The position numbers and the translations under genes are program-made. A stretch of 64,000 bases of DNA from Thiothrix unzii (GTDB taxonomy: Bacteria > Pseudomonadota > Gammaproteobacteria > Thiotrichales > Thiotrichaceae): the NCBI RefSeq assembly GCF_017901175.1, contig NZ_CP072793.1:3162001-3226000 (forward strand). The letters run 5' to 3'. Shown piece after piece: positions 1 through 64,000 of this stretch (within the stretch, counting starts at the first letter, position 1; each line of letters opens with the position of its first letter). Below the pieces are notes generated by a model. The model ran no database searches and was not told the DNA's origin. It saw only the letters and a list, made by a program, of their open reading frames with translations.

Positions 1-124
1 CAGCAGCAGGTGCAGCTGGAGCAGCTTGTTCAGCAGCTTTAGGAGCATCAGCAGCTTTTTCACCACAAGCAGTCAGAGCGAAAGCAGCTAACAGAGCAGC
101 GATCAGCAGACGATATTGAGTCAT
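1..124 (-). CDS. Ala-rich small lipoprotein (3' end outside window)
   Basis: The first 41 codons are visible, reading leftward off the window edge. The N-terminus has a short basic start, a hydrophobic Leu/Ala stretch and the lipobox LTAC followed by GEKAA, so it should be a type II signal-peptide lipoprotein with the lipidated Cys near residue 20. The rest is Ala/Pro-rich low complexity (KAAEQAAPAAPAA), as in small envelope lipoproteins of unknown function. A GGAG ribosome-binding site lies 8 bases before the ATG. Function and length cannot be judged because the C-terminus is missing. Confidence 0.75.
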   Translation of the reverse strand, partial: MTQYRLLIAALLAAFALTACGEKAADAPKAAEQAAPAAPAA

Positions 125-189
125 TTTATAATCTCCACAAAAATTCAAACAGAGAAGATAGGTAAGCTTTCACCAAGAAAACTTGCCTA

Positions 190-291
190 GACCACCATCT
201 GCAATCTTACGTTGCAGACTGTGTAACACGAGCGGAAGCACCATGAGTACAACCGCTACGGTTGTTAATCCTAGCATTCTTCCGCGTTTTT
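190..291 (+). ncRNA. Possible structured small RNA ending in a U-run terminator
   Basis: The intergenic stretch holds three ordered inverted repeats on the + strand: TCTGCAA/TTGCAGA (198-204 with 212-218), CAACCG/CGGTTG (250-255 with 259-264), and an outer GCGGAAG/CTTCCGC (232-238 with 279-285) enclosing the second. The outer stem is followed by GTTTTTT. No + strand gene lies upstream to explain a + strand terminator. This is structural inference only; no promoter was assigned with confidence, and a chance arrangement cannot be excluded. Confidence 0.35.
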
Positions 292-330
292 TGTATAAGT
301 TTTTTAGCTAATCGTAATATAGGGGTAAAC

Positions 331-684
331 TTAGTCAGCCGCACTCAAGCGAGTGAGCGTGCCATTCACGCTCGCCCCTTCCTCAATTTGCAGCTCAGTG
401 TAGTGAATATTACCGACAACATTCGCGCTCGCTTTAAGCGAAATGTGGCGGGAAACAAACACATCGCCTGCAATTTTACCGGCAACGACAATCGTGGGCG
501 CACGCAACTCACCGACAATTTCACTGCCTTCTTGTACGTATAACGTTGCGGTGGAATCCACCGGGGCTACCACATTACCGTTCACGCGCCCTTGCAGGTA
601 AAGATTACCGTTGAACGAAATATCGCCAACGATTTCAACGCTATGCTCAAGCACTGAAGCGGAAGAAGAGTTTTTGCTGGACAT
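331..684 (-). CDS. Bactofilin family protein
   Basis: A 117-residue bactofilin-like protein. After a Ser-rich N-terminus come repeated short beta strands of the polymer-forming beta-helix type: VEIVGDISFNGNLYLQGRVNGNV, then SEIVGELRAPTIVVAGKIAGDV, then VVGNIHYTELQIEEGASVNGTL. Bactofilins self-assemble into cytoskeletal filaments without nucleotide and act in cell shape, polarity and motility. The ATG at 684 is preferred because AAGG sits 6 bases upstream; an in-frame TTG at 702 would add six residues. It lies divergent to the GTPase/FimV operon, in keeping with a cell-organisation role, though that link is inference. Confidence 0.85.
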   Translation of the reverse strand: MSSKNSSSASVLEHSVEIVGDISFNGNLYLQGRVNGNVVAPVDSTATLYVQEGSEIVGELRAPTIVVAGKIAGDVFVSRHISLKASANVVGNIHYTELQIEEGASVNGTLTRLSAAD

Positions 685-754
685 GGTATACCTTGTTGGC
701 AAGTCAGTAAGGATTCGTTTGTCTCAACGATAGTAGCAGGACTCCAACAAAACA

Positions 755-1144
755 TCATGCCTTGGAACGTAACAATAACAACTCTTGTTCTAACGCTGCC
801 ACGGTATCATCACGTAACTGCAAATCTTCCATCAGTGCCTGCACTCGGATTTCGGCAGTTTCCAGACGTTCTTGCACGTCACCATCGGAGGTTTCCGCAT
901 TCTCCAAACGGCCTTGCAGCTTTTCCACTTGCGCTTCCGCTTCTTTTAAATCACGGCGCAATGCGGAGTTATCACGATGGCATTGTTCCAAACGAAAACG
1001 GGCATCAAATGGGTCATCCGGTAAGGTTTTAGCCGACAAACGTCCGCCCGTTGGTAACAAACCACGCACCCACCAACCCACACCCAAGCCTGCCAGCACG
1101 GCAACGGCTAAAATCAACGCAATTTGAGAGACTAAGTAAAACAT
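755..1144 (-). CDS. Membrane-anchored coiled-coil protein
   Basis: About 129 residues. An N-terminal transmembrane helix (MFYLVSQIALILAVAVLAG, then GVGWWVRG) is followed by a long charged coiled coil with Leu heptads (about residues 50-128). It has no enzymatic motif. It resembles the protein at 8456-9127, which shares a GWW-x-R motif just after the helix and an RDN-x-ALR-x2-L coiled-coil start, but it lacks that protein's C-terminal helix-hairpin-helix-like domain. The ATG at 1144 has GGGAA upstream; an in-frame ATG at 1162 is an alternative. A scaffold role at the inner membrane is inferred. Confidence 0.7.
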   Translation of the reverse strand: MFYLVSQIALILAVAVLAGLGVGWWVRGLLPTGGRLSAKTLPDDPFDARFRLEQCHRDNSALRRDLKEAEAQVEKLQGRLENAETSDGDVQERLETAEIRVQALMEDLQLRDDTVAALEQELLLLRSKA

Positions 1145-1323
1145 CGGCAATTCCCTGCGCATTCTTACAACGTAATATTCTAGCAGTATCAGGCAACTAG
1201 GGTGCGATACCTTTCATCCGAAAAAGATTTTCCGCACTTATTTATAGACTATGATCAAAAAAACTTCTGTTAGACACAGAAAATTCGGCTATAAAGAACG
1301 AGTACTTTTTACGGTTCCGAACT

Positions 1324-2043
1324 ATGCTTGAAAAGTTGCTACGCGGGGGAAACACACAAGCTCCTCCTGAATTACCACTGGTATTCACCTTGGCCAATGA
1401 AAAAGGGTTAAGGCTTGATCAATACGGCACGCCGGAACGCGCGTGGGGATTTTTATCGCACCACATTCGGCGTTACCCACAAGATTTGCGAGCGCATACG
1501 CAACGCATCTTGCTGGCACAAGGTGAGTCGTTACAAGACCGCCTAGCGGGAAGCCTACAAGATATTTTTATCGCGCTGGGTAATGCAGGGCAGCAATTAC
1601 GTGCGCACCTATTAGAACTCACCAAAAGTCAACTTAACGCCGACGATACCAACTTTTTCAGCGCATGGCTGGAACAAGGTAGCGCATTCGCGGGTGAGAC
1701 GATGAAATGGCGCATGGGATCGTTGTTAGCCTCCGGTCAGGAAGCACCGACAGCAAGCCTGTTGCACATTGAACGTAGTCAGGAAACGGCGCAATATACT
1801 GATGTCATGGCAGAAGTGGTGGCATGTCTTGAATACGGGCAAATTGATACGGCACGCGAATTACTGGAAGCCGAAATACAGTCAGGGAATACAGACGAGG
1901 CAATGGAGCAGGAGTTGGTGAGTATTTATCAATACACCCGTGATAAGGAAAGATTAGATGCCATGATCAAGCATCTACAGGAAGCAGGACGCGACCTCTC
2001 CCCCGTATGGTTGGAGAAACAGCAAGAATCCGAGAGTTGGTAA
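1324..2043 (+). CDS. Uncharacterised helical protein, first gene of GTPase/FimV operon
   Basis: A 239-residue soluble protein with no signal peptide or membrane helix. It looks wholly helical, and the C-terminal third (YGQIDTARELLEAEIQ, then EQELVSIYQYTRDKERLDAMIKHL) has TPR-like helix pairs resembling the C-terminal part of FimV proteins, one of which closes this operon. I do not recognise a named family. It begins a run of seven further + strand genes with gaps of at most about 60 bases or small overlaps, so it probably works with the downstream GTPase and roadblock proteins. Confidence 0.7.
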   Translation: MLEKLLRGGNTQAPPELPLVFTLANEKGLRLDQYGTPERAWGFLSHHIRRYPQDLRAHTQRILLAQGESLQDRLAGSLQDIFIALGNAGQQLRAHLLELTKSQLNADDTNFFSAWLEQGSAFAGETMKWRMGSLLASGQEAPTASLLHIERSQETAQYTDVMAEVVACLEYGQIDTARELLEAEIQSGNTDEAMEQELVSIYQYTRDKERLDAMIKHLQEAGRDLSPVWLEKQQESESW

Positions 2044-2067
2044 AAAAATGAGAAACAGGCTGGATCT

Positions 2068-3423
2068 ATGCTGACACATGCTAAAACAGACCCACTGAAG
2101 GTTGCTCTTTTAAGCATTAGCCCACACAACCGGGCAATTTTAGAGTTTTTCTTCGCAGGTGCTGGTCGTAACTTATTTAAAACTGTGGCTATCGGTGATG
2201 CCAAGGCTTTGATCGTAGATTACGATCACGTTGGCGCACACGAAGAATGGGCGCAGCACGCACCCAATGGCAAACCCGGCATTATCCTTTCGGTACACCC
2301 GGTAGAATTACCAAACACCATCTGGATTGCCAAACCCCTCACCTCAAGAGCACTCACGGAAGCGGTAGGCCGCGTGCAGCAATTGCTGACTACGCCACAA
2401 TCAGCCCCCGAAACTCCAGCATTACGCCCATCGAGTCCGGCGCAGGAAGAGGTAAATACCCCTCCACCGCCGAAACTTGACAGTCAGTTTCCACAACCGT
2501 TTGGTGTTGCGAAACGCACGATCTATAAACCGCGTACCGTGGTGCTGGATCTGGATGATGAGGACGACGAAGTACCTGTCACTCCACTCATTACGCCTGA
2601 AATACCTACGCCGGAAGTCGTTTTTGACCCTGCCGAACATGAAATTTCAATGGAAGAAATTGCGCGTCCGGTTGTGGATAGCGTCTCTCCCGAAATTACC
2701 GAACAACGCTGGCGTGAACTTTGTGGTGAACGTGACGATATACACGACACCACCGATTGGCATATGGAAGCCATTTTATTTACCCCGGAAAACTACTTGC
2801 TGACGAACGTGCAAGAAGCTGTGCGCTTGGCGCGGCAATCCAATCAGCACGTTGAACTCAAGTTACCCGGCGGCGGTCACGCTTTACTCATGCCGGAAAC
2901 ACATCAAGTTTATTGCACACTGGATACCCGCTCTGATGCGTTTGCGATGCTGTGTAATAACCCGGTGCAAACCGGACAAGTTGCGCTACATATACTCAGC
3001 AGCACCGAAGTTTCAACACACGAAGCGCAAATCCGTGAGGATGCTGCTAACCTATTGGATATGGAAGCTTTCCTGTGGGTAACTAGCCTACTGACTGCTC
3101 AAGGACGACTCAGCCGTCATGTTGACATCAATCAGCGTATTGCTCTTAAGTATTGGCCAAACCTGACTCGCATCGAACAGTTCCCGCAAGTTATGCGCAT
3201 TGCAGCTTTATGGAACCAACGTCCCAGCACGCCTTTGGACATTGCCAAAGCACTCAATATACCGCAACGCTACGTATTTTCATTCTATACGGCGGCGAAC
3301 ACACTTAACCTGTTTGAATTGGATCAGACAAAACTCAAGAGTCGCGAAAAAGAGAAGCCTAAGGAAAGCCGTGGCCTATTCTCACGCCTGTTGAAGCGTC
3401 TGTTGGGAGGAGGCGCAAAATAG
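2068..3423 (+). CDS. Receiver-like domain protein of GTPase operon
   Basis: 451 residues. Residues about 8-105 look like a degenerate response-regulator receiver fold: alternating strands and helices (KVALLSISPHNRAILEFFF, ALIVDYDHV, GIILSVHP) ending in a KPL motif where receivers carry their conserved Lys. The acidic phospho-acceptor pocket is not convincing. A Pro/Glu/Asp-rich linker (about 110-210) follows, then a C-terminal mixed domain with a helix-turn-helix-like segment (TPLDIAKALNIPQRYVFSFY) and a basic tail. It precedes the Ras-like GTPase by 4 bases, so an effector or adaptor role is plausible. Specific function is unknown. Confidence 0.65.
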   Translation: MLTHAKTDPLKVALLSISPHNRAILEFFFAGAGRNLFKTVAIGDAKALIVDYDHVGAHEEWAQHAPNGKPGIILSVHPVELPNTIWIAKPLTSRALTEAVGRVQQLLTTPQSAPETPALRPSSPAQEEVNTPPPPKLDSQFPQPFGVAKRTIYKPRTVVLDLDDEDDEVPVTPLITPEIPTPEVVFDPAEHEISMEEIARPVVDSVSPEITEQRWRELCGERDDIHDTTDWHMEAILFTPENYLLTNVQEAVRLARQSNQHVELKLPGGGHALLMPETHQVYCTLDTRSDAFAMLCNNPVQTGQVALHILSSTEVSTHEAQIREDAANLLDMEAFLWVTSLLTAQGRLSRHVDINQRIALKYWPNLTRIEQFPQVMRIAALWNQRPSTPLDIAKALNIPQRYVFSFYTAANTLNLFELDQTKLKSREKEKPKESRGLFSRLLKRLLGGGAK

Positions 3424-3427
3424 CTTT

Positions 3428-3970
3428 ATGAGCATGATCAACCGCAAAATTATTTTTACCGGGCCGGTCGGGGCGGGCAAGACCACCGCGATTTCCTCCA
3501 TCAGCGATATAAAGCCGATTACCACGGACGAATACGCTTCGGATATGACCAAAAGCCGCAAGCCACAAACGACGGTGGCGATGGACTATGGCCTGATACG
3601 CTTGAGTGATAACGAACGGGTGCACTTATACGGCACACCCGGTCAGGAACGTTTCGACTTTATGTGGGATATTCTCACTAAAGGTGGAATCGGTCTGGTG
3701 TTGATGCTGGACAATACCCGCAAAGACCCTTTTCAGGATATGCGTTTTTACACGAACGCATTCCGTGATTTTATCGAAAAGCAGCAAATGGTAGTCGGTG
3801 TAACCCGTATGGATTTGTTACGTAAACCGGGTTTAGCTGAGTACCGGCAGTGTCTGGAATCGCTCTCATTGCAAGCACCGATCTTTGAAGTCGATGCACG
3901 CAGTCACAAGGATGTCACCATGTTGATTCAGGCTCTGCTGTTTTCACTGGATCCTGGAGTGACAAACTGA
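3428..3970 (+). CDS. Ras/MglA-like small GTPase
   Basis: 180 residues, single-domain small GTPase. Visible motifs: P-loop GPVGAGKTT near residue 12, a switch I Thr (ITTDEYAS region), the G3 motif GTPGQERF near 68 (WDxxG-like with the Ras-type Gln), and a G4-like TRMD near 126. It belongs to the bacterial Srprb/MglA-type ATP/GTP-binding group commonly encoded beside roadblock/LC7 proteins, which act as GTPase-activating partners. The next gene starts within its stop codon (TGATG), showing translational coupling. Role inferred: a molecular switch for polarity, pili or envelope organisation. Confidence 0.9.
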   Translation: MSMINRKIIFTGPVGAGKTTAISSISDIKPITTDEYASDMTKSRKPQTTVAMDYGLIRLSDNERVHLYGTPGQERFDFMWDILTKGGIGLVLMLDNTRKDPFQDMRFYTNAFRDFIEKQQMVVGVTRMDLLRKPGLAEYRQCLESLSLQAPIFEVDARSHKDVTMLIQALLFSLDPGVTN

Positions 3971-4617
3971 TGAGCGAGTACATACTCACCGAAAATCTGT
4001 ATTTGGGTATTACGCCGGGTGGCACGTATTACGCCGTACAGGACAAAGCTGACGAACCGGGGCGCGATTTCTTGCACCGTTTGATGCAAGAAGCGGAAAC
4101 GCCGCTGTTCAACGTTGGGGTTGCCTGCGAATTGAGTGGCTACAAAAAGAAACGTGCCCTCGAATTCGTTCACTGGTTACAAGAAGCGGGACTGATTCTC
4201 GGTTTAGAACACAGCGAAAGAGCACCGCACGAAACCTTGGAACGCTTGCTGCCCCAACTGCTGCGTACCATGTCGGATGAAGGCAAGGCAATCCTCGCGG
4301 AAAGTCGTGGCTTATACCTTGGTAGTGCGGGTTATACCCATGAAGCAGCCGAAGAACTGGCGGCACTCAGTGCCAACTTGACCGCTGTTTACGCACGTCA
4401 CAAAGAACTCTTGCAAGGCAATCTCGGCTACCGTCAACGGGCGTGGGGATTAGTTGATGCAAGTGGCAATAGCGAGGTCGGTTTTTGGCCATTATACATT
4501 GGGCAAAACCGCTTCACGTTGATTATTGGTGGCATTCCACAATTCAACCAACCCGGCTTTAAACGCTTGGTCTGGGCATTAGAAATGCGTTACGGCAAGA
4601 CTGAAATACCTGTTTGA
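3970..4617 (+). CDS. Winged-helix plus roadblock-like protein
   Basis: 215 residues. The N-terminal half has a helix-turn-helix/winged-helix-like pattern (PLFNVGVACELSGYKKKRALEFVHWLQEAGLI). The C-terminal half (AILAESRGLYLGSAGYTHEAAEELAALSANL, then GFWPLYIGQNRFTLIIGGIP) resembles the roadblock/LC7 fold: a strand with a glycine turn, a long helix, then paired strands. It overlaps the GTPase stop codon and is followed by a clear roadblock protein 24 bases on. A second regulator or scaffold of the GTPase is the likely role; the fold call is inference. Confidence 0.6.
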   Translation: MSEYILTENLYLGITPGGTYYAVQDKADEPGRDFLHRLMQEAETPLFNVGVACELSGYKKKRALEFVHWLQEAGLILGLEHSERAPHETLERLLPQLLRTMSDEGKAILAESRGLYLGSAGYTHEAAEELAALSANLTAVYARHKELLQGNLGYRQRAWGLVDASGNSEVGFWPLYIGQNRFTLIIGGIPQFNQPGFKRLVWALEMRYGKTEIPV

Positions 4618-4641
4618 TGAACACAAAGGAGAAAAAACGAC

Positions 4642-5004
4642 ATGCGCTCTGAAATGCTTAACTCAATCCTGAGTGATTTGAATGGTTCCTCTGCGGACAT
4701 CGAAGCCTCTGCGGTACTGTCCACTGATGGCCTGATGATGGCTTCTTTACTGCCCGGTGGTATGGATGAAGACCGCGTAGGCGCAATGAGTGCCGCGATG
4801 TTGTCACTCGGTGATCGCACCGCTGAAGAACTGGCACGTGGTGCATTAGAACAAGTACTGATCAAAGGTGCACGTGGCTACATCCTGATGACACACGCAG
4901 GTAAAGAAGCCGTGGTAACGGTATTAGCCAAACCCAACGCACGTCTGGGACTGATTTTCTTGGATGTAAAACGCGCGGCGGAAAACATTGGAAAAATCAT
5001 CTAA
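4642..5004 (+). CDS. Roadblock/LC7 domain protein (MglB-like)
   Basis: 120 residues made of one roadblock/LC7 domain: N-terminal helix (LNSILSDLNGSSADIEAS), strand plus glycine turn (AVLSTDGLMMASLLPGG), long central helix (RVGAMSAAMLSLGDRTAEELARG), then strands (EQVLIKGARGYILMTHAGKEAVVTVLA). Such proteins dimerise and serve as GTPase-activating or targeting partners of MglA-like GTPases; the GTPase lies two genes upstream in the same operon. AAGGAG precedes the ATG. Confidence 0.9.
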   Translation: MRSEMLNSILSDLNGSSADIEASAVLSTDGLMMASLLPGGMDEDRVGAMSAAMLSLGDRTAEELARGALEQVLIKGARGYILMTHAGKEAVVTVLAKPNARLGLIFLDVKRAAENIGKII

Positions 5005-5065
5005 GCAGTACAAAAGATGATTCCGTATCCGCCTTGATCGGATAACGGAACGAGAGGGAGCGGCA

Positions 5066-5551
5066 ATGGAAGACATGACCATTCAGCAGGTGCAGGAGCC
5101 TTACGTCCGGCACTTGCAGCACTACTACGATGGCTCTTCGCGGTACGTACTCGTCAAAGACGAGGAAGTACCGTTTCCTGAAGGCAAGTTAATTGTTTCT
5201 CGCACGGATTTGCAAGGAACCATTACCCATTGCAATCAAGCCTTCGTAGACATGTCGGGCTATACCGAAGCCGAATTGATTGGTCAACCGCACTATATCC
5301 TGCGGCATCCTGACATGCCGAGAGCGGCGTTTCAGGATGCATGGGAGACTGCTGGGAAGGGCATCAAATGGCACGGTTACGTAAAAAATTTACGCAAAGA
5401 CGGGCGCTACTACTGGGTATACGCCACCATTATTCTCAATATGCGTGATGGTCAACCAGTGGGTTTAACGTCGGTACGGCGTAAACCTTCCCGCGCTAAA
5501 GTGGAGTCATGCATCGCACTTTACGCACAAATGAAACAGGCTGAGGAGTAA
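5066..5551 (+). CDS. Stand-alone Aer-type PAS sensor
   Basis: 161 residues, essentially a single PAS domain (about 38-145): LIVSRTDLQGTITHCNQAFVDMSGY, then ELIGQPHYILRHPDMPRAAF, then GYVKNLRKDGRYYWVYATI. The ILRHPDMP and KNLRKDG-x-YYWV motifs are those of the Aer/aerotaxis PAS group, which in Aer binds FAD and senses redox state. There is no HAMP, methyl-accepting or output domain, so the signal must pass to a partner protein. A strong GAGGGAG site precedes the ATG. Input of redox or oxygen state to the neighbouring GTPase module is inferred. Confidence 0.85.
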   Translation: MEDMTIQQVQEPYVRHLQHYYDGSSRYVLVKDEEVPFPEGKLIVSRTDLQGTITHCNQAFVDMSGYTEAELIGQPHYILRHPDMPRAAFQDAWETAGKGIKWHGYVKNLRKDGRYYWVYATIILNMRDGQPVGLTSVRRKPSRAKVESCIALYAQMKQAEE

Positions 5552-5557
5552 ACGGGA

Positions 5558-6304
5558 ATGCGCTATGTAATGACCGTTAGCCCGGATTTCCCACCCGCAA
5601 AAATTGCTGGTTGGTACATCTTTAATACTTGGCTACAACGCCAATTGGGTGAACACATCCATTTGGAACTCTACCCTGACTTTGCCAGCCAGCGCACGGC
5701 AATACTCAATCAAGAAATTGATTTGATTTACGCCAACCCGTTTGATGCTGCGATGCTGGTGCGTGAACAAGGCTTTGTGGCAATCGCCGCGCCGTTGAGT
5801 AAATCAGATGAGGCAGTTATTGCTGTGGCAGCGGATTCCCCGGTGCGGCACGTCGAAGATTTACAACCCGGCATCCGCATTGCGACCACCGATGACCCGG
5901 ATGTGAATCTGATTTCCATGATCATGTTGGAGCCTGCTGATCTTTCCCATGCCAATGTCGAGGTGAATACCGTCAGTACTTATGCACTGGTAGCAGGGCA
6001 ATTACTACGCGGCAAAGCTGACGTTGGTTTCTTCCTGAAAGAGGCTTTTAACGGATTCTCCGGCATGGTGAGCAACCAGCTACGTGAGTTAGTTCGTAGT
6101 GAAATTTATGTCATCCGTCATGTTTTATTGGCGGGGCCACGCTTACAAACGCATCATCAGGATTTGCGCCACCTGCTACCCGCCATGACGGAAAATCCTA
6201 AAGCCCAAGGCGTGCTGGATAGCATGGGCTTACAAGGCTGGGAATTGCAGGGGCAAGAAGACACCGAATTTATGATTGACCTGATGGATACACTGGTTAA
6301 CTAG
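5558..6304 (+). CDS. PhnD-like solute-binding fold without signal peptide
   Basis: 248 residues with the phosphate/phosphonate-type periplasmic binding protein fold: early PDFPPAKIAGWYIFNTWLQRQLG, then VDLIYANP-like IDLIYANPFDAAML, then a hinge-type GIRIATTDDPDVN and a second lobe with KADVGFFLKEAF. Most PhnD proteins are exported and feed an ABC transporter. This one begins directly with the first strand, has no signal peptide or lipobox, and has no permease beside it. It lies 6 bases after the PAS gene and 2 before fimV. A cytoplasmic ligand-sensing role is inferred. Confidence 0.8.
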   Translation: MRYVMTVSPDFPPAKIAGWYIFNTWLQRQLGEHIHLELYPDFASQRTAILNQEIDLIYANPFDAAMLVREQGFVAIAAPLSKSDEAVIAVAADSPVRHVEDLQPGIRIATTDDPDVNLISMIMLEPADLSHANVEVNTVSTYALVAGQLLRGKADVGFFLKEAFNGFSGMVSNQLRELVRSEIYVIRHVLLAGPRLQTHHQDLRHLLPAMTENPKAQGVLDSMGLQGWELQGQEDTEFMIDLMDTLVN

Positions 6305-6306
6305 CC

Positions 6307-7506
6307 ATGAAAACAAATCGCCATACCGTCCGCCTCGCGTTACTCAGTTCTTTGGTAGCACTGAGCTTATCCCTGCCGGGAATAGCCAGTGCCGAAGAAA
6401 AAACGTGGGAAATCAAGCCCAACGATACCCTAGGGATTGTTGTCGCCAAACAGTATCCGGGCTATGGCAATCGTAATGCGATTATGCAGGCTATTCTTAA
6501 AGCCAATCCTGATGCCTTCGTCGGTACGAATATCAATCGGCTGATTGTTGGCAAAACCCTGACTTTACCCGAAGCCAGTAGCATCCCCGACCTCAAACCA
6601 CCCGCACCACCTGCAACAGCAGCTAATGCCAGCGTGGATAAAGCCACTCTGCAACGTTTAGAAGCCCTCGAAGCCGAACGTAAAGAGATGGAAGAAACCC
6701 TGAAACTGCTGGAGGAAGAAAATGCCGCCTTGCAGGATATGGTTAAAAACTACGAAGAAAGCAAACAAGCCAAAGAAGCGGAATTAACCCAACTCGCCGA
6801 TAAAGTTAAAGATTTAGAAAGTAAACTGGCGGGATCAGCCACAACAACCGCTGCAACCCCCAGCAGCGGCACGGAAACGGATGCCTTAGCCACGCTGAAG
6901 ACTGACGTTGCAACCTTACAAACAGAAAATACCGAGCTTAAAAACCAATTAACTGCCGCCAAACAAGCCTTAGAAGAAAGCACCACGGCAACGACTGGGC
7001 TGAAAACCCAATTGGACGAACTCAAACGTCAAAATGATTTACTGAATAACGACTTACAACAAGCTCACGCTTCGGTGTCGGTTGCTGAAAAGAAATCATC
7101 TGGTAGCAACTGGTTGCCTTGGGCATTGCTAGGCTTACTCACACTGCTGATGTTACCGTTGCTGTGGATGCTGAAACGCAACCGTGAAGAGCCGCGTGTT
7201 AAAACCGTTATCGCACCACCCAAACCCGTACCCTTAGTACCTGCGCCCAAACCCAGTGAACCGGTTAGTTATTCTGACACCAGCACACCGCCGGTCAGCA
7301 GCGTAGCCATGCCCGTGACGGAACCCGAAATACCAGCGGTAATGATTCCCGAAAGCCCGGATGCAGAACTGAAACTGGATATTGCGCGTGCCTACCTTGA
7401 TCTGCGTGAACCTGAGGCTGCGGCTGAAATTTTGCGCGAAGTTATTGTTGAAGGTGGCTCACGCCAGCAACAAGAAGCCGGGGAAATCCTTTCCTTTATT
7501 GCTTAA
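6307..7506 (+). CDS. fimV: FimV-like LysM inner-membrane protein
   Basis: 399 residues. Signal peptide (about 1-29, ending ASA), a LysM-like peptidoglycan-binding segment (WEIKPNDTLGIVVAKQYPGYG, about 34-80), a long coiled coil (about 110-260), one transmembrane helix (WLPWALLGLLTLLMLPLLWML, about 268-290), a Pro-rich cytoplasmic linker, and a short C-terminal FimV/TPR domain (LKLDIARAYLDLREPEAAAEILREVI). This is the order of Pseudomonas FimV, a polar hub for type IV pili and twitching, but it is much shorter. Its position as last gene of the GTPase/roadblock operon supports a polarity or pilus role. Confidence 0.85.
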   Translation: MKTNRHTVRLALLSSLVALSLSLPGIASAEEKTWEIKPNDTLGIVVAKQYPGYGNRNAIMQAILKANPDAFVGTNINRLIVGKTLTLPEASSIPDLKPPAPPATAANASVDKATLQRLEALEAERKEMEETLKLLEEENAALQDMVKNYEESKQAKEAELTQLADKVKDLESKLAGSATTTAATPSSGTETDALATLKTDVATLQTENTELKNQLTAAKQALEESTTATTGLKTQLDELKRQNDLLNNDLQQAHASVSVAEKKSSGSNWLPWALLGLLTLLMLPLLWMLKRNREEPRVKTVIAPPKPVPLVPAPKPSEPVSYSDTSTPPVSSVAMPVTEPEIPAVMIPESPDAELKLDIARAYLDLREPEAAAEILREVIVEGGSRQQQEAGEILSFIA

Positions 7507-7517
7507 AATTATTTTTT

Positions 7518-7550
7518 ATGGGCTGCCGAGTGCAGCCCATTTGCTTTTCA
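7518..7550 (+). terminator. Terminator after fimV operon
   Basis: Perfect 9-bp inverted repeat ATGGGCTGC/GCAGCCCAT (7518-7526 with 7532-7540), 5-base loop, followed by TTGCTTTT. It lies 11 bases beyond the fimV stop codon. Confidence 0.7.
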
Positions 7551-7714
7551 CCCATTTCAATTTCTACCTAAAAAGCAGCGACTTATCCAGTTCATCTGCC
7601 GATTAAGCCCCTCTATCCCTGTACCTCTCGCAGTTATCATCGACAGTTCTTAACCTCTATAAACACCTCGTTGGTCTATATTCATGGATTATGCAACGAA
7701 AGATGGAGTTTCAG

Positions 7715-8452
7715 ATGGTCGATACAACACAAGCTCAACAGCCAATCGCGCCCATGCTCGCTGTCATGGTTACGCTGTCGGTAGCAACACTGACCCTGGT
7801 GGCTGTGTTGTCGCAGCAAACCAATATTGAAACCGACTTATTGCAACGCACCCGCCAAGCGTTAGTGCAAGCAGGTTTTTCTGCTGATAATGTTCAATTT
7901 AGCGGACGTGACGGCGTGTTGACTGGCACTGTCAGCAGTGATGCAGAAGCTGATCGGATGTTAGCCATTAGCCGCGACGTTTACGGGGTGCGCGATGTCA
8001 ACAAACAACTACTAATCACAGCAGCTACTGTGCCCGATACCAACAATGTACTGGAAACACCCGCGATTGCCAGTGGTGAGTTATACACCCCCAGTAAACA
8101 GCATGAAATCGAGCAAATCGACCTGAGCGCGATTCAATTTGCCTACGCCAAAGCCGAATTGGATGAGGCAGCTTTGCAAACCTTGCAAGAAGTCGTGGCG
8201 CATTTACGCAAAAACCCAGATCTCACGGTGGAAGTTTCCGCCCATACCGACAGCCAAAGCACCGCGCTAGGCAATATGGCTGTCACTCAAGCCCGCGCTG
8301 ATGTAGTGCGCAATTACCTCTTGTCACAAGGCGTTAATGCCACACAAGTCAAAGCTCAAGGCTATGGCTCGGCACGTCCGCTTGCAAGCAATGATACTGA
8401 GGAAGGTCGCGCCCAAAATCGACGTATCGAAATCACCGTTTTCAGAGAATAA
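7715..8452 (+). CDS. BON-OmpA family membrane-anchored protein
   Basis: 245 residues from the chosen start. One N-terminal transmembrane helix (APMLAVMVTLSVATLTLVAVL), a BON-like domain (about 40-105: LLQRTRQALVQAGF, then GVLTGTVSSDAEADRMLAI, then GVRDVNKQL), a linker, then a C-terminal OmpA/MotB peptidoglycan-binding domain with HTDS, the long helix TQARADVVRNYLLSQGV, QGYGSARPLASN and GRAQNRRIEI. The fold anchors envelope complexes to the cell wall. The ATG at 7715 is chosen for GGAG six bases upstream; ATGs at 7691 and 7703 are alternatives. It precedes a coiled-coil protein by 3 bases. Confidence 0.85.
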   Translation: MVDTTQAQQPIAPMLAVMVTLSVATLTLVAVLSQQTNIETDLLQRTRQALVQAGFSADNVQFSGRDGVLTGTVSSDAEADRMLAISRDVYGVRDVNKQLLITAATVPDTNNVLETPAIASGELYTPSKQHEIEQIDLSAIQFAYAKAELDEAALQTLQEVVAHLRKNPDLTVEVSAHTDSQSTALGNMAVTQARADVVRNYLLSQGVNATQVKAQGYGSARPLASNDTEEGRAQNRRIEITVFRE

Positions 8453-8455
8453 CCG

Positions 8456-9127
8456 ATGGGATACCTCGTGATGCAAACTGCTCTTTTCCTGTTAGTCGCC
8501 ACGGTTGCAGGAATCGCTTTGGGTTGGTGGGGTGCGCGAACCATTCACGCCACTATCGCCACCAATTGCCGTAATGAATTAGCGGGCTTACGACGTAATT
8601 ACGAGGATGCCACCCGCGATAACGCTGCCTTGCGCACGCAATTACGCCAAATGGACAGCGCATTGCGTAAAATTAGCACTGTATCAACCGAAACCGATTA
8701 CGGCGAATTTTTGGAAAATCGCAAAGCGTTAGAAAATGTGCGGCGTCAATACGAGGCATTGCTGGAAAAACTGCACCAACAAGAGCAAACGATTCAACAG
8801 TTTCGCGGGCAGTTGCAACAAAGAAAAGTGGAATTGGCTAGCCTCAAGCAAACGCTGCCCACACCAATGACCTTGGACGTATTGTCCACCACCACCGCGC
8901 TAACACCTGAAACCAAAGACGATCTCACATGCATTCAGGGCATTAATTCGTCGTTAGCTGGTAAATTACAGGCGTTGGGCATTATGACTTACCGACAGGT
9001 AGCAGAATTTACCCGTGATGATTTTACCCAAACGCAGCGCATTTTAGGACTGGAGTCGCCGCCACCGTTTGAGGAGTGGGTGCAAAATGCCAGATTATTA
9101 TTCCAGCAAAAATACACTCAGGCGTAG
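8456..9127 (+). CDS. Membrane-anchored coiled-coil protein with helix-hairpin-helix-like C-terminus
   Basis: 223 residues. An N-terminal transmembrane helix (about 6-24, ending GWWGAR), a coiled coil (about 40-140), and a C-terminal small helical domain (DDLTCIQGINSSLAGKLQALGIMTYRQVAEFT) that matches the helix-hairpin-helix-like module found at the end of many envelope or DNA-associated proteins. It sits 3 bases after the OmpA/BON gene and probably works with it. It is a paralogue-like partner of the protein at 755-1144 (shared GWW-x-R and RDN-x-ALR motifs). An in-frame ATG at 8471 is an alternative start. Confidence 0.75.
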   Translation: MGYLVMQTALFLLVATVAGIALGWWGARTIHATIATNCRNELAGLRRNYEDATRDNAALRTQLRQMDSALRKISTVSTETDYGEFLENRKALENVRRQYEALLEKLHQQEQTIQQFRGQLQQRKVELASLKQTLPTPMTLDVLSTTTALTPETKDDLTCIQGINSSLAGKLQALGIMTYRQVAEFTRDDFTQTQRILGLESPPPFEEWVQNARLLFQQKYTQA

Positions 9128-9134
9128 CGGTTAG

Positions 9135-9629
9135 CTAAAAATCGTTGGTCTTTTGCTGGGTACGCACCACTAAAAAGCCCCGCTGTTGCTCGGCATGATA
9201 AATCAAACTCAACTGCCGCCCTTCTTCCGTACCCACAAAACAGGTTTCGCGCTGCAATGAGGCGGGTTGCCACCAAGCTACGGGCGGCGTTTGCATCAAG
9301 AACAAACTTTGCAAACGTTCCGGGGTTAAATCCTGTTGCTGCAAACGGTTTTTGAGAATGAAACTGGTAACAGGCTCACGCGCTACGCTGAAAGTAAACC
9401 ACGCCGTCGTGCCTTGCGCAGAAGCCTGATTCACCCCGTAACTTTCCCCAAAAGCTTCAGCCTTAGTACCAAACCAGCTCGCTAGTGCTTGCTTTACCTC
9501 GTCAGGTTTAGCTTGGCGAAAGCCATTGGACGAGGCGGGCAACAACCATTCAGCTACAAATGGCGTTACCACTAAGGTCACACCAGACAAAATTAGCAAA
9601 GCCATGAGTATTGGGAAAAAGTATTTCAT
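9135..9629 (-). CDS. Uncharacterised single-TM protein
   Basis: 164 residues. One N-terminal membrane segment (FFPILMALLILSGVTLVVTPFVAEWLL), then a soluble region of mixed strand and helix with no motif I recognise. It overlaps the TatD gene by 4 bases (ATGA), so it is the last gene of a four-gene minus-strand operon starting at 11884. Probably exported or facing the periplasm. Confidence 0.7.
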   Translation of the reverse strand: MKYFFPILMALLILSGVTLVVTPFVAEWLLPASSNGFRQAKPDEVKQALASWFGTKAEAFGESYGVNQASAQGTTAWFTFSVAREPVTSFILKNRLQQQDLTPERLQSLFLMQTPPVAWWQPASLQRETCFVGTEEGRQLSLIYHAEQQRGFLVVRTQQKTNDF

Positions 9630-10405
9630 AGTCGAAACAGCCGAGTTGCGTTATCAGTGGTTACATGAGCAATGTGGGCGATGGTATCACCGCGTAGCTC
9701 AGCAAGGGTAGCAGCAATCACCGGCAAGCGTGTCGGATCATTACGCTGCCCACGCCACGCGCTGTCCGGTTGATCAGGTGCGTCGGTTTCCAACAACAGG
9801 TGTTCTAGCGGCACATTGGCAAGGATAGTGCGTAAACGATTAGCTCGTGGATAGGTGCATGTGCCGCCGACACCTAAATAAAACCCTAAGCGAATCAGAC
9901 TATCCGCCTGCTGTTGACTCCCGGCAAAGCTGTGAATCACGCCCGCTACCCCCGGAAAACGCCGAACACACTTAACGATGGCATCCACCGAACGCCGTGC
10001 GTGTATTATCAACGGCAAATCGAATTCACGCGCTAAACGCAAATGCGCCACAAACAACGCCTCCTGCGCCGCCACATCCAAATGCGGTAAGAAAAAATCC
10101 AGCCCGCATTCGCCCACCGCTACTGGATTGCCTTGCTGTAACCACCTCGGCAAGCTCAAAACGTGCTCAGGGCGATGTTCGTTAAGATAAACCGGGTGTA
10201 AACCGTAACTAGCATGAAAACCGGGAAGACTTGCACATACTGCCTGTAAACGCCCCCATGCGGCGGCTTTGACTGCCGGGAATACCAAATCAGTTACGCC
10301 AAGGGTTTGCATTTGCTGGGTGAGTGCGGTGCGATCGACATCAAAATCTGGCTCGTCGAAATGACAGTGGGTATCAATAAAACGCAGCGTTTCTGCCATG
10401 ATCAC
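9626..10405 (-). CDS. TatD-family metal-dependent hydrolase
   Basis: 259 residues, TIM-barrel amidohydrolase of the TatD group. Visible metal ligands: FIDTHCHFD near residue 10, the VGECGLDFF Glu, LIIHARR His, GVIHSFAGS His, and LLLETDAPDQP Asp. The family acts as metal-dependent deoxyribonucleases or on D-aminoacyl-tRNA. Length fits the YjjV/YcfH/TatD paralogues, and I cannot choose among them. It overlaps both neighbours by 4 bases, giving tight translational coupling. Confidence 0.9.
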   Translation of the reverse strand: MIMAETLRFIDTHCHFDEPDFDVDRTALTQQMQTLGVTDLVFPAVKAAAWGRLQAVCASLPGFHASYGLHPVYLNEHRPEHVLSLPRWLQQGNPVAVGECGLDFFLPHLDVAAQEALFVAHLRLAREFDLPLIIHARRSVDAIVKCVRRFPGVAGVIHSFAGSQQQADSLIRLGFYLGVGGTCTYPRANRLRTILANVPLEHLLLETDAPDQPDSAWRGQRNDPTRLPVIAATLAELRGDTIAHIAHVTTDNATRLFRL

Positions 10406-11043
10406 TCACACGGCTGGCTGGGTTGGTGCATAGCCAATAAAGCATTCATTGCCGCCGCCACTAGCGCACTGCCACCACGCATTCCATCGACAACAAGGCA
10501 TTCCACCCCTAATTCCTGATGTAAATCCCACAACCATTGCTTGGCTGCTGTCGCTTGCACAAAACCATGCGGCGCGGCAATCACTAAGGCAGGCGGTGGC
10601 ACACCTTCTTTTAATATTTCCAACAGACGAAACAAGGCGGTAGCCGATTGTCCAATCAACACAATACCGCCTGACATATAGGGCTTCCAGCATTCTACCG
10701 CACTCATTGCGCGAGTTTGGCGGTTGGCTTTGGCATGAGATACCACCGAAGCTTTATGGAGAAAATGCATGGGTTCTTGGGATAAACGACTGACATCCAA
10801 GGCATAACGGATTAGATCTTCGTCATACAACAGATTTTTGCGTTTTTTGAGGGCTTTCCCAGCGGTATTAATCAAATTGGCACTAAAGCGGATGTGCTGC
10901 GCCAACTGCGGTTCACCGTAGGCGTACACCATCGGAATCACCACTTCCTGCTGTTCAGCGGTAAAACCGGACAGATCGGTGAGTTCACGAATTTTTTCGA
11001 GATTTTGTGCCCAGATGCGCTCCGGGTCACGCACGTATTGCAT
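10402..11043 (-). CDS. CbiC/CobH-like protein lacking the catalytic His
   Basis: 213 residues, clearly of the precorrin-8X methylmutase family: N-terminal IWAQNLEKIRELTDLSGF, central TRAMSAVE, VLIGQSATALFRLLEIL, PALVIAAPHGFVQA, and C-terminal GMRGGSALVAAAMNAL. In CobH/CbiC the catalytic His lies in an R-x2-HACG-like motif; here the aligned stretch reads PMVYAYGE, with Tyr40 in place of that His. No other cobalamin gene lies nearby. It may bind a tetrapyrrole or have lost methylmutase activity. Operon partners are TatD and two envelope proteins. Confidence 0.8.
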   Translation of the reverse strand: MQYVRDPERIWAQNLEKIRELTDLSGFTAEQQEVVIPMVYAYGEPQLAQHIRFSANLINTAGKALKKRKNLLYDEDLIRYALDVSRLSQEPMHFLHKASVVSHAKANRQTRAMSAVECWKPYMSGGIVLIGQSATALFRLLEILKEGVPPPALVIAAPHGFVQATAAKQWLWDLHQELGVECLVVDGMRGGSALVAAAMNALLAMHQPSQPCE

Positions 11044-11059
11044 GACACACCCTCATCAC

Positions 11060-11884
11060 CTAACGCAACGCCGCTAAGAGGCTATCCGCACCAATCACAT
11101 CGCTAATATCTTCATAAGGCACGGTAAATTCGGTAGGCCCCATCACGTAAGGAGCCACTTCGTAAGGGTTAAACGCAAACACCATACCATCCGCCTGCAA
11201 CCCAAAGTTGGTATTCACACTAAACACATTGTTTTCAAACCAAAAACCTTCGGTTTCAAGATTGGCATCCGGGGCAATATTGCGTGCTTCACGGAAAGCT
11301 TTTTCAGCCGCGACATTTAACGCACTTTCATAACCCGGTGTCAGTAAATCCGCCAACGTCACTTGTTTGCCAGTCGTGGTATCAAACACAAAATAACGCT
11401 GCCCGCCGAACGGATGCGCACCACCGGTATAACCGTTTTCAGTGAAATTCAAGGTGATCAAATGACCTGCACCAAACACCACTGTGACCGTGCGTTCCAA
11501 TTCCCAACTACTCAGGGGGCTGGGTGTTTTTTGGTAATCCGCAATAAACATCGACGCTAATTCTTCCAGCGACGTGGCTTGCTTGCCTTGTTCATCACTG
11601 AATTCGACCAATTGGCTTAAAACAAACTGATTAATCGCATCGACCGCAGCAGGATTTGCCTCACCCAACACCTTGGGATAACTCACTTTAACACTCGCAC
11701 ACTGCATATTTTCAGCAGTCACGCCCGGATTGCCGGGGCATTGAGCACCGCCATTGCGCTGGAATTCGACTATTTCCGTCTTTACGCCTTCGGGCAAAGC
11801 TTCGCTGCCCAATACCGGCACATCCCACTTACAGGCACTCAATGACAACAAACTCATCAACAGCAACCACTTACTCACACCCAT
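11060..11884 (-). CDS. RsiV/DUF3298-like lipoprotein
   Basis: 274 residues. Lipoprotein signal (LLLMSLLSLSACKWD, lipobox LSAC). The mature part matches the DUF4163/DUF3298 pair seen in RsiV and PdaC-type envelope proteins: a first domain with VSYPKVLGEANPAAVDAINQFV and a second with NFTENGYTGGAHPFGGQRYFVFDTTTGKQVTLADLLTPG. The RsiV domain binds lysozyme in Firmicutes; the role in Gram-negatives is not known to me. First gene of the operon that continues with the CbiC-like gene 16 bases on. Confidence 0.8.
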   Translation of the reverse strand: MGVSKWLLLMSLLSLSACKWDVPVLGSEALPEGVKTEIVEFQRNGGAQCPGNPGVTAENMQCASVKVSYPKVLGEANPAAVDAINQFVLSQLVEFSDEQGKQATSLEELASMFIADYQKTPSPLSSWELERTVTVVFGAGHLITLNFTENGYTGGAHPFGGQRYFVFDTTTGKQVTLADLLTPGYESALNVAAEKAFREARNIAPDANLETEGFWFENNVFSVNTNFGLQADGMVFAFNPYEVAPYVMGPTEFTVPYEDISDVIGADSLLAALR

Positions 11885-11986
11885 CGTACACTTCCTCCCA
11901 AAACTGAGCCGTTTTGTCGTTTATCACCAAGATACCTGTAGCGGCTGCGTTCTGCCAGCTTTTTCCTAGCATTGCAGTGTGTATTA

Positions 11987-12622
11987 CTAAGGTGCAAGCC
12001 GTACTACTTCCCAATCCGCTGACTGCCGCCGGTATTCAAAACGGTCATGCAAACGACTCGAACGCCCCTGCCAAAATTCCACGGTTTCCGGCACGATCCG
12101 GTATCCACCCCAAAAATCCGGCAAAGGAATTTCACCAGCACTGAATTTACGCTTCATTTCATCCAGCTTAATTTCCAACAAGGTGCGCGAGGTAATGATC
12201 GAACTTTGCGCCGATACCCACGCCCCTAACTGGCTGCCGCGCGGACGACTGATAAAATAGCGTAACGATTCCAGTGTGGACACTTTTTCCGCGCGTCCGG
12301 TAATTTCCACCTGACGTTCGAGTTCTTTCCAAAACAACAACAACGCAACCTGCGGATTTTCACTGATCTGCTGGGCTTTTTGACTGTGGTAATTGGTGAA
12401 AAACACGAAGCCATTCTCGTCGTAGGATTTTAGCAGAACGGTGCGTAATGTGGGTTTGCCATTGGCTGCCACGGTGGCTATTTGCATGGCATTCGGCTCC
12501 AGCACTTCGGCGGCAATCGCCTGCTGAAACCACTGGTGAAATTGTTCAAAAGGGTTAGCTGCTAAGGTAGCCCGACTTAAATCCGCTTGGGTGTATTCCC
12601 GCCGCAGTGCGCCAATGTCCAT
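11987..12622 (-). CDS. pdxH: Pyridoxine/pyridoxamine 5'-phosphate oxidase
   Basis: 211 residues, the usual PdxH length. It oxidises PNP or PMP to pyridoxal phosphate using FMN. Visible family features: N-terminal LRREYTQADL, the PTLRTVLLKSYDENGFVFFTNYHSQKA FMN/substrate segment, RQVEITGRAEKV, SRPRGSQLGAWVSAQSS, and the C-terminal PDFWGGYRIVPETVEFWQGRSSRLHDRF. Cytoplasmic homodimer. Monocistronic by spacing. Confidence 0.96.
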   Translation of the reverse strand: MDIGALRREYTQADLSRATLAANPFEQFHQWFQQAIAAEVLEPNAMQIATVAANGKPTLRTVLLKSYDENGFVFFTNYHSQKAQQISENPQVALLLFWKELERQVEITGRAEKVSTLESLRYFISRPRGSQLGAWVSAQSSIITSRTLLEIKLDEMKRKFSAGEIPLPDFWGGYRIVPETVEFWQGRSSRLHDRFEYRRQSADWEVVRLAP

Positions 12623-12672
12623 GAAGATACTCGTTGGTAGTCACAATAACGCAGCAGTGTACAACGAAAAAA

Positions 12673-12699
12673 AGCCAGACCCAAAAACCGGGTCTGGCT
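12673..12699 (-). terminator. Terminator for the 12781-13050 lipoprotein gene
   Basis: Perfect 10-bp stem AGCCAGACCC/GGGTCTGGCT (12673-12682 with 12690-12699). On the minus strand it is followed by a T-run (complement of the A-run at 12667-12672). A second perfect 7-bp repeat GGAACCC/GGGTTCC (12742-12748 with 12754-12760) lies closer to the gene without a T-run. Confidence 0.85.
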
Positions 12700-12780
12700 A
12701 AAAGGACACAAAGGAAGGGCTAAGACCTTCGTGTCATTGTTGGAACCCACTTAGGGTTCCAGGGGCTAACAAACAGATAA

Positions 12781-13050
12781 TCAGTTTAAACCGTAATGTG
12801 CAGCAACGTAGCGTCGCTCGCCTCCAGACATCGGGGCGGATACGGTAACAACAGGGCTAATATAACCTTGTTGTGGCATGTATGTCAGTGGTGCACGAGT
12901 TACACCCACAGCATTAGGCTGCATTCCGTACATACCGTAGGCTTGCGCCTGCCAAGCACTGTACAGCGGATGGCTTTGCACACTGGTGCAACCAGCTAAA
13001 GGAAGTAGGGCAACAGCCCAGAGTAACACACTGTTTTTTATCGTTTTCAT
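12781..13050 (-). CDS. Small lipoprotein
   Basis: 89 residues. Signal peptide MKTIKNSVLLWAVALLPLAGC with lipobox LAGC. The mature part is about 69 residues, rich in Tyr, Gly, Pro and Met (YGMYGMQPNAVGV, YMPQQGY) with no known domain. Its own terminator follows, so it is probably a single-gene unit. Confidence 0.75.
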   Translation of the reverse strand: MKTIKNSVLLWAVALLPLAGCTSVQSHPLYSAWQAQAYGMYGMQPNAVGVTRAPLTYMPQQGYISPVVTVSAPMSGGERRYVAAHYGLN

Positions 13051-13181
13051 GGTGTCGTTCGGGTTTGGGTTTGTCTATGGAACGTATCGTTACAGAAAAC
13101 GCGGCGCATGTGCAGCACTAGCTTGATAAACGGTGGAGGAGGCGGATAAGAGGATAAAAAATAATGATGACCGGTTAATTT

Positions 13182-14294
13182 TTACACCTTTTGCTGTTGC
13201 GCAATCGCCCAATCCAGATGCTCCAACACCATCTCATCACCGCAATCACCCCGCCGTTGCAGCAATAACGCCAAGGTTGCCGCACTCGCAGGGCTATTAC
13301 CCAAAGCCACCGCCAGATTGCGTGACCAACGCGCATAACCAATCCGCCGAATCGGTGAACCTTCAAAACGCTGTAAAAACTCCGCTTGCGTCCATTGCAA
13401 CAATTCCCCCAACCGCGCACTGTCTAGGCCGTGGCGTGCGGCAAAATCTGCTTCTGGCGAAGTCTGCGCAAAACGATTCCAAGGGCAAATCAACTGGCAA
13501 TCGTCACAACCGTAAATCCGATTACCCAATAACGGGCGCAACTCCAGCGGAATACTACCCTGATGCTCGATGGTCAAATAGGAAATGCACCGCCGCGCAT
13601 CCAGCTCATACGGCGCAATAATCGCCTGTGTCGGGCAAACCGTGATGCACGCCTGACATTGCCCACAATGCTCCGTGACCGCTCCGGTTTCCGGCAACGG
13701 CAAATCGGTGTAAATCTCCCCTAGAAAAAACCACGACCCCGCCTCGCGACTCAGGATATTGGTGTGCTTCCCCATCCACCCCAACCCCGCGTTAACTGCT
13801 AACGGCTTTTCCAATACCGGTGCGCTGTCGGTAAACACCCGGTAATTAAACTGCCCCAACAGCGGTTGTAATTGTTGTGCCAACTTTTCTAAACGTTGCC
13901 GCAACAGCTTGTGATAATCGCGCCCCAAGGCATAACGCGAAATGTAAGCCCGTTCCGGGTGATTCAGCAGCATTACCGCATCCACGGTATCCGGCGGGAA
14001 ATAATCCATGCGCACACTGATGACACTCAACGTTCCCGCTACTAGTTCTGCCGGGCGGCTGCGTTTCGTGCCGTGGCTTGCCATCCACGCCATATCGCCG
14101 TGATAACCTTGATCCAACCAGTCCAGCAACCGCTGTTCCGCTGCCTCCAACGCAATACCACTCACCCCCACAGCATTAAAGCCTAAGTTTTTACTCAGGG
14201 TTTGCAAGGTGTGCAACCAGTGATCCGGCGTGGGCGCGGCGTTATTCAATGCGTTTTCCGAGGGGTTAACTAAAGTAAAGGCATTATCCGCCAT
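13182..14294 (-). CDS. queG: Epoxyqueuosine reductase
   Basis: 370 residues. QueG reduces epoxyqueuosine to queuosine in the wobble position of tRNA, using cobalamin and two [4Fe-4S] clusters. The ferredoxin-like motif CGQCQACITVCPTQAI and the second Cys set CDDCQLICPWNRF are visible, together with the family segments DSAPVLEKPLAVNAGLGWMGKHTNI and RCISYLTIEHQG. N-terminal extension of about 25 residues before the usual start is possible. Its cobalamin need is of note next to the CbiC-like orphan. Divergent from uup with a 46-base gap. Confidence 0.96.
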   Translation of the reverse strand: MADNAFTLVNPSENALNNAAPTPDHWLHTLQTLSKNLGFNAVGVSGIALEAAEQRLLDWLDQGYHGDMAWMASHGTKRSRPAELVAGTLSVISVRMDYFPPDTVDAVMLLNHPERAYISRYALGRDYHKLLRQRLEKLAQQLQPLLGQFNYRVFTDSAPVLEKPLAVNAGLGWMGKHTNILSREAGSWFFLGEIYTDLPLPETGAVTEHCGQCQACITVCPTQAIIAPYELDARRCISYLTIEHQGSIPLELRPLLGNRIYGCDDCQLICPWNRFAQTSPEADFAARHGLDSARLGELLQWTQAEFLQRFEGSPIRRIGYARWSRNLAVALGNSPASAATLALLLQRRGDCGDEMVLEHLDWAIAQQQKV

Positions 14295-14340
14295 CCAGCG
14301 TTCTGGTCAATTGCACGATTGACTGCGATAATCCGCGCCT

Positions 14341-16158
14341 ATGGCACTTTTAAACTTACGAAATATTCACCTCGAAAACGGCGACAATCGCCTTTTCGAC
14401 AGTATTGACCTGCAAATCGACGCGGGCGAACGCTTATGTTTGGTCGGGCGTAATGGCACGGGCAAATCCACCCTGATGAAATTGCTCTGCGGCGAAGTGA
14501 TTCCCGACGACGGTGACGTATTGCATTCCCCCGATGTCAAAATCGCGCGGCTGCAACAAGACGTACCGCACGGCATGGAAGCCAGCGTCTTCGAGGTCGT
14601 AGCGCAAGGTTTAACCGACTTGCACCCCGAAGACGAATGGCAGGTGCAATGGAAAGTTGACACGGTGCTATCGCGCTTACAACTTGACCCGGATACGCGC
14701 TTTGAAAGCCTCTCCGGTGGTTGGAAACGCCGCGCTTTACTGGCACGCGCCTTGGTTTCCGAACCCGACCTGTTACTGCTGGACGAACCAACCAACCACT
14801 TGGATATTCCTGCGATTGAATGGCTGGAAAACTTCCTGCTGAGTTTCAAAAGCACCCTGTTATTTGTGTCGCATGACCGCGCTTTCGTGCAAAAACTCGC
14901 GACACGCATTATCGAACTGGATCGCGGCAAGCTCACCAGTTGGGCTGGCACCTTTCAGCAATACCAAGAACGCAAACAAGCCGCGCTCGAAGCCGAAGCC
15001 CAACAAGCCGCGCTGTTTGATAAACGTTTAGCGGATGAAGAAGCGTGGATTCGCCAAGGTGTCAAAGCCCGCCGCACCCGTAATGAAGGCCGAGTACGCC
15101 GCTTAGAAGCGATGCGCAATGAATTCCAGCAACGCCGCAACCTCCAAGGCAAAGTGCAAGCGCAGATAGGGCAAGCCGACGCTTCCGGTAAAATCGTGCT
15201 GGAAGCCACTCACCTCAGTTACGGTTGGGCAGACACCCTGTTGATCAACGATTTCAGCACCACGGTATTACGTGGCGACAAAATCGGCATTATCGGCCCC
15301 AACGGGGTTGGTAAAACCACCTTGATCAAACTGTTGCTGGAGCAATTACAACCCACCTCTGGCACGGTTAACGTGGGAACGCGCCTGCAAGTAGCGTATT
15401 TCGACCAACACCGCTCGCAGTTCGACGGTGAAAAAAACCTGCGGGATAACATTGTTTCTGGCTCTGACTTTGTGGAAGTCAACGGTCAAAAACGCCATAT
15501 CATCAGTTATCTGCAAGACTTCCTGTTTACCCCATTACAAATCCAAAAGCCGGTTAAAGTGCTGTCTGGCGGGGAACGCAATCGCTTGTTGCTGGCACGC
15601 TTATTTGCGCAACCCTCGAATTTATTGGTGCTGGACGAACCCACCAACGACCTTGATGCCGAAACGCTGGAATTGCTGGAAGAATTGCTGATTGATTACC
15701 AAGGCACACTGTTGCTGATTTCGCATGACCGCAGTTTCCTCAACTCGGTGGTCACGCGCAGCATCGTGTTTGAGCGTTCTCTTGATGGCAAGGACACCAT
15801 TGGCGAATACGCTGGCGGTTACGACGACTGGCTGTTGCAACGCCCCACCTTACCTACGGAAAAATCCACGCAAAAATCGCCAAAAGCTGCGGAAAAACCA
15901 CCAATCGCAGCCAAACCCGTCAATAAACCCAAAAAGCTCAGCTTCAAAGATCAACGCGAATTGGATTTATTACCCGCCCGCTTGGAGCAATTGGAAGCCG
16001 CCATTGCCGCGATTCAAGATGCGATGGGTACGCCTACGTTCTATCAACAAAGCAGCACGGCAATTACCGCCAAGCAAGACGAATTAGCGGCGCGGGAAGC
16101 AGAGTTCGAGCAGGCGTTTGCACGCTGGGAAGAACTGGAGCAATTAGCTGCAACCTAA
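14341..16158 (+). CDS. uup: ABC-F ATPase Uup
   Basis: 605 residues with two ABC domains and no membrane segment. Walker A motifs GRNGTGKST and GPNGVGKTT; signature and Walker B pairs LSGGWKRRALLARAL with LLLLDEPTNHLD, and LSGGERNRLLLARLF with LLVLDEPTNDLD. The linker between domains is a charged ABC-F type arm, and the C-terminus has a basic linker plus a coiled coil (LDLLPARLEQLEAAIAAIQ) as in Uup. ABC-F proteins act on ribosomes; Uup also affects transposon excision and binds DNA. Confidence 0.93.
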   Translation: MALLNLRNIHLENGDNRLFDSIDLQIDAGERLCLVGRNGTGKSTLMKLLCGEVIPDDGDVLHSPDVKIARLQQDVPHGMEASVFEVVAQGLTDLHPEDEWQVQWKVDTVLSRLQLDPDTRFESLSGGWKRRALLARALVSEPDLLLLDEPTNHLDIPAIEWLENFLLSFKSTLLFVSHDRAFVQKLATRIIELDRGKLTSWAGTFQQYQERKQAALEAEAQQAALFDKRLADEEAWIRQGVKARRTRNEGRVRRLEAMRNEFQQRRNLQGKVQAQIGQADASGKIVLEATHLSYGWADTLLINDFSTTVLRGDKIGIIGPNGVGKTTLIKLLLEQLQPTSGTVNVGTRLQVAYFDQHRSQFDGEKNLRDNIVSGSDFVEVNGQKRHIISYLQDFLFTPLQIQKPVKVLSGGERNRLLLARLFAQPSNLLVLDEPTNDLDAETLELLEELLIDYQGTLLLISHDRSFLNSVVTRSIVFERSLDGKDTIGEYAGGYDDWLLQRPTLPTEKSTQKSPKAAEKPPIAAKPVNKPKKLSFKDQRELDLLPARLEQLEAAIAAIQDAMGTPTFYQQSSTAITAKQDELAAREAEFEQAFARWEELEQLAAT

Positions 16159-16232
16159 ACCCAAGCGTCTGTCGTTATCCACGCTAACGTATTACACTAA
16201 CCCCATCCATTATCGAAAAGGTAGTATTTGGT

Positions 16233-16439
16233 ATGCAGATGGCGACAATTTCTCCAAAATTCCAAGTAGTCATTCCTCGTGCTATTCGTGAGCCGATGGG
16301 AATTCAAGTTGGACAAAAAATACAGGTACTACGTTACGGTAATCGTATTGAGTTGATTCCATTTAAAATAGCCAGAGAGTTGCGCGGATTTTTAAAGGGT
16401 ATCAACACAACCGTCGAGCGCGAGACTGACCGTGTATGA
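16233..16439 (+). CDS. vapB: AbrB/MazE-fold antitoxin (VapB type)
   Basis: 68 residues with the swapped-hairpin AbrB DNA-binding motif at the N-terminus (ATISPKFQVVIPRAIREPMGIQVGQKIQVLRYGNRIELIP) and a short C-terminal tail that would wrap the toxin. The partner toxin gene starts inside its stop codon region (4-base ATGA overlap). A second in-frame ATG two codons in is possible. Such antitoxins neutralise VapC and repress their own promoter. Confidence 0.88.
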   Translation: MQMATISPKFQVVIPRAIREPMGIQVGQKIQVLRYGNRIELIPFKIARELRGFLKGINTTVERETDRV

Positions 16440-16813
16440 ATGTCGTGGACTCGTGTGGTTGGTTGGAATATTTTGCTGACGGCGCAAATGCCGATAAATT
16501 TGCAGCCGCTATTGAAGATACCCAACAGTTGATTGTTCCCGCGATCAGTATTTTTGAAGTATTCAAGCGGGTGCTACAGCAACGCGGTGAGGATGCTGCA
16601 TTGCAAGCCGTTGCGATCATGTCACAAGGGCAGGTGATTGATTTGGATATGTCACTTGCCTTGATGGCAGCGAAACTCTCTGCTGAACTTAAAATGCCTA
16701 TGGCAGATAGCATCATCCTCACCACCGCACGCCAATATCATGCAGTTGTTCTGACACAAGACAACGATTTTGAAGGCGTGGCAGGTGTCGAGTATTTTAA
16801 AAAAGTCACTTAG
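16436..16813 (+). CDS. vapC: PIN-domain toxin (VapC)
   Basis: 125 residues. PIN-domain ribonuclease with the expected acidic residues: D5 in VVDSCGW, the Glu in ISIFEVFK, the Asp in MPMADSIIL, and the Asp in LTQDNDF. VapC toxins cleave RNA, often initiator tRNA. It is coupled to the antitoxin by a 4-base overlap, and its 3' end overlaps by 8 bases the convergent helicase gene. Confidence 0.9.
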   Translation: MNVVDSCGWLEYFADGANADKFAAAIEDTQQLIVPAISIFEVFKRVLQQRGEDAALQAVAIMSQGQVIDLDMSLALMAAKLSAELKMPMADSIILTTARQYHAVVLTQDNDFEGVAGVEYFKKVT

Positions 16814-19454
16814 TCAGCTCGTGACAACTTGGTGAAAAGTTTGGCGTGTTCGCTGTAATATCATCAAAAATCGTTTTCAAATCAGTATCACGAAGTTCTT
16901 CAGTACTTGCAGTTATGACTATTCCATGTAACTGCGCCCTAAGATCATGCCAGCGTTGCTGTAAGATTTTCCAATTATGTTCGTCGTAAGTGCCACGAAA
17001 TACGACGGGGCGAATTTCAATCCGAGAAAAATGTTCAGGTTTTTCGTTTGCTTGACCTTCACTCAGCAGCGTATTTTCCCAATGGCTACCAACTCGGTCA
17101 ACTCGACCAATTTGCTGCTCAACAATACCGGGATTCCATTCGGGATGAAGTAATATAACAACTCGACATGCTTTGTGTAAATTTAAACCTTCACGACCAA
17201 CCATGGATTGGGCAACTAAGACCTTTGGAAAACTATGCAAACGGTTGAAAGCCACTTGCATGACTCTACGTGATTCTAGCTTGGTTTCCCCATACATAAA
17301 TCGGGCAAAACTGCCAAGTTGGTGATTATATTCATCACCTAGCCGTTTTTTGATTATTGAAAAATCAATGCTCTTTTCATGTGATTTAGCATCATTATTA
17401 ACATTGTTTGCACCTACCGTAGCTTTCTGTGCTTCATCATGCTCGGCATTGTCTGTATCCATAATGGCGTTAATTAATTCAATGAAGGTGGTGGCGCAAT
17501 ATTTTGGCAATGGATTTTTGTCTCTATTCAATAATTCGTACATGGCGCGGCTTAACCAACTCAATGTATCGTCATCATCTTGGATAGAATCCAGTATTCT
17601 GCTCATAGGAGTAGGGCTTTGCCCTAAGCCTTGCCTAATTGTATTTATAAGCTGATTTCTAAATGACTTTAAGCGACGTTGTTCCTTATCGTATTGTTTA
17701 TCCAGCTCACGATTGATGCTTTCAATTGTAGGAAAACGAGTATCAAGCTGCAACTGAGTACATGCAGCTTGAACTGCTGCTACCTCATCCTGATGAATAG
17801 TGGCCTGTGGCCAATGCATATTGGTTTGTAGTCGATGTAACATTTGTCTCGCGTTCAACAGATTAACCAATACTCTCATCGGCTGAGTAAAGCGTCCAAA
17901 AACCAGTACTTTTTCGCCTTTTTCAATGTACTTTTCAATTTCTTCAACTGTTGTAAGAATAGCAGGGTGGTCATGAATTGATGCTTGTTTTTCAAAGCCA
18001 TTGCCAATAATAGATAACCACCATTCAATACGTTGCTGACGTTTTCCATCATCAACTGATTTTTGGTTATCACTTTCTATTTCCCCTTGTGTGGGTTTGT
18101 CAGATTCTACACACAGATATTGATCAATTAAGGAAGAAATTCCATGTCCATTGCCAAGAGTAAGTCTTAAGCGTTTCGCTTTAGGGTCGTCTGCCTGATT
18201 TGCAACGACAGATAATGCTTCGGCTGCGCAAATGGCTTGTTTCCATGATGCAGACAATGAGGTCGTTGTAATTGGGATTTCTTGTTGGCAACGGTAGTCA
18301 CTGGCTGACAAACCCGTTAATGCCTGAAAGTTTTTGACTGCTTTATCCTCACGCTTATCTCGGCGCAATAGAAAAGGTGACAGGGTGGATTGAAACTGTT
18401 TAGCAGCCTGTTTGTACTCTTCACGAGTTTTTTCATTACTGCGCCAAGTTTTTTGAAGGTACTGAACTGCATGGGTATAGTTTTCAATAGATGGATAAAT
18501 GTTGTTCATCTGTTCCATATCGAGTTGGATACGTTGCAGTGTTTGCTTCCATTGTGCTAAGTGCAATTCTACGGGTGTTGCAGTCAAAGCAACCCGCCGA
18601 GTACTGGTAGTTGGTAGAATGACATTACTCAATAGTCGTGATAGACCACTATCTTCTGCACGACTTTTATGGGCTTCATCAATAACCACTAAATCAAAAA
18701 CACCTAAACCAATACCTACTGCTCTTTCCAGCCAGATACGCCCCTCTTTATGCTTATGGTAGAAATCTCCTGAGCGCAATGGCATAGTATTCCACGCATC
18801 ATTTTTATAGAGGTTATCTAATAAATGAAAAGCAGGATGTGAAGCATCTTCAGAAATTTCTTTGACAATACTCGCTGTTGCATTACGTACCAAAGAATCT
18901 GATAAATTCTCACTGAGAGAACCACGGGGTAATCGTCCATCTTGCCGCTTACGCCATTCTGCAAACAACCGAGGAAGTAAAGCCCAACGCCAACTTTTTG
19001 ATGTATTTCCTAAACTCCAGTTAGTAAATGAGTGTGAGACTAAAACAATATCCTCATTAAACCATGGTGCTTGCTCTTGTGGGTCATCTGATTCCCATGC
19101 CTTGAGATAAGCCGAAAAGCTTCTTAGTACAGACTTCGTATTAGGTCTGCCACGTTTTTGTAGTTCGTCTTGCCACTGATAACCCAAGCCTGGGGGAATC
19201 AAAATAGCAACGCGCCCCTTACATTCAATAACAGCATGTGCCAACTCAATTGCTACACGGGTTTTTCCCATGCCAACTTCATCAGCAATTACTACGCCAT
19301 TTTTGGTAATGCGATCCGCAAGAGCCAAGATGCTGGCCTGTTGACCATCGTTCAACCATGTTTCTTTGCCTTGCTCACACAATTGTTTTTGTTTGGCAGC
19401 AGAACAACGCAGGATTTCGGCAACTTGTTGCCATCCCTGAAAGGATTGGTTCAT
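16806..19454 (-). CDS. SNF2-type helicase of three-gene putative defence operon
   Basis: 882 residues. Superfamily 2 helicase: motif I ADEVGMGKT (about 57-65), DEAH box in LVVIDEAHKSR (259-262), motif III LTATP (about 290-294), then a long insert and a C-terminal helicase lobe with KVLVFGRFTQPMRVL, VLVAQSMVGREGLNLHKACRVVILLHPEWNP and motif VI QQIGRVDRVGS. The order matches SNF2/RapA-like translocases used in DISARM and other restriction-like systems. It overlaps the PLD gene by 4 bases. No methyltransferase accompanies it. DNA translocation coupled to the PLD partner is the inferred role. Confidence 0.85.
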   Translation of the reverse strand: MNQSFQGWQQVAEILRCSAAKQKQLCEQGKETWLNDGQQASILALADRITKNGVVIADEVGMGKTRVAIELAHAVIECKGRVAILIPPGLGYQWQDELQKRGRPNTKSVLRSFSAYLKAWESDDPQEQAPWFNEDIVLVSHSFTNWSLGNTSKSWRWALLPRLFAEWRKRQDGRLPRGSLSENLSDSLVRNATASIVKEISEDASHPAFHLLDNLYKNDAWNTMPLRSGDFYHKHKEGRIWLERAVGIGLGVFDLVVIDEAHKSRAEDSGLSRLLSNVILPTTSTRRVALTATPVELHLAQWKQTLQRIQLDMEQMNNIYPSIENYTHAVQYLQKTWRSNEKTREEYKQAAKQFQSTLSPFLLRRDKREDKAVKNFQALTGLSASDYRCQQEIPITTTSLSASWKQAICAAEALSVVANQADDPKAKRLRLTLGNGHGISSLIDQYLCVESDKPTQGEIESDNQKSVDDGKRQQRIEWWLSIIGNGFEKQASIHDHPAILTTVEEIEKYIEKGEKVLVFGRFTQPMRVLVNLLNARQMLHRLQTNMHWPQATIHQDEVAAVQAACTQLQLDTRFPTIESINRELDKQYDKEQRRLKSFRNQLINTIRQGLGQSPTPMSRILDSIQDDDDTLSWLSRAMYELLNRDKNPLPKYCATTFIELINAIMDTDNAEHDEAQKATVGANNVNNDAKSHEKSIDFSIIKKRLGDEYNHQLGSFARFMYGETKLESRRVMQVAFNRLHSFPKVLVAQSMVGREGLNLHKACRVVILLHPEWNPGIVEQQIGRVDRVGSHWENTLLSEGQANEKPEHFSRIEIRPVVFRGTYDEHNWKILQQRWHDLRAQLHGIVITASTEELRDTDLKTIFDDITANTPNFSPSCHELTK

Positions 19455-21457
19455 GGTTTACTTGCCCCCAATTTTTTATAGCTCTGTACATTCCATTCCT
19501 GTTCCAAGCGTAAAAGCATTTCCTCGTAGGATTGTCCTTCACTACTAAGGTTGGTTTCCGCATAAGCTGGACGGAATGGCTTTTCCCATAATGGACTAAG
19601 AGGATTGATGGAAAATTGTCGAAACGCACACAAAACAATACTGTCTTTTGCTTGTATCAGCGTCTGTTCCAGTCGGTTACACCATGTAAGCCAGTCAACT
19701 TGCACTATAGCTGTTTGCTTTTCTGCTATATTTTCAATTAGCTGCATCATTACTCTTGCTGGGTACTGGTTTGATTCAGGCATCCCTATTACATTGTTTG
19801 ATTGCATAACGTTAGATTCAGTGTCATCCGTATCTGTTGGCAAGTCTTCATCTTCAGGTGGTTGTGGGAAATTGAGCAATTGCCACCACGCATCTTCTAG
19901 TTCCAATTGCGGTAATGCAGTACCGGCAAAACGACCATGCTCATCCATCACCGGAACTTCAGTTTGAAACTCGCTATCACCATTGAACCAACGAACCGTA
20001 ACTTGCCTAGGTTTAGCTTCAACCCAATTAAAGTAGCCTGAATTATCTGTCGCGCATGGTGTGCCGGAAACGCACAGTACATCAAACGGAGTTGTGTCTA
20101 AATTTCCAGCTTCATCCGGCACTTTGAGTTTTCCAATGCCATTACTTTCACACCAAACTAGGCAAGCTACAGGAGCAGCAATAAATTGAGTATCACGTTC
20201 TGGCATTCCATTTCCTGCACTCAACTTATCAGGGGTTGAATTCAGGTCGTCCTTCCATTGCATAGGCAAAACATTGGTGATTAAGTTCTGCGGCAAGGTT
20301 TCTTTGTTACCTTCCCATTGGAAATTTTGCGGGGCAATGATAATCCCAGCTTCAAGATTTCCACCTGATACTGATGTTTTTTGTGCAAATCCAGGAAGTG
20401 TCAGATTGCCCGATCCCAGATACAACCATGCGTTATTGCAATACGGGGAATTTTTTCGATAAGTAGCTGAAAACAAAAATTTCGCATGTAAAAATCTTTC
20501 TTGTTTTCCTAGAAATGGCGGTTGACCTGCTTTTCTAACACTCCATCCCTGTTCTTTTATTGCATCAATAGAATGAACGATGCACTGGCAATCTAATGGA
20601 TTTATGAAAACATCTATTTCAGCAGAGTTAGTTAACAAGTCCGCATCTTGAAGTGAATCAACGATTTTACCAAGAACAGTAGGAAGACCCGCACTATTAT
20701 TAGCTTCATAGAAACCTGACCCCATCGCAAGATAGTTACGACGGATATTTGGATCAGCAAGCTCTGAAATCTTTCCAACTAACTGAGCTAAGAGGGAATG
20801 CCTGCGATTATCAAAGAAGCGGGATGATTCTGATGTTTTAATCTCACTGATTTTTTGTAACCATTTCTCGACCTGTACCCTTTTTCTATAAGATTCAGTT
20901 TCAATGTTAGTACGCAATTGCAGCAGCCGATCATCAAAATACTCTGTCAGCCAAACCATCATCTGCCATGCTTTATGAACGTCTACACAAGCTTGTTGCC
21001 TTTCTTTATTTTTATGAATATCCGTCAAGGTTTGACTGTCAACATCAACTCGCCATGCTAGATCAAGACTATCTTCAAGCGTATTTTTTGTCCAGTTTCC
21101 AGTGGAAACAATCAAGCGTATACACCATCGTGATTGCTCAGACTCATGTTGAAATCCCAGTATGGCAACTTTGGCATGTAACAATTTAAACGGTGGGTTT
21201 TTCCGTATTGGCAGATGCAACAAGCCCGGTGCAGCAGTCATCGAAATTTGTGGATTACCTGCATCTAGCAATATCGCTAAAACGATACGCCCACTATAAG
21301 CACGTTGAGCATTAGTCTGACGTGAGAACCGTTCTAATGCATTATTAAGAAAATCACTATCGGCTGAGTAGCCACACAACCAACCAAAAGTTCCAATAAA
21401 ATTCTCTGGTGGTTCAAAGTGATGCACCAAAGAAGGAGGAGAGAATTTACTCATCAC
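19451..21457 (-). CDS. PLD/Tdp1-like phosphodiesterase of the same operon
   Basis: 668 residues, with two phospholipase D-type half sites. First: H-x-K in FKLLHAKVAILGF (H94, K96) then VSTGNWTKN. Second: RFLHAKFLFS then YLGSGNLTLPGF with NLEAGI. The HxK followed by S-x-x-N pattern is closer to tyrosyl-DNA phosphodiesterase than to the classic HKD lipase. The C-terminal 200 residues hold a further, unrecognised domain. Cleavage of phosphodiester or protein-DNA links is the likely chemistry. Overlaps both neighbours by 4 bases. Confidence 0.8.
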   Translation of the reverse strand: MMSKFSPPSLVHHFEPPENFIGTFGWLCGYSADSDFLNNALERFSRQTNAQRAYSGRIVLAILLDAGNPQISMTAAPGLLHLPIRKNPPFKLLHAKVAILGFQHESEQSRWCIRLIVSTGNWTKNTLEDSLDLAWRVDVDSQTLTDIHKNKERQQACVDVHKAWQMMVWLTEYFDDRLLQLRTNIETESYRKRVQVEKWLQKISEIKTSESSRFFDNRRHSLLAQLVGKISELADPNIRRNYLAMGSGFYEANNSAGLPTVLGKIVDSLQDADLLTNSAEIDVFINPLDCQCIVHSIDAIKEQGWSVRKAGQPPFLGKQERFLHAKFLFSATYRKNSPYCNNAWLYLGSGNLTLPGFAQKTSVSGGNLEAGIIIAPQNFQWEGNKETLPQNLITNVLPMQWKDDLNSTPDKLSAGNGMPERDTQFIAAPVACLVWCESNGIGKLKVPDEAGNLDTTPFDVLCVSGTPCATDNSGYFNWVEAKPRQVTVRWFNGDSEFQTEVPVMDEHGRFAGTALPQLELEDAWWQLLNFPQPPEDEDLPTDTDDTESNVMQSNNVIGMPESNQYPARVMMQLIENIAEKQTAIVQVDWLTWCNRLEQTLIQAKDSIVLCAFRQFSINPLSPLWEKPFRPAYAETNLSSEGQSYEEMLLRLEQEWNVQSYKKLGASKP

Positions 21458-22773
21458 TCATCCTCCGTATTTTTATTGCCAACTAACCACTGATCAAGCT
21501 GACCATGTAGATCAATATTTAATAGAAACAGATTGCGCATTCGGTAAGAAATTCCTTCTGGCCACTCAGGCCACTGCATATCAGATGAAACATCTGTTTC
21601 TATCCCTGAATCTTCTTGGTCATCAACGGTGTTGGAGTGTTGAGCTATATCTGAGCCAATGAATGCCATGCCGGGTACAATGAAATGGTTTCGCTGTTTC
21701 AATACACGACCATCACGTTGTACAAGAGTGGTAATAATCTTTTCATCATCTTGTACGCATTCGTTTACAAAACTGGTGGCTATTTTGCTGGGGAAAGGAT
21801 CATGACTGAGATGGATAAAATCTGTTGCTCGTTTTTTTAGTTCTTTAATCGCAGATTGAATTTCTGAAGGCAGAGCGTTTCGTAAATCTAGATGTTGCTT
21901 TGCTTGATTGCCAATCTGCAACTCCACTTGGTCTAATACATTAAGTGCAGCCTGACGAGTGAGAAAAAACATTCCACCGGATTGTAAATCATCCCAATGC
22001 AACTGCTCCAGCATCGGTGGCTTTAATCGCCAATCTAGCTTTTGCCCCGGACTACCAAGCAAATGTTCCATCCAGTTTAAGGCAGCCTTGCGGCGATTCG
22101 CACCAAAACTATCTATATCGGCAGCGATGAGCCGTTCTCGCAAGAAGTCACGGGCATTCAACGGCATTGATGTTTTGGGGGATAAAACAGATAGTAGACC
22201 CGCAGTATTGATATTCTTTTTATTCCCATTTATCCATTCGGCAAGAACTTTAATTGGGGTTTTCTGGGAACGATAATCGTCACAAATTATGTCTATAAAT
22301 GTTTGACCATGATGTGTACACGCAAATGAGTTGAACCGTTCCCCATTTGACTCCACAAACCCTAACGCTCGTAATGCCTGAACTGTTGCCATCCGCATGG
22401 GTTGGGAAACATAAAAGCCAGATTTGGAAACAACGAAAAAACTGAGGTCTGCCTTGTTTTTATTTCTTAATTTGGTAACACCACGCAGGCGGGAATCCGC
22501 TTCCCATGTCTCATTCAAGGCTAGCCAGCATCCGAGTGCTTCAACTGCATTGGCAACCCTAATGTTATCTACTGGCTTGCCTTGACTTCGCACATACTCG
22601 GCAACACTGACTCCAAGTGTGGCAAGAAATAATTGTTTGCCAAACCAAACACCCCCCATGCCGGGTACAGCAAGATCATTGAATGCACGGACAGCAGCAC
22701 CAAGCCCTAAAGTACGTGTACGTTTGGTGCTTTCCACTGTTTCTGCACCAAGTAGTCCCCAATAACAAGTCAT
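21454..22773 (-). CDS. Unknown protein, first gene of helicase/PLD operon
   Basis: 439 residues with no domain I recognise. It is soluble, with an N-terminal region rich in Gly (TLGLGAAVRAFNDLAVPGMGGVWFGKQLFLATLG) and a winged-helix-like middle (SQPMRMATVQALRALGFVESNGERFNSF). The C-terminus is acidic (EDSGIETDVSS). It starts the three-gene operon and overlaps the PLD gene by 4 bases, so stoichiometric action with PLD and helicase is likely. A target-recognition or specificity role is only a guess from position. Base composition looks more AT-rich than the nearby soeA. Confidence 0.7.
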   Translation of the reverse strand: MTCYWGLLGAETVESTKRTRTLGLGAAVRAFNDLAVPGMGGVWFGKQLFLATLGVSVAEYVRSQGKPVDNIRVANAVEALGCWLALNETWEADSRLRGVTKLRNKNKADLSFFVVSKSGFYVSQPMRMATVQALRALGFVESNGERFNSFACTHHGQTFIDIICDDYRSQKTPIKVLAEWINGNKKNINTAGLLSVLSPKTSMPLNARDFLRERLIAADIDSFGANRRKAALNWMEHLLGSPGQKLDWRLKPPMLEQLHWDDLQSGGMFFLTRQAALNVLDQVELQIGNQAKQHLDLRNALPSEIQSAIKELKKRATDFIHLSHDPFPSKIATSFVNECVQDDEKIITTLVQRDGRVLKQRNHFIVPGMAFIGSDIAQHSNTVDDQEDSGIETDVSSDMQWPEWPEGISYRMRNLFLLNIDLHGQLDQWLVGNKNTEDE

Positions 22774-23114
22774 TGCTGATTGTCCTATTTTCAGCCAAGT
22801 AAGATCGGGATTCTACTTGATAAATATTATAAAAAGTATACAAATGCCAAGGCTTCATAGTATATCAGAATGGCTCCCCCACTCCCCTGCACGACTACAA
22901 CCATGTGGAATCTGTCGACCTGTGGAGCAGAGCGAGCATTCTATGTCCCCCTAGAATTCAACCATACGCCATCTGAATGTTACCTACTGGATTAATACGC
23001 TAATAAATAAATTCTATTCATATACATAAAATGGGTTATTGATTACTTGACTTACATCAAGCACTATCCGTTAACACTGTATTTCAGTAATTTATTATTT
23101 AGTTACGTACTGAT
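22774..23114. other. Divergent AT-rich intergenic region between helicase operon and soeA
   Basis: 341 bases without a credible gene. It must hold the promoters of the leftward helicase operon and of soeABC. The soe-proximal part is strongly AT-rich and holds an FNR-like box at 23047-23060. The middle (about 22870-22960) is less AT-rich and shows nothing I can name. No tRNA or terminator seen. Confidence 0.6.
23047..23060. promoter_or_regulatory. FNR/Anr-like box upstream of soeA
   Basis: TTGAC-TTAC-ATCAA matches the FNR family consensus TTGAT-N4-ATCAA with one mismatch, centred about 62 bases before the soeA ATG. It suggests oxygen- or redox-dependent control of the sulfite dehydrogenase operon by an FNR/Anr-type activator. 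No footprint or expression data available. Confidence 0.5.
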
Positions 23115-26012
23115 ATGACTACCCAAACAAACCAAGCAACAGAAATCAAAAGCACCACATGCTACATGTGTGCCTGCCGCTGCGGTATCAATGTTCACCT
23201 CAAAAATGGCGAGGTGAAATACATTGAGGGCAACCCGGATCACCCCCTGAACAAGGGCGTGATTTGCGCGAAAGGCTCATCTGGCATTATGAAACAGTAT
23301 TCGCCAGCGCGTTTGACGACCCCGCTCAAACGCAAAGCGAATGCCACTCGTGGTGAAGGTCAATTTGAGGCGATTACGTGGGATGAGGCGTTTGATACCC
23401 TCGCCACCCGCCTCAAACACATCCGCGAAACGGACCCGAAAAAGTTCGGCCTATTTACCGGACGTGACCAGATGCAGGCGTTGACCGGCTTGTTCGCCAA
23501 GCAATTTGGCACACCGAACTACGCGGCACACGGCGGTTTCTGTTCTGTGAACATGGCGGCAGGCATGATTTACACCATCGGCGGTTCCTTCTGGGAATTC
23601 GGTGGCCCGGATCTGCACCACGCCAAATTGTTCGTGATGATCGGTACGGCGGAAGACCACCATTCCAACCCGCTGAAAATCGAAATTGGTGATTTCAAAC
23701 GCCACGGCGGGCGCATGATTGCGATTAACCCGGTACGCACGGGTTACGCTGCTGTGGCGGATGAGTGGATTCCAATCCGCCCCGGCACGGATGGTGCGTT
23801 GTTGCTGGCGATTACCCGCGAAATTATCGAGCAAGGTTTATACGACCGCGACTTCGTGGTGAATTACACCAATGGCCCGGAACTGGTCAATATGGATCCG
23901 AAAAGCCGTGAATACGGCATGTTCCTGCGCTTTGAAGTACCATTGGAAGAAGGTTGTTTCGACCCGCAAAACAAATTGTGGTGGGATCGTGACCTCAATA
24001 AACCGATTTCCACCCATACCCCCGGTGCTGACCCGTTCCTGACAGGCGAGTTCAAACTGAAAGACGGCACACCTGTGAAACCGTCGTTCCAGTTACTGCG
24101 TGAACGGGTGGAAAGTTATACCCCGGAATGGGCAGAAGACATTACGGGCATACCGGCTGCTACCATCAAACGTTTGGCGCATGAGATGGGGATTACCGCA
24201 CGTGACCAGAAAATCGAACTGCCAATTGCTTGGACTGACGTGTGGGGCAACGAACATGATCACGTAGTCGGTAATCCGGTGGCGTTCCATGCGATGCGCG
24301 GCTTGGCGGCACACTCTAATGGCTTCCAGAGCATTCGGGCGTTAAGCATTCTGATGTCGTTGTTGGGGACGATTGACCGCCCCGGTGGTTTTAGACACAA
24401 AGCACCGTATCCGCGCCCGATTCCGCCTTGCCCGAAAACAGGTACGTCAGCGGATGCGGTTAAGCCGAATACCCCACTGGATGGGATGCCTCTCGGCTGG
24501 CCTGCTGACCCGGATGATTTGTTCGTCGATGACAAGGGCGAACCGGTGCGGATCGACAAGGGGTTCTCGTGGGAATACCCGCTGTCGGTACACGGTTTGA
24601 TGCACAACGTGATTACCAACGCATGGCGCGGCGACCCGTACAAACTCGACACCTTGCTGATTTTCATGGCGAATATGGCATGGAACTCGTCGATGAACAC
24701 CTCCGACGTGCGCGACATGCTCAAGGATAAAGACGAAAACGGCGAGTACAAAATTCCGTTCCTCGTGGTGTGCGATGCGTTCCACTCGGAAATGACGGCG
24801 TTTGCGGATTTGATCCTGCCGGATACCACGTATCTGGAACGCTACGATGTCATGTCGATGCTGGATCGCCCGATTTCCGAATACGACGGCCCGGTAGATT
24901 CGGTGCGGATTCCGATTTTACCAGTCACTGGTCAGTGCAAGCCGTTTCAGGAAGTGCTGATTGAATTGGGTTCACGCCTAAAATTCCCGGCGTTTACCAC
25001 CAGCGAAGGCAAGCGCAAATACCGCGACTACCCGGATTTCATTACCAATTTTGAAACTGCCCCCGGTTCTGGCATTGGATTCCTGAGCGGCTGGCGCGGT
25101 CAAAATGGGCAAAAAACCATGCGCGGCGAACCGAACCCGAACCAGTGGGAACAGTACGCCAAAAACAATTGTATGCACCACCATGTAATGCCGAAATCGT
25201 ACCAGTACATGCGTAACTGGAACGCGGGTTACTTACAGTGGGCGCAATCCAACGGTCTGACCCGTCACGCTGAACCGATTAATATTCACCTGTATTCCGA
25301 GGTGCTGCACAAATTCCGTCGTGCCGCACAAGGCGTTTCCCACGGCAAACAGCCACCGGATCGTTTGCGTAAACGGGTGGAACGTTTCTTCGATGCGTTG
25401 CCGTTTTACCATGAGCCGCTCGAAAACGAGATGATCAATAAGCAGGAATTCCCGCTGAGCGCGTTGACCCAGCGTCCGATGGCGATGTATCACTCGTGGG
25501 ATTCGCAGAATGCGTGGTTGCGCCAGATTCATGCGCACAACTATATGCACATGCACCCTAGCGTAGGTGAGAAAAACGGCTTTGAAGACGGCGACTGGAT
25601 TTGGGTGGAATCAGTCCACGGTCGCATCCGTTGTCAGGCGCGTTACTCGCAATCGGTCGAGCCGAACACAGTGTGGACGTGGAATGCTATCGGTAAGGCT
25701 TCCGGCGCGTGGGGTCTGGAAAAAGATGCCAACGAATGTACCCGTGGTTTCTTGCTGAATCACATTATCGGCGAAGAGCTGCCGAATCAGGCGGAAGGCG
25801 AACACCTTTCCAACTCCGACCCGATTACCGGGCAGGCAGCGTGGTTCGATGTGCGCGTCAAGGTATACAGAGCCAGCGATGCGGAACAAGGCTCCACTTT
25901 CCCGCAGTTCCCGACTCAGCCGCGTTATCCCGGCATGGCGAAACCTGTCGGTAAATGGCTGACCTATATCGGCGGCAGCGGCAAATTCAAGAATATGTTC
26001 AAGGGGCGTTGA
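23115..26012 (+). CDS. soeA: Sulfite dehydrogenase (quinone) molybdopterin subunit SoeA
   Basis: 965 residues, molybdopterin oxidoreductase of the DMSO reductase family. N-terminal [4Fe-4S] ligands C16, C19, C23 and C51 (CYMCACRCG, then GVICAKGSSG) are followed by the Mo-bisMGD domains and a C-terminal dinucleotide-binding domain. No twin-arginine signal, so it is cytoplasmic, which is the mark of SoeA. With SoeB and SoeC it oxidises sulfite to sulfate and passes electrons to quinone. Polysulfide-reductase-like relatives share the architecture, so the substrate is inferred from family type and the absence of a Tat signal. Confidence 0.88.
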   Translation: MTTQTNQATEIKSTTCYMCACRCGINVHLKNGEVKYIEGNPDHPLNKGVICAKGSSGIMKQYSPARLTTPLKRKANATRGEGQFEAITWDEAFDTLATRLKHIRETDPKKFGLFTGRDQMQALTGLFAKQFGTPNYAAHGGFCSVNMAAGMIYTIGGSFWEFGGPDLHHAKLFVMIGTAEDHHSNPLKIEIGDFKRHGGRMIAINPVRTGYAAVADEWIPIRPGTDGALLLAITREIIEQGLYDRDFVVNYTNGPELVNMDPKSREYGMFLRFEVPLEEGCFDPQNKLWWDRDLNKPISTHTPGADPFLTGEFKLKDGTPVKPSFQLLRERVESYTPEWAEDITGIPAATIKRLAHEMGITARDQKIELPIAWTDVWGNEHDHVVGNPVAFHAMRGLAAHSNGFQSIRALSILMSLLGTIDRPGGFRHKAPYPRPIPPCPKTGTSADAVKPNTPLDGMPLGWPADPDDLFVDDKGEPVRIDKGFSWEYPLSVHGLMHNVITNAWRGDPYKLDTLLIFMANMAWNSSMNTSDVRDMLKDKDENGEYKIPFLVVCDAFHSEMTAFADLILPDTTYLERYDVMSMLDRPISEYDGPVDSVRIPILPVTGQCKPFQEVLIELGSRLKFPAFTTSEGKRKYRDYPDFITNFETAPGSGIGFLSGWRGQNGQKTMRGEPNPNQWEQYAKNNCMHHHVMPKSYQYMRNWNAGYLQWAQSNGLTRHAEPINIHLYSEVLHKFRRAAQGVSHGKQPPDRLRKRVERFFDALPFYHEPLENEMINKQEFPLSALTQRPMAMYHSWDSQNAWLRQIHAHNYMHMHPSVGEKNGFEDGDWIWVESVHGRIRCQARYSQSVEPNTVWTWNAIGKASGAWGLEKDANECTRGFLLNHIIGEELPNQAEGEHLSNSDPITGQAAWFDVRVKVYRASDAEQGSTFPQFPTQPRYPGMAKPVGKWLTYIGGSGKFKNMFKGR

Positions 26013-26014
26013 TT

Positions 26015-26746
26015 ATGACCCAGTTAGCGTTAGTCATTGACCTGAATGTGTGCGTCGGCTGTAGTGCCTGCGTCACATCCTGTAAAGAATGGAACACTTC
26101 CGGCGAAGGCGGCGGTGGCATGGTAGACATGAACCCGTATGGCAAAGACCCAACGGGAACATTCTTCAACCGCGTGCAAACCTTTGAAGTGGGCGAATAC
26201 CCCAAAACGGAAACAGTGCATTTCCCCAAAAGCTGTCTGCATTGCGAAGACCCGCCGTGCGTGCCGGTTTGCCCGACGGGGGCAAGCTACAAACGCAAGG
26301 AAGACGGCATTGTGCTGGTTGATTACGACAAGTGCATCGGCTGTAAGTATTGCTCATGGGCTTGCCCTTACGGTGCGCGGGAACTGGATGCCAAGCAAAA
26401 GGTAATGAAGAAATGCACTTTGTGCGTTGACCGCATTTACGATTACAGCTTGCCGGAAGAGCGGCGCAAACCAGCGTGCGTGTTGGCTTGCCCGACCAGT
26501 GCGCGGTTGTTTGGGGATGTGCATGACCCGGATTCCAAAGTCTCCGTGGCGATTGCGGAACGCGGCGGTTATCAGTTGCAGCCGGAATGGGGTACGCGCC
26601 CAGCGAACCATTACCTGCCACGCCGTAAGAACCATGCGAATGTGGATGAGGAAGCTCTGCACCGTGTTGACAACCCATTGAAGAAAGAAGAACAGCGTGC
26701 CCCAGTTAATCTGGATCTGCCAACGCTGGACGACTTCTTGTCTTAA
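26015..26746 (+). CDS. soeB: Sulfite dehydrogenase iron-sulfur subunit SoeB
   Basis: 243 residues with four [4Fe-4S] sets: CVGCSACVTSCKEWN, CLHCEDPPCVPVCPTGAS, CIGCKYCSWACPYGA, and CTLCVDRI with KPACVLACPTSARLFGD. It carries electrons from SoeA to the membrane subunit. The ATG at 26015 is chosen because AAGGGG lies upstream and the first cluster motif begins 15 residues in; it starts 2 bases after the soeA stop. Confidence 0.92.
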   Translation: MTQLALVIDLNVCVGCSACVTSCKEWNTSGEGGGGMVDMNPYGKDPTGTFFNRVQTFEVGEYPKTETVHFPKSCLHCEDPPCVPVCPTGASYKRKEDGIVLVDYDKCIGCKYCSWACPYGARELDAKQKVMKKCTLCVDRIYDYSLPEERRKPACVLACPTSARLFGDVHDPDSKVSVAIAERGGYQLQPEWGTRPANHYLPRRKNHANVDEEALHRVDNPLKKEEQRAPVNLDLPTLDDFLS

Positions 26747-26760
26747 GGAGATTATTGCTT

Positions 26761-27738
26761 ATGAATCCGGCATTTTCGGTTATTTTCCTGACGACGCTGA
26801 TTGGCGCGGGGCAGGGTTTGTTTCTGGCACTGTACACTGGGCAAGTTTACGGCACGTTCGGGATTTTAGGTGGTCAATTGCCACCGGTTAACCTGTACGT
26901 CAACGGCACGTTTATTGTGATGTTGCTGATGGGATTGGGGCTGTTTGCGTCCTTCTTCCATTTGGGTCGACCGGAACGCGCATGGCGTGCCGCGACGATG
27001 TGGCGCACTTCTTGGCTGGCACGTGAAGTTATCGTGTTACCGGCCTTCAGTGGTGCGGCGATGGTGTGGGGTGCGTTGTACTACTTCGGCATTGATCCGG
27101 TTCTGGTGGTGCTGGGTACGGTAAATATCCACTTGTCGCTGGTAGTGGGTTTTGTTGCCACGATCTTGGCGTTCTTGTTGTACCTGTGTACCGGAATGAT
27201 TTACGCAGCGGTGAAATTCATCCAAGAATGGGCAAGCCCGTTAACCGTGGTGAACTACTTACTGTTGGGCAGCGCGTCCGGCTTCACGTTGGCAGCGGCA
27301 TTGGCGGCATCACAGTACAGCGGTTTGGTCATGTTTTTCGCCATGTGGGCGATTATTATTACCTTGATTGGCTTTGCAACACGGATGTATTCACTGCGCC
27401 GCAATGCTCGCCTCAAGCGTAAAACCACCGCTTGCACCGCGATTGGGGTACGTCACCCGAAGATTACCCAAATCAGCCAAGGGGCAATGGGTGGGTCATT
27501 CAATACCCGTGAGTTTTTCCATCACCAAAGCCCGCAGGTCATTAAGGCCATTAAACTGAGCTTCCCGATTGCGGTTTTCGTGATTCCGGTCACGTTGCTG
27601 GTGATTGGCTGGAGCAATGACAGCTTGGTATTGTTGAGCTTAGCGTTTGTGGTGCAATACCTTGGCTTGTTGCTGGAACGCTGGTTCTTCTTCGCACAGG
27701 CATGGCATCCGCAGAACATTTACTACGCAGCAACGTAA
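26761..27738 (+). CDS. soeC: Sulfite dehydrogenase membrane anchor SoeC
   Basis: 325 residues with about eight hydrophobic segments, of the DmsC-like anchor family: MNPAFSVIFLTTLIGAGQGLFLALY, then LMGLGLFASFFHLGRPERAWRA (the typical HLGRPERAWRA motif), then later helices around VVGFVATILAFLLYLCTGMIYA. It binds quinone and anchors SoeAB on the cytoplasmic face. AGGAG lies upstream of the ATG at 26761; a TTG at 26755 is an alternative. Confidence 0.9.
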   Translation: MNPAFSVIFLTTLIGAGQGLFLALYTGQVYGTFGILGGQLPPVNLYVNGTFIVMLLMGLGLFASFFHLGRPERAWRAATMWRTSWLAREVIVLPAFSGAAMVWGALYYFGIDPVLVVLGTVNIHLSLVVGFVATILAFLLYLCTGMIYAAVKFIQEWASPLTVVNYLLLGSASGFTLAAALAASQYSGLVMFFAMWAIIITLIGFATRMYSLRRNARLKRKTTACTAIGVRHPKITQISQGAMGGSFNTREFFHHQSPQVIKAIKLSFPIAVFVIPVTLLVIGWSNDSLVLLSLAFVVQYLGLLLERWFFFAQAWHPQNIYYAAT

Positions 27739-27760
27739 TGCGTCGAAGTCGTGGTATGGG

Positions 27761-27785
27761 AACGCCCGCGAATGCGGGCGTTTTT
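27761..27785 (+). terminator. Rho-independent terminator of soeABC
   Basis: AACGCCCGC-GAAT-GCGGGCGTT with the T-run at 27779-27785, 22 bases after the soeC stop. A strong GC stem of 7 pairs extended by two A-T pairs. Confidence 0.93.
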
Positions 27786-29218
27786 GTGTAATCTAAGCTA
27801 AATTAAGCAACATCTCGCTATCCACAGGATAGTGTCACATTGGAAATGACAACGCCTTTGCTCTCCGAGAGACATTTGGAAAAGCCCTTACCTACAAGTG
27901 CACAGGAATAGTTGATGCCACTCCAACCTCTCAGCGCCGGTTTATATGATCTCATTCTGACGGATGCGCTGAAGCAAAAAATACAAGCGCTTACCACACA
28001 ACAAGCCAGCTTAGAAAATCTGGATACTGCTAATAGCCATGAGCGATTGGCTGAAGTTGTTGGGCGGCAGTTGGCGTTAATTCTGGACGATCTGGCGGGG
28101 CAAGATGATCAGAAGCTGTTAAACCAACTGGAATTCGTCAATGCGTTATTACTGAATTTGCGCCAGCGAGTATCCGATTCTGCTGAAGTAGTAGAACTGT
28201 TGGCGAACCCGGTGCAGCGCTTAACGTCCATACACCCACAACATCAAACACCTCAAGCACCGGAAACCGGATTATCTACCCCATGGTTATTCACCGCAGG
28301 CAAAGATACACCGTCACTGCTCCATGAGCTTAGACGGGAACTTGCCAGTTGTGATCAAGTTGATATTTTGGTCAGTTTTATAACTGTTCCGGGTGTCAGG
28401 CGTTTATACGATGTTTTGCAAACGATTACTGCTGTGGACGCAAAAGGAACAAGTCGTACCCAGATTCGTATAATCACCACAACGTATACTGGCGCAACAG
28501 ATCAGCAAGCACTTAATGATTTGGCACGCCTGCCGGGTTGCACCGTCAAAGTTTCCTTGGATGGACGTCGCACGCGACTTCATGCCAAAGCCTGGATTTT
28601 CAAACGTCACACTGGCTTTGGTTCTGCTTATGTTGGCAGCGCGAATCTTTCCGGGGCGGCTTTGCTGGGCGGGTTGGAGTGGACGACGAAATTTACCGAA
28701 CATGGTCAAGCCGACTTATTTATCCGCGCCCAAGCGCATTTTGAAACGCTGTGGGAAGACGGCGAATTTCAAACATACGATCCAGAAAATCCTATTCATC
28801 AACAAGCCTTAAAAGTGGCTTTGGCACGTGAAGCAGGCACTGGCCTATTAGCACTCCCCACCTTTTTTGACCTACAGCCCAAGCCGTATCAAGAAGAGAT
28901 GTTGGAGCAGTTACAACGCGAGCGCGAACATGGCCGGATGAAAAATCTCGTGGTGGCGGCGACGGGCACCGGAAAAACGGTGGTGGCCGCGTTTGATTAT
29001 CGCGCCATTTGTAGGCAATACGGCGGACGTCCGCGTCTGTTGTTTGTGGCACATCGGGAGGAAATCCTCCGGCAATCGTTAAGAACTTATCGCGAAGTTT
29101 TACGTGATCAGAGTTTCGGTGAACTCTTGGGTGGTGGGCACGAAGCGGATCAATTCGACCATTTGTTTACCACGATAGACAGCCTAAGCAGCCGTCAATT
29201 GGTCGAGCGCTACGGTGC

Positions 29219-29226
29219 AGATTATT
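29219..29226. repeat. Target-site duplication, left copy
   Basis: AGATTATT directly left of the insertion element; an identical copy lies at 30556-30563 directly right of it. Eight bases is the usual duplication length for the IS256 family. Confidence 0.95.
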
Positions 29227-30555
29227 GAGACTGTAAAGAAATCTGTGTAACTGCGTTTTGCTCATAAATCAAACAAAGTCTTTGAGCCTGTCTTCAAACA
29301 GGAGCATAAAGCGGTTGAGTGCCGATTTCCAGTTATGGATGGGCATCGTCCATTTGCGCGAAGCCTGTTCAATGGCAAGGAAAACCACTTTTTTGGCAGC
29401 ATCTTCGTTAGTAAATACCTTGCGCTTGTTCACCGCCTTGCGCACCACGCTGTTGAGGGATTCGATGGCGTTAGTGGTGTAGATGGCTTTGCGGATGTCC
29501 GCAGGGTAAGCAAAGAAGGTGTTGAGGTTTTCCCAGTGGTTGAGCCACGAACGGCTGATTTGTGGGTATTTGTCATTCCAGCGTTCACCAAACTGCTGGA
29601 GGGCGAGTTTCCCTTGGTCTTCGGTGCTGGCTTGGTAGATGTCCTTGAGGTCGGTGGTGACGGCTTTGTAATCTTTCCATGCCACGAATTTCAAGGAGTT
29701 GCGTACCATGTGGACGATGCAAAGTTGGATGTCAGTTTTGGGGAACACCGCATTGATGGCATCGGGGAAGCCTGTCAGCCCATCCACGCAGGCAATCAGG
29801 ATGTCCTGGACACCCCGATTTTGCAGTTCAGTCAAAACGCCTAACCAGAATTTCGCACCTTCATTTTCGGACAGCCATAGCCCCAACAGTTCTTTATGCC
29901 CTTGCAAGTTGACCGCCAATGCAAGGTAGACTGATTGGTTAACCACTTGTTTTCCCTTGCGGATTTTCATCACCATCGCATCAAGGTAGACAATCGGGTA
30001 GACCGGGTCTAACGGGCGGGATTGCCATGTTGTCACCTGATCCAACACCGATGCCGTGACACTGGATACCAAGGTCGGGGAAACCTCTGCCCCGTACAGC
30101 TCTTGGAAGCAATCCACGATTTCACGCGTACTCATGCCTTTGGCATACAGGTACAGGATTTGGTCATCCATCTTGGTGAAGCGGGTTTGGTTTTTCTTCA
30201 CCAGTTGCGGGCTGAAACTGCCATCACGGTCACGCGGGGTTTGGATTTCAACCGTGCCTTGGTCGCTTTTCAGCAGCTTGCTCATGTAACCGTTACGGCT
30301 GTTCCCTACCTCTGGGGTTTTCGCATGGCGGTCATACCCTAGATGGTCATCCAATTCCGCGTTTAAAGCAGCCTCTACCGTCATCTTCAGCAGGAGTTGC
30401 GATAGTTGCTTGAGGTCTGCTTCCGTCTTGATGCTTTTTGCCAAGTCTTTGGCTAGAGCTTGGAGTTGTGCCTGTTCCATTGTGTCGTACTCTCTCATCG
30501 TTACCCGCATTAGGGTAGCCTATCAGAGCAGTTACACAGTTTGGTTTACAGTCTC
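29227..30555 (-). mobile_element. IS256-family insertion sequence, complete
   Basis: 1329 bases bounded by 28-base imperfect terminal inverted repeats (29227-29254 and 30528-30555): the outer 11 bases GAGACTGTAAA and inner 12 bases CTGTGTAACTGC are identical, with a 5-base variable core. It carries one transposase gene and is flanked by an 8-base duplication. The ends and gene look intact, so the insertion appears recent and the element could be active. Confidence 0.96.
29269..30510 (-). CDS. IS256-family (mutator type) transposase
   Basis: 413 residues. DDE transposase with IVYLDAMVMKIR (first Asp), ILIACVDGLTGFPDAI (second Asp), an IQLCIVHMVRNSLKFV segment typical of the family, and TTNAIESLNSVVRK with the catalytic Glu. 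Full family length. Several in-frame ATGs occur near the start (30510, 30498, 30480); the one at 30480 follows a GAGAG sequence. It reads opposite to the interrupted host gene. Confidence 0.96.
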   Translation of the reverse strand: MRVTMREYDTMEQAQLQALAKDLAKSIKTEADLKQLSQLLLKMTVEAALNAELDDHLGYDRHAKTPEVGNSRNGYMSKLLKSDQGTVEIQTPRDRDGSFSPQLVKKNQTRFTKMDDQILYLYAKGMSTREIVDCFQELYGAEVSPTLVSSVTASVLDQVTTWQSRPLDPVYPIVYLDAMVMKIRKGKQVVNQSVYLALAVNLQGHKELLGLWLSENEGAKFWLGVLTELQNRGVQDILIACVDGLTGFPDAINAVFPKTDIQLCIVHMVRNSLKFVAWKDYKAVTTDLKDIYQASTEDQGKLALQQFGERWNDKYPQISRSWLNHWENLNTFFAYPADIRKAIYTTNAIESLNSVVRKAVNKRKVFTNEDAAKKVVFLAIEQASRKWTMPIHNWKSALNRFMLLFEDRLKDFV

Positions 30556-30563
30556 AGATTATT
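30556..30563. repeat. Target-site duplication, right copy
   Basis: AGATTATT directly right of the insertion element, matching 29219-29226. Confidence 0.95.
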
Positions 30564-32443
30564 GGCACACTGTCGTGGTGGATGAATGCCATCGTTTAGC
30601 GGCAGATCGGTTTGATACTTTCGTGCGGGCGATACAGCCGTCGATATTGCTGGGTTTAACCGCGACCCCGGAGCGAAGTGATGGCAAGCCGATTTTGCCC
30701 TACTTCGACTGCCGCCCGGATGGAAGTCCTGCTGTGGAGTTACGTTTGTGGCACGCGTTGGATTTACAGCTACTTGCCCCATTTGAATATTACGCTTGCG
30801 ATGATGACACGGATTTCAGCCAAATACCGTGGCAGCAAAGTGGCGAAACCAGCGCGCTGGACAAGTTGCTGACGGGCGATCATGTGCGCGCCAGTTTGGT
30901 TATCAACGAATGGCAACGTTTAACCGCTAATCCGCGCCAATGCAAAGCCTTGGTGTTCTGCGTATCCGTTGCTCATGCCCAATTCATGACCAGCATCTTG
31001 AATGCCGCCGGTTTGCCTGCTGCTTGCGTTGTGGGTGAAACGCCCACTGAGGAACGTCGCTTAGCCCCGCAGCGTTTAAATCAAGGCGAATTATGCGCCT
31101 TAGTGACGGTTGACCTTTATAACGAAGGGGTTGATTTGCCGATGGTGGATACCTTGCTGTTGTTACGCCCGACACAAAGCCCGGTATTGTTTCAGCAGCA
31201 AATTGGTCGCGGTTTTCGCCTTTCACCCGGCAAAGAAAGCTGCTTAATATTGGACTTTGTGGGGCAGCATCGTGTGGAATTTCGGTTTGATAAATTGCTG
31301 GGTAGCCTTACAGGACAATCGCGTCGCCAGTTGATGGATTCGGTGGAAAAGGGTTTTGGTGCATTGCCTGCGGGGTGTCATATCCATTTACAGAAGCGCG
31401 CCCGCGACCAGGTTCTGCATAGTTTGCGTACTTTGACGCAACAAGGGTGGCGCAATTTACGCCGAGAATTACAGGCTTACATCGCTTTGCACAGTAATCG
31501 CCACGTGTTGTTGAAAGATTTTCTGCGTGAACAACTCATTGAATTATCGGATATTTACCGCTCAGCAAAACCCAGCGGCTGGACGAGTTTGAAGCGTGAT
31601 GCTGGCCTGCTTCAGCAACCGCAAGGGGATGAAGAAAGCTATTTTAGTGAGCATTTTGCTGATCTATTGCATAGCGACGACCCAGCACAGCTAGCGTTGT
31701 TGCAACGTATTGCGGCAAGCGCTGGGCATTACACTGCGCAAAATGAGCACGAAGAACGCCGCTTGCAAATGTTGGCTTACCAAGTTGATGGCCAACAGAC
31801 GCGGGTTGGGCATTACCGTGATTTCCTGCAACGTTTAGCCGCGCACCCTGTTGTTTGCGAAGATTTACAGGAGTTATCAGATGTCCTGCAAGCACGCAGT
31901 CATGTATCTAATCGACCTATCGCAGGTTTGGAAGATACGCCACTGTGTTTACATGCCGCGTATGGGGTGCGTGAAATTCTGACGGCGGTGGGTTGGCTGA
32001 CGGCGGAATGTCGCCCTCCGTTTCAGTCTGGTGTACTGCCGCTGAAAGCGCGTAAAACGGAGCTTTTGTTTGTAACGCTCGATAAAAGCAGTGGTTATCA
32101 TGCCAGCATCGCTTATCATGACTATGCGATTAGCCGTGAATTATTCCATTGGCAAAGCCAAAATTCAGCCGGCTCTGAAACCACGTCAGGAAAACGTTAC
32201 CTTGAAAGTCCGGGAAATGGCTGGCAATTCCAGCTTTTTGTTCGCAAGCATAAAGGCAGTCCTTATCGCGCCTGTGGTGCCGTCACCTTGGTTGAAGCCA
32301 CGGGCAATAAGCCGATGAATATCCGCTGGCGGTTGCAAACACCGCTGCCGATTCGGTTGTTCAGAGAGTTCAGCGTGTTACGGGATGAGTAATGTTAGTA
32401 TGCGCACGCCCCCTCCACCGCAACACAACAGACAAGGTTCACC

Positions 32444-32977
32444 GTGGCAATCAAACCAACCATCTACAAAGCCAGAATTGCGTTATCGGATATGGAACGC
32501 AATTACTACGACTCCCTGAATCTGACCATCGCCCAGCACCCATCCGAAACACTGGAACGCATGATGGTGCGTATTCTGGCCTATTGCCTCAATGCTCAGG
32601 AAGGGATTGAACTGACCAAAGGGCTGGAAGACGTGGAGGAACCGGCAATCTGGGTACGCACAATGGATGAGCAAATAGCCCTGTGGATTGATTTGGGTGA
32701 ACCTACGCCGGAACGGGTCAAAAAGGCGAGCCATCGGGCGCAAGCGGTGCGTGTTTACAGCTTTAACAGCAAGTCGGATGTCTGGTGGTCACAAAATGTG
32801 AAAAAGTTTAGCCAGTTGGATGCTGCCATTTACCGCTTCCCAGCAGAAGAAATTGAAGCACTGGCGGCGTTGGTGAGCCGCACAATGGATTTGTCGATCA
32901 CGATTACCGGCGATTCCGCCTATATCGCGGGTGATAAGGGTGAGGTCGAAGTTCACTGGGAAGTGTTGCAACGCTAA
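32444..32977 (+). CDS. yaeQ: YaeQ family protein
   Basis: 177 residues. YaeQ-like throughout: KPTIYKARIALSDMERNYYDSLNLTIAQHPSETLERMMVRILAYCL, EPAIWVRTMDEQIALWIDLGEP, RAQAVRVYSFNSKSDVWW. The fold is a degenerate PD-(D/E)XK nuclease-like one, and the cellular role is unclear (YaeQ has been linked to transcription elongation suppressor effects). It starts at GTG with AAGG six bases upstream. Confidence 0.92.
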   Translation: MAIKPTIYKARIALSDMERNYYDSLNLTIAQHPSETLERMMVRILAYCLNAQEGIELTKGLEDVEEPAIWVRTMDEQIALWIDLGEPTPERVKKASHRAQAVRVYSFNSKSDVWWSQNVKKFSQLDAAIYRFPAEEIEALAALVSRTMDLSITITGDSAYIAGDKGEVEVHWEVLQR

Positions 32978-33067
32978 TGCCGGAACCTCGCGTTGCTGCA
33001 TGACCGATTCGTATCAGCTATGGTAGACTGCTTGGCATTTTTCAAGACTTAACGACGAGAGTTTGAC

Positions 33068-33817
33068 ATGGCCGGTCATAGTAAATGGGCGAACATTAAG
33101 CACCAAAAAGCCGCAGTGGATAAGAAGCGCGGTAAAATCTGGACGAAAATAATCCGTGAAATCACGGTAGCTGCACGCGAAGGTAAAACGTCTGACCCCA
33201 ATGCGCACCCACGTTTGCGTTTAGCAGTGGACAAAGCCTTGGGCGCGAACATGCCGAAAGACACCATTGAAAAAGCGTGCAAGCGCGGCTCTGGTGAAAC
33301 CAGCATGGAAAATTATTCCGAAGTGCGTTACGAAGGCTACGGCCCCGGCGGTATTGCGGTGATTGTCGAAACCATGACCGACAACGTAAATCGCACAGTG
33401 GGTGAAGTGCGTCATGCTTTAACCAAGCACGGCGGTAATTTGGGTACGAGCGGTTCGGTTGCCTTCCAGTTTAAGAAAATCGGCGTGATGAACTTTGCCC
33501 CCGGTTTAGACGAAGAAAAGCTGATGGAAGCGGCTCTCGAAGCTGGTGCAGAAGATATTCAGATGGACGAAGACGGTTCTGCTGAAATCATTACCGCGCC
33601 GGAAGATTTTGCTGGCGTAAAGGCTGCGATGATTGCGGCAGGTTTTACCCCCGATCACGATGAAGTCACAATGCGTGCGGAAAACCACACGGCGGTAGAA
33701 GGCGACATTGCGGCTAAACTGCTGAAAATGATCGACATGCTCGAAGATCTCGACGATGTGCAGGAAGTTTTCACCAACGCCGATTTCAGTGATGAATCGT
33801 TGGCAGCACACGTTTAA
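33068..33817 (+). CDS. yebC: YebC/PmpR family protein
   Basis: 249 residues. Begins [27 protein letters not shown], the family hallmark, then [26 protein letters not shown]. YebC proteins are described as transcription regulators and, more recently, as factors that help ribosomes at proline stretches. It is followed without a gap by ruvC, the conserved gammaproteobacterial yebC-ruvC order. Confidence 0.97.
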
Positions 33818-34315
33818 GTGACATTACGGCGCATCCTTGGTATTGACCCCGGTTCCCGCCAGACGGGGATTGGGTTAATCGAAACCGACGGGCAACGCAC
33901 TCAACATATCTTTAGCACCTGTTTGCGTTTGGGCGATGGCGCATTGCCTGAACGTTTAGGGGTGATTTTCACCGAGATTGTCACCGTCATCCGCACTTAC
34001 CAGCCGGATGAAATGGCGATTGAAAATGTCTTTGTATCAAACAATGCTGCGTCAGCGTTAAAACTGGGGCAGGCTCGCGGCGCGGCGATTTGTGCAGGGA
34101 TTACTTCCGGGTTGCCGGTGGCGGAATACAGTGCCAAAGAAGTGAAGCTGGCGACCGTTGGTAAAGGTGGCGCGGATAAGGCGCAAGTGCAACACATGGT
34201 GAAAATTTTGCTGGGGTTGCAAGGGCGTTTGCAAGCCGATGCCGCAGACGCATTGGCTATCGCGCTGTGTCATGCGCATACCAGTCATTTACAACGCCGT
34301 ATTAACAACGCTTAA
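33818..34315 (+). CDS. ruvC: Holliday junction resolvase RuvC
   Basis: 165 residues. Endonuclease that resolves Holliday junctions together with RuvAB. Catalytic acids visible: LGIDPGSR Asp near residue 8, AIENVFV Glu near 69, and the [14 protein letters not shown] pair near 141-144. It starts at GTG in the base after the yebC stop. ruvAB are not adjacent in this window. Confidence 0.96.
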
Positions 34316-34368
34316 AAGGCCAACCCGCCGAGCGGATTGACCAGTTAGCCCCTTTAGCCCCGTTATTA

Positions 34369-34806
34369 TTAACGGTGTGTGCGTACTGGCATTGGCGCAA
34401 TAACCACGTGTGGTTGTGGTGCGCGGTTGTCGTTATAGCTGCGATGATCGCGGTCGTTGCGATGGTCACGGCGTGCCACGTCACGGTTATTGGATAATTG
34501 GTAAATGCTGCGCTTGAGTTGGCTTTCTTTGCGTTCCAAACCTGCGCGTTCACGTGCGGTGATGCGATTATCTTTTTTGGCAAGACGTACTGAGTGCATC
34601 AAACTGCGTAAACTGGTGCGCAAGGTACTTTCTTCCCCGCGAGTCAAGTCGCCGCTGCGCACCCCGCGATCAATGCTGCGTTCTAATTGAACAACATTTA
34701 CCCCGTCAAAACCACCGGGGCGGTGCATGGGTTCTGCCATCGCAGTACCGGAGGCGAACAAGAGACCAGCCAGTAAAGTGCCGGAAATCAGTGTAAAAGT
34801 TTTCAT
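34369..34806 (-). CDS. Small basic periplasmic protein
   Basis: 145 residues. Signal peptide MKTFTLISGTLLAGLLFASGTAMA with likely cleavage after AMA. The mature part is helical and charged (LERSIDRGVRSGDLTRGEESTLRTSLRSLMHSVRLAKKDNRITARERAGL), with a His/Arg/Asn-rich tail (RRDHRNDRDHRSYNDNR). The helical part loosely recalls stress-induced periplasmic chaperone-like proteins, but I recognise no family. Confidence 0.7.
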   Translation of the reverse strand: MKTFTLISGTLLAGLLFASGTAMAEPMHRPGGFDGVNVVQLERSIDRGVRSGDLTRGEESTLRTSLRSLMHSVRLAKKDNRITARERAGLERKESQLKRSIYQLSNNRDVARRDHRNDRDHRSYNDNRAPQPHVVIAPMPVRTHR

Positions 34807-34973
34807 AATCGTACTCCTTGATATTGGGTTTCATGTATTGGATTGCCCTTTCGACAGGAGTAAAGATACGCGCCAATTCCGCAAAAAATACGCGCGGATT
34901 GTGCAAATAACGTGGAACCTGCCTGCCCCGATTGCGTTATCATGGGGCATTATTGCTATGACTTGATTCGTGT

Positions 34974-35636
34974 ATGAAACAGATAATGACCGCTTGTTGC
35001 TTGGCACTTGCCCTTGGTTTGACCGGGTGTGAGCCATCTTCCGCCCCGCCGATTGAAAATTTACCTTGGCAAATTACCCTGTCGCCTGCTGGCAATCCGC
35101 AGGTATTTCAGGTGGAGCTGGGTAAATCCACACTCAAAGATTTGATGTCACAGGTACGCAGCTTCCCCGAAATGGCGGTGTTTGCGCACGAAGGTGGGCA
35201 GCGACGTTTGGAAGCGTATTTTGGTACGCAACGTCTGGGCTTGTTTGACGCAAAATTGCTGGCGGAATTGCAGGTAGATGATGCGACATTAACCGCCCTA
35301 CAAACCAATGCCACCAAGCGCGAAGGCATGGCGAGTGGTTATTGGAAACACACCGTGGCTGAGGAAGATATGGCGGTGGTCAACGCGCTCTTGATCCGTA
35401 AATTGGTGTACATTCCGGCGATTAGTTACGATGCGGAGATTATCACGCAACGTTTTGGGACTCCGACAGAGCGTTTACCCTCCAATGATGTGAATGTGGA
35501 ATATTGGTTTTACGCCGATAAAGGCTTGGCAATCGCGTTAAATGCGAAGGGCAGCGAAGTGTTGTATTACGTGCCTATCGCAGGTTTTGCTGCGTTGAAA
35601 CAGGAATTGCTGGAGGCAAAGCCAAAAAATGACTGA
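34974..35636 (+). CDS. Lipoprotein of unknown function
   Basis: 220 residues. Lipobox LTGC after MKQIMTACCLALALG. The mature part has a repeated SmpA-like helix-strand character (STLKDLMSQVRSFPEMAVF, then QRFGTPTERLPSNDVNVEYWFYADKGLAIALN), which may be a weak BamE-like fold, but I do not assign it. Overlaps the next gene by 8 bases. Confidence 0.75.
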   Translation: MKQIMTACCLALALGLTGCEPSSAPPIENLPWQITLSPAGNPQVFQVELGKSTLKDLMSQVRSFPEMAVFAHEGGQRRLEAYFGTQRLGLFDAKLLAELQVDDATLTALQTNATKREGMASGYWKHTVAEEDMAVVNALLIRKLVYIPAISYDAEIITQRFGTPTERLPSNDVNVEYWFYADKGLAIALNAKGSEVLYYVPIAGFAALKQELLEAKPKND

Positions 35637-36093
35637 TACTCGCAAATTACCTTGGTGGCAGCAAAAACCGTTGGCAGAAATGAACGAAGCGGAATGGGAA
35701 AGCCTGTGTGACCATTGCGCCAAATGTTGTTTGATTAAACTCGAAGACGAGGAAGACAGCACGGTTTATTACACTGATGTGGCGTGTGATTTGCTCGATG
35801 GCACGACCTGTCAGTGCAAGGATTACGCAAATCGTGAAACTTTAGTGCCTGAATGTTTGCACTTGACCCCGGATAATCTCGAAGAGCTTTACTGGATGCC
35901 ACCGAGTTGCGCGTACCGCTTATTGTACGAGGGTAAAAATTTACCGTCTTGGCATCATCTGGTGTCGGGCGACAAGGCGAGTATTCATCGCATGAAGCAA
36001 TCGGTAGTGGGGCGTTTTACCTATGCCTCACAAGTTAATGAAGAAGATTGGGAAGATCGGGTCGTTTCATGGCCGTTGAAGCGCAAAATGTAA
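35629..36093 (+). CDS. ycgN: YcgN-type cysteine-cluster protein
   Basis: 154 residues. It carries the YcgN-type Cys arrangement: LCDHCAKCCLIKL, VACDLLDGTTCQCKDYANRE, and VPECLHL with PPSCAYRLLYEG. It belongs to the UPF0260 family; the cluster likely binds a metal or Fe-S centre. Biochemical role unknown. Its end overlaps the start of hslR by 25 bases. Confidence 0.92.
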   Translation: MTDTRKLPWWQQKPLAEMNEAEWESLCDHCAKCCLIKLEDEEDSTVYYTDVACDLLDGTTCQCKDYANRETLVPECLHLTPDNLEELYWMPPSCAYRLLYEGKNLPSWHHLVSGDKASIHRMKQSVVGRFTYASQVNEEDWEDRVVSWPLKRKM

Positions 36094-36461
36094 GCCAACG
36101 CATCGACAAATGGTTGTGGGCAGCACGGTTTTTTAAAACGCGCCCACTGGCAGTGGAGGCGATTAACGGCGGGCATGTTCATGTGAATGATGAGCGGGTA
36201 AAGCCGGGGCGGAATGTGCGTCCGGGTGACAAAATTCGCCTTACCAAAGGCTTTGAAACTTGGATTGTTACCGTGGAGGCTCTCAATGAATACCGTCGCC
36301 CGGCATCAGAGGCGCGGTTGTTGTACAGCGAATCCGCGCATCATCAGCAACAACGCGAAGCGGTGATTGAAGAACGGCGTTTACACGGGGTTAATATCAA
36401 AGTGCATAAACCGGATAAACGCCAACGTCGCCTGATTGATCAGTTTAAACAGTCTTGGTAA
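36069..36461 (+). CDS. hslR: Heat-shock protein 15, S4 RNA-binding
   Basis: 130 residues. S4 domain at the N-terminus (QRIDKWLWAARFFKTRPLAVEAINGGHVHVNDERVKPGRNVRPGD) and a basic tail. Hsp15 binds 50S subunits carrying a nascent chain after translation aborts and helps recycle them. The ATG at 36069 is preferred over an upstream TTG at 36048, which would add seven residues before the S4 domain. Confidence 0.92.
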   Translation: MAVEAQNVSQRIDKWLWAARFFKTRPLAVEAINGGHVHVNDERVKPGRNVRPGDKIRLTKGFETWIVTVEALNEYRRPASEARLLYSESAHHQQQREAVIEERRLHGVNIKVHKPDKRQRRLIDQFKQSW

Positions 36462-36477
36462 ACGTGGGAGTTAGCTT

Positions 36478-37467
36478 ATCCGCCGGTTATGGTATCAAGC
36501 ACTAGAGCAACAAAAAGGCGCGGCTTGGGTTAAATGGCTCAATCGCAGTTTAATGTTATTGGTGTTGCTGAATGTCGTCGCGGTAGTGGTGGAATCTGAG
36601 CATCAACTGTATGAGGCATATCAGCTCTATTTCGATGGTTTTGAAATCTTCTCGGTAGCGGTGTTTACCTTGGAATACGGCTTGCGCTTGTGGGTTTGTG
36701 TGGAATCCAGCGATAAAGCTTTACAGCATTCACTACGCGGGCGTTGGCGGTATGTTTATTCGCCTATGGCGTTGATTGATTTATTAGCCATTCTGCCCTT
36801 TTACCTCAGCTTCTTTTTTGGGGTATCGGATTGGCGGGTGTTGCGCAGTTTACGTTTATTACGTTTGTTAAAACTGACGCGCTACTCACGTTCGTTGGCA
36901 TTATTATTGACTGTTATCAGGCAGGAAGCGGACACGCTGATTTCTGCATTATTGATTTTATGCACCCTGATTATGTTAGCAGCAACCGGTATGTATTGGC
37001 TGGAAGGGCATGTGCAGCCGGAAGCATTTGGCAGTATTCCGCGTGCCTTGTGGTGGTCGACGGTAAGCGTGGCAACCGTTGGTTACGGTGATGTGACCCC
37101 GATTACGCAAGCGGGTAAGCTGTTTAGCGGGATCATTATTATTCTGGGTATTGCGATTGCGGCCTTGCCTGCGGCTATTTTAGCGTCAGGCATTATCAAT
37201 GAGTTAAAACGCCGCCGTGAAAGTTTCCGACTGGAAATGGTTCGCGCGATGGAAAACGGTTTCTTGGATTTTGGCGGTTTACGTTATCTGGAAAAAGTCC
37301 GCATCCACATTGGGATCAGTCGTGCGGAAGCGCGTTTGGTGTTTGAGGAAGTGAAGCAGGAAAACCGGCTGCAAACTCAAACCCGTTGCCCGCATTGTGC
37401 GCACTCGTTAATGATTAAACATCCGCCGGGACACGTCCACGTGCATTCGGTGAAATTGCGGGATTAA
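36478..37467 (+). CDS. Voltage-gated-like potassium channel, possible ATC start
   Basis: About 330 residues if started at ATC 36478, 304 from ATG 36553. Six transmembrane segments; S4-like run RVLRSLRLLRLLKLTRYSRSL; pore loop ALWWSTVSVATVGYGDVTPIT with the TVGYGD K+ filter; and a C-terminal cytosolic tail ending in TRCPHCAHSL, a Cys pair unlike most. The ATG at 36553 falls inside the first membrane helix. In-frame upstream codons read RRLWYQALEQQKGAAWVKWLNRS, which is normal for this family, and GGGAG lies 7 bases before ATC, with no ATG, GTG or TTG in frame before the stop at 36472. Confidence 0.85.
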   Translation: MRRLWYQALEQQKGAAWVKWLNRSLMLLVLLNVVAVVVESEHQLYEAYQLYFDGFEIFSVAVFTLEYGLRLWVCVESSDKALQHSLRGRWRYVYSPMALIDLLAILPFYLSFFFGVSDWRVLRSLRLLRLLKLTRYSRSLALLLTVIRQEADTLISALLILCTLIMLAATGMYWLEGHVQPEAFGSIPRALWWSTVSVATVGYGDVTPITQAGKLFSGIIIILGIAIAALPAAILASGIINELKRRRESFRLEMVRAMENGFLDFGGLRYLEKVRIHIGISRAEARLVFEEVKQENRLQTQTRCPHCAHSLMIKHPPGHVHVHSVKLRD

Positions 37468-37486
37468 AGGCAAAACGGAGTTATTT

Positions 37487-39907
37487 ATGTCAGTGTTTCG
37501 CCCGTTAAAAGCGTTGTTTTTCTTGGTATTGGTGCTGGTCGCCGCTATTGCCGTTTTTGTTCTCACCTTTGATGCGAACCGCTACAAGCCAGACTTAGCA
37601 GCGTTGGTCAAGGCTAAAACCGGGCGTGAATTGAGCATTAACGGTGATATTCAGTTGTCGCTTTACCCCAATTTAGCATTGCGCTTGCAGCAGGTGAGTC
37701 TGGGCAATGCTGCCGGATTCAGCGGGGAAGCCTTTGCAAAAGCCGAACAAGCGCGCGTATCGGTGCAAGTGTTGCCCTTGTTGCAACAGCAATTACGGGT
37801 AAATGAGGTGACGTTGCAAGGCATGACGTTGCACTTACAGCGTAATAAAGCAGGCAATACCAACTGGGCGGATTTATTGCCGGGTAATGCGCAGCAATCG
37901 GATGATCCGGTGGGTCAGGTGATTGCGCGGTTGTTGGGCAATTTCATGGTGGCGGGCATTAGCGTTAACGATTCCACTATCCAGTGGCATGATGCGCAAA
38001 GCGGGCAAACCTTAAGTCTCGCGCCGCTGAATTTACAAACAGGCGCATTACGCCCCGGCAAGCCTGTGGCGATTCGCTTTGCAACACACCTTCAGCAAAA
38101 CACTCCGTTACTGGATGCGACGCTGGAAGGCACAACCACCGCACAACTGGCGGAAAATCAGCAGGATTTCAGCCTCACCGCGCTGCAATTACAAGCGCAA
38201 TTGCGACATAAACCCGCACAAGGGGACACATTGGGGCTGAATCTCAGTGCGGCGGTTGACGGCAATTTGCAAACTAAAGCTCTCGCATTCAACGGGTTAG
38301 TGGCGCACGTCGACTTGAGCAGTAAAGCGCAGGGCAAGCTGCAAGCCGATGTCAAAGGTACATTACGGGGTGAAACCGCCGCGCAGCAGTATTTTATGCC
38401 CGATCTGCAAGCGCAGGTGCAATTGCCACAAGGCAAGGTGCAACTCAGCGGGCGGTTACAGGCTAATCTTGCGCAGGAAACACTCAGTATCGCCGGGCTG
38501 CACTTGCAGGCTGGATTGAATCATCCGCAAGCGGGGCAAGTAGACTCGAATCTTACCGCCGATATGCATTGGGACATGGCGAGTCAATTAATCAAACTCG
38601 ATGCAATGCAAGCGCACGCCAAAACCCAAGGTGGTCAAGCACCGCTGCAAACCGCCGATATACAAGCCAGTGGCAGTACCCGTTTGCAATTGGCACAACA
38701 GCAATTGACGGTGGGTGGCTTAAAGCTCACCACGCAATTACAAGGTGACGGCATTCCCGGTGGTCAGTTGCGGCAGCAAGGCCAAGGTGAGGTTAATCTC
38801 AATTGGGGTACAGGCAAAGGCAAGCTGGAGCTGTTTCAAACCCAGTTAACCCTGATGGGGCAACAATTAAACGGTAAATTGCTGCTACGTGACCCGTTGG
38901 CAGCGTTAGCGATGGAGGGTGAATTCAAGGCCGATACCCTGAATTACCCGCCGTTTCAGTTGCAAAAAGCCACCTTGGGAGTGCAAATGGCGAACGGCGT
39001 GTTGACCTTGGCTCCGCAGGGAACCTTGTTCAAAGGTGCGTATCAGGGAACGATTAAGCTCTATACCCAGCAAACGCCTGTCAGCTTACAGATGACCCAT
39101 AAAACCAGCGGATTGCGTACCGAAGAGCTGTTTTTTGCCCTGAATAACGATAAAACCATTACCGGCGCACTGAATTTGACCGCCAATCTCAGTTCTGTTG
39201 CCGGGGACGCGCGCGCGTTTAAGCAAAATCTCAACGGTACGCTGGATGTGGCATTGAAAGACGGCACAATCCGCGATTCCAACCTTGCGCAAAAAACCCA
39301 GCAGGTAGTGAAACTGTTTGAAAAAGAACGTACCAACGAGGCGGGGGCAAAAGAAGTGGCATTCACCACCTTGGGCGGTCAATGGCAGGTGCAGCGCGGT
39401 GTTTTTCACACCGATGAAAACGTGTTGCTGGCTCCGCACTTTCAGATCAAAGGCAGCGGTGATGTCAATGTGGTGAATGAATCGCTGGATGTGAAATTAC
39501 GCATCAGTGAAAAACCCAAAGCGGATCAGCCTGAAGGTTTATTCGCACCGTTGCGAGTACACGGGGCGTGGAGCAATCTCAGTTACGCTTTGGAGCTGGA
39601 TATTTTATTGAAAGCGTTAGCACAGCGTGAACTCGACAAGGAAAAAGCCAAGTTAACCGAAAAACTGGAAGCGGAAAAACAAAAGCAACTGGACGCGCTC
39701 AAAGCCAAAGCCGACGCAGAGAAAGCCAAGTTGGAACAACGCCTGACTGATGAAAAAGCCAAACTGGAACAGCGTTTGCAAGACAAAGTGCAGCAGCATT
39801 TAGGCACTGGCAGCAGTACGACTGACCCGAATGCACCCAGCGTGGAAGAGCAATTGAAGCAGAAAGTTGAAGATGAGCTAAAGCAAAAGCTTAAAGGTTT
39901 GTTTTAA
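37487..39907 (+). CDS. AsmA-family protein
   Basis: 806 residues. N-terminal transmembrane anchor, then AsmA N-terminal motif (FDANRYKPDLAALVKAKTGRELSINGDI), a long beta-rich repeating region (the bridge-type groove used for lipid transfer), an AsmA C-terminal domain (TGALNLTANLSSVAGDARAFKQNLNGTLDVALKDGTI), and a C-terminal charged coiled coil (EKAKLEQRLTDEKAKLEQRL). AsmA-like proteins span the periplasm and affect outer-membrane lipid transport. It lies 19 bases after the ion-channel gene. Confidence 0.9.
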   Translation: MSVFRPLKALFFLVLVLVAAIAVFVLTFDANRYKPDLAALVKAKTGRELSINGDIQLSLYPNLALRLQQVSLGNAAGFSGEAFAKAEQARVSVQVLPLLQQQLRVNEVTLQGMTLHLQRNKAGNTNWADLLPGNAQQSDDPVGQVIARLLGNFMVAGISVNDSTIQWHDAQSGQTLSLAPLNLQTGALRPGKPVAIRFATHLQQNTPLLDATLEGTTTAQLAENQQDFSLTALQLQAQLRHKPAQGDTLGLNLSAAVDGNLQTKALAFNGLVAHVDLSSKAQGKLQADVKGTLRGETAAQQYFMPDLQAQVQLPQGKVQLSGRLQANLAQETLSIAGLHLQAGLNHPQAGQVDSNLTADMHWDMASQLIKLDAMQAHAKTQGGQAPLQTADIQASGSTRLQLAQQQLTVGGLKLTTQLQGDGIPGGQLRQQGQGEVNLNWGTGKGKLELFQTQLTLMGQQLNGKLLLRDPLAALAMEGEFKADTLNYPPFQLQKATLGVQMANGVLTLAPQGTLFKGAYQGTIKLYTQQTPVSLQMTHKTSGLRTEELFFALNNDKTITGALNLTANLSSVAGDARAFKQNLNGTLDVALKDGTIRDSNLAQKTQQVVKLFEKERTNEAGAKEVAFTTLGGQWQVQRGVFHTDENVLLAPHFQIKGSGDVNVVNESLDVKLRISEKPKADQPEGLFAPLRVHGAWSNLSYALELDILLKALAQRELDKEKAKLTEKLEAEKQKQLDALKAKADAEKAKLEQRLTDEKAKLEQRLQDKVQQHLGTGSSTTDPNAPSVEEQLKQKVEDELKQKLKGLF

Positions 39908-39910
39908 GCA

Positions 39911-39932
39911 GGGGCAGCAAAGACACTGCCCC
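39911..39932. terminator. Hairpin between convergent asmA-like and prk genes
   Basis: GGGGCAG/CTGCCCC (39911-39917 with 39926-39932), 8-base loop, between two converging genes 37 bases apart. There is no T-run on either side, so intrinsic termination is uncertain; a bidirectional stop element is possible. Confidence 0.45.
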
Positions 39933-39944
39933 GACCAGCAGAAC

Positions 39945-40862
39945 TTACGCGTTGTTACGGCGTTCGATCATGTCGTGAATGATAGGGTTCAGGATTAATT
40001 CCATCGCCAATACCATTTTACCACCGGGAACCACGATACTGTTGCGACGTGACATGAAGGAGTCATGGATCATCGACAACAGGAACGGGAAGTCCACATT
40101 AAACGCTTTCGGATCAGCGAAACGGATAATCACGAAGCTCTCATCAGCCGTTGGAATGTCACGCGCGATAAACGGGTTAGACGTATCCACGGTCGGCACG
40201 CGCTGGAAGTTGATGTGCGTGCGTGAGAATTGCGGGGTAATGTGGTTAATGTAGTCCGGCATCCGACGCATAATGGTGTCGACGGTTGCTTCCGGTGAAT
40301 AGCCGCGTTCCGCATGGTCACGTGAAATCTTTTGGATCCACTCCAAGTTAACGCTAGGCACAACGCCGATACCCAAATCCACGTACTTGGCTACGTCGTA
40401 ACCGCCGTATTTTTTGTCGTCAGTAGCGTCTTTTACCAAACCATGCAAACCTTCATAGAACAGGATGTCGGTGTTGGCTTCGGTATCTTCCCACGGGGTA
40501 AATTCACCCGAACCGGATGCACAAGCTACGCCCAGCGCAGCTAAACGCTGTTGGTGATGTACGGCTTCCGCGTCATTGTGGAGGTAATAACGCTTTTTAC
40601 CGCTGCCGGTTTCGCCGTAGCTTTTGAATAATGCTTCTAACGCATGGAAATCGTTGGCTTGTGGGCCAAAGTGACTGAAATCTGCTTCAACTGCGGCACG
40701 TTGCTTGAATTCAGTACGAGTAACGCTGTGAAAACTGTCGCCCTCGACCACGGCGGCGGTGATTTTCTCGCGGAAGAAAATGTGCTCAAACGCACGTTTA
40801 ACAAACGTTGTTCCCGCACCGGAGGAACCTGTTACTGCAATAACCGGGTGTTTCTTTGACAT
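39945..40862 (-). CDS. prk: Phosphoribulokinase
   Basis: 305 residues, class I (proteobacterial) phosphoribulokinase length. It makes ribulose-1,5-bisphosphate from ribulose-5-phosphate and ATP in the Calvin cycle. Visible: P-loop-like AVTGSSGAGTTFVKRAF, VEGDSFHSVTR, EFTPWEDTEANTDILFYEGLHG with the catalytic Asp/Glu region, and RMPDYINHITPQFSRTHINFQRVP. AGGAG lies 8 bases before the ATG. RuBisCO is not in this window. Confidence 0.97.
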   Translation of the reverse strand: MSKKHPVIAVTGSSGAGTTFVKRAFEHIFFREKITAAVVEGDSFHSVTRTEFKQRAAVEADFSHFGPQANDFHALEALFKSYGETGSGKKRYYLHNDAEAVHHQQRLAALGVACASGSGEFTPWEDTEANTDILFYEGLHGLVKDATDDKKYGGYDVAKYVDLGIGVVPSVNLEWIQKISRDHAERGYSPEATVDTIMRRMPDYINHITPQFSRTHINFQRVPTVDTSNPFIARDIPTADESFVIIRFADPKAFNVDFPFLLSMIHDSFMSRRNSIVVPGGKMVLAMELILNPIIHDMIERRNNA

Positions 40863-41038
40863 TCGTCGTTCTCCTCATTGAATCTGTGATTGCGCAATCC
40901 CCCTGCATTCTAACCAAACCTGACAGCCCCCTATATATGCCTTTTGATAGGGATACGCGGAATCTGCCTGCGGTTACTGCGTTGCGGTAAGGCGCGTGCT
41001 ACAGTTTGCGCAGGAATTCCCTGAATGTGGAGGTGTGT

Positions 41039-41329
41039 ATGTCGTCTATGAGTTTGTGGATTAACACGGTAGTCAGCGTACTCGGTGTGCTCGTGGGTGC
41101 ATTTTTAGCAATGGGTAGCGTCATTAGCATTGCCAATATGCAGATTTCGTGGAGCGGTGCGTTGTTAGTCTCAGCGATGCTGGTTCCTGTTGCGTTTGCC
41201 ATTTCCGGGATTGGGGCGTGGTGGGCGTATTCGCTGGATGCTTACCAATGGGTGCATTATTTAATGGCCTTACCGTGGGTTTACCTTGTGATGTTTGTGA
41301 TGGCTATGTTGGTGGCGTTTAAGTGGTAA
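41039..41329 (+). CDS. Small integral membrane protein
   Basis: 96 residues with three hydrophobic helices (about 8-34, 38-60 and 68-95) and almost no soluble part. No family recognised. GGAGG lies 5 bases before the ATG, which decides the start. Its stop shares bases with the start of the next gene (TAATG), implying coupling to the DUF3616-like protein. Confidence 0.75.
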   Translation: MSSMSLWINTVVSVLGVLVGAFLAMGSVISIANMQISWSGALLVSAMLVPVAFAISGIGAWWAYSLDAYQWVHYLMALPWVYLVMFVMAMLVAFKW

Positions 41330-42405
41330 TGATTGAAAATAGCCCAGTGAATACCGTGTTATTGCAGTTTGCAGCCCCCGCATATGAGTGCCGCGATGCC
41401 TTATCCGCTGTGGTGCAAATCGGTGACAGTTTGTGGGTTGCCAATGATGAAAGCATCCATCTGGAGCGTTTGCTGCATCAAGGTGTAAACACAGACAATC
41501 AGCCGCTATACGCCGCGCACACACGCTTTGCGTTGCACGATTATTTGCAATTACCGATAGCAGCGGATGCCGAAGACAACGAAGTCGATGTGGAAGGCTT
41601 GGCCTATCACGATGGCTTTTTGTGGGTCGTGGGTTCGCACAGTCTCAAGCGCAGCAAGCCCAAAACGGGCAAATTAGCCAGCAAAGGCATTGAGCGTTTA
41701 GGGGCTATCGTACCCGACCCCAACCGCTATTTGATTGCACGTATTCCCTTGACGCACGTTGATGGCCTGCCGGTATTGCAAGCACCGGGAGCGCATTTAC
41801 CGTTACATATTGATGGCAATGCATTGATGGAAGCGTTACGCGATGACCCGCATATCAAGCCTTTCCTGCAAATCCCCGGCAAAGACAACGGCTTCGATGT
41901 GGAAGGTTTGGCGGTGATTGGTACACGCTTATTCCTCGGTTTGCGCGGGCCAGTATTGCGCGGCTGGGCGGTGTTGCTGGAAATCGAGTGTGTGGAAGAT
42001 GACGATGATCCCACCGTGCTGAAGCTGGCGCGTATCGGCGAGGAGGATCGCCCCTACCGTAAACATTTCCTGCAACTGGATGGTTTGGGAATCCGCGATT
42101 TGTGCGTGCAAGGTGAGGATTTGCTGATTTTGGCGGGGCCTACCATGAGTCTGGATGGCCCGGTACGGGTTTACCGTTGGCAGGGCGGGGCAAAACCGGA
42201 TGGGGAAAGCCTGATTCCCCGCGATGTGCTTGAGGTGGTGGCGGAAATTCCGCATGGTTACGGTGATGACCACGCGGAAGGGTTGTGTTTGTTTACACAG
42301 GGTGATGACGCAACCGCGTTGTTGGTGGTGTATGACAATGCGGCGCAAGGGCGTAAGCGTGGGGAGGATGGGGTGTTGGGGGATGTGTTTACGTTGAATT
42401 TTTAG
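41329..42405 (+). CDS. DUF3616-type beta-propeller-like protein
   Basis: 358 residues. Repeated strands with the DUF3616 signature EVDVEGLAYHDGFLWVVGSHSLKRSKP and a second FDVEGLAVIGTRLFLGLRGPVLRGWAVLLEI. It has no signal peptide. Function unknown; the repeated DVEGLA motif suggests a propeller binding a metal or ligand. Translationally coupled to the small membrane protein before it. Confidence 0.85.
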   Translation: MIENSPVNTVLLQFAAPAYECRDALSAVVQIGDSLWVANDESIHLERLLHQGVNTDNQPLYAAHTRFALHDYLQLPIAADAEDNEVDVEGLAYHDGFLWVVGSHSLKRSKPKTGKLASKGIERLGAIVPDPNRYLIARIPLTHVDGLPVLQAPGAHLPLHIDGNALMEALRDDPHIKPFLQIPGKDNGFDVEGLAVIGTRLFLGLRGPVLRGWAVLLEIECVEDDDDPTVLKLARIGEEDRPYRKHFLQLDGLGIRDLCVQGEDLLILAGPTMSLDGPVRVYRWQGGAKPDGESLIPRDVLEVVAEIPHGYGDDHAEGLCLFTQGDDATALLVVYDNAAQGRKRGEDGVLGDVFTLNF

Positions 42406-42496
42406 GTTTATAAACAATGATTTGGCTAATATGGAATTGGATTCCAGATTGATCGAGGTTTTAGTATTCTTGCCCGATTGAAGGCAACTGACTACA

Positions 42497-42516
42497 ATGC
42501 TTTCATATGAAAGCAT
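42497..42516. promoter_or_regulatory. Perfect 20-bp palindromic operator of the toxin-antitoxin pair
   Basis: ATGCTTTCATATGAAAGCAT is a perfect palindrome with no loop, 20 bases upstream of the FitA-like antitoxin ATG and next to an AGGAGAG ribosome-binding site. FitA/RHH antitoxins bind such inverted repeats to repress their own operon, so this is the likely operator. Confidence 0.8.
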
Positions 42517-42536
42517 AATAGGAATAGGAGAGTACT

Positions 42537-42767
42537 ATGGCTAGTTTAAGCATTCGTAAACTGGAAGATGAAACGCTGCAACGCTTGCGCATCCGTGCTG
42601 CCCAGCATCAGGTGTCGATGGAAGAAGAAGTGCGGCGTATTTTGCGGTTGGCGGTGATGCCTCCCGAACGTTTGGGTCGGTTAGCGCAGCAGTTCTTTGG
42701 AGAACGCTACGGTGTGGAACTGAACCTGCCAACTCGTGAAGTCTATGCACCCGTGAGTTTTGACTGA
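42537..42767 (+). CDS. FitA-like ribbon-helix-helix antitoxin
   Basis: 76 residues. Ribbon-helix-helix N-terminus (LSIRKLEDETLQRLRIRAAQHQVSMEEEVRRILRLAV), the FitA/VapB type, followed by a C-terminal peptide for toxin binding. It is joined to the PIN toxin gene by a TGATG overlap and controlled, by inference, through the palindrome just upstream. Confidence 0.9.
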   Translation: MASLSIRKLEDETLQRLRIRAAQHQVSMEEEVRRILRLAVMPPERLGRLAQQFFGERYGVELNLPTREVYAPVSFD

Positions 42768-43189
42768 TGATCGTGTTAGACACCAATATCATTTCCGAAG
42801 TGATGCGCCCACAGCCTTCGCCCACTGTACTCACATGGCTGGATCAGCAAGATACCCCGAACCTGTTTGTGACCACGATTACCCTTGCCGAAATCCGCTA
42901 CGGCTTGGGTGTCATGCCGGATGGTGAACGTAAACGCCGCCTCAGCGCACAATTTGAAGCGTATATTGGGCGAGCGTTTGAAGGGCGTATTCTCGATTTC
43001 ACAGCGGAAGCGGCAAGCCACTACGCAGACATCATGAGCCACCGGAGAACTATTGGCTTGCCCATGAGCATGGCAGATGGACAGATTGCGGGAATTGTCA
43101 GTGCGCATCACTTTGCGGTTGCTACCCGTAATACCAAAGATTTTGAACAGTGCGGGCTTGAACTGATCAATCCGTTTGAGGTGATTTGA
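42767..43189 (+). CDS. FitB-like PIN-domain toxin
   Basis: 140 residues. PIN fold with D5 in VLDTNIISEVMRP, the Glu in TLAEIRYGL, the Asp in MSMADGQIAGI, and the late ATRNTKDF Asp. The VLDTN-x-ISE start and AEIRYG motif place it with FitB/VapC ribonucleases. Second PIN-type pair in the window, of a different antitoxin class from the pair at 16.2 kb. Confidence 0.92.
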   Translation: MIVLDTNIISEVMRPQPSPTVLTWLDQQDTPNLFVTTITLAEIRYGLGVMPDGERKRRLSAQFEAYIGRAFEGRILDFTAEAASHYADIMSHRRTIGLPMSMADGQIAGIVSAHHFAVATRNTKDFEQCGLELINPFEVI

Positions 43190-43328
43190 CAAGTATGCTT
43201 TATATGTAGAGGAAATATTTTTACAACATAAATTTTTGATGCGATAATTCCGATTTATGAAATTTATTTTCATCTCGGTGATGAAGTAATATTTTTGATT
43301 ACGGTAACTATCATGAGTGAGGCTTTAG

Positions 43329-43781
43329 ATGGCGGATTCTACGGATGTTTTACTGAAATTTGTTGAGCAGCAATGGATTGAAGCTAAACAAGCAGAAGAT
43401 CAGCGCTCAATTATGACAAATATTATTTTGGTTATAGTCGCTGCCATTATTGGTTTTATAGCTCAAAAAGGCTTGAATAACAATGTTTTATTTTTATCAA
43501 TTCTTTTAATTATTTTGGGATTGTATGGCGCTATTGTTAGTGCAAAGCTTTATGAAAGACATCAGTTTCACATTAGCCGTTTGACTTCTTGGAGAAAAAA
43601 AATAGATGAACTAAATCCTGACACCAAGCTAGAAGCCCTAAAATCTGAAGCTAACATAAGTCATTACCAAAGATTTCCTGTTATTAAGAAAATTAAATTG
43701 TATTATCTTTGGATGGCACTGCACTTGATGATTGCATTTGGTGGAGTTATTTTGACTGTGATTATAATTTTCTTTTCCTGA
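43329..43781 (+). CDS. Three-TM protein partnered with TIR gene
   Basis: 150 residues. An amphipathic N-terminus (LLKFVEQQWIEAKQAEDQRS), then membrane helices at about 29-46, 53-71 and 126-148, with a cytosolic helical loop (about 75-122: YERHQFHISRLTSWRKKIDEL). No family assigned. Codon use is far richer in A/T than core genes here. The TIR gene starts 14 bases after its stop. In known two-gene immune systems a membrane partner is often the effector or anchor; that role is inferred. Confidence 0.75.
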   Translation: MADSTDVLLKFVEQQWIEAKQAEDQRSIMTNIILVIVAAIIGFIAQKGLNNNVLFLSILLIILGLYGAIVSAKLYERHQFHISRLTSWRKKIDELNPDTKLEALKSEANISHYQRFPVIKKIKLYYLWMALHLMIAFGGVILTVIIIFFS

Positions 43782-43795
43782 TTTTTGGGTTTTTT

Positions 43796-44665
43796 ATGGA
43801 ACAAGAAAATTTCAAAATCTTTATTAGCTGGTCCAAGCCAGTAAGTAAAAATGTTGCAAAAATATTAGCTACTTGGCTTGAATTATTTTTTAAACCAAGT
43901 GTGAAGACTTTTATGTCTGAAAGAGATATTCCTCCAGGTGTTGAGTCTATTAATAGAGTAACAGCAGAGTTGAGAAAAGCTAATGCTGGAATATTTTGCA
44001 TTACATCTGAAAATCTTGCTGATGCAAGTTCATGGATTCCATCAGAAGCCGGAAGTGTTGCTCATAATCCTCAGAGCACTGATAGTACAGAAAACTTGCT
44101 AATCCCTTTCATTTTTGATGCAGAAGAGGTTGACTTGAATACTGAGTCATTTAGAGGAATTTTGAGGTCAAAAGAGAGAGTTTTTTGGAATCAAGAAGAT
44201 AAAATTAAAGTGATGTTAAAAGAAATAAATGACAGACTATCTACTGCTGATCTGGCAAATCTCAATGAATCTCTTTTTGATAGGAGATTTTCCGGATATT
44301 ACCCGAAGCTTGCAACTAATCTTAGAAATATGTCAAAAAATAATGACTCGCAAATTTTAGAAGGGGTTTTGAATAGGGTTGATTTAACTGAATGGGAGAA
44401 TCAGGTATTATGGCAAGCCTTTAAGAAAGGTAACTTGTGGAATGATTATTTTATTACTTTAGATAAAGCTTATGAAATAATCAATTATGATGGATATTGT
44501 TATGGTGCAGTATTTCAAGCAATGATTCTCTTGGAGGTTAGAGGATTGATTGAAATGCAGTCATGTGGTGTTCCGGGGTTTAAACTAACCTTTGAAGCTA
44601 TTAAAAGAATGCAAAAACTTGATACTTACGCATCTAGTCAGTATTTAAAAACCAACTGTCGCTAG
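43796..44665 (+). CDS. TIR-domain protein, putative NADase sensor/effector
   Basis: 289 residues. The TIR domain takes about residues 5-130: first strand FKIFISWSKP, SERDIPPGV box, AGIFCITSENL strand, and SSWIPSEAGSV, where the W-I-x2-E-A-G motif carries E84 in the place of the catalytic Glu of NAD-cleaving bacterial TIR proteins. The C-terminal part (about 195-285) looks like a winged helix (EVRGLIEMQSCGVPGFKLTFEAIKRM). ATG 43796 is chosen because the first TIR strand follows at once. AT-rich like its partner. Confidence 0.88.
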   Translation: MEQENFKIFISWSKPVSKNVAKILATWLELFFKPSVKTFMSERDIPPGVESINRVTAELRKANAGIFCITSENLADASSWIPSEAGSVAHNPQSTDSTENLLIPFIFDAEEVDLNTESFRGILRSKERVFWNQEDKIKVMLKEINDRLSTADLANLNESLFDRRFSGYYPKLATNLRNMSKNNDSQILEGVLNRVDLTEWENQVLWQAFKKGNLWNDYFITLDKAYEIINYDGYCYGAVFQAMILLEVRGLIEMQSCGVPGFKLTFEAIKRMQKLDTYASSQYLKTNCR

Positions 44666-44676
44666 TCTAAATTGCT

Positions 44677-46014
44677 TTAAACAAACCACTCCAAATACCC
44701 CTCAACCTTTCCCCCTAAATAATAAGGCAAGTTCAGCAACTTAAACGCCTTTCCCTCCACCGTAACCGCATCCTCCACCTCCAGCTTCCCTGCATACAAA
44801 CGCACTGCAAAACCATGCTCCGCCTGATCCATAAACTGATGCAGCGAACGCAGCCTGCCCGTTGCGCCCGATTTCACTTCAATCGGGATCACTTTGTTGC
44901 CATACGCCACCACAAAATCCACTTCGGCATTGGACTGATTTTTCTCGCGCACCCAAAAGTGCAACTGGAATAACAGCGAAGACTGGCTTGCCAATAATTC
45001 CTGCCCAACCAGATGTTCGATAATTCGCCCACCGTAGATGCTGTTCAAGTCTTTGCTGCCGAAAATGTCAGCCTGCAAGCCAGAAAAATAGTTGACGAGT
45101 CCACTATCCAGCAATTGCAGCTTGGGGGATTTTTTCAGGTTAGGGACAAGTGGCAAGCGTGTGTCAGTCACAGGATAACAGCGGTGTAACAGCAAGGCTT
45201 TTTCCAGCACCTGTAAAGCTTCACCTACGTCTTTCGAGCCGTAATGAGATTGCCCAAAGCCCGCCAGCGTAATGCGATTGCCCGCTTCCCGAAAAGCCGT
45301 TTGGATAACATGACGGATTACTGGGGTTTGCGAGTCACGCGGCGAATATTTCTCGACATCATCCAGATAGGCGGTAATCAGGTTGTCGTAAATCGGGCGA
45401 AGTTGGGCTAGGTCGTGGGTAGCTGCATACTGCTGGACGATTTCCGGCATCCCGCCAATCAGTGCGTAACGGTGAAACAGTTTCAGCAACTTGTCATGGG
45501 CAACAATCGGTAAGGGAATCTGGTTGAGCATGGCGGCGGCTGGTTCTTCGCCAAGCGCAATGAGGAATTCTTCAAACGTCAGCGGATGGACGCGCAAATA
45601 TTCCACACGACCAACCGGAAAGCTGATGTGCCGATCCAGCAAGCTTTCCAGCAGCGAACCAGCCGCAATAACAGGCAACGTGGGGTAGTTCTCGTGAAAA
45701 TACCGCAACATGGCGACTGCCGCTGATGAGTTTTGGATTTCGTCGATGAATAGCAGGGTATTGGGTTGTTGGCGGTCTTTGCTGTGAAGAAAGAAGATCG
45801 CTTCAACCAGTTCCTGAATCGTGTAGTTCTGTTCAAACAGTGCCTTGTCTTCTTGTCGCTCCAAGTTCAAGGAAATGAATTGATCAAATTGTTCGGCAAA
45901 CAGGGAAACAAGTGTGGTTTTGCCGACCTGCCTAGCACCTCGCAGGATTAGCGGCTTGCGATTGGGCCTGTGTAGCCAGTGATTCAAATCTTTTAATAAC
46001 AGACGTTTGAACAT
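44677..46014 (-). CDS. AAA ATPase with DUF4143 nuclease-like domain
   Basis: 445 residues. AAA_14-type ATPase: Walker A ILRGARQVGKTTLV (about 24-37), Walker B LLFIDEIQNS, sensor-like VIAAGSLLESLL, then the DUF4143 domain with a PD-(D/E)XK-like core EVDFVVAYGNKVIPIEVKSG near residues 365-385. Such proteins are widespread and of unknown function; links to toxin-antitoxin or mobile-element biology have been proposed. The ribosome-binding site GAGGTG lies within a hairpin arm, so translation may be controlled. Confidence 0.88.
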   Translation of the reverse strand: MFKRLLLKDLNHWLHRPNRKPLILRGARQVGKTTLVSLFAEQFDQFISLNLERQEDKALFEQNYTIQELVEAIFFLHSKDRQQPNTLLFIDEIQNSSAAVAMLRYFHENYPTLPVIAAGSLLESLLDRHISFPVGRVEYLRVHPLTFEEFLIALGEEPAAAMLNQIPLPIVAHDKLLKLFHRYALIGGMPEIVQQYAATHDLAQLRPIYDNLITAYLDDVEKYSPRDSQTPVIRHVIQTAFREAGNRITLAGFGQSHYGSKDVGEALQVLEKALLLHRCYPVTDTRLPLVPNLKKSPKLQLLDSGLVNYFSGLQADIFGSKDLNSIYGGRIIEHLVGQELLASQSSLLFQLHFWVREKNQSNAEVDFVVAYGNKVIPIEVKSGATGRLRSLHQFMDQAEHGFAVRLYAGKLEVEDAVTVEGKAFKLLNLPYYLGGKVEGYLEWFV

Positions 46015-46018
46015 GCTT

Positions 46019-46047
46019 CACCTCAAAGTAAGGGATACTTTGAGGTG
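46019..46047 (-). promoter_or_regulatory. Hairpin sequestering the DUF4143 ATPase ribosome-binding site
   Basis: Perfect 12-bp inverted repeat CACCTCAAAGTA/TACTTTGAGGTG (46019-46030 with 46036-46047), 5-base loop. On the minus-strand mRNA the 3' arm ends GAGGTG, followed by AAGC and the ATG at 46014, so the Shine-Dalgarno sequence is paired in the folded leader. One arm belongs to the first unit of the 33-bp array. Confidence 0.75.
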
Positions 46048-46136
46048 ATTTTAGCACAAAGTAAGGGGTATTTTTGCCAGTTTTCGTCGCAAAGTAAGGG
46101 ATAAATCCGCCTACTTCCGACACAAAGTAAGTCATA
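46024..46136. repeat. Four-unit repeat, 14-bp core at 33-bp period
   Basis: Cores at 46024, 46057, 46090 and 46123: CAAAGTAAGGGATA, CAAAGTAAGGGGTA, CAAAGTAAGGGATA, CAAAGTAAGTCATA. The spacing is exactly 33 bases each time, with 19-base unlike spacers. Read on the minus strand, one frame gives an 11-residue repeat with PYF at each core, but the frame does not continue the ATPase. It lies between the DUF4143 ATPase start and the DUF234 remnant. Confidence 0.9.
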
Positions 46137-46142
46137 ACCGTA

Positions 46143-46356
46143 TTAATCTTGCTGCCCAACATACTGATCAATCGCCTCCAAACTAAACCCCTGATACGCA
46201 AACGCCTGTTCCAGCTCGCCGCCTTGTGTTGCAATGCCGGAATGCGGATACGCTCAGGATTCATTTTTACCTCCCCGACCAGCACTTGCCTGTCCAAATC
46301 GTTGACCGCGACCACATCAATCTCATTCTGGTTGTAACGGCTAGCATTTATAGTAA
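46143..46356 (-). pseudogene. 3' remnant of an AAA/DUF234 ATPase gene, frameshifted
   Basis: Minus-strand translation gives NQNEIDVVAVNDLDRQVLVGEVKMNPERIRIPALQHKAA, the DUF234 nuclease-like C-terminus of archaeal-type AAA ATPases, then needs a frame change near 46215 to continue ELEQAFAYQGFSLEAIDQYVGQQD and stop at 46143-46145. No ATPase domain precedes it. A related but distinct ATPase (DUF4143) lies next to it, so this is probably decay of a neighbouring family member. The exact upstream limit is uncertain. Confidence 0.75.
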
Positions 46357-46363
46357 CCCACGT

Positions 46364-46385
46364 TATCGTAACCTAGATTACGATA
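46364..46385. repeat. Short inverted repeat upstream of DUF234 remnant
   Basis: TATCGTAA/TTACGATA (46364-46371 with 46378-46385), 6-base loop. It lies at the presumed truncation point of the remnant and 35 bases from the end of the CBS gene. Possible insertion scar or regulator site; no further evidence. Confidence 0.35.
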
Positions 46386-46419
46386 GTTGTTTCACAGGGT
46401 AGCGAGTCCCCAACATTGC

Positions 46420-46836
46420 CTACCTTGCCCGCAATTCCTTGAATTGTTCCAGCAGCAAATGGTATTCCTCTGGGATGTCATCCAGCTCCAGCAAGCCGAT
46501 AAGCTGACCGTCTTTTGTCACCGGGAGATGGTGGAAACCGCCCGTTTGCATGACTTCCAGCGCGTTTGCCAGACTGCTGCCAGCGTCAATGGTGATGGGG
46601 GTTTTGGTCATGACCATCGCAACAGCGGTCTCGTCCACAGGGAGATCGACACCCAGACAGCGGCGGATAATGTCCCGCTCACTTAAAATGCCTACCAGTT
46701 GCTGCTGATCAAAAACCACCAGTGCTCCAACATTCAGTTCACACATGCGTTTGCAGGCTTCACGGATAGTAACGTTGAACTGCACTTGCCCAGGCAGTTT
46801 TCCATCAATAAGTTTTTCTACGCTGGAAATGATCAT
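46420..46836 (-). CDS. CBS-domain pair protein
   Basis: 138 residues, two tandem CBS motifs (VTIREACKRMCELNVGALVVFDQQQLVGILSERDIIRR and ITIDAGSSLANALEVMQTGGFHHLPVTKDGQLIGLLELDDI). CBS pairs bind adenine nucleotides or SAM and sense energy state. No other domain, so it needs a partner. ATG 46836 has AAGGGG four bases upstream; an upstream GTG at 46857 is less likely. Confidence 0.92.
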   Translation of the reverse strand: MIISSVEKLIDGKLPGQVQFNVTIREACKRMCELNVGALVVFDQQQLVGILSERDIIRRCLGVDLPVDETAVAMVMTKTPITIDAGSSLANALEVMQTGGFHHLPVTKDGQLIGLLELDDIPEEYHLLLEQFKELRAR

Positions 46837-47104
46837 ATAACCCCTTGAATTATTCACTGTTTCACAAAATTAAAACAATATTATACCGCAAAACCATGTA
46901 CAGCGAACGTGGCCCGCCTATTGCACACACACGAGCCGCACATCGGTTTCGCGCAGGCAGATCACCGCGAAAAGTATCGTATTTCGATACCTAAAGCCCC
47001 ACCAACTTCAACCTCTCCCACTAACGTTGCAGCTTATGCCACCCTCCCCTAATCTTCCTCTCAGAGCAACACCAACCCAACACACGCAAACAGAGGAACA
47101 CACC

Positions 47105-47377
47105 ATGAACGACACACTTACCCTGCCCAATACCAGTAGCTGGACATTTTTCGTCAAACTGACTTTCGGGATTTCACTGGCGGCAATGGCGGCTTTCATT
47201 TTCTTTCTGGAAGGCAATCTATTGACCAAAGGCTATCTGGCGTTAAACGCCCTGTTTCTGGTCAGTTCCACCATTATGCTGTCGAAAACGCTGCGTGATG
47301 ACTACGAAGCACAACGTTTACTGAACCGTATCAACGAAGCCAAAACCAACAAAATCCTTAAAGAATACACCGAGTAA
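47105..47377 (+). CDS. YiaA/YiaB-family inner membrane protein
   Basis: 90 residues, two transmembrane helices (FFVKLTFGISLAAMAAFIFFL and KGYLALNALFLVSSTIMLSKTL) followed by RDDYEAQRLLNRINEAKTNKIL, the YiaAB two-helix family pattern. Function unknown. AGAGG precedes ATG 47105. Confidence 0.85.
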   Translation: MNDTLTLPNTSSWTFFVKLTFGISLAAMAAFIFFLEGNLLTKGYLALNALFLVSSTIMLSKTLRDDYEAQRLLNRINEAKTNKILKEYTE

Positions 47378-47477
47378 GGGGCAATAAAGCCGACGGAAAA
47401 GCAGCAAAATCAACAGCGGACGGCGGGCGTTTTGGCGCGGTTGCGGGTGTGAAAACACCATAAAAGTATTACAATCT

Positions 47478-47512
47478 GGTACTTCAGCAATAACAATTAC
47501 ATCTGAAGTACC
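47478..47512. promoter_or_regulatory. Operator-like 10-bp inverted repeat abutting XRE regulator start
   Basis: GGTACTTCAG (47478-47487) and CTGAAGTACC (47503-47512) form a perfect inverted repeat with a 15-base gap; the right arm ends in the base before the ATG. Autoregulatory binding or a leader hairpin that would bury the start codon are both possible. Confidence 0.7.
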
Positions 47513-48256
47513 ATGCCACAAACCACCGAACTGATCCACACCCTGAAAAAGCTGCTCAAGCGTCACAATAAAACCTATGTGGACGTAGCCGCTTGCCTGC
47601 AATTATCGGAAGCCAGCGTGAAACGCTTGTTTGCCGAACAAAATTTGTCGTTGCAACGCTTAGATGCTATTTGCGCCCTGCTGGGTATGGAAATCACCGA
47701 CCTGGTGCGGGAAATGCACGCCGAACACGCCCAGCCAATCAGTGAAATCACTCACGCGCAGGAAAAGGAAATTGCCGACGACCTTAATTTATTACTGGTA
47801 ACAGTGTGCGTGCTAAACCGCTGGAGCTTGCCGGATATTACCCGCCACTACCAGTTCAACGAGCCACAAGTGATTCGTTACCTTGCCCATCTTGACCGCC
47901 TGCACATTATCGAATTGCAGGCAGGTAATCGTATCAAATTACTGGTAGCACCCAATTTTAAATGGCGCGATGACGGGCCAATCATGCAACTGTTCCGCGC
48001 CAAAATCGAAAGTGAGTATTTCCGCACCACCTTCACCAAGGAAAGCGAAAAGCTGGTTGTGCTAAACGGCATGTTGAGCGATGCCAGTAATGCCTTATTC
48101 CAGCGCAAAATGGCGCAGTTAGCCAAAGATTTCGACACGCTGAGTAAGGATGATGCGTGCTTGCCGATTGGGGAGCGTAAAGGTTCTACGGTGCTGCTGG
48201 CGATGCGTGACTGGGGTTACGAACGCCTGTTTGGTCATCAGCGTAAAAAGGAGTAG
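47513..48256 (+). CDS. XRE-family transcriptional regulator
   Basis: 247 residues. N-terminal helix-turn-helix of the Cro/XRE class (about 8-65: LKKLLKRHNKTYVDVAACLQLSEASVKRLFAEQNLSLQRLDAICALLGM), then a helical C-terminal domain of no assigned family. No typical SD; the start lies against the inverted repeat at 47478-47512, which is probably its own operator. Confidence 0.88.
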   Translation: MPQTTELIHTLKKLLKRHNKTYVDVAACLQLSEASVKRLFAEQNLSLQRLDAICALLGMEITDLVREMHAEHAQPISEITHAQEKEIADDLNLLLVTVCVLNRWSLPDITRHYQFNEPQVIRYLAHLDRLHIIELQAGNRIKLLVAPNFKWRDDGPIMQLFRAKIESEYFRTTFTKESEKLVVLNGMLSDASNALFQRKMAQLAKDFDTLSKDDACLPIGERKGSTVLLAMRDWGYERLFGHQRKKE

Positions 48257-48405
48257 CACAGGATTGAGGTGCTTGCACAAACATTTTCCGCATCGCACAA
48301 AACTCAGGTAATATCAGACCAACGGCGGTATCACGTCATCAGGCAATCGCTCAATCGGCAGAACTCCGCTACGTTTCGATAACAGCTTTAGGACGACATA
48401 CCGCT

Positions 48406-50679
48406 ATGAAAGACGAATTAGACCAAGCCGCACTCGACTACCACCGCTTCCCGCAACCGGGCAAACTCGAAGTCACCCCCACCAAAAACATGGCGAACCA
48501 GCGCGATTTGGCACTGGCGTATTCCCCCGGCGTGGCGGCAGCAAGCTTGGCGATTGCGGCTGACCCCGCGTGTGCGGCGGATTACACCAGCCGGGGCAAT
48601 CTGGTGGCGGTCATTTCCAACGGCACGGCGGTGCTGGGCTTGGGTTCGATCGGCGCACTCGCCTCCAAACCCGTCATGGAAGGCAAAGCGGTATTGTTCA
48701 AGAAATTCGCGGGCGTGAATGCCTTCGACATTGAAATGGACACGCTCGACGTAGACCGTTTGGTGGATGCCATCAGCCTGCTCGAACCCACATTCGGCGG
48801 CATTAACCTCGAAGATATTAAAGCCCCGGAATGTTTTGAGGTGGAAAAACGCCTTAAAGCCATGATGAAAATTCCGGTGTTCCACGACGACCAGCACGGC
48901 ACGGCGATTTGCGTAGCAGCGGCAATCCGTAACGGTTTGCGCGTCGCGGGCAAGAACATCGAAGACGTGAAACTGGTGTGTTCCGGTGCGGGTGCGGCAG
49001 CGATTGCCTGCATGAACTTGCTGGTGGAAATGGGTTTAAAGAAAGAGAATATCGTCGTTAACGACCGCTTCGGCATTATCTACAAAGGCCGGGTCGAAGA
49101 AATGAACCCGTACAATGCGGCTTACGCCATCGACACCGACGCACGCACGTTGGATGATGTGATGGACGGCGTGGACGTTTTCCTCGGTTTATCCGCGCCG
49201 CGTGTGTTGAAACAGCATCACGTCAAGGTAATGGCGGAAAATCCCCTGATCCTCGCGCTCGCCAACCCTGAGCCAGAAATCCGCCCCGAACTGATTTACG
49301 AAGTGCGTTCCGACGCGATTGTGGCGACCGGACGCAGCGATTACCCTAACCAAGTGAACAACGTGCTGTGCTTCCCGTTCCTGTTCCGGGGAGCGTTGGA
49401 TGTGGGCGCAACCGAAATCAACGAAGCGATGAAAATTGCGGTGGTCGAAGCGATTGGCGATCTGGCGATGCGCGAAGCCTCTGATGCGGTGGTGTCTGCT
49501 TACGGCGGCGCGGAATTCCACTTCGGGCGCGACTACCTGATTCCCAAGCCGTTCGACCCGCGTTTGATGACCATCATTCCGCCGCGTGTCGCCAGAGCAG
49601 CGATGGAAACTGGCGTGGCGACGCGCCCGATTGCTGATTTCGAGGCGTATGAACGTCAACTGGAAAGTTTCGTGTTCCGCTCCGGCATGGCCATGAAGCC
49701 CGTGTTTGAAAAAGCCAAACGCAACCCGCAGCGCATTGTGTTTGCGGAAGGCGAATCGCAACGTGTTATCAATGCGGCGCAACAATTGGTGGATGATGGC
49801 ATTTGCAAACCGATCCTGCTCGGCAACCCTGAACTGATTCAGCGCAATATCGAAGCCTACGATTTACGCTTGAAAATCGGTGAAAACATTACCGTGGTTG
49901 ACCCGCGCAATAACCCCGACTACGAACGTCATGTGGAAGAGCATTACGCAGTGATGTGCCGCAAAGGTGTAACGCCAACTTACAGCCGCCGGGTGATGAC
50001 AGCACGTACCACGCAAATTGCGGCAGTGATGGTACGTTGTGGCGATGCTGACGCAATGATTTGCGGGGTAGAAGGTAATTTCATTTCGCATCTGCATTAC
50101 GTGCGTGACTTGATTGGGGCGCGTCCCGGTTTGACGGATGTGGCGGCTGTCACCATGCTGATTTTGAAGCAAGGCACGTATTTCCTCACCGATACCCACG
50201 TTGGCGATGACCCAACCGCTGAACAGCTTGCGGATAACACCGCGCTCGCGGCGGAATTGGTGGCAGGTTTTGGGATGGAACCCAAAGCCGCGTTGCTGTC
50301 GCATTCTAACTTCGGCAGCCGCATGAATGTGCATTCCGCCAAAATGCGCCGCACGCTGGAAATCTTGCGCGAAAAACACCCGGATTTGCTGGTGGAAGGT
50401 GAAATGCACGCGGATGCGGCGTTATCGCAAGACATCCGTGACCGCATGTTCAAAGGTTGCGCGTTTGAGGGTGAAGCCAATTTGCTGGTTTGCCCCGATC
50501 TGAACTCGGCGAATATTGCGTACAATATGACCAAAACGCTGGCGGATGGTTTACCGGTGGGACCAATGTTGGTGGGTACAAAATACCCCGCGCATATCCT
50601 CACCGAAAGCACCACGGTGCGTGGGATTGTGAACATGGCTGCCTTTGCGAGCGTCGAAGCCATGAGTCGCAAAGCTTAA
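48406..50679 (+). CDS. maeB: NADP-dependent malic enzyme (MaeB type)
   Basis: 757 residues, two-domain form: N-terminal malic enzyme (YSPGVAAASLAIA, DIKAPECFEVEKRLK, VFHDDQHGTAICVAAAIRNGL, NAD(P)-binding VCSGAGAAAIACMNLL, ALANPEPEI) fused to a C-terminal phosphotransacetylase-like domain (RIVFAEGESQRVINAAQQLVDDG). The latter is regulatory and usually not catalytic in MaeB. It converts malate to pyruvate with NADPH, linking the C4 pool to anabolism. Confidence 0.96.
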   Translation: MKDELDQAALDYHRFPQPGKLEVTPTKNMANQRDLALAYSPGVAAASLAIAADPACAADYTSRGNLVAVISNGTAVLGLGSIGALASKPVMEGKAVLFKKFAGVNAFDIEMDTLDVDRLVDAISLLEPTFGGINLEDIKAPECFEVEKRLKAMMKIPVFHDDQHGTAICVAAAIRNGLRVAGKNIEDVKLVCSGAGAAAIACMNLLVEMGLKKENIVVNDRFGIIYKGRVEEMNPYNAAYAIDTDARTLDDVMDGVDVFLGLSAPRVLKQHHVKVMAENPLILALANPEPEIRPELIYEVRSDAIVATGRSDYPNQVNNVLCFPFLFRGALDVGATEINEAMKIAVVEAIGDLAMREASDAVVSAYGGAEFHFGRDYLIPKPFDPRLMTIIPPRVARAAMETGVATRPIADFEAYERQLESFVFRSGMAMKPVFEKAKRNPQRIVFAEGESQRVINAAQQLVDDGICKPILLGNPELIQRNIEAYDLRLKIGENITVVDPRNNPDYERHVEEHYAVMCRKGVTPTYSRRVMTARTTQIAAVMVRCGDADAMICGVEGNFISHLHYVRDLIGARPGLTDVAAVTMLILKQGTYFLTDTHVGDDPTAEQLADNTALAAELVAGFGMEPKAALLSHSNFGSRMNVHSAKMRRTLEILREKHPDLLVEGEMHADAALSQDIRDRMFKGCAFEGEANLLVCPDLNSANIAYNMTKTLADGLPVGPMLVGTKYPAHILTESTTVRGIVNMAAFASVEAMSRKA

Positions 50680-50699
50680 CCAGCATATTGCATCCAACC

Positions 50700-50727
50700 G
50701 TAGAGACGCAAAATCTTGCGTCTCTAC
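50700..50727. repeat. Palindromic GTAGAGACGC extragenic element
   Basis: GTAGAGACGCAA/TTGCGTCTCTAC, a perfect 12-bp stem with AATC loop, 20 bases after the maeB stop and before the convergent TauE gene. It may serve as terminator for both. The GTAGAGACGC palindrome resembles a repeat I recall from many cyanobacterial and some gammaproteobacterial genomes; that recollection is not verified here. Confidence 0.7.
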
Positions 50728-50755
50728 CTGCATCACCCCCGACAACTGCACCCGC

Positions 50756-51559
50756 TTACGCAAACACCGAGTGCAACATTTTCGCACTGAGCAACACCAG
50801 CAATACCGCAAACACTTTCTTTAACGCCGCAACTGGCAAACTGTGCGCAAGGTTTGCGCCCAAACTGGTGGTGAAAAAACTGACCATCGCAATCAGCACC
50901 ACCGCAGGCCAATACACAAAGCCCAGCGTATACGGCGGTAAACCCGCAACCTGCCAGCCATTCAGCACGTAACCTACGGTTCCCGCCAGCGCAATCGGAA
51001 AGCCAATCGCGGAAGAAGTCGCAATCGCTTGGCGGATATTGACGTTGCACCACATCAAAAACGGCACAGAAAGCGTACCGCCGCCAATCGCTACCAGCGC
51101 GGAAATTCCCCCAATACCCGCACCAGTTGCGGATAAACCCACCATGCCCGGTACATCACGATGCGGCGTTGGCTTGATACCCAGCCACATTTGCAAGGCG
51201 ACATACGCCATGAAACACGCGAAAAAGATCGCCAGACTGTTGGTTGATAAATAGCTCGCTAAAAATGTTCCCGCAAACGTACCCAACAGAATGCCCGGTG
51301 TAATCCGCTGCACCACGTTCCACAATACCGCGCCTTTACAATGGTGCGCCCATAAACTCGACAGCGCGGTCGGCACAATCGCAGCCATTGACGTGCCTAA
51401 CGCCAGATGCACCACCTGTTCCGTCGGGAACGCCTGCCCCACGAATAAGGCGGTTAACACCGGAACCATGACCCCGCCGCCGCCAATACCCAGCAAGCCC
51501 GCAAGAAATCCCACGACCCCGCCCAATGCCAGAAAGGCAACCACTAAGTACCATTCCAC
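50756..51559 (-). CDS. TauE/SafE-family anion exporter
   Basis: 267 residues, about eight membrane segments. Family signature LAGLLGIGGGGVMVPVLTALF near residue 20 and the second-repeat IGGISALVAIGGGTLSVPFL near 150. TauE/SafE proteins export sulfite, sulfoacetate or related anions. In an organism with Soe sulfite oxidation, sulfite efflux is a sensible but unproven role. Not in an operon. Confidence 0.92.
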   Translation of the reverse strand: MEWYLVVAFLALGGVVGFLAGLLGIGGGGVMVPVLTALFVGQAFPTEQVVHLALGTSMAAIVPTALSSLWAHHCKGAVLWNVVQRITPGILLGTFAGTFLASYLSTNSLAIFFACFMAYVALQMWLGIKPTPHRDVPGMVGLSATGAGIGGISALVAIGGGTLSVPFLMWCNVNIRQAIATSSAIGFPIALAGTVGYVLNGWQVAGLPPYTLGFVYWPAVVLIAMVSFFTTSLGANLAHSLPVAALKKVFAVLLVLLSAKMLHSVFA

Positions 51560-51588
51560 CGTATAATCGTCCTGTTTAGTTCACTAAG

Positions 51589-52227
51589 ATGACGTTTATG
51601 CAATACATCAGCCTTCCTGTCACTGCCTTTGCGCAAAATTGCAGTATTATCTGGTGCGAAGCCACCAAAACCTGTGCCTTTGTTGATCCCGGTGGCGACG
51701 TGGAAGCGTTGATTGCTGCCGTGGAACAGCGCGGCTTGACTCCAATTGGGGTGTTTTTAACCCACGGGCATTTGGATCATGTGGGCGGCACGCTGGCACT
51801 GGTGGCACATTACGCGATTCCGGTCAGTGGCCCTCACGAAGCCGATAAATATTGGCTGGATGCCTTGCCAGTGCAGGCGCAACGTTTCGGCTTGACGCAT
51901 TCCGATGCGTTTGTGCCGACTCGCTGGTTACAGCATGGGGACACCTTGCAAGTCGGTGAAATCACGCTGGAAGTTTTACACACACCCGGTCATACGCCGG
52001 GGCATGTGGTATTTTTTCAACGTGAAACCGCCGTGGTATTTGCCGGTGATGTGTTGTTTCAAGGTTCTGTGGGGCGCACCGATTTTCCCGGCGGAAATCA
52101 TCAGCAATTGATGACTGCGATTAAAACCCAATTGTGGACACTTGGTGATCATGTGACCGTTGTACCGGGACACGGTTCCAACACCGATATAGGCACGGAA
52201 CGCCGCAATAACCCTTACATCCGTTAA
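51589..52227 (+). CDS. Metallo-beta-lactamase fold hydrolase (glyoxalase II-like)
   Basis: 212 residues. Zinc motif THGHLDHVGG (HxHxDH), then VLHTPGHTPGHVVFF with His, FAGDVLFQGSVGRTDFPGGN with the bridging Asp, and VVPGHGSNTDIGTERRNNPYI with the last His. This is the YcbL/GloB-type single-domain form, acting on thioesters. An ATG at 51598 is an alternative start. The CAP lipoprotein follows by 15 bases. Confidence 0.92.
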   Translation: MTFMQYISLPVTAFAQNCSIIWCEATKTCAFVDPGGDVEALIAAVEQRGLTPIGVFLTHGHLDHVGGTLALVAHYAIPVSGPHEADKYWLDALPVQAQRFGLTHSDAFVPTRWLQHGDTLQVGEITLEVLHTPGHTPGHVVFFQRETAVVFAGDVLFQGSVGRTDFPGGNHQQLMTAIKTQLWTLGDHVTVVPGHGSNTDIGTERRNNPYIR

Positions 52228-52242
52228 TTGTGGAGGTGTGTT

Positions 52243-52818
52243 ATGCGTCGATTGCCGTTATTAGGCAGCGTTTTATTGTGCAGCGCGTGCGTGGTGAGTG
52301 CGCCGCTATCGCTGGGTGATGTACCACCGCCGTTAGCGGATACCGAACCCGCTGCGATGCAAGGCATGTTAGCCACCCACAACCAAGTGCGAGCAGCGGT
52401 CGGTGTACCGCCGTTACGCTGGTCGGGAACAATGGCAGCCTATGCGCAACAATGGGCGGAACATTTAGCCGCGAATAACCGTTGCACCATGCAGCACCGT
52501 TCTCACGCGCACGCCAATCGTCTGGATGTTGGGGAAAACCTCTATTGGGGCAGCCCGTTACGCTGGTCAGATGGGCGTATTGAAGTGCAGCGCATAGCTC
52601 CTGCCAAAGTCGCGCAGGATTGGGCGGATGAACGCAGCGATTACGACTATGCCCGCAATACCTGCCGTGCCGGAGCACAATGCGGGCACTACACCCAAAT
52701 GGCGTGGCGCAGCACCACCGAAGTGGGTTGCGCGATGACCGTGTGTCCCGATCAGGGGCAGTTGTGGGTGTGTAATTACAATCCACCGGGAAATTGGGTC
52801 GGTGAAAAACCCTACTAG
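52243..52818 (+). CDS. CAP/SCP-domain lipoprotein
   Basis: 191 residues. Lipobox CSAC following MRRLPLLGSVLL. CAP domain: MLATHNQVRAAVGVPPLRWSGTMAAYAQQWAEHLA, HANRLDVGENLYWG, DWADERSDYDYA, CGHYTQMAWRSTTEVGCAM and WVCNYNPPGNWVGEKPY, close to plant PR-1 in layout, with the His/Glu cavity present. Role in bacteria is uncertain; some bind lipids or cell wall. GGAGG lies 6 bases before ATG 52243. Confidence 0.93.
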   Translation: MRRLPLLGSVLLCSACVVSAPLSLGDVPPPLADTEPAAMQGMLATHNQVRAAVGVPPLRWSGTMAAYAQQWAEHLAANNRCTMQHRSHAHANRLDVGENLYWGSPLRWSDGRIEVQRIAPAKVAQDWADERSDYDYARNTCRAGAQCGHYTQMAWRSTTEVGCAMTVCPDQGQLWVCNYNPPGNWVGEKPY

Positions 52819-52824
52819 GGTTAG

Positions 52825-53796
<972 letters not shown>

Positions 53797-53800
53797 AGTT

Positions 53801-53947
53801 TTACCAAGCTTTTTCACCGGGTTGTGGCTTGTGGTTGGAAAGTTTCATGAATTTCCAAAACAGGTAGCCAAGAAAACCAAGGATGAAAACGATGGTGAAA
53901 ACTGACATAAAAACAATGCCTTGATCACTGGTAAAAAACTGAGCCAT
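53801..53947 (-). CDS. Small single-TM protein (DUF3149-like)
   Basis: 48 residues, read leftward toward hemF. The sequence is a short N-terminus, a membrane helix (VFMSVFTIVFILGFLGYLFW), and a basic tail ending KPQPGEKAW. A strong GGAGG lies 8 bases before the ATG. This layout matches the DUF3149 short membrane-protein group as I recall it. Size is too short for simple gene finders. Function unknown. Confidence 0.75.
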   Translation of the reverse strand: MAQFFTSDQGIVFMSVFTIVFILGFLGYLFWKFMKLSNHKPQPGEKAW

Positions 53948-54075
53948 GAGGTAAGCCTCCTTGTTTGATGAATGAGATCATCGTAACGGGGAGGTTCCGC
54001 CCCCGCTTTGAGCGAAGTCAAAACGCTTGGGCAGATTCGGTGGGTTTCTTGCTACAGATCAAGTTTTGGTGTGTT

Positions 54076-55338
54076 TTAGCGTGCGCCCAGCGAAGTAAGT
54101 GCGCGTTCCACATTGACCAAGCCATAACCGTAATCGCTGTCACGCCCCGGTCTGCCAAGATCAATCGCGGTATTGTTTAACACGTTGGGGTTAAATTGTG
54201 CGCGGTTTGCTGACATCAGCAACGCAGCCACACCCGAAACGTGCGCAGTGGCAAGCGATGTACCACTGCTAACCTGAAAACTACCGCGTGGGGCAGTGGT
54301 TAAAATACCCACGCCGGGGGCTGCTAAACTGATGTAATCACCACGATTGGCACGTCCAAACACCTGTTCACCACGATCCACCGCTGTGACTGCGACTACG
54401 CCGGGTAGTGCTGCGGGGTAAGACGGTTGCGCACCGGGGCCTTCATTACCGGCAGAAGCCACTACCACAATGCCGCGTTGCACCGCCGCCTGCACCAGCT
54501 TATCCACCAGCGGGTCGGATTTGCCCGCAAAGCTCAAGTTTAATACATCCACGCCTTGATCCATCGCGATTTCCAGAGCGCGTGCCACAAGACCAGAGTT
54601 GCTACGGCGTTGATCCGGGTTTGCCGGGTTGGTGCTAAAGGCACTGATGGCTACCAAACGTGCTTGCGGAGCAATGCCAATGCGCGGATTGCGACTCACC
54701 ATGACTCCTGCGACTTCTGTACCGTGCAGGCGGTTGCGTTCATCGCCAGGGGCTACTAAGTCGATACGCTCAATCGACGCTTGCAAAGAATCGTTGTAGG
54801 TCATGTCAACCGGCGTATCAATCATCCCAATGGTGACACCCGCACCGCTGTTACCGGTACGATTACGCGCCGCCGCTACCCCGGTCATGTTCATGGGGTA
54901 AAGATCGTTGTTGCCTACATTGGCCGTCGTGTAAAAATTACTGGTACTGGCATCGACTTCTTTTTCTTGTTTTTTGATTGCCGCAACCAAATCTATGGGG
55001 TCTTGCCCATTGGTGGCAGCCGTGATCATCGTGGTTTTGACACTATCGAGGCTATCGCTGCGTTTCGCCCGCAAACGGTATTTTTTCAAAATGTCATCAG
55101 CGACTTCAGCCGGTTTGCTGCTGTCATAGGTGATGAGCATTTCGTCTTTTTCGTAATCAACCGCACGGAAGACGTGGCTTTCAATGCACAATGCAGCACT
55201 GACTTGGCAAGTTGTTGAATTGGTTGTTTTACCGATAATTTTATATTCTGGTGGAGTGCTACACCCGGAAATACTCAGTAAACTGAGCAATAACAAGGGG
55301 TAAGCCCAGCGCGTAGGTACGGTGCGGATCAGTGTCAT
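54076..55338 (-). CDS. Subtilisin-like serine protease, lipoprotein
   Basis: 420 residues. Lipobox SGC in LLSLLSISGCSTPP. Propeptide-like region (about 40-140), then an S8 catalytic domain: Asp in TIGMIDTPVD, His in RLHGTEVAGVM, the ASAGNEGPG oxyanion Asn, and Ser in SSGTSLATAHVSGVAALL. It is the third gene of the sigma/anti-sigma/protease operon, 8 bases after the anti-sigma gene. A role as a surface protease under extracytoplasmic control is inferred. Confidence 0.92.
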   Translation of the reverse strand: MTLIRTVPTRWAYPLLLLSLLSISGCSTPPEYKIIGKTTNSTTCQVSAALCIESHVFRAVDYEKDEMLITYDSSKPAEVADDILKKYRLRAKRSDSLDSVKTTMITAATNGQDPIDLVAAIKKQEKEVDASTSNFYTTANVGNNDLYPMNMTGVAAARNRTGNSGAGVTIGMIDTPVDMTYNDSLQASIERIDLVAPGDERNRLHGTEVAGVMVSRNPRIGIAPQARLVAISAFSTNPANPDQRRSNSGLVARALEIAMDQGVDVLNLSFAGKSDPLVDKLVQAAVQRGIVVVASAGNEGPGAQPSYPAALPGVVAVTAVDRGEQVFGRANRGDYISLAAPGVGILTTAPRGSFQVSSGTSLATAHVSGVAALLMSANRAQFNPNVLNNTAIDLGRPGRDSDYGYGLVNVERALTSLGAR

Positions 55339-55346
55339 GGTGGTAT

Positions 55347-56105
55347 TTAAAACTCACGCCCAATAAAAGCAATCACGTTTTGATCCTGTTGCATTTGCTC
55401 TAGGATCACTTCGGAACGTTGATCAGCAGCGGGAACATCACGCACCTGTAGCCGGAACAAATCGTTATTATCCGGGCCGTCGATAATATGAGCATTCCAT
55501 TGATGCAGGAACTGACGTAATTGCTGAATTTGCGCCTCATCACGAAACCCAACCAATAAGGTCATGCCCTTCGTCACCGCAACTGTTGTCGGAGCCTCGC
55601 TGACACTGGCGGATACATAAATGCTTTCTGAGCCAGGAGCCAGTGACGACTGACTAAACCACCCCAGCAAACCTGCCTGAATCACCAATAACGTAGCAAA
55701 TACTGCATTCGCCGGGGTCAACCAAGTCGCACTCGGTATCAATTGGCGTAAGAAATCAGCCCATGAAGGTTTGACCTGTGCTGACGGTTTACGTGGTATC
55801 GGTGCTGGCTCTGCGGGTGCGACAGCGGGCGGCTCGGCATGGCGGGCTTCACGCTCAATACGCTTCATTAACTTATCAAGGCGTTGCGGAGTTGAATCCA
55901 TCGTGCTCAATTGCAGCAAACTGGCATTGTTTCGGATCAAGCCGACCATAGCCAGTTCATCGCGGTGCTCTGCTTGCAACGACGGGTGTTGTGCCAACAT
56001 GCGCTCAACGTATTCGCGTTCAGCCTCGCTCAACTTGCCAGTAATGTACCAAGGTAACAGCAAACGCGCTTCTTCGATCGGATCGCCTTGTGGGAATAGG
56101 CTCAT
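55347..56105 (-). CDS. Anti-sigma factor, membrane-spanning
   Basis: 252 residues. N-terminal part of the anti-sigma type (LLLPWYITGKLSEAEREYVERMLAQHPSLQAEHRDEL), without the CxxC zinc ligands, then a Pro-rich linker, one transmembrane helix (TPANAVFATLLVIQAGLLGWF, about 150-170), and a periplasmic domain with a fold near TLLVGFRDEAQIQQLRQFLHQW. It should sequester the ECF sigma factor encoded just upstream. A TTG at 56120 could add five residues. Confidence 0.85.
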   Translation of the reverse strand: MSLFPQGDPIEEARLLLPWYITGKLSEAEREYVERMLAQHPSLQAEHRDELAMVGLIRNNASLLQLSTMDSTPQRLDKLMKRIEREARHAEPPAVAPAEPAPIPRKPSAQVKPSWADFLRQLIPSATWLTPANAVFATLLVIQAGLLGWFSQSSLAPGSESIYVSASVSEAPTTVAVTKGMTLLVGFRDEAQIQQLRQFLHQWNAHIIDGPDNNDLFRLQVRDVPAADQRSEVILEQMQQDQNVIAFIGREF

Positions 56106-56125
56106 AACAGTGTTACTCAATATGC

Positions 56126-56761
56126 TTACAAGTCAACGTTAGTAATGCCTGCCTTATCCAGTAATTGCGCCATGCGTTTTCGCGCATAGAACATACGTGT
56201 TTTGACAGTATTTTCCGAAATCCCCAATAAATCAGCGACTTCTTTGACAGATAAATCCTCAAAGTAAGTAAGCCTCAAGACCTCGCGGTGTTCATCACTC
56301 AATTGGTCTATCAGCCGCAGCAACTGCTGCTTCATGTCATTCATTGCCAACTCCTCATGGGGCGTAGCGGCGGGATCAACCAACGCCTCCAACAAGGATT
56401 CATCATCTAGCCCGACTTCCGAGGTTTTACGTAACCACGAAATCACTTTGTTGCGGGCAATGGAGTAAATCCATGTTGATGGCTTGGAGCGTCCGGCAAA
56501 ACTACCGGCTGACCGCCAAATATCAAACATAGCTTCATCCACAACATCAGCCGCTTGCGCCAAATCGTCGCGCAATACGCGAGCGCAATACTTAACCAGT
56601 CTTGGCTGGTAGTACAAATACAATTGGCTGAAAGCCTGCTGATCACCTCGCCCAATTCTCTCCAACAAGATGGCATCGGTTGGCCTGCCGATACCGTCGG
56701 GAATCTCTTCTGCGTTACTTTGTGGATAGCCTTCCATCACTATGTCGCTCTTGTTATCCAT
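56126..56761 (-). CDS. ECF sigma-70 family RNA polymerase sigma factor
   Basis: 211 residues. Region 2 (QAFSQLYLYYQPRLVKYCARVLRDDLAQAADVVDEAMFDIWRS) and region 4 (LSDEHREVLRLTYFEDLSVKEVADLLGISENTVKTRMFYARKRM) are clear; region 3 is absent, as in ECF factors. First gene of an operon with its anti-sigma and a protease, which suggests a response to envelope signal through protease action. Confidence 0.95.
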   Translation of the reverse strand: MDNKSDIVMEGYPQSNAEEIPDGIGRPTDAILLERIGRGDQQAFSQLYLYYQPRLVKYCARVLRDDLAQAADVVDEAMFDIWRSAGSFAGRSKPSTWIYSIARNKVISWLRKTSEVGLDDESLLEALVDPAATPHEELAMNDMKQQLLRLIDQLSDEHREVLRLTYFEDLSVKEVADLLGISENTVKTRMFYARKRMAQLLDKAGITNVDL

Positions 56762-57224
56762 TTGGTTCTAATCAAATTGATTTTACCGATAAAAATTTTA
56801 CTTAACGTTTATCAATCAACCACCACCTCAACAAAATCAAATACTTGGTTTATTTCAAGCATCAGGATGATGAAGTTATCATCCCTGTAAATTTTTTTTT
56901 TATTTTGTTTGAACCGATGCTGTGTTCGCTACGACTAACCTCCTGATCAAAGCAGATAAGCATAGTGAAACGCGCCAACCTCGTTGACCACCGACATGAT
57001 TGCTTAGATGAGCGGTTAAATCGCTGTTTGATAGACACACTACACACACTAACTAGCAATACTGAAAAGTTATAATACTCCCTCGCAAGTTCTGGCGAAT
57101 CCTCGGATTCGCCTTTTTTTTGTTTGCAAGCAGCGAATAAGAATATCATAATCCTCTGATATACTCACTTTGGCAGCTTTAATGGCTGTGATCTTATGAT
57201 TTTTTATTCTTGGGAACTAGGGTT
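56762..57224. other. Intergenic region between sigma operon and fbp
   Basis: 463 bases without a credible gene. It holds an inverted repeat GGATGAT/ATCATCC (56865-56871 with 56878-56884) followed at 56892 by a 10-base T-run, a TATAAT sequence at 57071-57076, and a strong terminator at 57094-57121. A further short repeat ATATCA/TGATAT lies at 57143-57148 and 57157-57162 ahead of fbp. Confidence 0.6.
57094..57121 (+). terminator. Strong terminator upstream of fbp
   Basis: GGCGAATCC-TC-GGATTCGCC followed by eight T residues. It points along + but no + strand gene lies within 3.2 kb upstream. Either it ends a short non-coding transcript, such as one from the TATAAT at 57071, or it acts in attenuation of fbp or blocks read-through. 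Confidence 0.85.
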
Positions 57225-58238
57225 ATGCACCAAATCGGCACCACACTCACACAATTTATCCTCGAAGAACAACGTAAATACAGCGGCGCAACCGGCGAAT
57301 TCAGTTGCGTATTGAACGACATTGCACTGGCTTGCAAGAAAATTGCCGCCCTGACCAGCAAAGGCGACCTGATCGGCGTGCTTGGCTCCGCCGGTTCTGA
57401 AAACGTGCAAGGTGAAGAACAAAAGAAAATGGACATCATCACCAATGACGTGATGATTGAAGCGTTGTCTCGTGGTCATACTGCCGCGCTGGCTTCTGAA
57501 GAAATGGACGAAGTTTATAACCTGCCTAAGCACATTCCACGCGGTCACTATTTGGTAACGTTTGACCCGTTGGATGGCTCTTCTAATATGGACGTTAACG
57601 TATCCGTGGGTACGATTTTCTCCATTATCAAAGCACCAGAAGGCGTAACTAACCCTACTGCCGCCGATTTCATGCAACCCGGCACTACCCAAGTGGCAGC
57701 AGGCTATTGCTTGTACGGGCCATCCGCCATTATGGTATTGACCACCGGCAAAGGCGTAAATATGTTTACGCTGGATAAAGATTGCGGCGAATTCTTGTTG
57801 ACCCGCGAAGACGTGAAAATCCCGGCGGATACCAAAGAATTTGCGATCAACGTATCAAACCAGCGTTACTGGGAACCACCAATGCAGCGTTACATCGGCG
57901 AATGCTTGGCGGGAGTAGAAGGCGTGCGTGGTAAAGATTTCAATATGCGCTGGGTTGCATCAATGGTAGCGGAAATTCACCGTATCCTGACACGCGGCGG
58001 CATTTTCATTTATCCAATGGATAGCAAAATGAAAGCGGCGGGCAAAACCGGCAAACTGCGCTTAATGTACGAAGCCAACCCAATGGGCTTTATCGTTGAG
58101 CAAGCGGGCGGCATGGCAAGCACTGCTTACGAACGTATTATGGAAATCCAACCCAGCGATTTGCACCAGCGCGTACCGGTGGTAATGGGTTCACGCAATG
58201 AAGTGGAATTGGTAGTGGGTTACCACACTAACCGTTAA
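57225..58238 (+). CDS. fbp: Fructose-1,6-bisphosphatase, class I
   Basis: 337 residues. Metal and phosphate-site motifs: [36 protein letters not shown], and [36 protein letters not shown]. It hydrolyses fructose-1,6-bisphosphate to fructose-6-phosphate in gluconeogenesis and the Calvin cycle, in keeping with prk at 40 kb. Its stop TAA overlaps the stop of the convergent ribF on a shared TTAA. The ATG at 57225 is preferred to TTG at 57210. Confidence 0.96.
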
Positions 58239-59203
58239 CCCCCCATCCCCAACCCTTCCCCCGCAAGGGTGGAAGGGGGCGAAAGGCTGAAGATTGCCCG
58301 CGCTTGTTCTGCATCGCGGGCAATTTGCGTTTTGAGATCGTCAAATGATGAAAATTTCATTTCATCACGCAAAAAAGCGACAGGCTCCACGCAAATGTGT
58401 TTGCCGTAAACTTGTTGATTAAATTCGAATAAATGCGCTTCCAAACGGTTTTCCATGCCATGCACCGTGGGACGCACCCCAACGTTTGCCACGCCATACA
58501 CCGCAGTTTCCCCCAAACCCATAACTCGTACCGCGTAAACGCCTTTGCGCAAGGCAACGTGTTGCGGCACGCGCAGGTTTAAGGTCGGAAAGCCGATGGT
58601 GCGCCCGCGTTTATCGCCGTGACGTACCCGCCCGGAAATGCGGTAAGGTTGCCCCAGCAAGGTGGTAGCTAGTTCCAGTTCGGCGGTGCTCAGTGCTAAA
58701 CGAATGCGGGTGCTGCTGACGCGCTCATCGGTGTGCAATAAGGTTGGGGTATCCACCACTTCCATGCCGTGCGCCGCACCCATTTGCTGCAACAAGTGAT
58801 AATCACCGCGCCGCCCCTTACCAAAGCGAAAATCATCGCCCACCACCAGATAACGCACCTTCAAACCCGCGAGCAGGATGTCTTGCACGAAATCTTCCGC
58901 TTCCATGCTAGCAAGCTGCTGATCAAAACGCAGGCACGCAAACTGTGTTACCCCCAGCGATTGCAGCAAGCGCAATTTGTCGCGTAACGCATAAATACGT
59001 GGCGGTGGCGGGCTGCGGAAAAACTCAATCGGCAAGGGTTCAAAACTGATCACGGTGGCGGGTAAACCGCGTGCGGCAGCTTGTTGCTCAACGTGCGTAA
59101 TCACCGCACGGTGGCCTTGGTGCAAACCGTCAAAGTTACCGATGGTGGCAACACAACCGGGGGCAGCGTCTGAGGCGGGGGTAATGTGGCGTATCAATTT
59201 CAT
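58235..59203 (-). CDS. ribF: Bifunctional riboflavin kinase / FMN adenylyltransferase
   Basis: 322 residues. N-terminal FAD synthetase nucleotidyl-transfer domain ([44 protein letters not shown]) and C-terminal flavokinase domain ([40 protein letters not shown]). The last 15 residues ([15 protein letters not shown]) are not part of the usual fold: they come from translation through a palindromic extragenic repeat. Convergent with fbp. Confidence 0.95.
58243..58281. repeat. REP-like C-rich palindromic element inside ribF 3' end
   Basis: A C-rich arm (CCCTTCC, 58253-58259) and its complement (GGAAGGG, 58271-58277) flank a CCCGCAAGGGT centre, preceded by CCATCCCCAA. This is the CCC-CAACCC-CTCTCCC-GCAAGGG-type extragenic palindrome common in Proteobacteria. 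Here it is read through in frame as the ribF tail and may also end transcription between fbp and ribF. Confidence 0.7.
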
Positions 59204-59212
59204 GCGCTGAGT

Positions 59213-59677
59213 TTACCGCAATTCCGGGAAATCGTGTTGACGTAACATTTCATACACCACCACCGCCACGGTATTGGATAAATTTAAACTGCGGCTATCG
59301 GCAAGCATCGGCACGCGCAATTTCAACTCATTCGGCAAACTTAACAACAATGCTTCCGGTAAACCGCGTGTTTCAGGGCCAAACAACACCACATCACCGG
59401 GTTCAAAGGCGGTTTGGGTGTAAGTGCGGTTAACTTTGGTGCTTAACGCAAACACTCGCCGCCCCTGCATCGCTACACTAAAGGCGGCGAAACTGGCGTG
59501 TTCCTGCACCACGGCTAAATCGCGGTAATCCATCCCCGCACGGCGTACTTGTTTTTCATCCAAGGAAAACCCCAACGGATGAATCAAGTGCAAGCGGCAA
59601 CCGGTATTGGCACACAAGCGCATAATATTGCCAGTATTCGGGGGAATTTCGGGTTGGTAAAGGGCAATATCAAACAT
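59213..59677 (-). CDS. trmL: tRNA (cytidine(34)-2'-O)-methyltransferase
   Basis: 154 residues. SPOUT/TrmD-like knot methyltransferase: [52 protein letters not shown], and the knot end LNLSNTVAVVVYEMLRQ. TrmL methylates the ribose of the wobble base in tRNA-Leu. ATG 59677 overlaps the pyrC-like stop by 8 bases. Length fits TrmL (YibK). Confidence 0.95.
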   Translation of the reverse strand: MFDIALYQPEIPPNTGNIMRLCANTGCRLHLIHPLGFSLDEKQVRRAGMDYRDLAVVQEHASFAAFSVAMQGRRVFALSTKVNRTYTQTAFEPGDVVLFGPETRGLPEALLLSLPNELKLRVPMLADSRSLNLSNTVAVVVYEMLRQHDFPELR

Positions 59678-60944
59678 GAAACACCCGTTTTCCGGCGACG
59701 AAGGTTTGTTGTACCGCACCGCTGAAATTCCAGCCTGCAAACGGGGTGTTTTTGCCCGCGCTGTGCGAGTGGTTAAGGTCTAACTCCCACAAGCTATCAG
59801 GGTTGAACAGCACTAAATCCGCTGGTGCGCCGACCCGGACACGGCCTGCTTCGCTGCCAATAATGCGGGCGGGGTTGCTGGTCAATTTGCGTAAGGCTTC
59901 GGGCAGGGTTAACACTTTTTCTTCCACCAAACGCAGCGTCAGTGGCAATAAAGTTTCCAGCCCTGCAATGCCGGGTTCGGTTTGCTGGAATGGTGCGAGT
60001 TTGGCATCAATTTCGTGCGGCTGATGATCCGAACAAATCGCGTCAATCGTGCCGTCGGCTAAACCTTCGCGTAAGGCATCGCGGTCACGTGAGGAGCGTA
60101 ATGGTGGCATCACATGGCATAACGGGTTGAAATCACTGACATCAACTTCCGTGAGGAATAATTGGTGTGCGGCGACATCGGCGGTAATGTCTAAACCGCT
60201 GTCCTTGCCTTGACGAATCAATTTAACGCTTAAACGTGCAGATAACCGGCAAAAGTGCACCCGTGCTCCGGTATGGCTGGCTAACGCGAGGGTTTGTGCC
60301 ACCGCGACGGTTTCCGCTGCGGATGGAATCGCGGGGAAACCCAAACGTGCCGACACTTCGCCTTCGTGCATATAGCCACCGGCTGCCAGCGCGTGTTCCA
60401 GCGGGTACACAAACACGGTTAACTCGTGAGTCGCGGCGTATTCCATGGCGCGGCGCAGGGTTTGCAGGCTTTTAAACGGCTGCCAGCCATTGGTGACGGC
60501 GACGCAACCGGCTTTTTTCAGGCTGCCCATATTGCTTAGCTGTTCGCCCTTTAAGCCTTGGGTCAAATTGCCCAACACCGCGACACGCGCAAATCCCGCT
60601 TGCCGGTTTAAATCGTCAATCAGTTTGACCTGCGCGGCACTGTCGAAATTTACCCCCGGTTCCGGTTGGTAACACAAGGTGGTGATACCGCTGGCGGCGG
60701 CAGCGTAAGTCTCGCTTTTCAAGGTGGCTTTGTGATCAAGCCCTGGTTCGCGCAACCACGCCGCGAGGTCGACACCACCGGGAAATGCCCACAAACCACT
60801 GGCATCAATTTCTTGGGTGGCAGTAAATCCGGCTGAGGCTTCGGCAATCGCAGTAATACGCCCGTCATCCAGCAGGATATTGCGCAAACCATCCAAACCA
60901 CTGGCGGGATCAATGGCGCGGACATTACGGATCAACAGGCTCAT
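59670..60944 (-). CDS. pyrC': Dihydroorotase-like non-catalytic subunit (PyrC')
   Basis: 424 residues, amidohydrolase fold. In active dihydroorotases the first metal motif is H-x-H in VDLHVHLREPG; here it reads [16 protein letters not shown], so both His are gone. The later C-H-LS motif reads CRLS. Asp in ICSDHQPHE remains. This matches the inactive PyrC' that pairs with PyrB in Pseudomonas-type aspartate transcarbamoylase. It overlaps pyrB by 4 bases, as in that system. A catalytic dihydroorotase must be elsewhere. Confidence 0.92.
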
Positions 60945-61939
60945 AACACACCTCCGGTTTTTGGCCCCATGATCATTGCCATAATCGCCATGCGCACCGC
61001 AATGCCGTTGGTAACTTGTTCTAAAATAACGGATTGATTGCCATCAGCGACTTGCGAATCAATTTCAACCCCACGGTTAATCGGGCCGGGGTGCATTACA
61101 ATCGCATCGGGTTTGGCTAACGCCATGCGCTCTTGGGTTAAACCATACAGCTTGAAAAACTCGCGTTCGGAAGGCAATAGCGCGGTTTGCATCCGTTCGC
61201 GTTGCAGCCGCAACATAATCACCACATCGGCATCGGCAATGCCTTCTTCCATGCGATGAAACACATTCACGCCCATTTTTTCAATGCCAGCAGGAACCAA
61301 GGTTTTCGGCGCAACTACCCGCACTTCACCTGTTGCCAGTGTGGTTAATGCGTGAATTTGGGAACGCGCCACCCGTGAGTGCAGCACATCACCCACAATC
61401 GCGACTTTCAGCGGTTGAAAGCTGCCCTTTTTCTGGCGAATCGTGAACATATCCAGCATTGCCTGCGTGGGGTGCGAATGCCGCCCGTCCCCCGCATTCA
61501 ACACGCTGACATGGGGAGCGCAATAACGCGCAATAAAATGCGCCGCGCCCGCGTGTTCATGGCGCACCACAAACATATCGGCATTCATCGCCTCAAGGTT
61601 GCGGATCGTGTCCAGCAGGGTTTCCCCTTTGGAGGCTGAAGAGGTGCGAATATCGAGGTTAATGACATCCGCGCCGAGGCGTTGCGCGGCAATTTCAAAG
61701 GTAACGCGGGTGCGTGTTGAATTCTCAAAAAACAAATTCATCACAGTTTTGCCGCGTAACAACGGAGCTTTTTTCTGCTGTTTATTGGGGACGGTCACAA
61801 ACTGCTCGGCACGTTTGAGAATGTCTTCCAGTAACAACGGGGGAAGCCCTTCCACGGTAAGGAAATGTTTCAGTTGACCATCAGCGGTCAGTTGCATCCG
61901 CGACGGTAGCGGCCCTGGGGAAAGATGAGCGTTCAGCAT
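60941..61939 (-). CDS. pyrB: Aspartate carbamoyltransferase catalytic subunit
   Basis: 332 residues. Carbamoyl-phosphate motif [13 protein letters not shown] near 70, the 80s loop [38 protein letters not shown] and the late [13 protein letters not shown]-terminal extension of about 20 residues before the usual start, as in pseudomonad PyrB where it regulates. Makes carbamoyl aspartate in pyrimidine synthesis, in complex with the PyrC'-like subunit. Confidence 0.96.
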
Positions 61940-62054
61940 GGATCACTCGCTTATATTTTGCACAAATTTGAGTGTGCTTATCTTACAGGTTTGTGACACC
62001 CTGATAAAGCCGAATCGTTGCGGATGCGCGGAGGTATTACTACCAACTGCAACA

Positions 62055-62102
62055 ATGGCGCGGATCATCAATACGCGCCATAACCTTTAGCAATACGCGC
62101 CA
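62055..62102. promoter_or_regulatory. Repeated CGCGCCA half-sites, candidate regulator binding region
   Basis: CAATACGCGCCA occurs twice (62069-62080 and 62091-62102), exactly 22 bases apart, about two DNA turns. The first copy also pairs as an inverted repeat ATGGCGCG/CGCGCCAT (62055-62062 with 62074-62081). Same-face spacing plus an inverted half-site is typical of a cooperative regulator site. The regulator is unknown. Confidence 0.5.
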
Positions 62103-62168
62103 CTATTCGCTCCACGGGCATGATGCATGAATCCAGAACAAAACAAAGCCGCATGAGAGGATACTGCC

Positions 62169-62246
62169 GTGCCAAAGCCTTATTTGATTGAGAGTTTATA
62201 TGCGGTTGCCCTGACCTCAAACCCGCAATATGTGACGAATCTTTGA
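62169..62246 (+). CDS. Candidate 25-residue small ORF upstream of ilvD
   Basis: GTG start with GAGAGGA seven bases upstream; reads PKPYLIESLYAVALTSNPQYVTNL and stops at TGA 62244-62246, 49 bases before ilvD. It has five Leu and a few Val and Ile but no run of branched-chain codons, so it is not a clear attenuation leader. May be chance. Confidence 0.25.
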   Translation: MPKPYLIESLYAVALTSNPQYVTNL

Positions 62247-62295
62247 TTGAGCGTTAGAATGCCACTTTGCAAGATTTTGTTGTCAGGAGTACACC

Positions 62296-64000
62296 ATGCC
62301 CGTTTACCGTTCCCGCACTTCCACTGGCGGTCGCAATATGGCTGGCGCACGCGCTTTATGGCGTGCGACCGGCATGACCGATGCGGATTTCCAGAAACCC
62401 ATCATTGCCATTGCCAATTCCTTCACCCAATTCGTGCCGGGGCATGTCCACCTCAAAGACATGGGGCAACTGGTGGCACGGGAAATCGAAGCCGCAGGCG
62501 GTGTCGCGAAAGAATTCAACACCATTGCGGTGGATGACGGCATTGCGATGGGGCATGGCGGGATGTTGTATTCGCTGCCTTCGCGCGAACTGATCGCCGA
62601 TGCGGTGGAATATATGGTCAACGCGCATTGCGCCGATGCGCTGGTGTGCATTTCCAACTGCGACAAAATCACGCCGGGGATGTTGAATGCCGCGCTGCGC
62701 TTGAATATTCCCACCATTTTCGTTTCCGGCGGGCCAATGGAATCCGGTAAAGCGGTCATCGGTGGCAAGCTGGTGAAGCTGGATTTGGTGGATGCAATGG
62801 TTTCCGCCGCCAATAGTGCCGAAAGCGACGCAAATGTGGAAACGATGGAACGTTCCGCTTGCCCTACTTGCGGCTCGTGTTCCGGCATGTTTACTGCCAA
62901 CTCGATGAACTGTCTGACCGAAGCATTGGGCTTGAGCTTGCCGGGGAATGGCTCGACGTTGGCGACGCATTCTGACCGCAAGCGTTTGTTCCTTGAAGCA
63001 GGGCGCATCATTGTCGGTTTGGCAAAACGGTATTACGAACAGGACGATGCATCCGTATTGCCGCGCTCAATTGCAACAATGGAAGCGTTTGAAAACGCGA
63101 TGTGTTTGGACATTGCGATGGGTGGCTCGACCAATACCATCCTGCACTTGCTGGCTGCGGCGGAAGAGGCGGGAGTCAATTTCACCATGAACGACATCGA
63201 CCGTTTGAGCCGTAAAGTGCCGCAATTGTGTAAAGTTGCGCCTTCCACCCAGCTTTACCACATGGAAGACGTACACCGTGCTGGCGGGGTATTCGGCATT
63301 CTTGGCGAACTCGACCGCGCCGGATTATTGCACCGCGAAGTCGGCACAGTTCACGCGACGAATATGGCGGAAGCATTGTCGTTGTGGGATGTGCGCCTGA
63401 CCGACGATGCCAAACGCCACGAATTTTTCCGCGCAGGCCCCGGTGGAGTGCCAACACAAGTGGCGTTCAGCCAAAGCAAACGCTGGGATACGTTGGATAT
63501 TGACCGTGAAAACGGCTGTATCCGTGACAAAGCCCACGCTTACAGTACCGAAGGCGGTTTGGCGGTATTGTTCGGTAATATCGCGCTGGATGGTTGTGTG
63601 GTCAAAACCGCTGGGGTGGATGACAGCATCCTCAAATTCTCCGGCCCTGCACGTATTTTTGAATCGCAAGATGACGCGGTAGCAGGCATTCTCGGCGATA
63701 AAATCGTCGCGGGTGACATCGTGTTGATTCGCTACGAAGGCCCTCGCGGTGGCCCCGGAATGCAGGAAATGCTCTACCCCACCTCGTACATCAAGTCGAA
63801 AGGCTTGGGTAAGGCGTGTGCGCTGATCACTGACGGACGTTTTTCCGGCGGCACTTCGGGCTTGTCCATCGGTCACGTTTCACCGGAAGCGGCAGAAGGC
63901 GGCGCGATTGGTTTGGTGGAAGAAGGCGACATGATCGACATCGACATTCCGAACCGTACCATCAATGTGCGTATTAGCGATGAAGTGCTGGCAACCCGAC
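62296..64000 (+). CDS. ilvD: Dihydroxy-acid dehydratase (3' end outside window)
   Basis: 568 codons seen, open to the window edge; the family is about 610-620 long, so some 45 residues are missing. It dehydrates dihydroxy-acids to 2-keto acids in valine, leucine and isoleucine synthesis and carries an Fe-S cluster. Visible: [121 protein letters not shown]-type [16 protein letters not shown] lies 6 bases before the ATG. Confidence 0.96.

Follow-up and report, generated by a model that had tools for sequence, protein, structure and literature searches.

A horizontally acquired three-gene module of Thiothrix unzii, probably the core of a defence system parallel to Azaca and PDC-M27

The analysed window, a 64,000-nucleotide stretch of the Thiothrix unzii genome (contig NZ_CP072793.1, positions 3,162,001 to 3,226,000), carries a three-gene operon, here called the trio. 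From its sequences we infer that the trio is probably the horizontally acquired core module of an anti-phage or anti-mobile-element defence system, a family parallel to Azaca and to PDC-M27, a candidate system of PADLOC. The first-pass annotation of the window had proposed a compact defence operon that attacks nucleic acids. The operon is indeed compact and mobile and is predicted to act on nucleic acids; the defence part of that reading is likely, judging from sequence comparisons.

A foreign operon at a variable site

The trio lies on the minus strand and reads leftward. Gene 1 (21454-22773, ATG start) codes for a 439-aa putative core subunit of no known family, gene 2 (19451-21457, GTG start) for a 668-aa predicted two-lobed PLD-superfamily phosphodiesterase with a C-terminal helical domain, and gene 3 (16806-19454, ATG start) for an 882-aa predicted SNF2-family SF2 ATPase/translocase. 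ORF calls placed the three genes as first described, with overlaps of exactly 4 bases at both the gene 1/gene 2 and the gene 2/gene 3 junctions. The reported absence of a methyltransferase was also correct, as none adjoins the trio in the window. The neighbours there are housekeeping genes and a VapBC pair, not a defence island, and this copy is a bare trio with none of the WYL, AAA, DUF2779 or PD-(D/E)XK/UvrD partners. The VapBC-type pair occupies 16233-16813. A small AbrB-like reading frame at about 16233-16440, recognized by eye, is followed by a PIN-domain (VapC) gene at 16436-16813, which is convergent with gene 3 and overlaps its end by 8 bases.

The trio is foreign to its genome and was acquired horizontally at a variable site. 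GC content is 40-45% across the trio, compared with about 50-55% around it. A protein search revealed no match to gene 2 in 62 other genomes of the order, and gene 1 was matched in one of 368 other genomes of the class. The right flank common to nine genomes of the same genus starts at window positions 23002-23036. In a sister genome (G048), homology to the left flank ends exactly at 16158 and starts again at 23002; between these points the sister genome has an unrelated 8.1 kb that includes sbcC/sbcD among other genes. In the window, the stretch between these common flanks (16159-23002) holds the VapBC pair and the trio, with the lower GC over the trio. A search for insertion marks flanking this stretch found no tRNA and no clear direct repeats.

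Left of the molybdopterin oxidoreductase operon, sister genomes (L142 and L136) differ in content: this variable locus holds sbcC/sbcD in one sister genome and a PIN gene with a large CHAT/NTPase-like gene in another. Elsewhere in the window, at 27912-32392, a PLD-ResIII-Helicase_C-DUF3427 gene is apparently split by a mutator-type transposase gene (29269-30510), the PLD/ResIII part lying before the transposase gene and the Helicase_C/DUF3427 part after it.

Conservation and predicted functions of the trio

The trio is a real conserved unit that is inherited together and is mobile. Contigs from one genome per species were scanned with a gene 2 alignment, which yielded 126 relatives; 80 loci, 35-50% identical, were kept. 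As gene 2 patterns were the starting point of the selection, the counts hold only for loci that carry gene 2. The 80 further species loci span Proteobacteria, Nitrospirota, Planctomycetota, Acidobacteriota and others. The search for co-occurrence of all three genes that the first-pass annotation had suggested found the same gene order in 80 other loci, and the trio is therefore not a chance arrangement. Order 1-2-3 was kept wherever the contig was long enough, and a few copies were disrupted. Among relatives, the junction between genes 1 and 2 is mostly -4, -8 or -1 bases and that between genes 2 and 3 mostly -4. Pairwise protein distances correlate across the trio (r=0.91, 0.88 and 0.92; 72 loci). 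On plasmids, tblastn detected genes 1 and 2 in the same seven records, followed in each by an SNF2 gene, and four of the seven records are conjugative; phage records gave no gene 2 match. With copies in at least 80 species of several phyla, the trio lies outside the copies of PADLOC, Pfam and NCBIfam that we searched, where genes 1 and 2 have no family model of their own. In Novosphingobium pSA1 (L008), the PLD gene is broken at about 9560-12000 by about 2.4 kb of other sequence, and this copy of the trio is probably inactive.

Gene 2 matched no family in Pfam, NCBIfam or PHROGs. The two HxK...N sites that had been noticed in it are present as HAK96..STGN121 and HAK326..GSGN351, and H94, K96, N121, H324, K326 and N351 are invariant in 81/81 sequences. 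The AlphaFold2 model (pLDDT 93) has two PLD lobes and a C-terminal part, and its best PDB matches are the PLD structure 7e0m and the PLD3/PLD4 exonucleases (E 1e-8). PLD3 and PLD4 are 5' exonucleases of nucleic acids. Two HxK half-sites within a two-lobed PLD fold place gene 2 in the PLD superfamily. Tdp1 and PLD3/PLD4 have the same two-lobed fold and two HxK...N half-sites, but identity to gene 2 is about 10% and gene 2 has an extra C-terminal part of about 250 residues. One gene 2 orthologue gave a weak Pfam match, under the cut-off, to Tyr-DNA_phospho (Tdp1). Among defence models, gene 2 weakly matched ZacB in PADLOC (E=4e-7, 27 bits), and comparison of deep profiles with hhalign gave a probability of 89 and E 2e-6 for the same protein; resemblance to PDC-M27B, by profile comparison, was weak.

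Gene 3 contains, above Pfam cut-offs, SNF2/ResIII (SNF2-rel_dom 7e-9) and Helicase_C (1e-8) domains. The helicase motifs read earlier from the sequence (DEVGMGKT, DEAH and QQIGRVDR) are all present, and the residues of Walker A, DEAH and QQIGRxxR are fully or almost fully conserved across 80 sequences. The closest structures by profile are SNF2 remodellers and RapA. In PADLOC the best match of gene 3 was PDC-M27C (E=2.3e-19, 67 bits, over part of the 892-position model), followed by DrmD (4e-17), BrxH (1.5e-16) and, weakly, ZacC (2e-11, 41 bits). Deep profiles gave a probability of 99 for PDC-M27C and, with hhalign, of 98 for ZacC (E 3e-14). A quick helicase tree, which supports the separation of clades and not their mutual order, resolved the trio family, Azaca and PDC-M27 as three separate clades (support 99, 100 and 99).

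Gene 1 had been described as a 439-residue protein with no recognized domain, and it indeed matched no family above chance in Pfam, NCBIfam, PHROGs or PADLOC. V36, P37, E78, G98, R127 and L134 are invariant in a 77-row alignment. The AlphaFold2 model (pLDDT 90, pTM 0.89) is nearly all helical, and residues ~125-166, predicted to form helix-strand-strand-helix, look like a winged-helix segment by secondary structure. Searches with the model found no significant fold match in the PDB or among viral structures (BFVD), and the profile had no sequence relative in the PDB. Comparison of deep profiles with hhalign gave E=0.19 against ZacA (reversed-profile controls, E 0.09-0.2) and E=0.57 against PDC-M27A, not above reversed controls. 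From these features we infer that gene 1 may be a recognition or scaffold subunit.

Comparison with Azaca, PDC-M27 and DISARM

The first-pass annotation had suspected kinship to published helicase/PLD defence operons, and such distant relatives do exist in Azaca (ZacABC) and PDC-M27. By its sequences, the trio falls outside both systems at gene 1, yet has the same plan. We take ZacABC to be the Azaca system of Millman et al. 2022. In loci with a ZacA match, ZacA is DUF6361 (PF19888), with a PLD protein and then a helicase downstream. Azaca includes a PLD-like domain (PMC10952713), and ZacC is an SF1/SF2 helicase (PMC12278908). The trio has the Azaca order of a small unknown protein (~390 aa in Azaca), a PLD protein (~600 aa) and an SF2 helicase in one operon; ZacB and ZacC are distant homologues of genes 2 and 3, and an upstream PD-(D/E)XK and UvrD pair occurs in both families. 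Unlike in Azaca, where the first gene is DUF6361, gene 1 of the trio has no PADLOC or Pfam match to ZacA/DUF6361 and no detectable kinship to it, and the helicase clade is separate. No ZacA was found in viral contigs. In Azaca loci L107, L109, L115 and L019, a PD-(D/E)XK and UvrD pair (AddAB-like) adjoins ZacABC, which suggests that the Azaca operon is extended by this pair.

PDC-M27 likewise has a small unknown first protein (460 positions), a PLD protein and an SNF2 protein in the same order; in one locus these are a 474-aa protein, a PLD protein and an SNF2 protein. It supplies the best PADLOC match of gene 3, and its AAA-DUF2779-WYL accessory operon is closely similar to that of a trio relative (66-68%). 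It differs in that gene 1 lacks profile similarity to PDC-M27A and in its separate helicase clade. PDC-M27A (PDLC04552) had no match in the genome that carries the trio. The first-pass annotation had expected that a match to an already modelled system would count against its reading. Such a match was found only in part: ZacB and ZacC are distantly related to genes 2 and 3, and gene 1 matches no model. Within the literature covered, a search on ZacABC, DUF6361 and PDC-M27 found no functional study.

DISARM had been named as a comparison. Its DrmD and DrmC also bring an SNF2-like helicase and a PLD protein together, and the helicase/PLD kinship to defence stands, but the nearest described relatives are Azaca and PDC-M27. 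Unlike in DISARM, the operon and its surroundings lack a methyltransferase, DrmA and DrmB, and gene 2 combines two PLD half-sites in one long protein. We rejected the assignment of the trio to DISARM, as the DrmD model scored 67.7 bits against a cut-off of 610.

Accessory operons, mechanism and alternative readings

Neighbour clustering and domain scans were applied to the 69 loci with more than 5 kb of upstream sequence. WYL proteins were found in 26 loci, a double-AAA ATPase in 20, PD-(D/E)XK in 10, UvrD in nine and an ADP-ribosylglycohydrolase/phosphatase in six, while 38 of the 69 had no accessory. Accessory proteins of relative L035 are closely similar to those of a PDC-M27 locus in Rhodoferax (AAA 67.6%, DUF2779 66% and WYL 68% identical), and the two genes upstream of Azaca locus L019 encode proteins that share 40% (PD-(D/E)XK) and 47% (UvrD) identity with their counterparts in relatives. 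These identities indicate an exchange of at least two accessory modules among the three core families, which we rate as the strongest evidence that the cores have equivalent roles. As to the defence neighbours that the first-pass annotation had suggested looking for, genes of BREX, restriction or DISARM adjoin some relatives and are missing beside many others. BREX PglZ/BrxL genes were found in the vicinity of five relatives, and only a few of the 112 nearest non-accessory neighbours (a raw count, not an enrichment) matched PADLOC models at E<=1e-15, among them DISARM and type I restriction. One IMG/VR contig (L106) carries AbiEi/AbiEii-like genes, AAA, WYL, ADP-ribosylglycohydrolase, the trio and PD-(D/E)XK/UvrD in one array.

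The trio could be a divergent Azaca whose gene 1 is a ZacA drifted past recognition, a reading we regard as possible but doubtful. Order and size class are the same (396 positions in the ZacA model; 395-443 aa for most gene 1 proteins of relatives), genes 2 and 3 have homologues in ZacB and ZacC, the accessory pair is common to both families, and a similar 'LGLG...PG' stretch is seen by eye near the N-terminus. However, the profile comparison of gene 1 with ZacA (E=0.19) did no better than reversed controls, the gene 3 clade (99) stands apart from the ZacC clade (100), and in PADLOC gene 3 is closer to PDC-M27C than to ZacC.

Two further readings concern the function of the trio. Its presence on seven plasmids, four of them conjugative, on an IMG/VR contig together with AbiE genes and the complete accessory set, and in a foreign genomic stretch in the window would fit a role directed mainly at plasmids or rival mobile elements (plasmid exclusion or stabilization) and not at phages. 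Defence systems generally ride on plasmids, however, and some relatives adjoin the anti-phage BREX and DISARM genes, so we consider this reading unlikely. A DNA-repair operon, in which a Tdp1-like PLD protein would clear protein-DNA adducts or blocked ends and the SNF2 motor would strip proteins, appears improbable given the patchy, mobile and plasmid-borne spread of the trio and its absence from close relatives, which are unlike core repair, and given accessories swapped with Azaca and PDC-M27. The HxK...N half-sites resemble Tdp1 and an orthologue weakly matches Tyr-DNA_phospho, although the PDB search ranks PLD and PLD3/4, not Tdp1; the PD-(D/E)XK and UvrD pair also recalls the AddAB/RecBCD repair nucleases, and SNF2 proteins act in repair and transcription recycling.

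If the trio is a defence core, the SNF2 protein would translocate on invading DNA and, most likely, deliver or activate the PLD phosphodiesterase, which would cut or trim the DNA backbone. Gene 1, with its winged-helix-like segment, may recognize a DNA feature or a partner and link the motor to the enzyme. Because there is no modification methylase, discrimination would have to rest on the state of the DNA (ends, gaps, replication intermediates, topology or foreign modification) and not on a protective mark. The WYL, AAA, DUF2779 and PD-(D/E)XK/UvrD partners of many relatives may add regulation and extra DNA processing. We mention Hachiman by analogy only: there, a sensor helicase is coupled to a nuclease released on DNA damage (PMC12278908).

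We give about an even chance to the broader view that Azaca, PDC-M27 and the trio are three separate families of interchangeable 'unknown + PLD + SNF2' cassettes within one modular defence super-system, plugging into the same accessory operons (AAA-DUF2779-WYL, ADP-ribosylglycohydrolase and PD-(D/E)XK-UvrD), with a first subunit of a fold unseen in solved structures setting recognition. The accessory exchange suggests that these poorly characterized systems are of one modular type. Work on any one family would then shed light on all three: on the DNA state that sets off the motor, on the target of the PLD enzyme and on what is read by the first subunit. The trio would also bring a protein of unsolved fold into the list of defence subunits.

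We further noticed a two-gene pair, in which a ~520-aa protein without a Pfam family is followed by a PLD protein of ~770-835 aa (L021 4291-8210, L022, L057 14839-18644, L145, L146, L147, L148 and L149). Kinship of gene 1 to the ~520-aa family (E=0.005) was rejected, as the match was out of register with an earlier alignment. In its N-terminal part, the ~520-aa protein is related to ZacA (profile E 1e-6). The pair, possibly an unmodelled defence pair, often adjoins type I restriction or Zorya-like genes, and in L057 it lies directly downstream of the trio.
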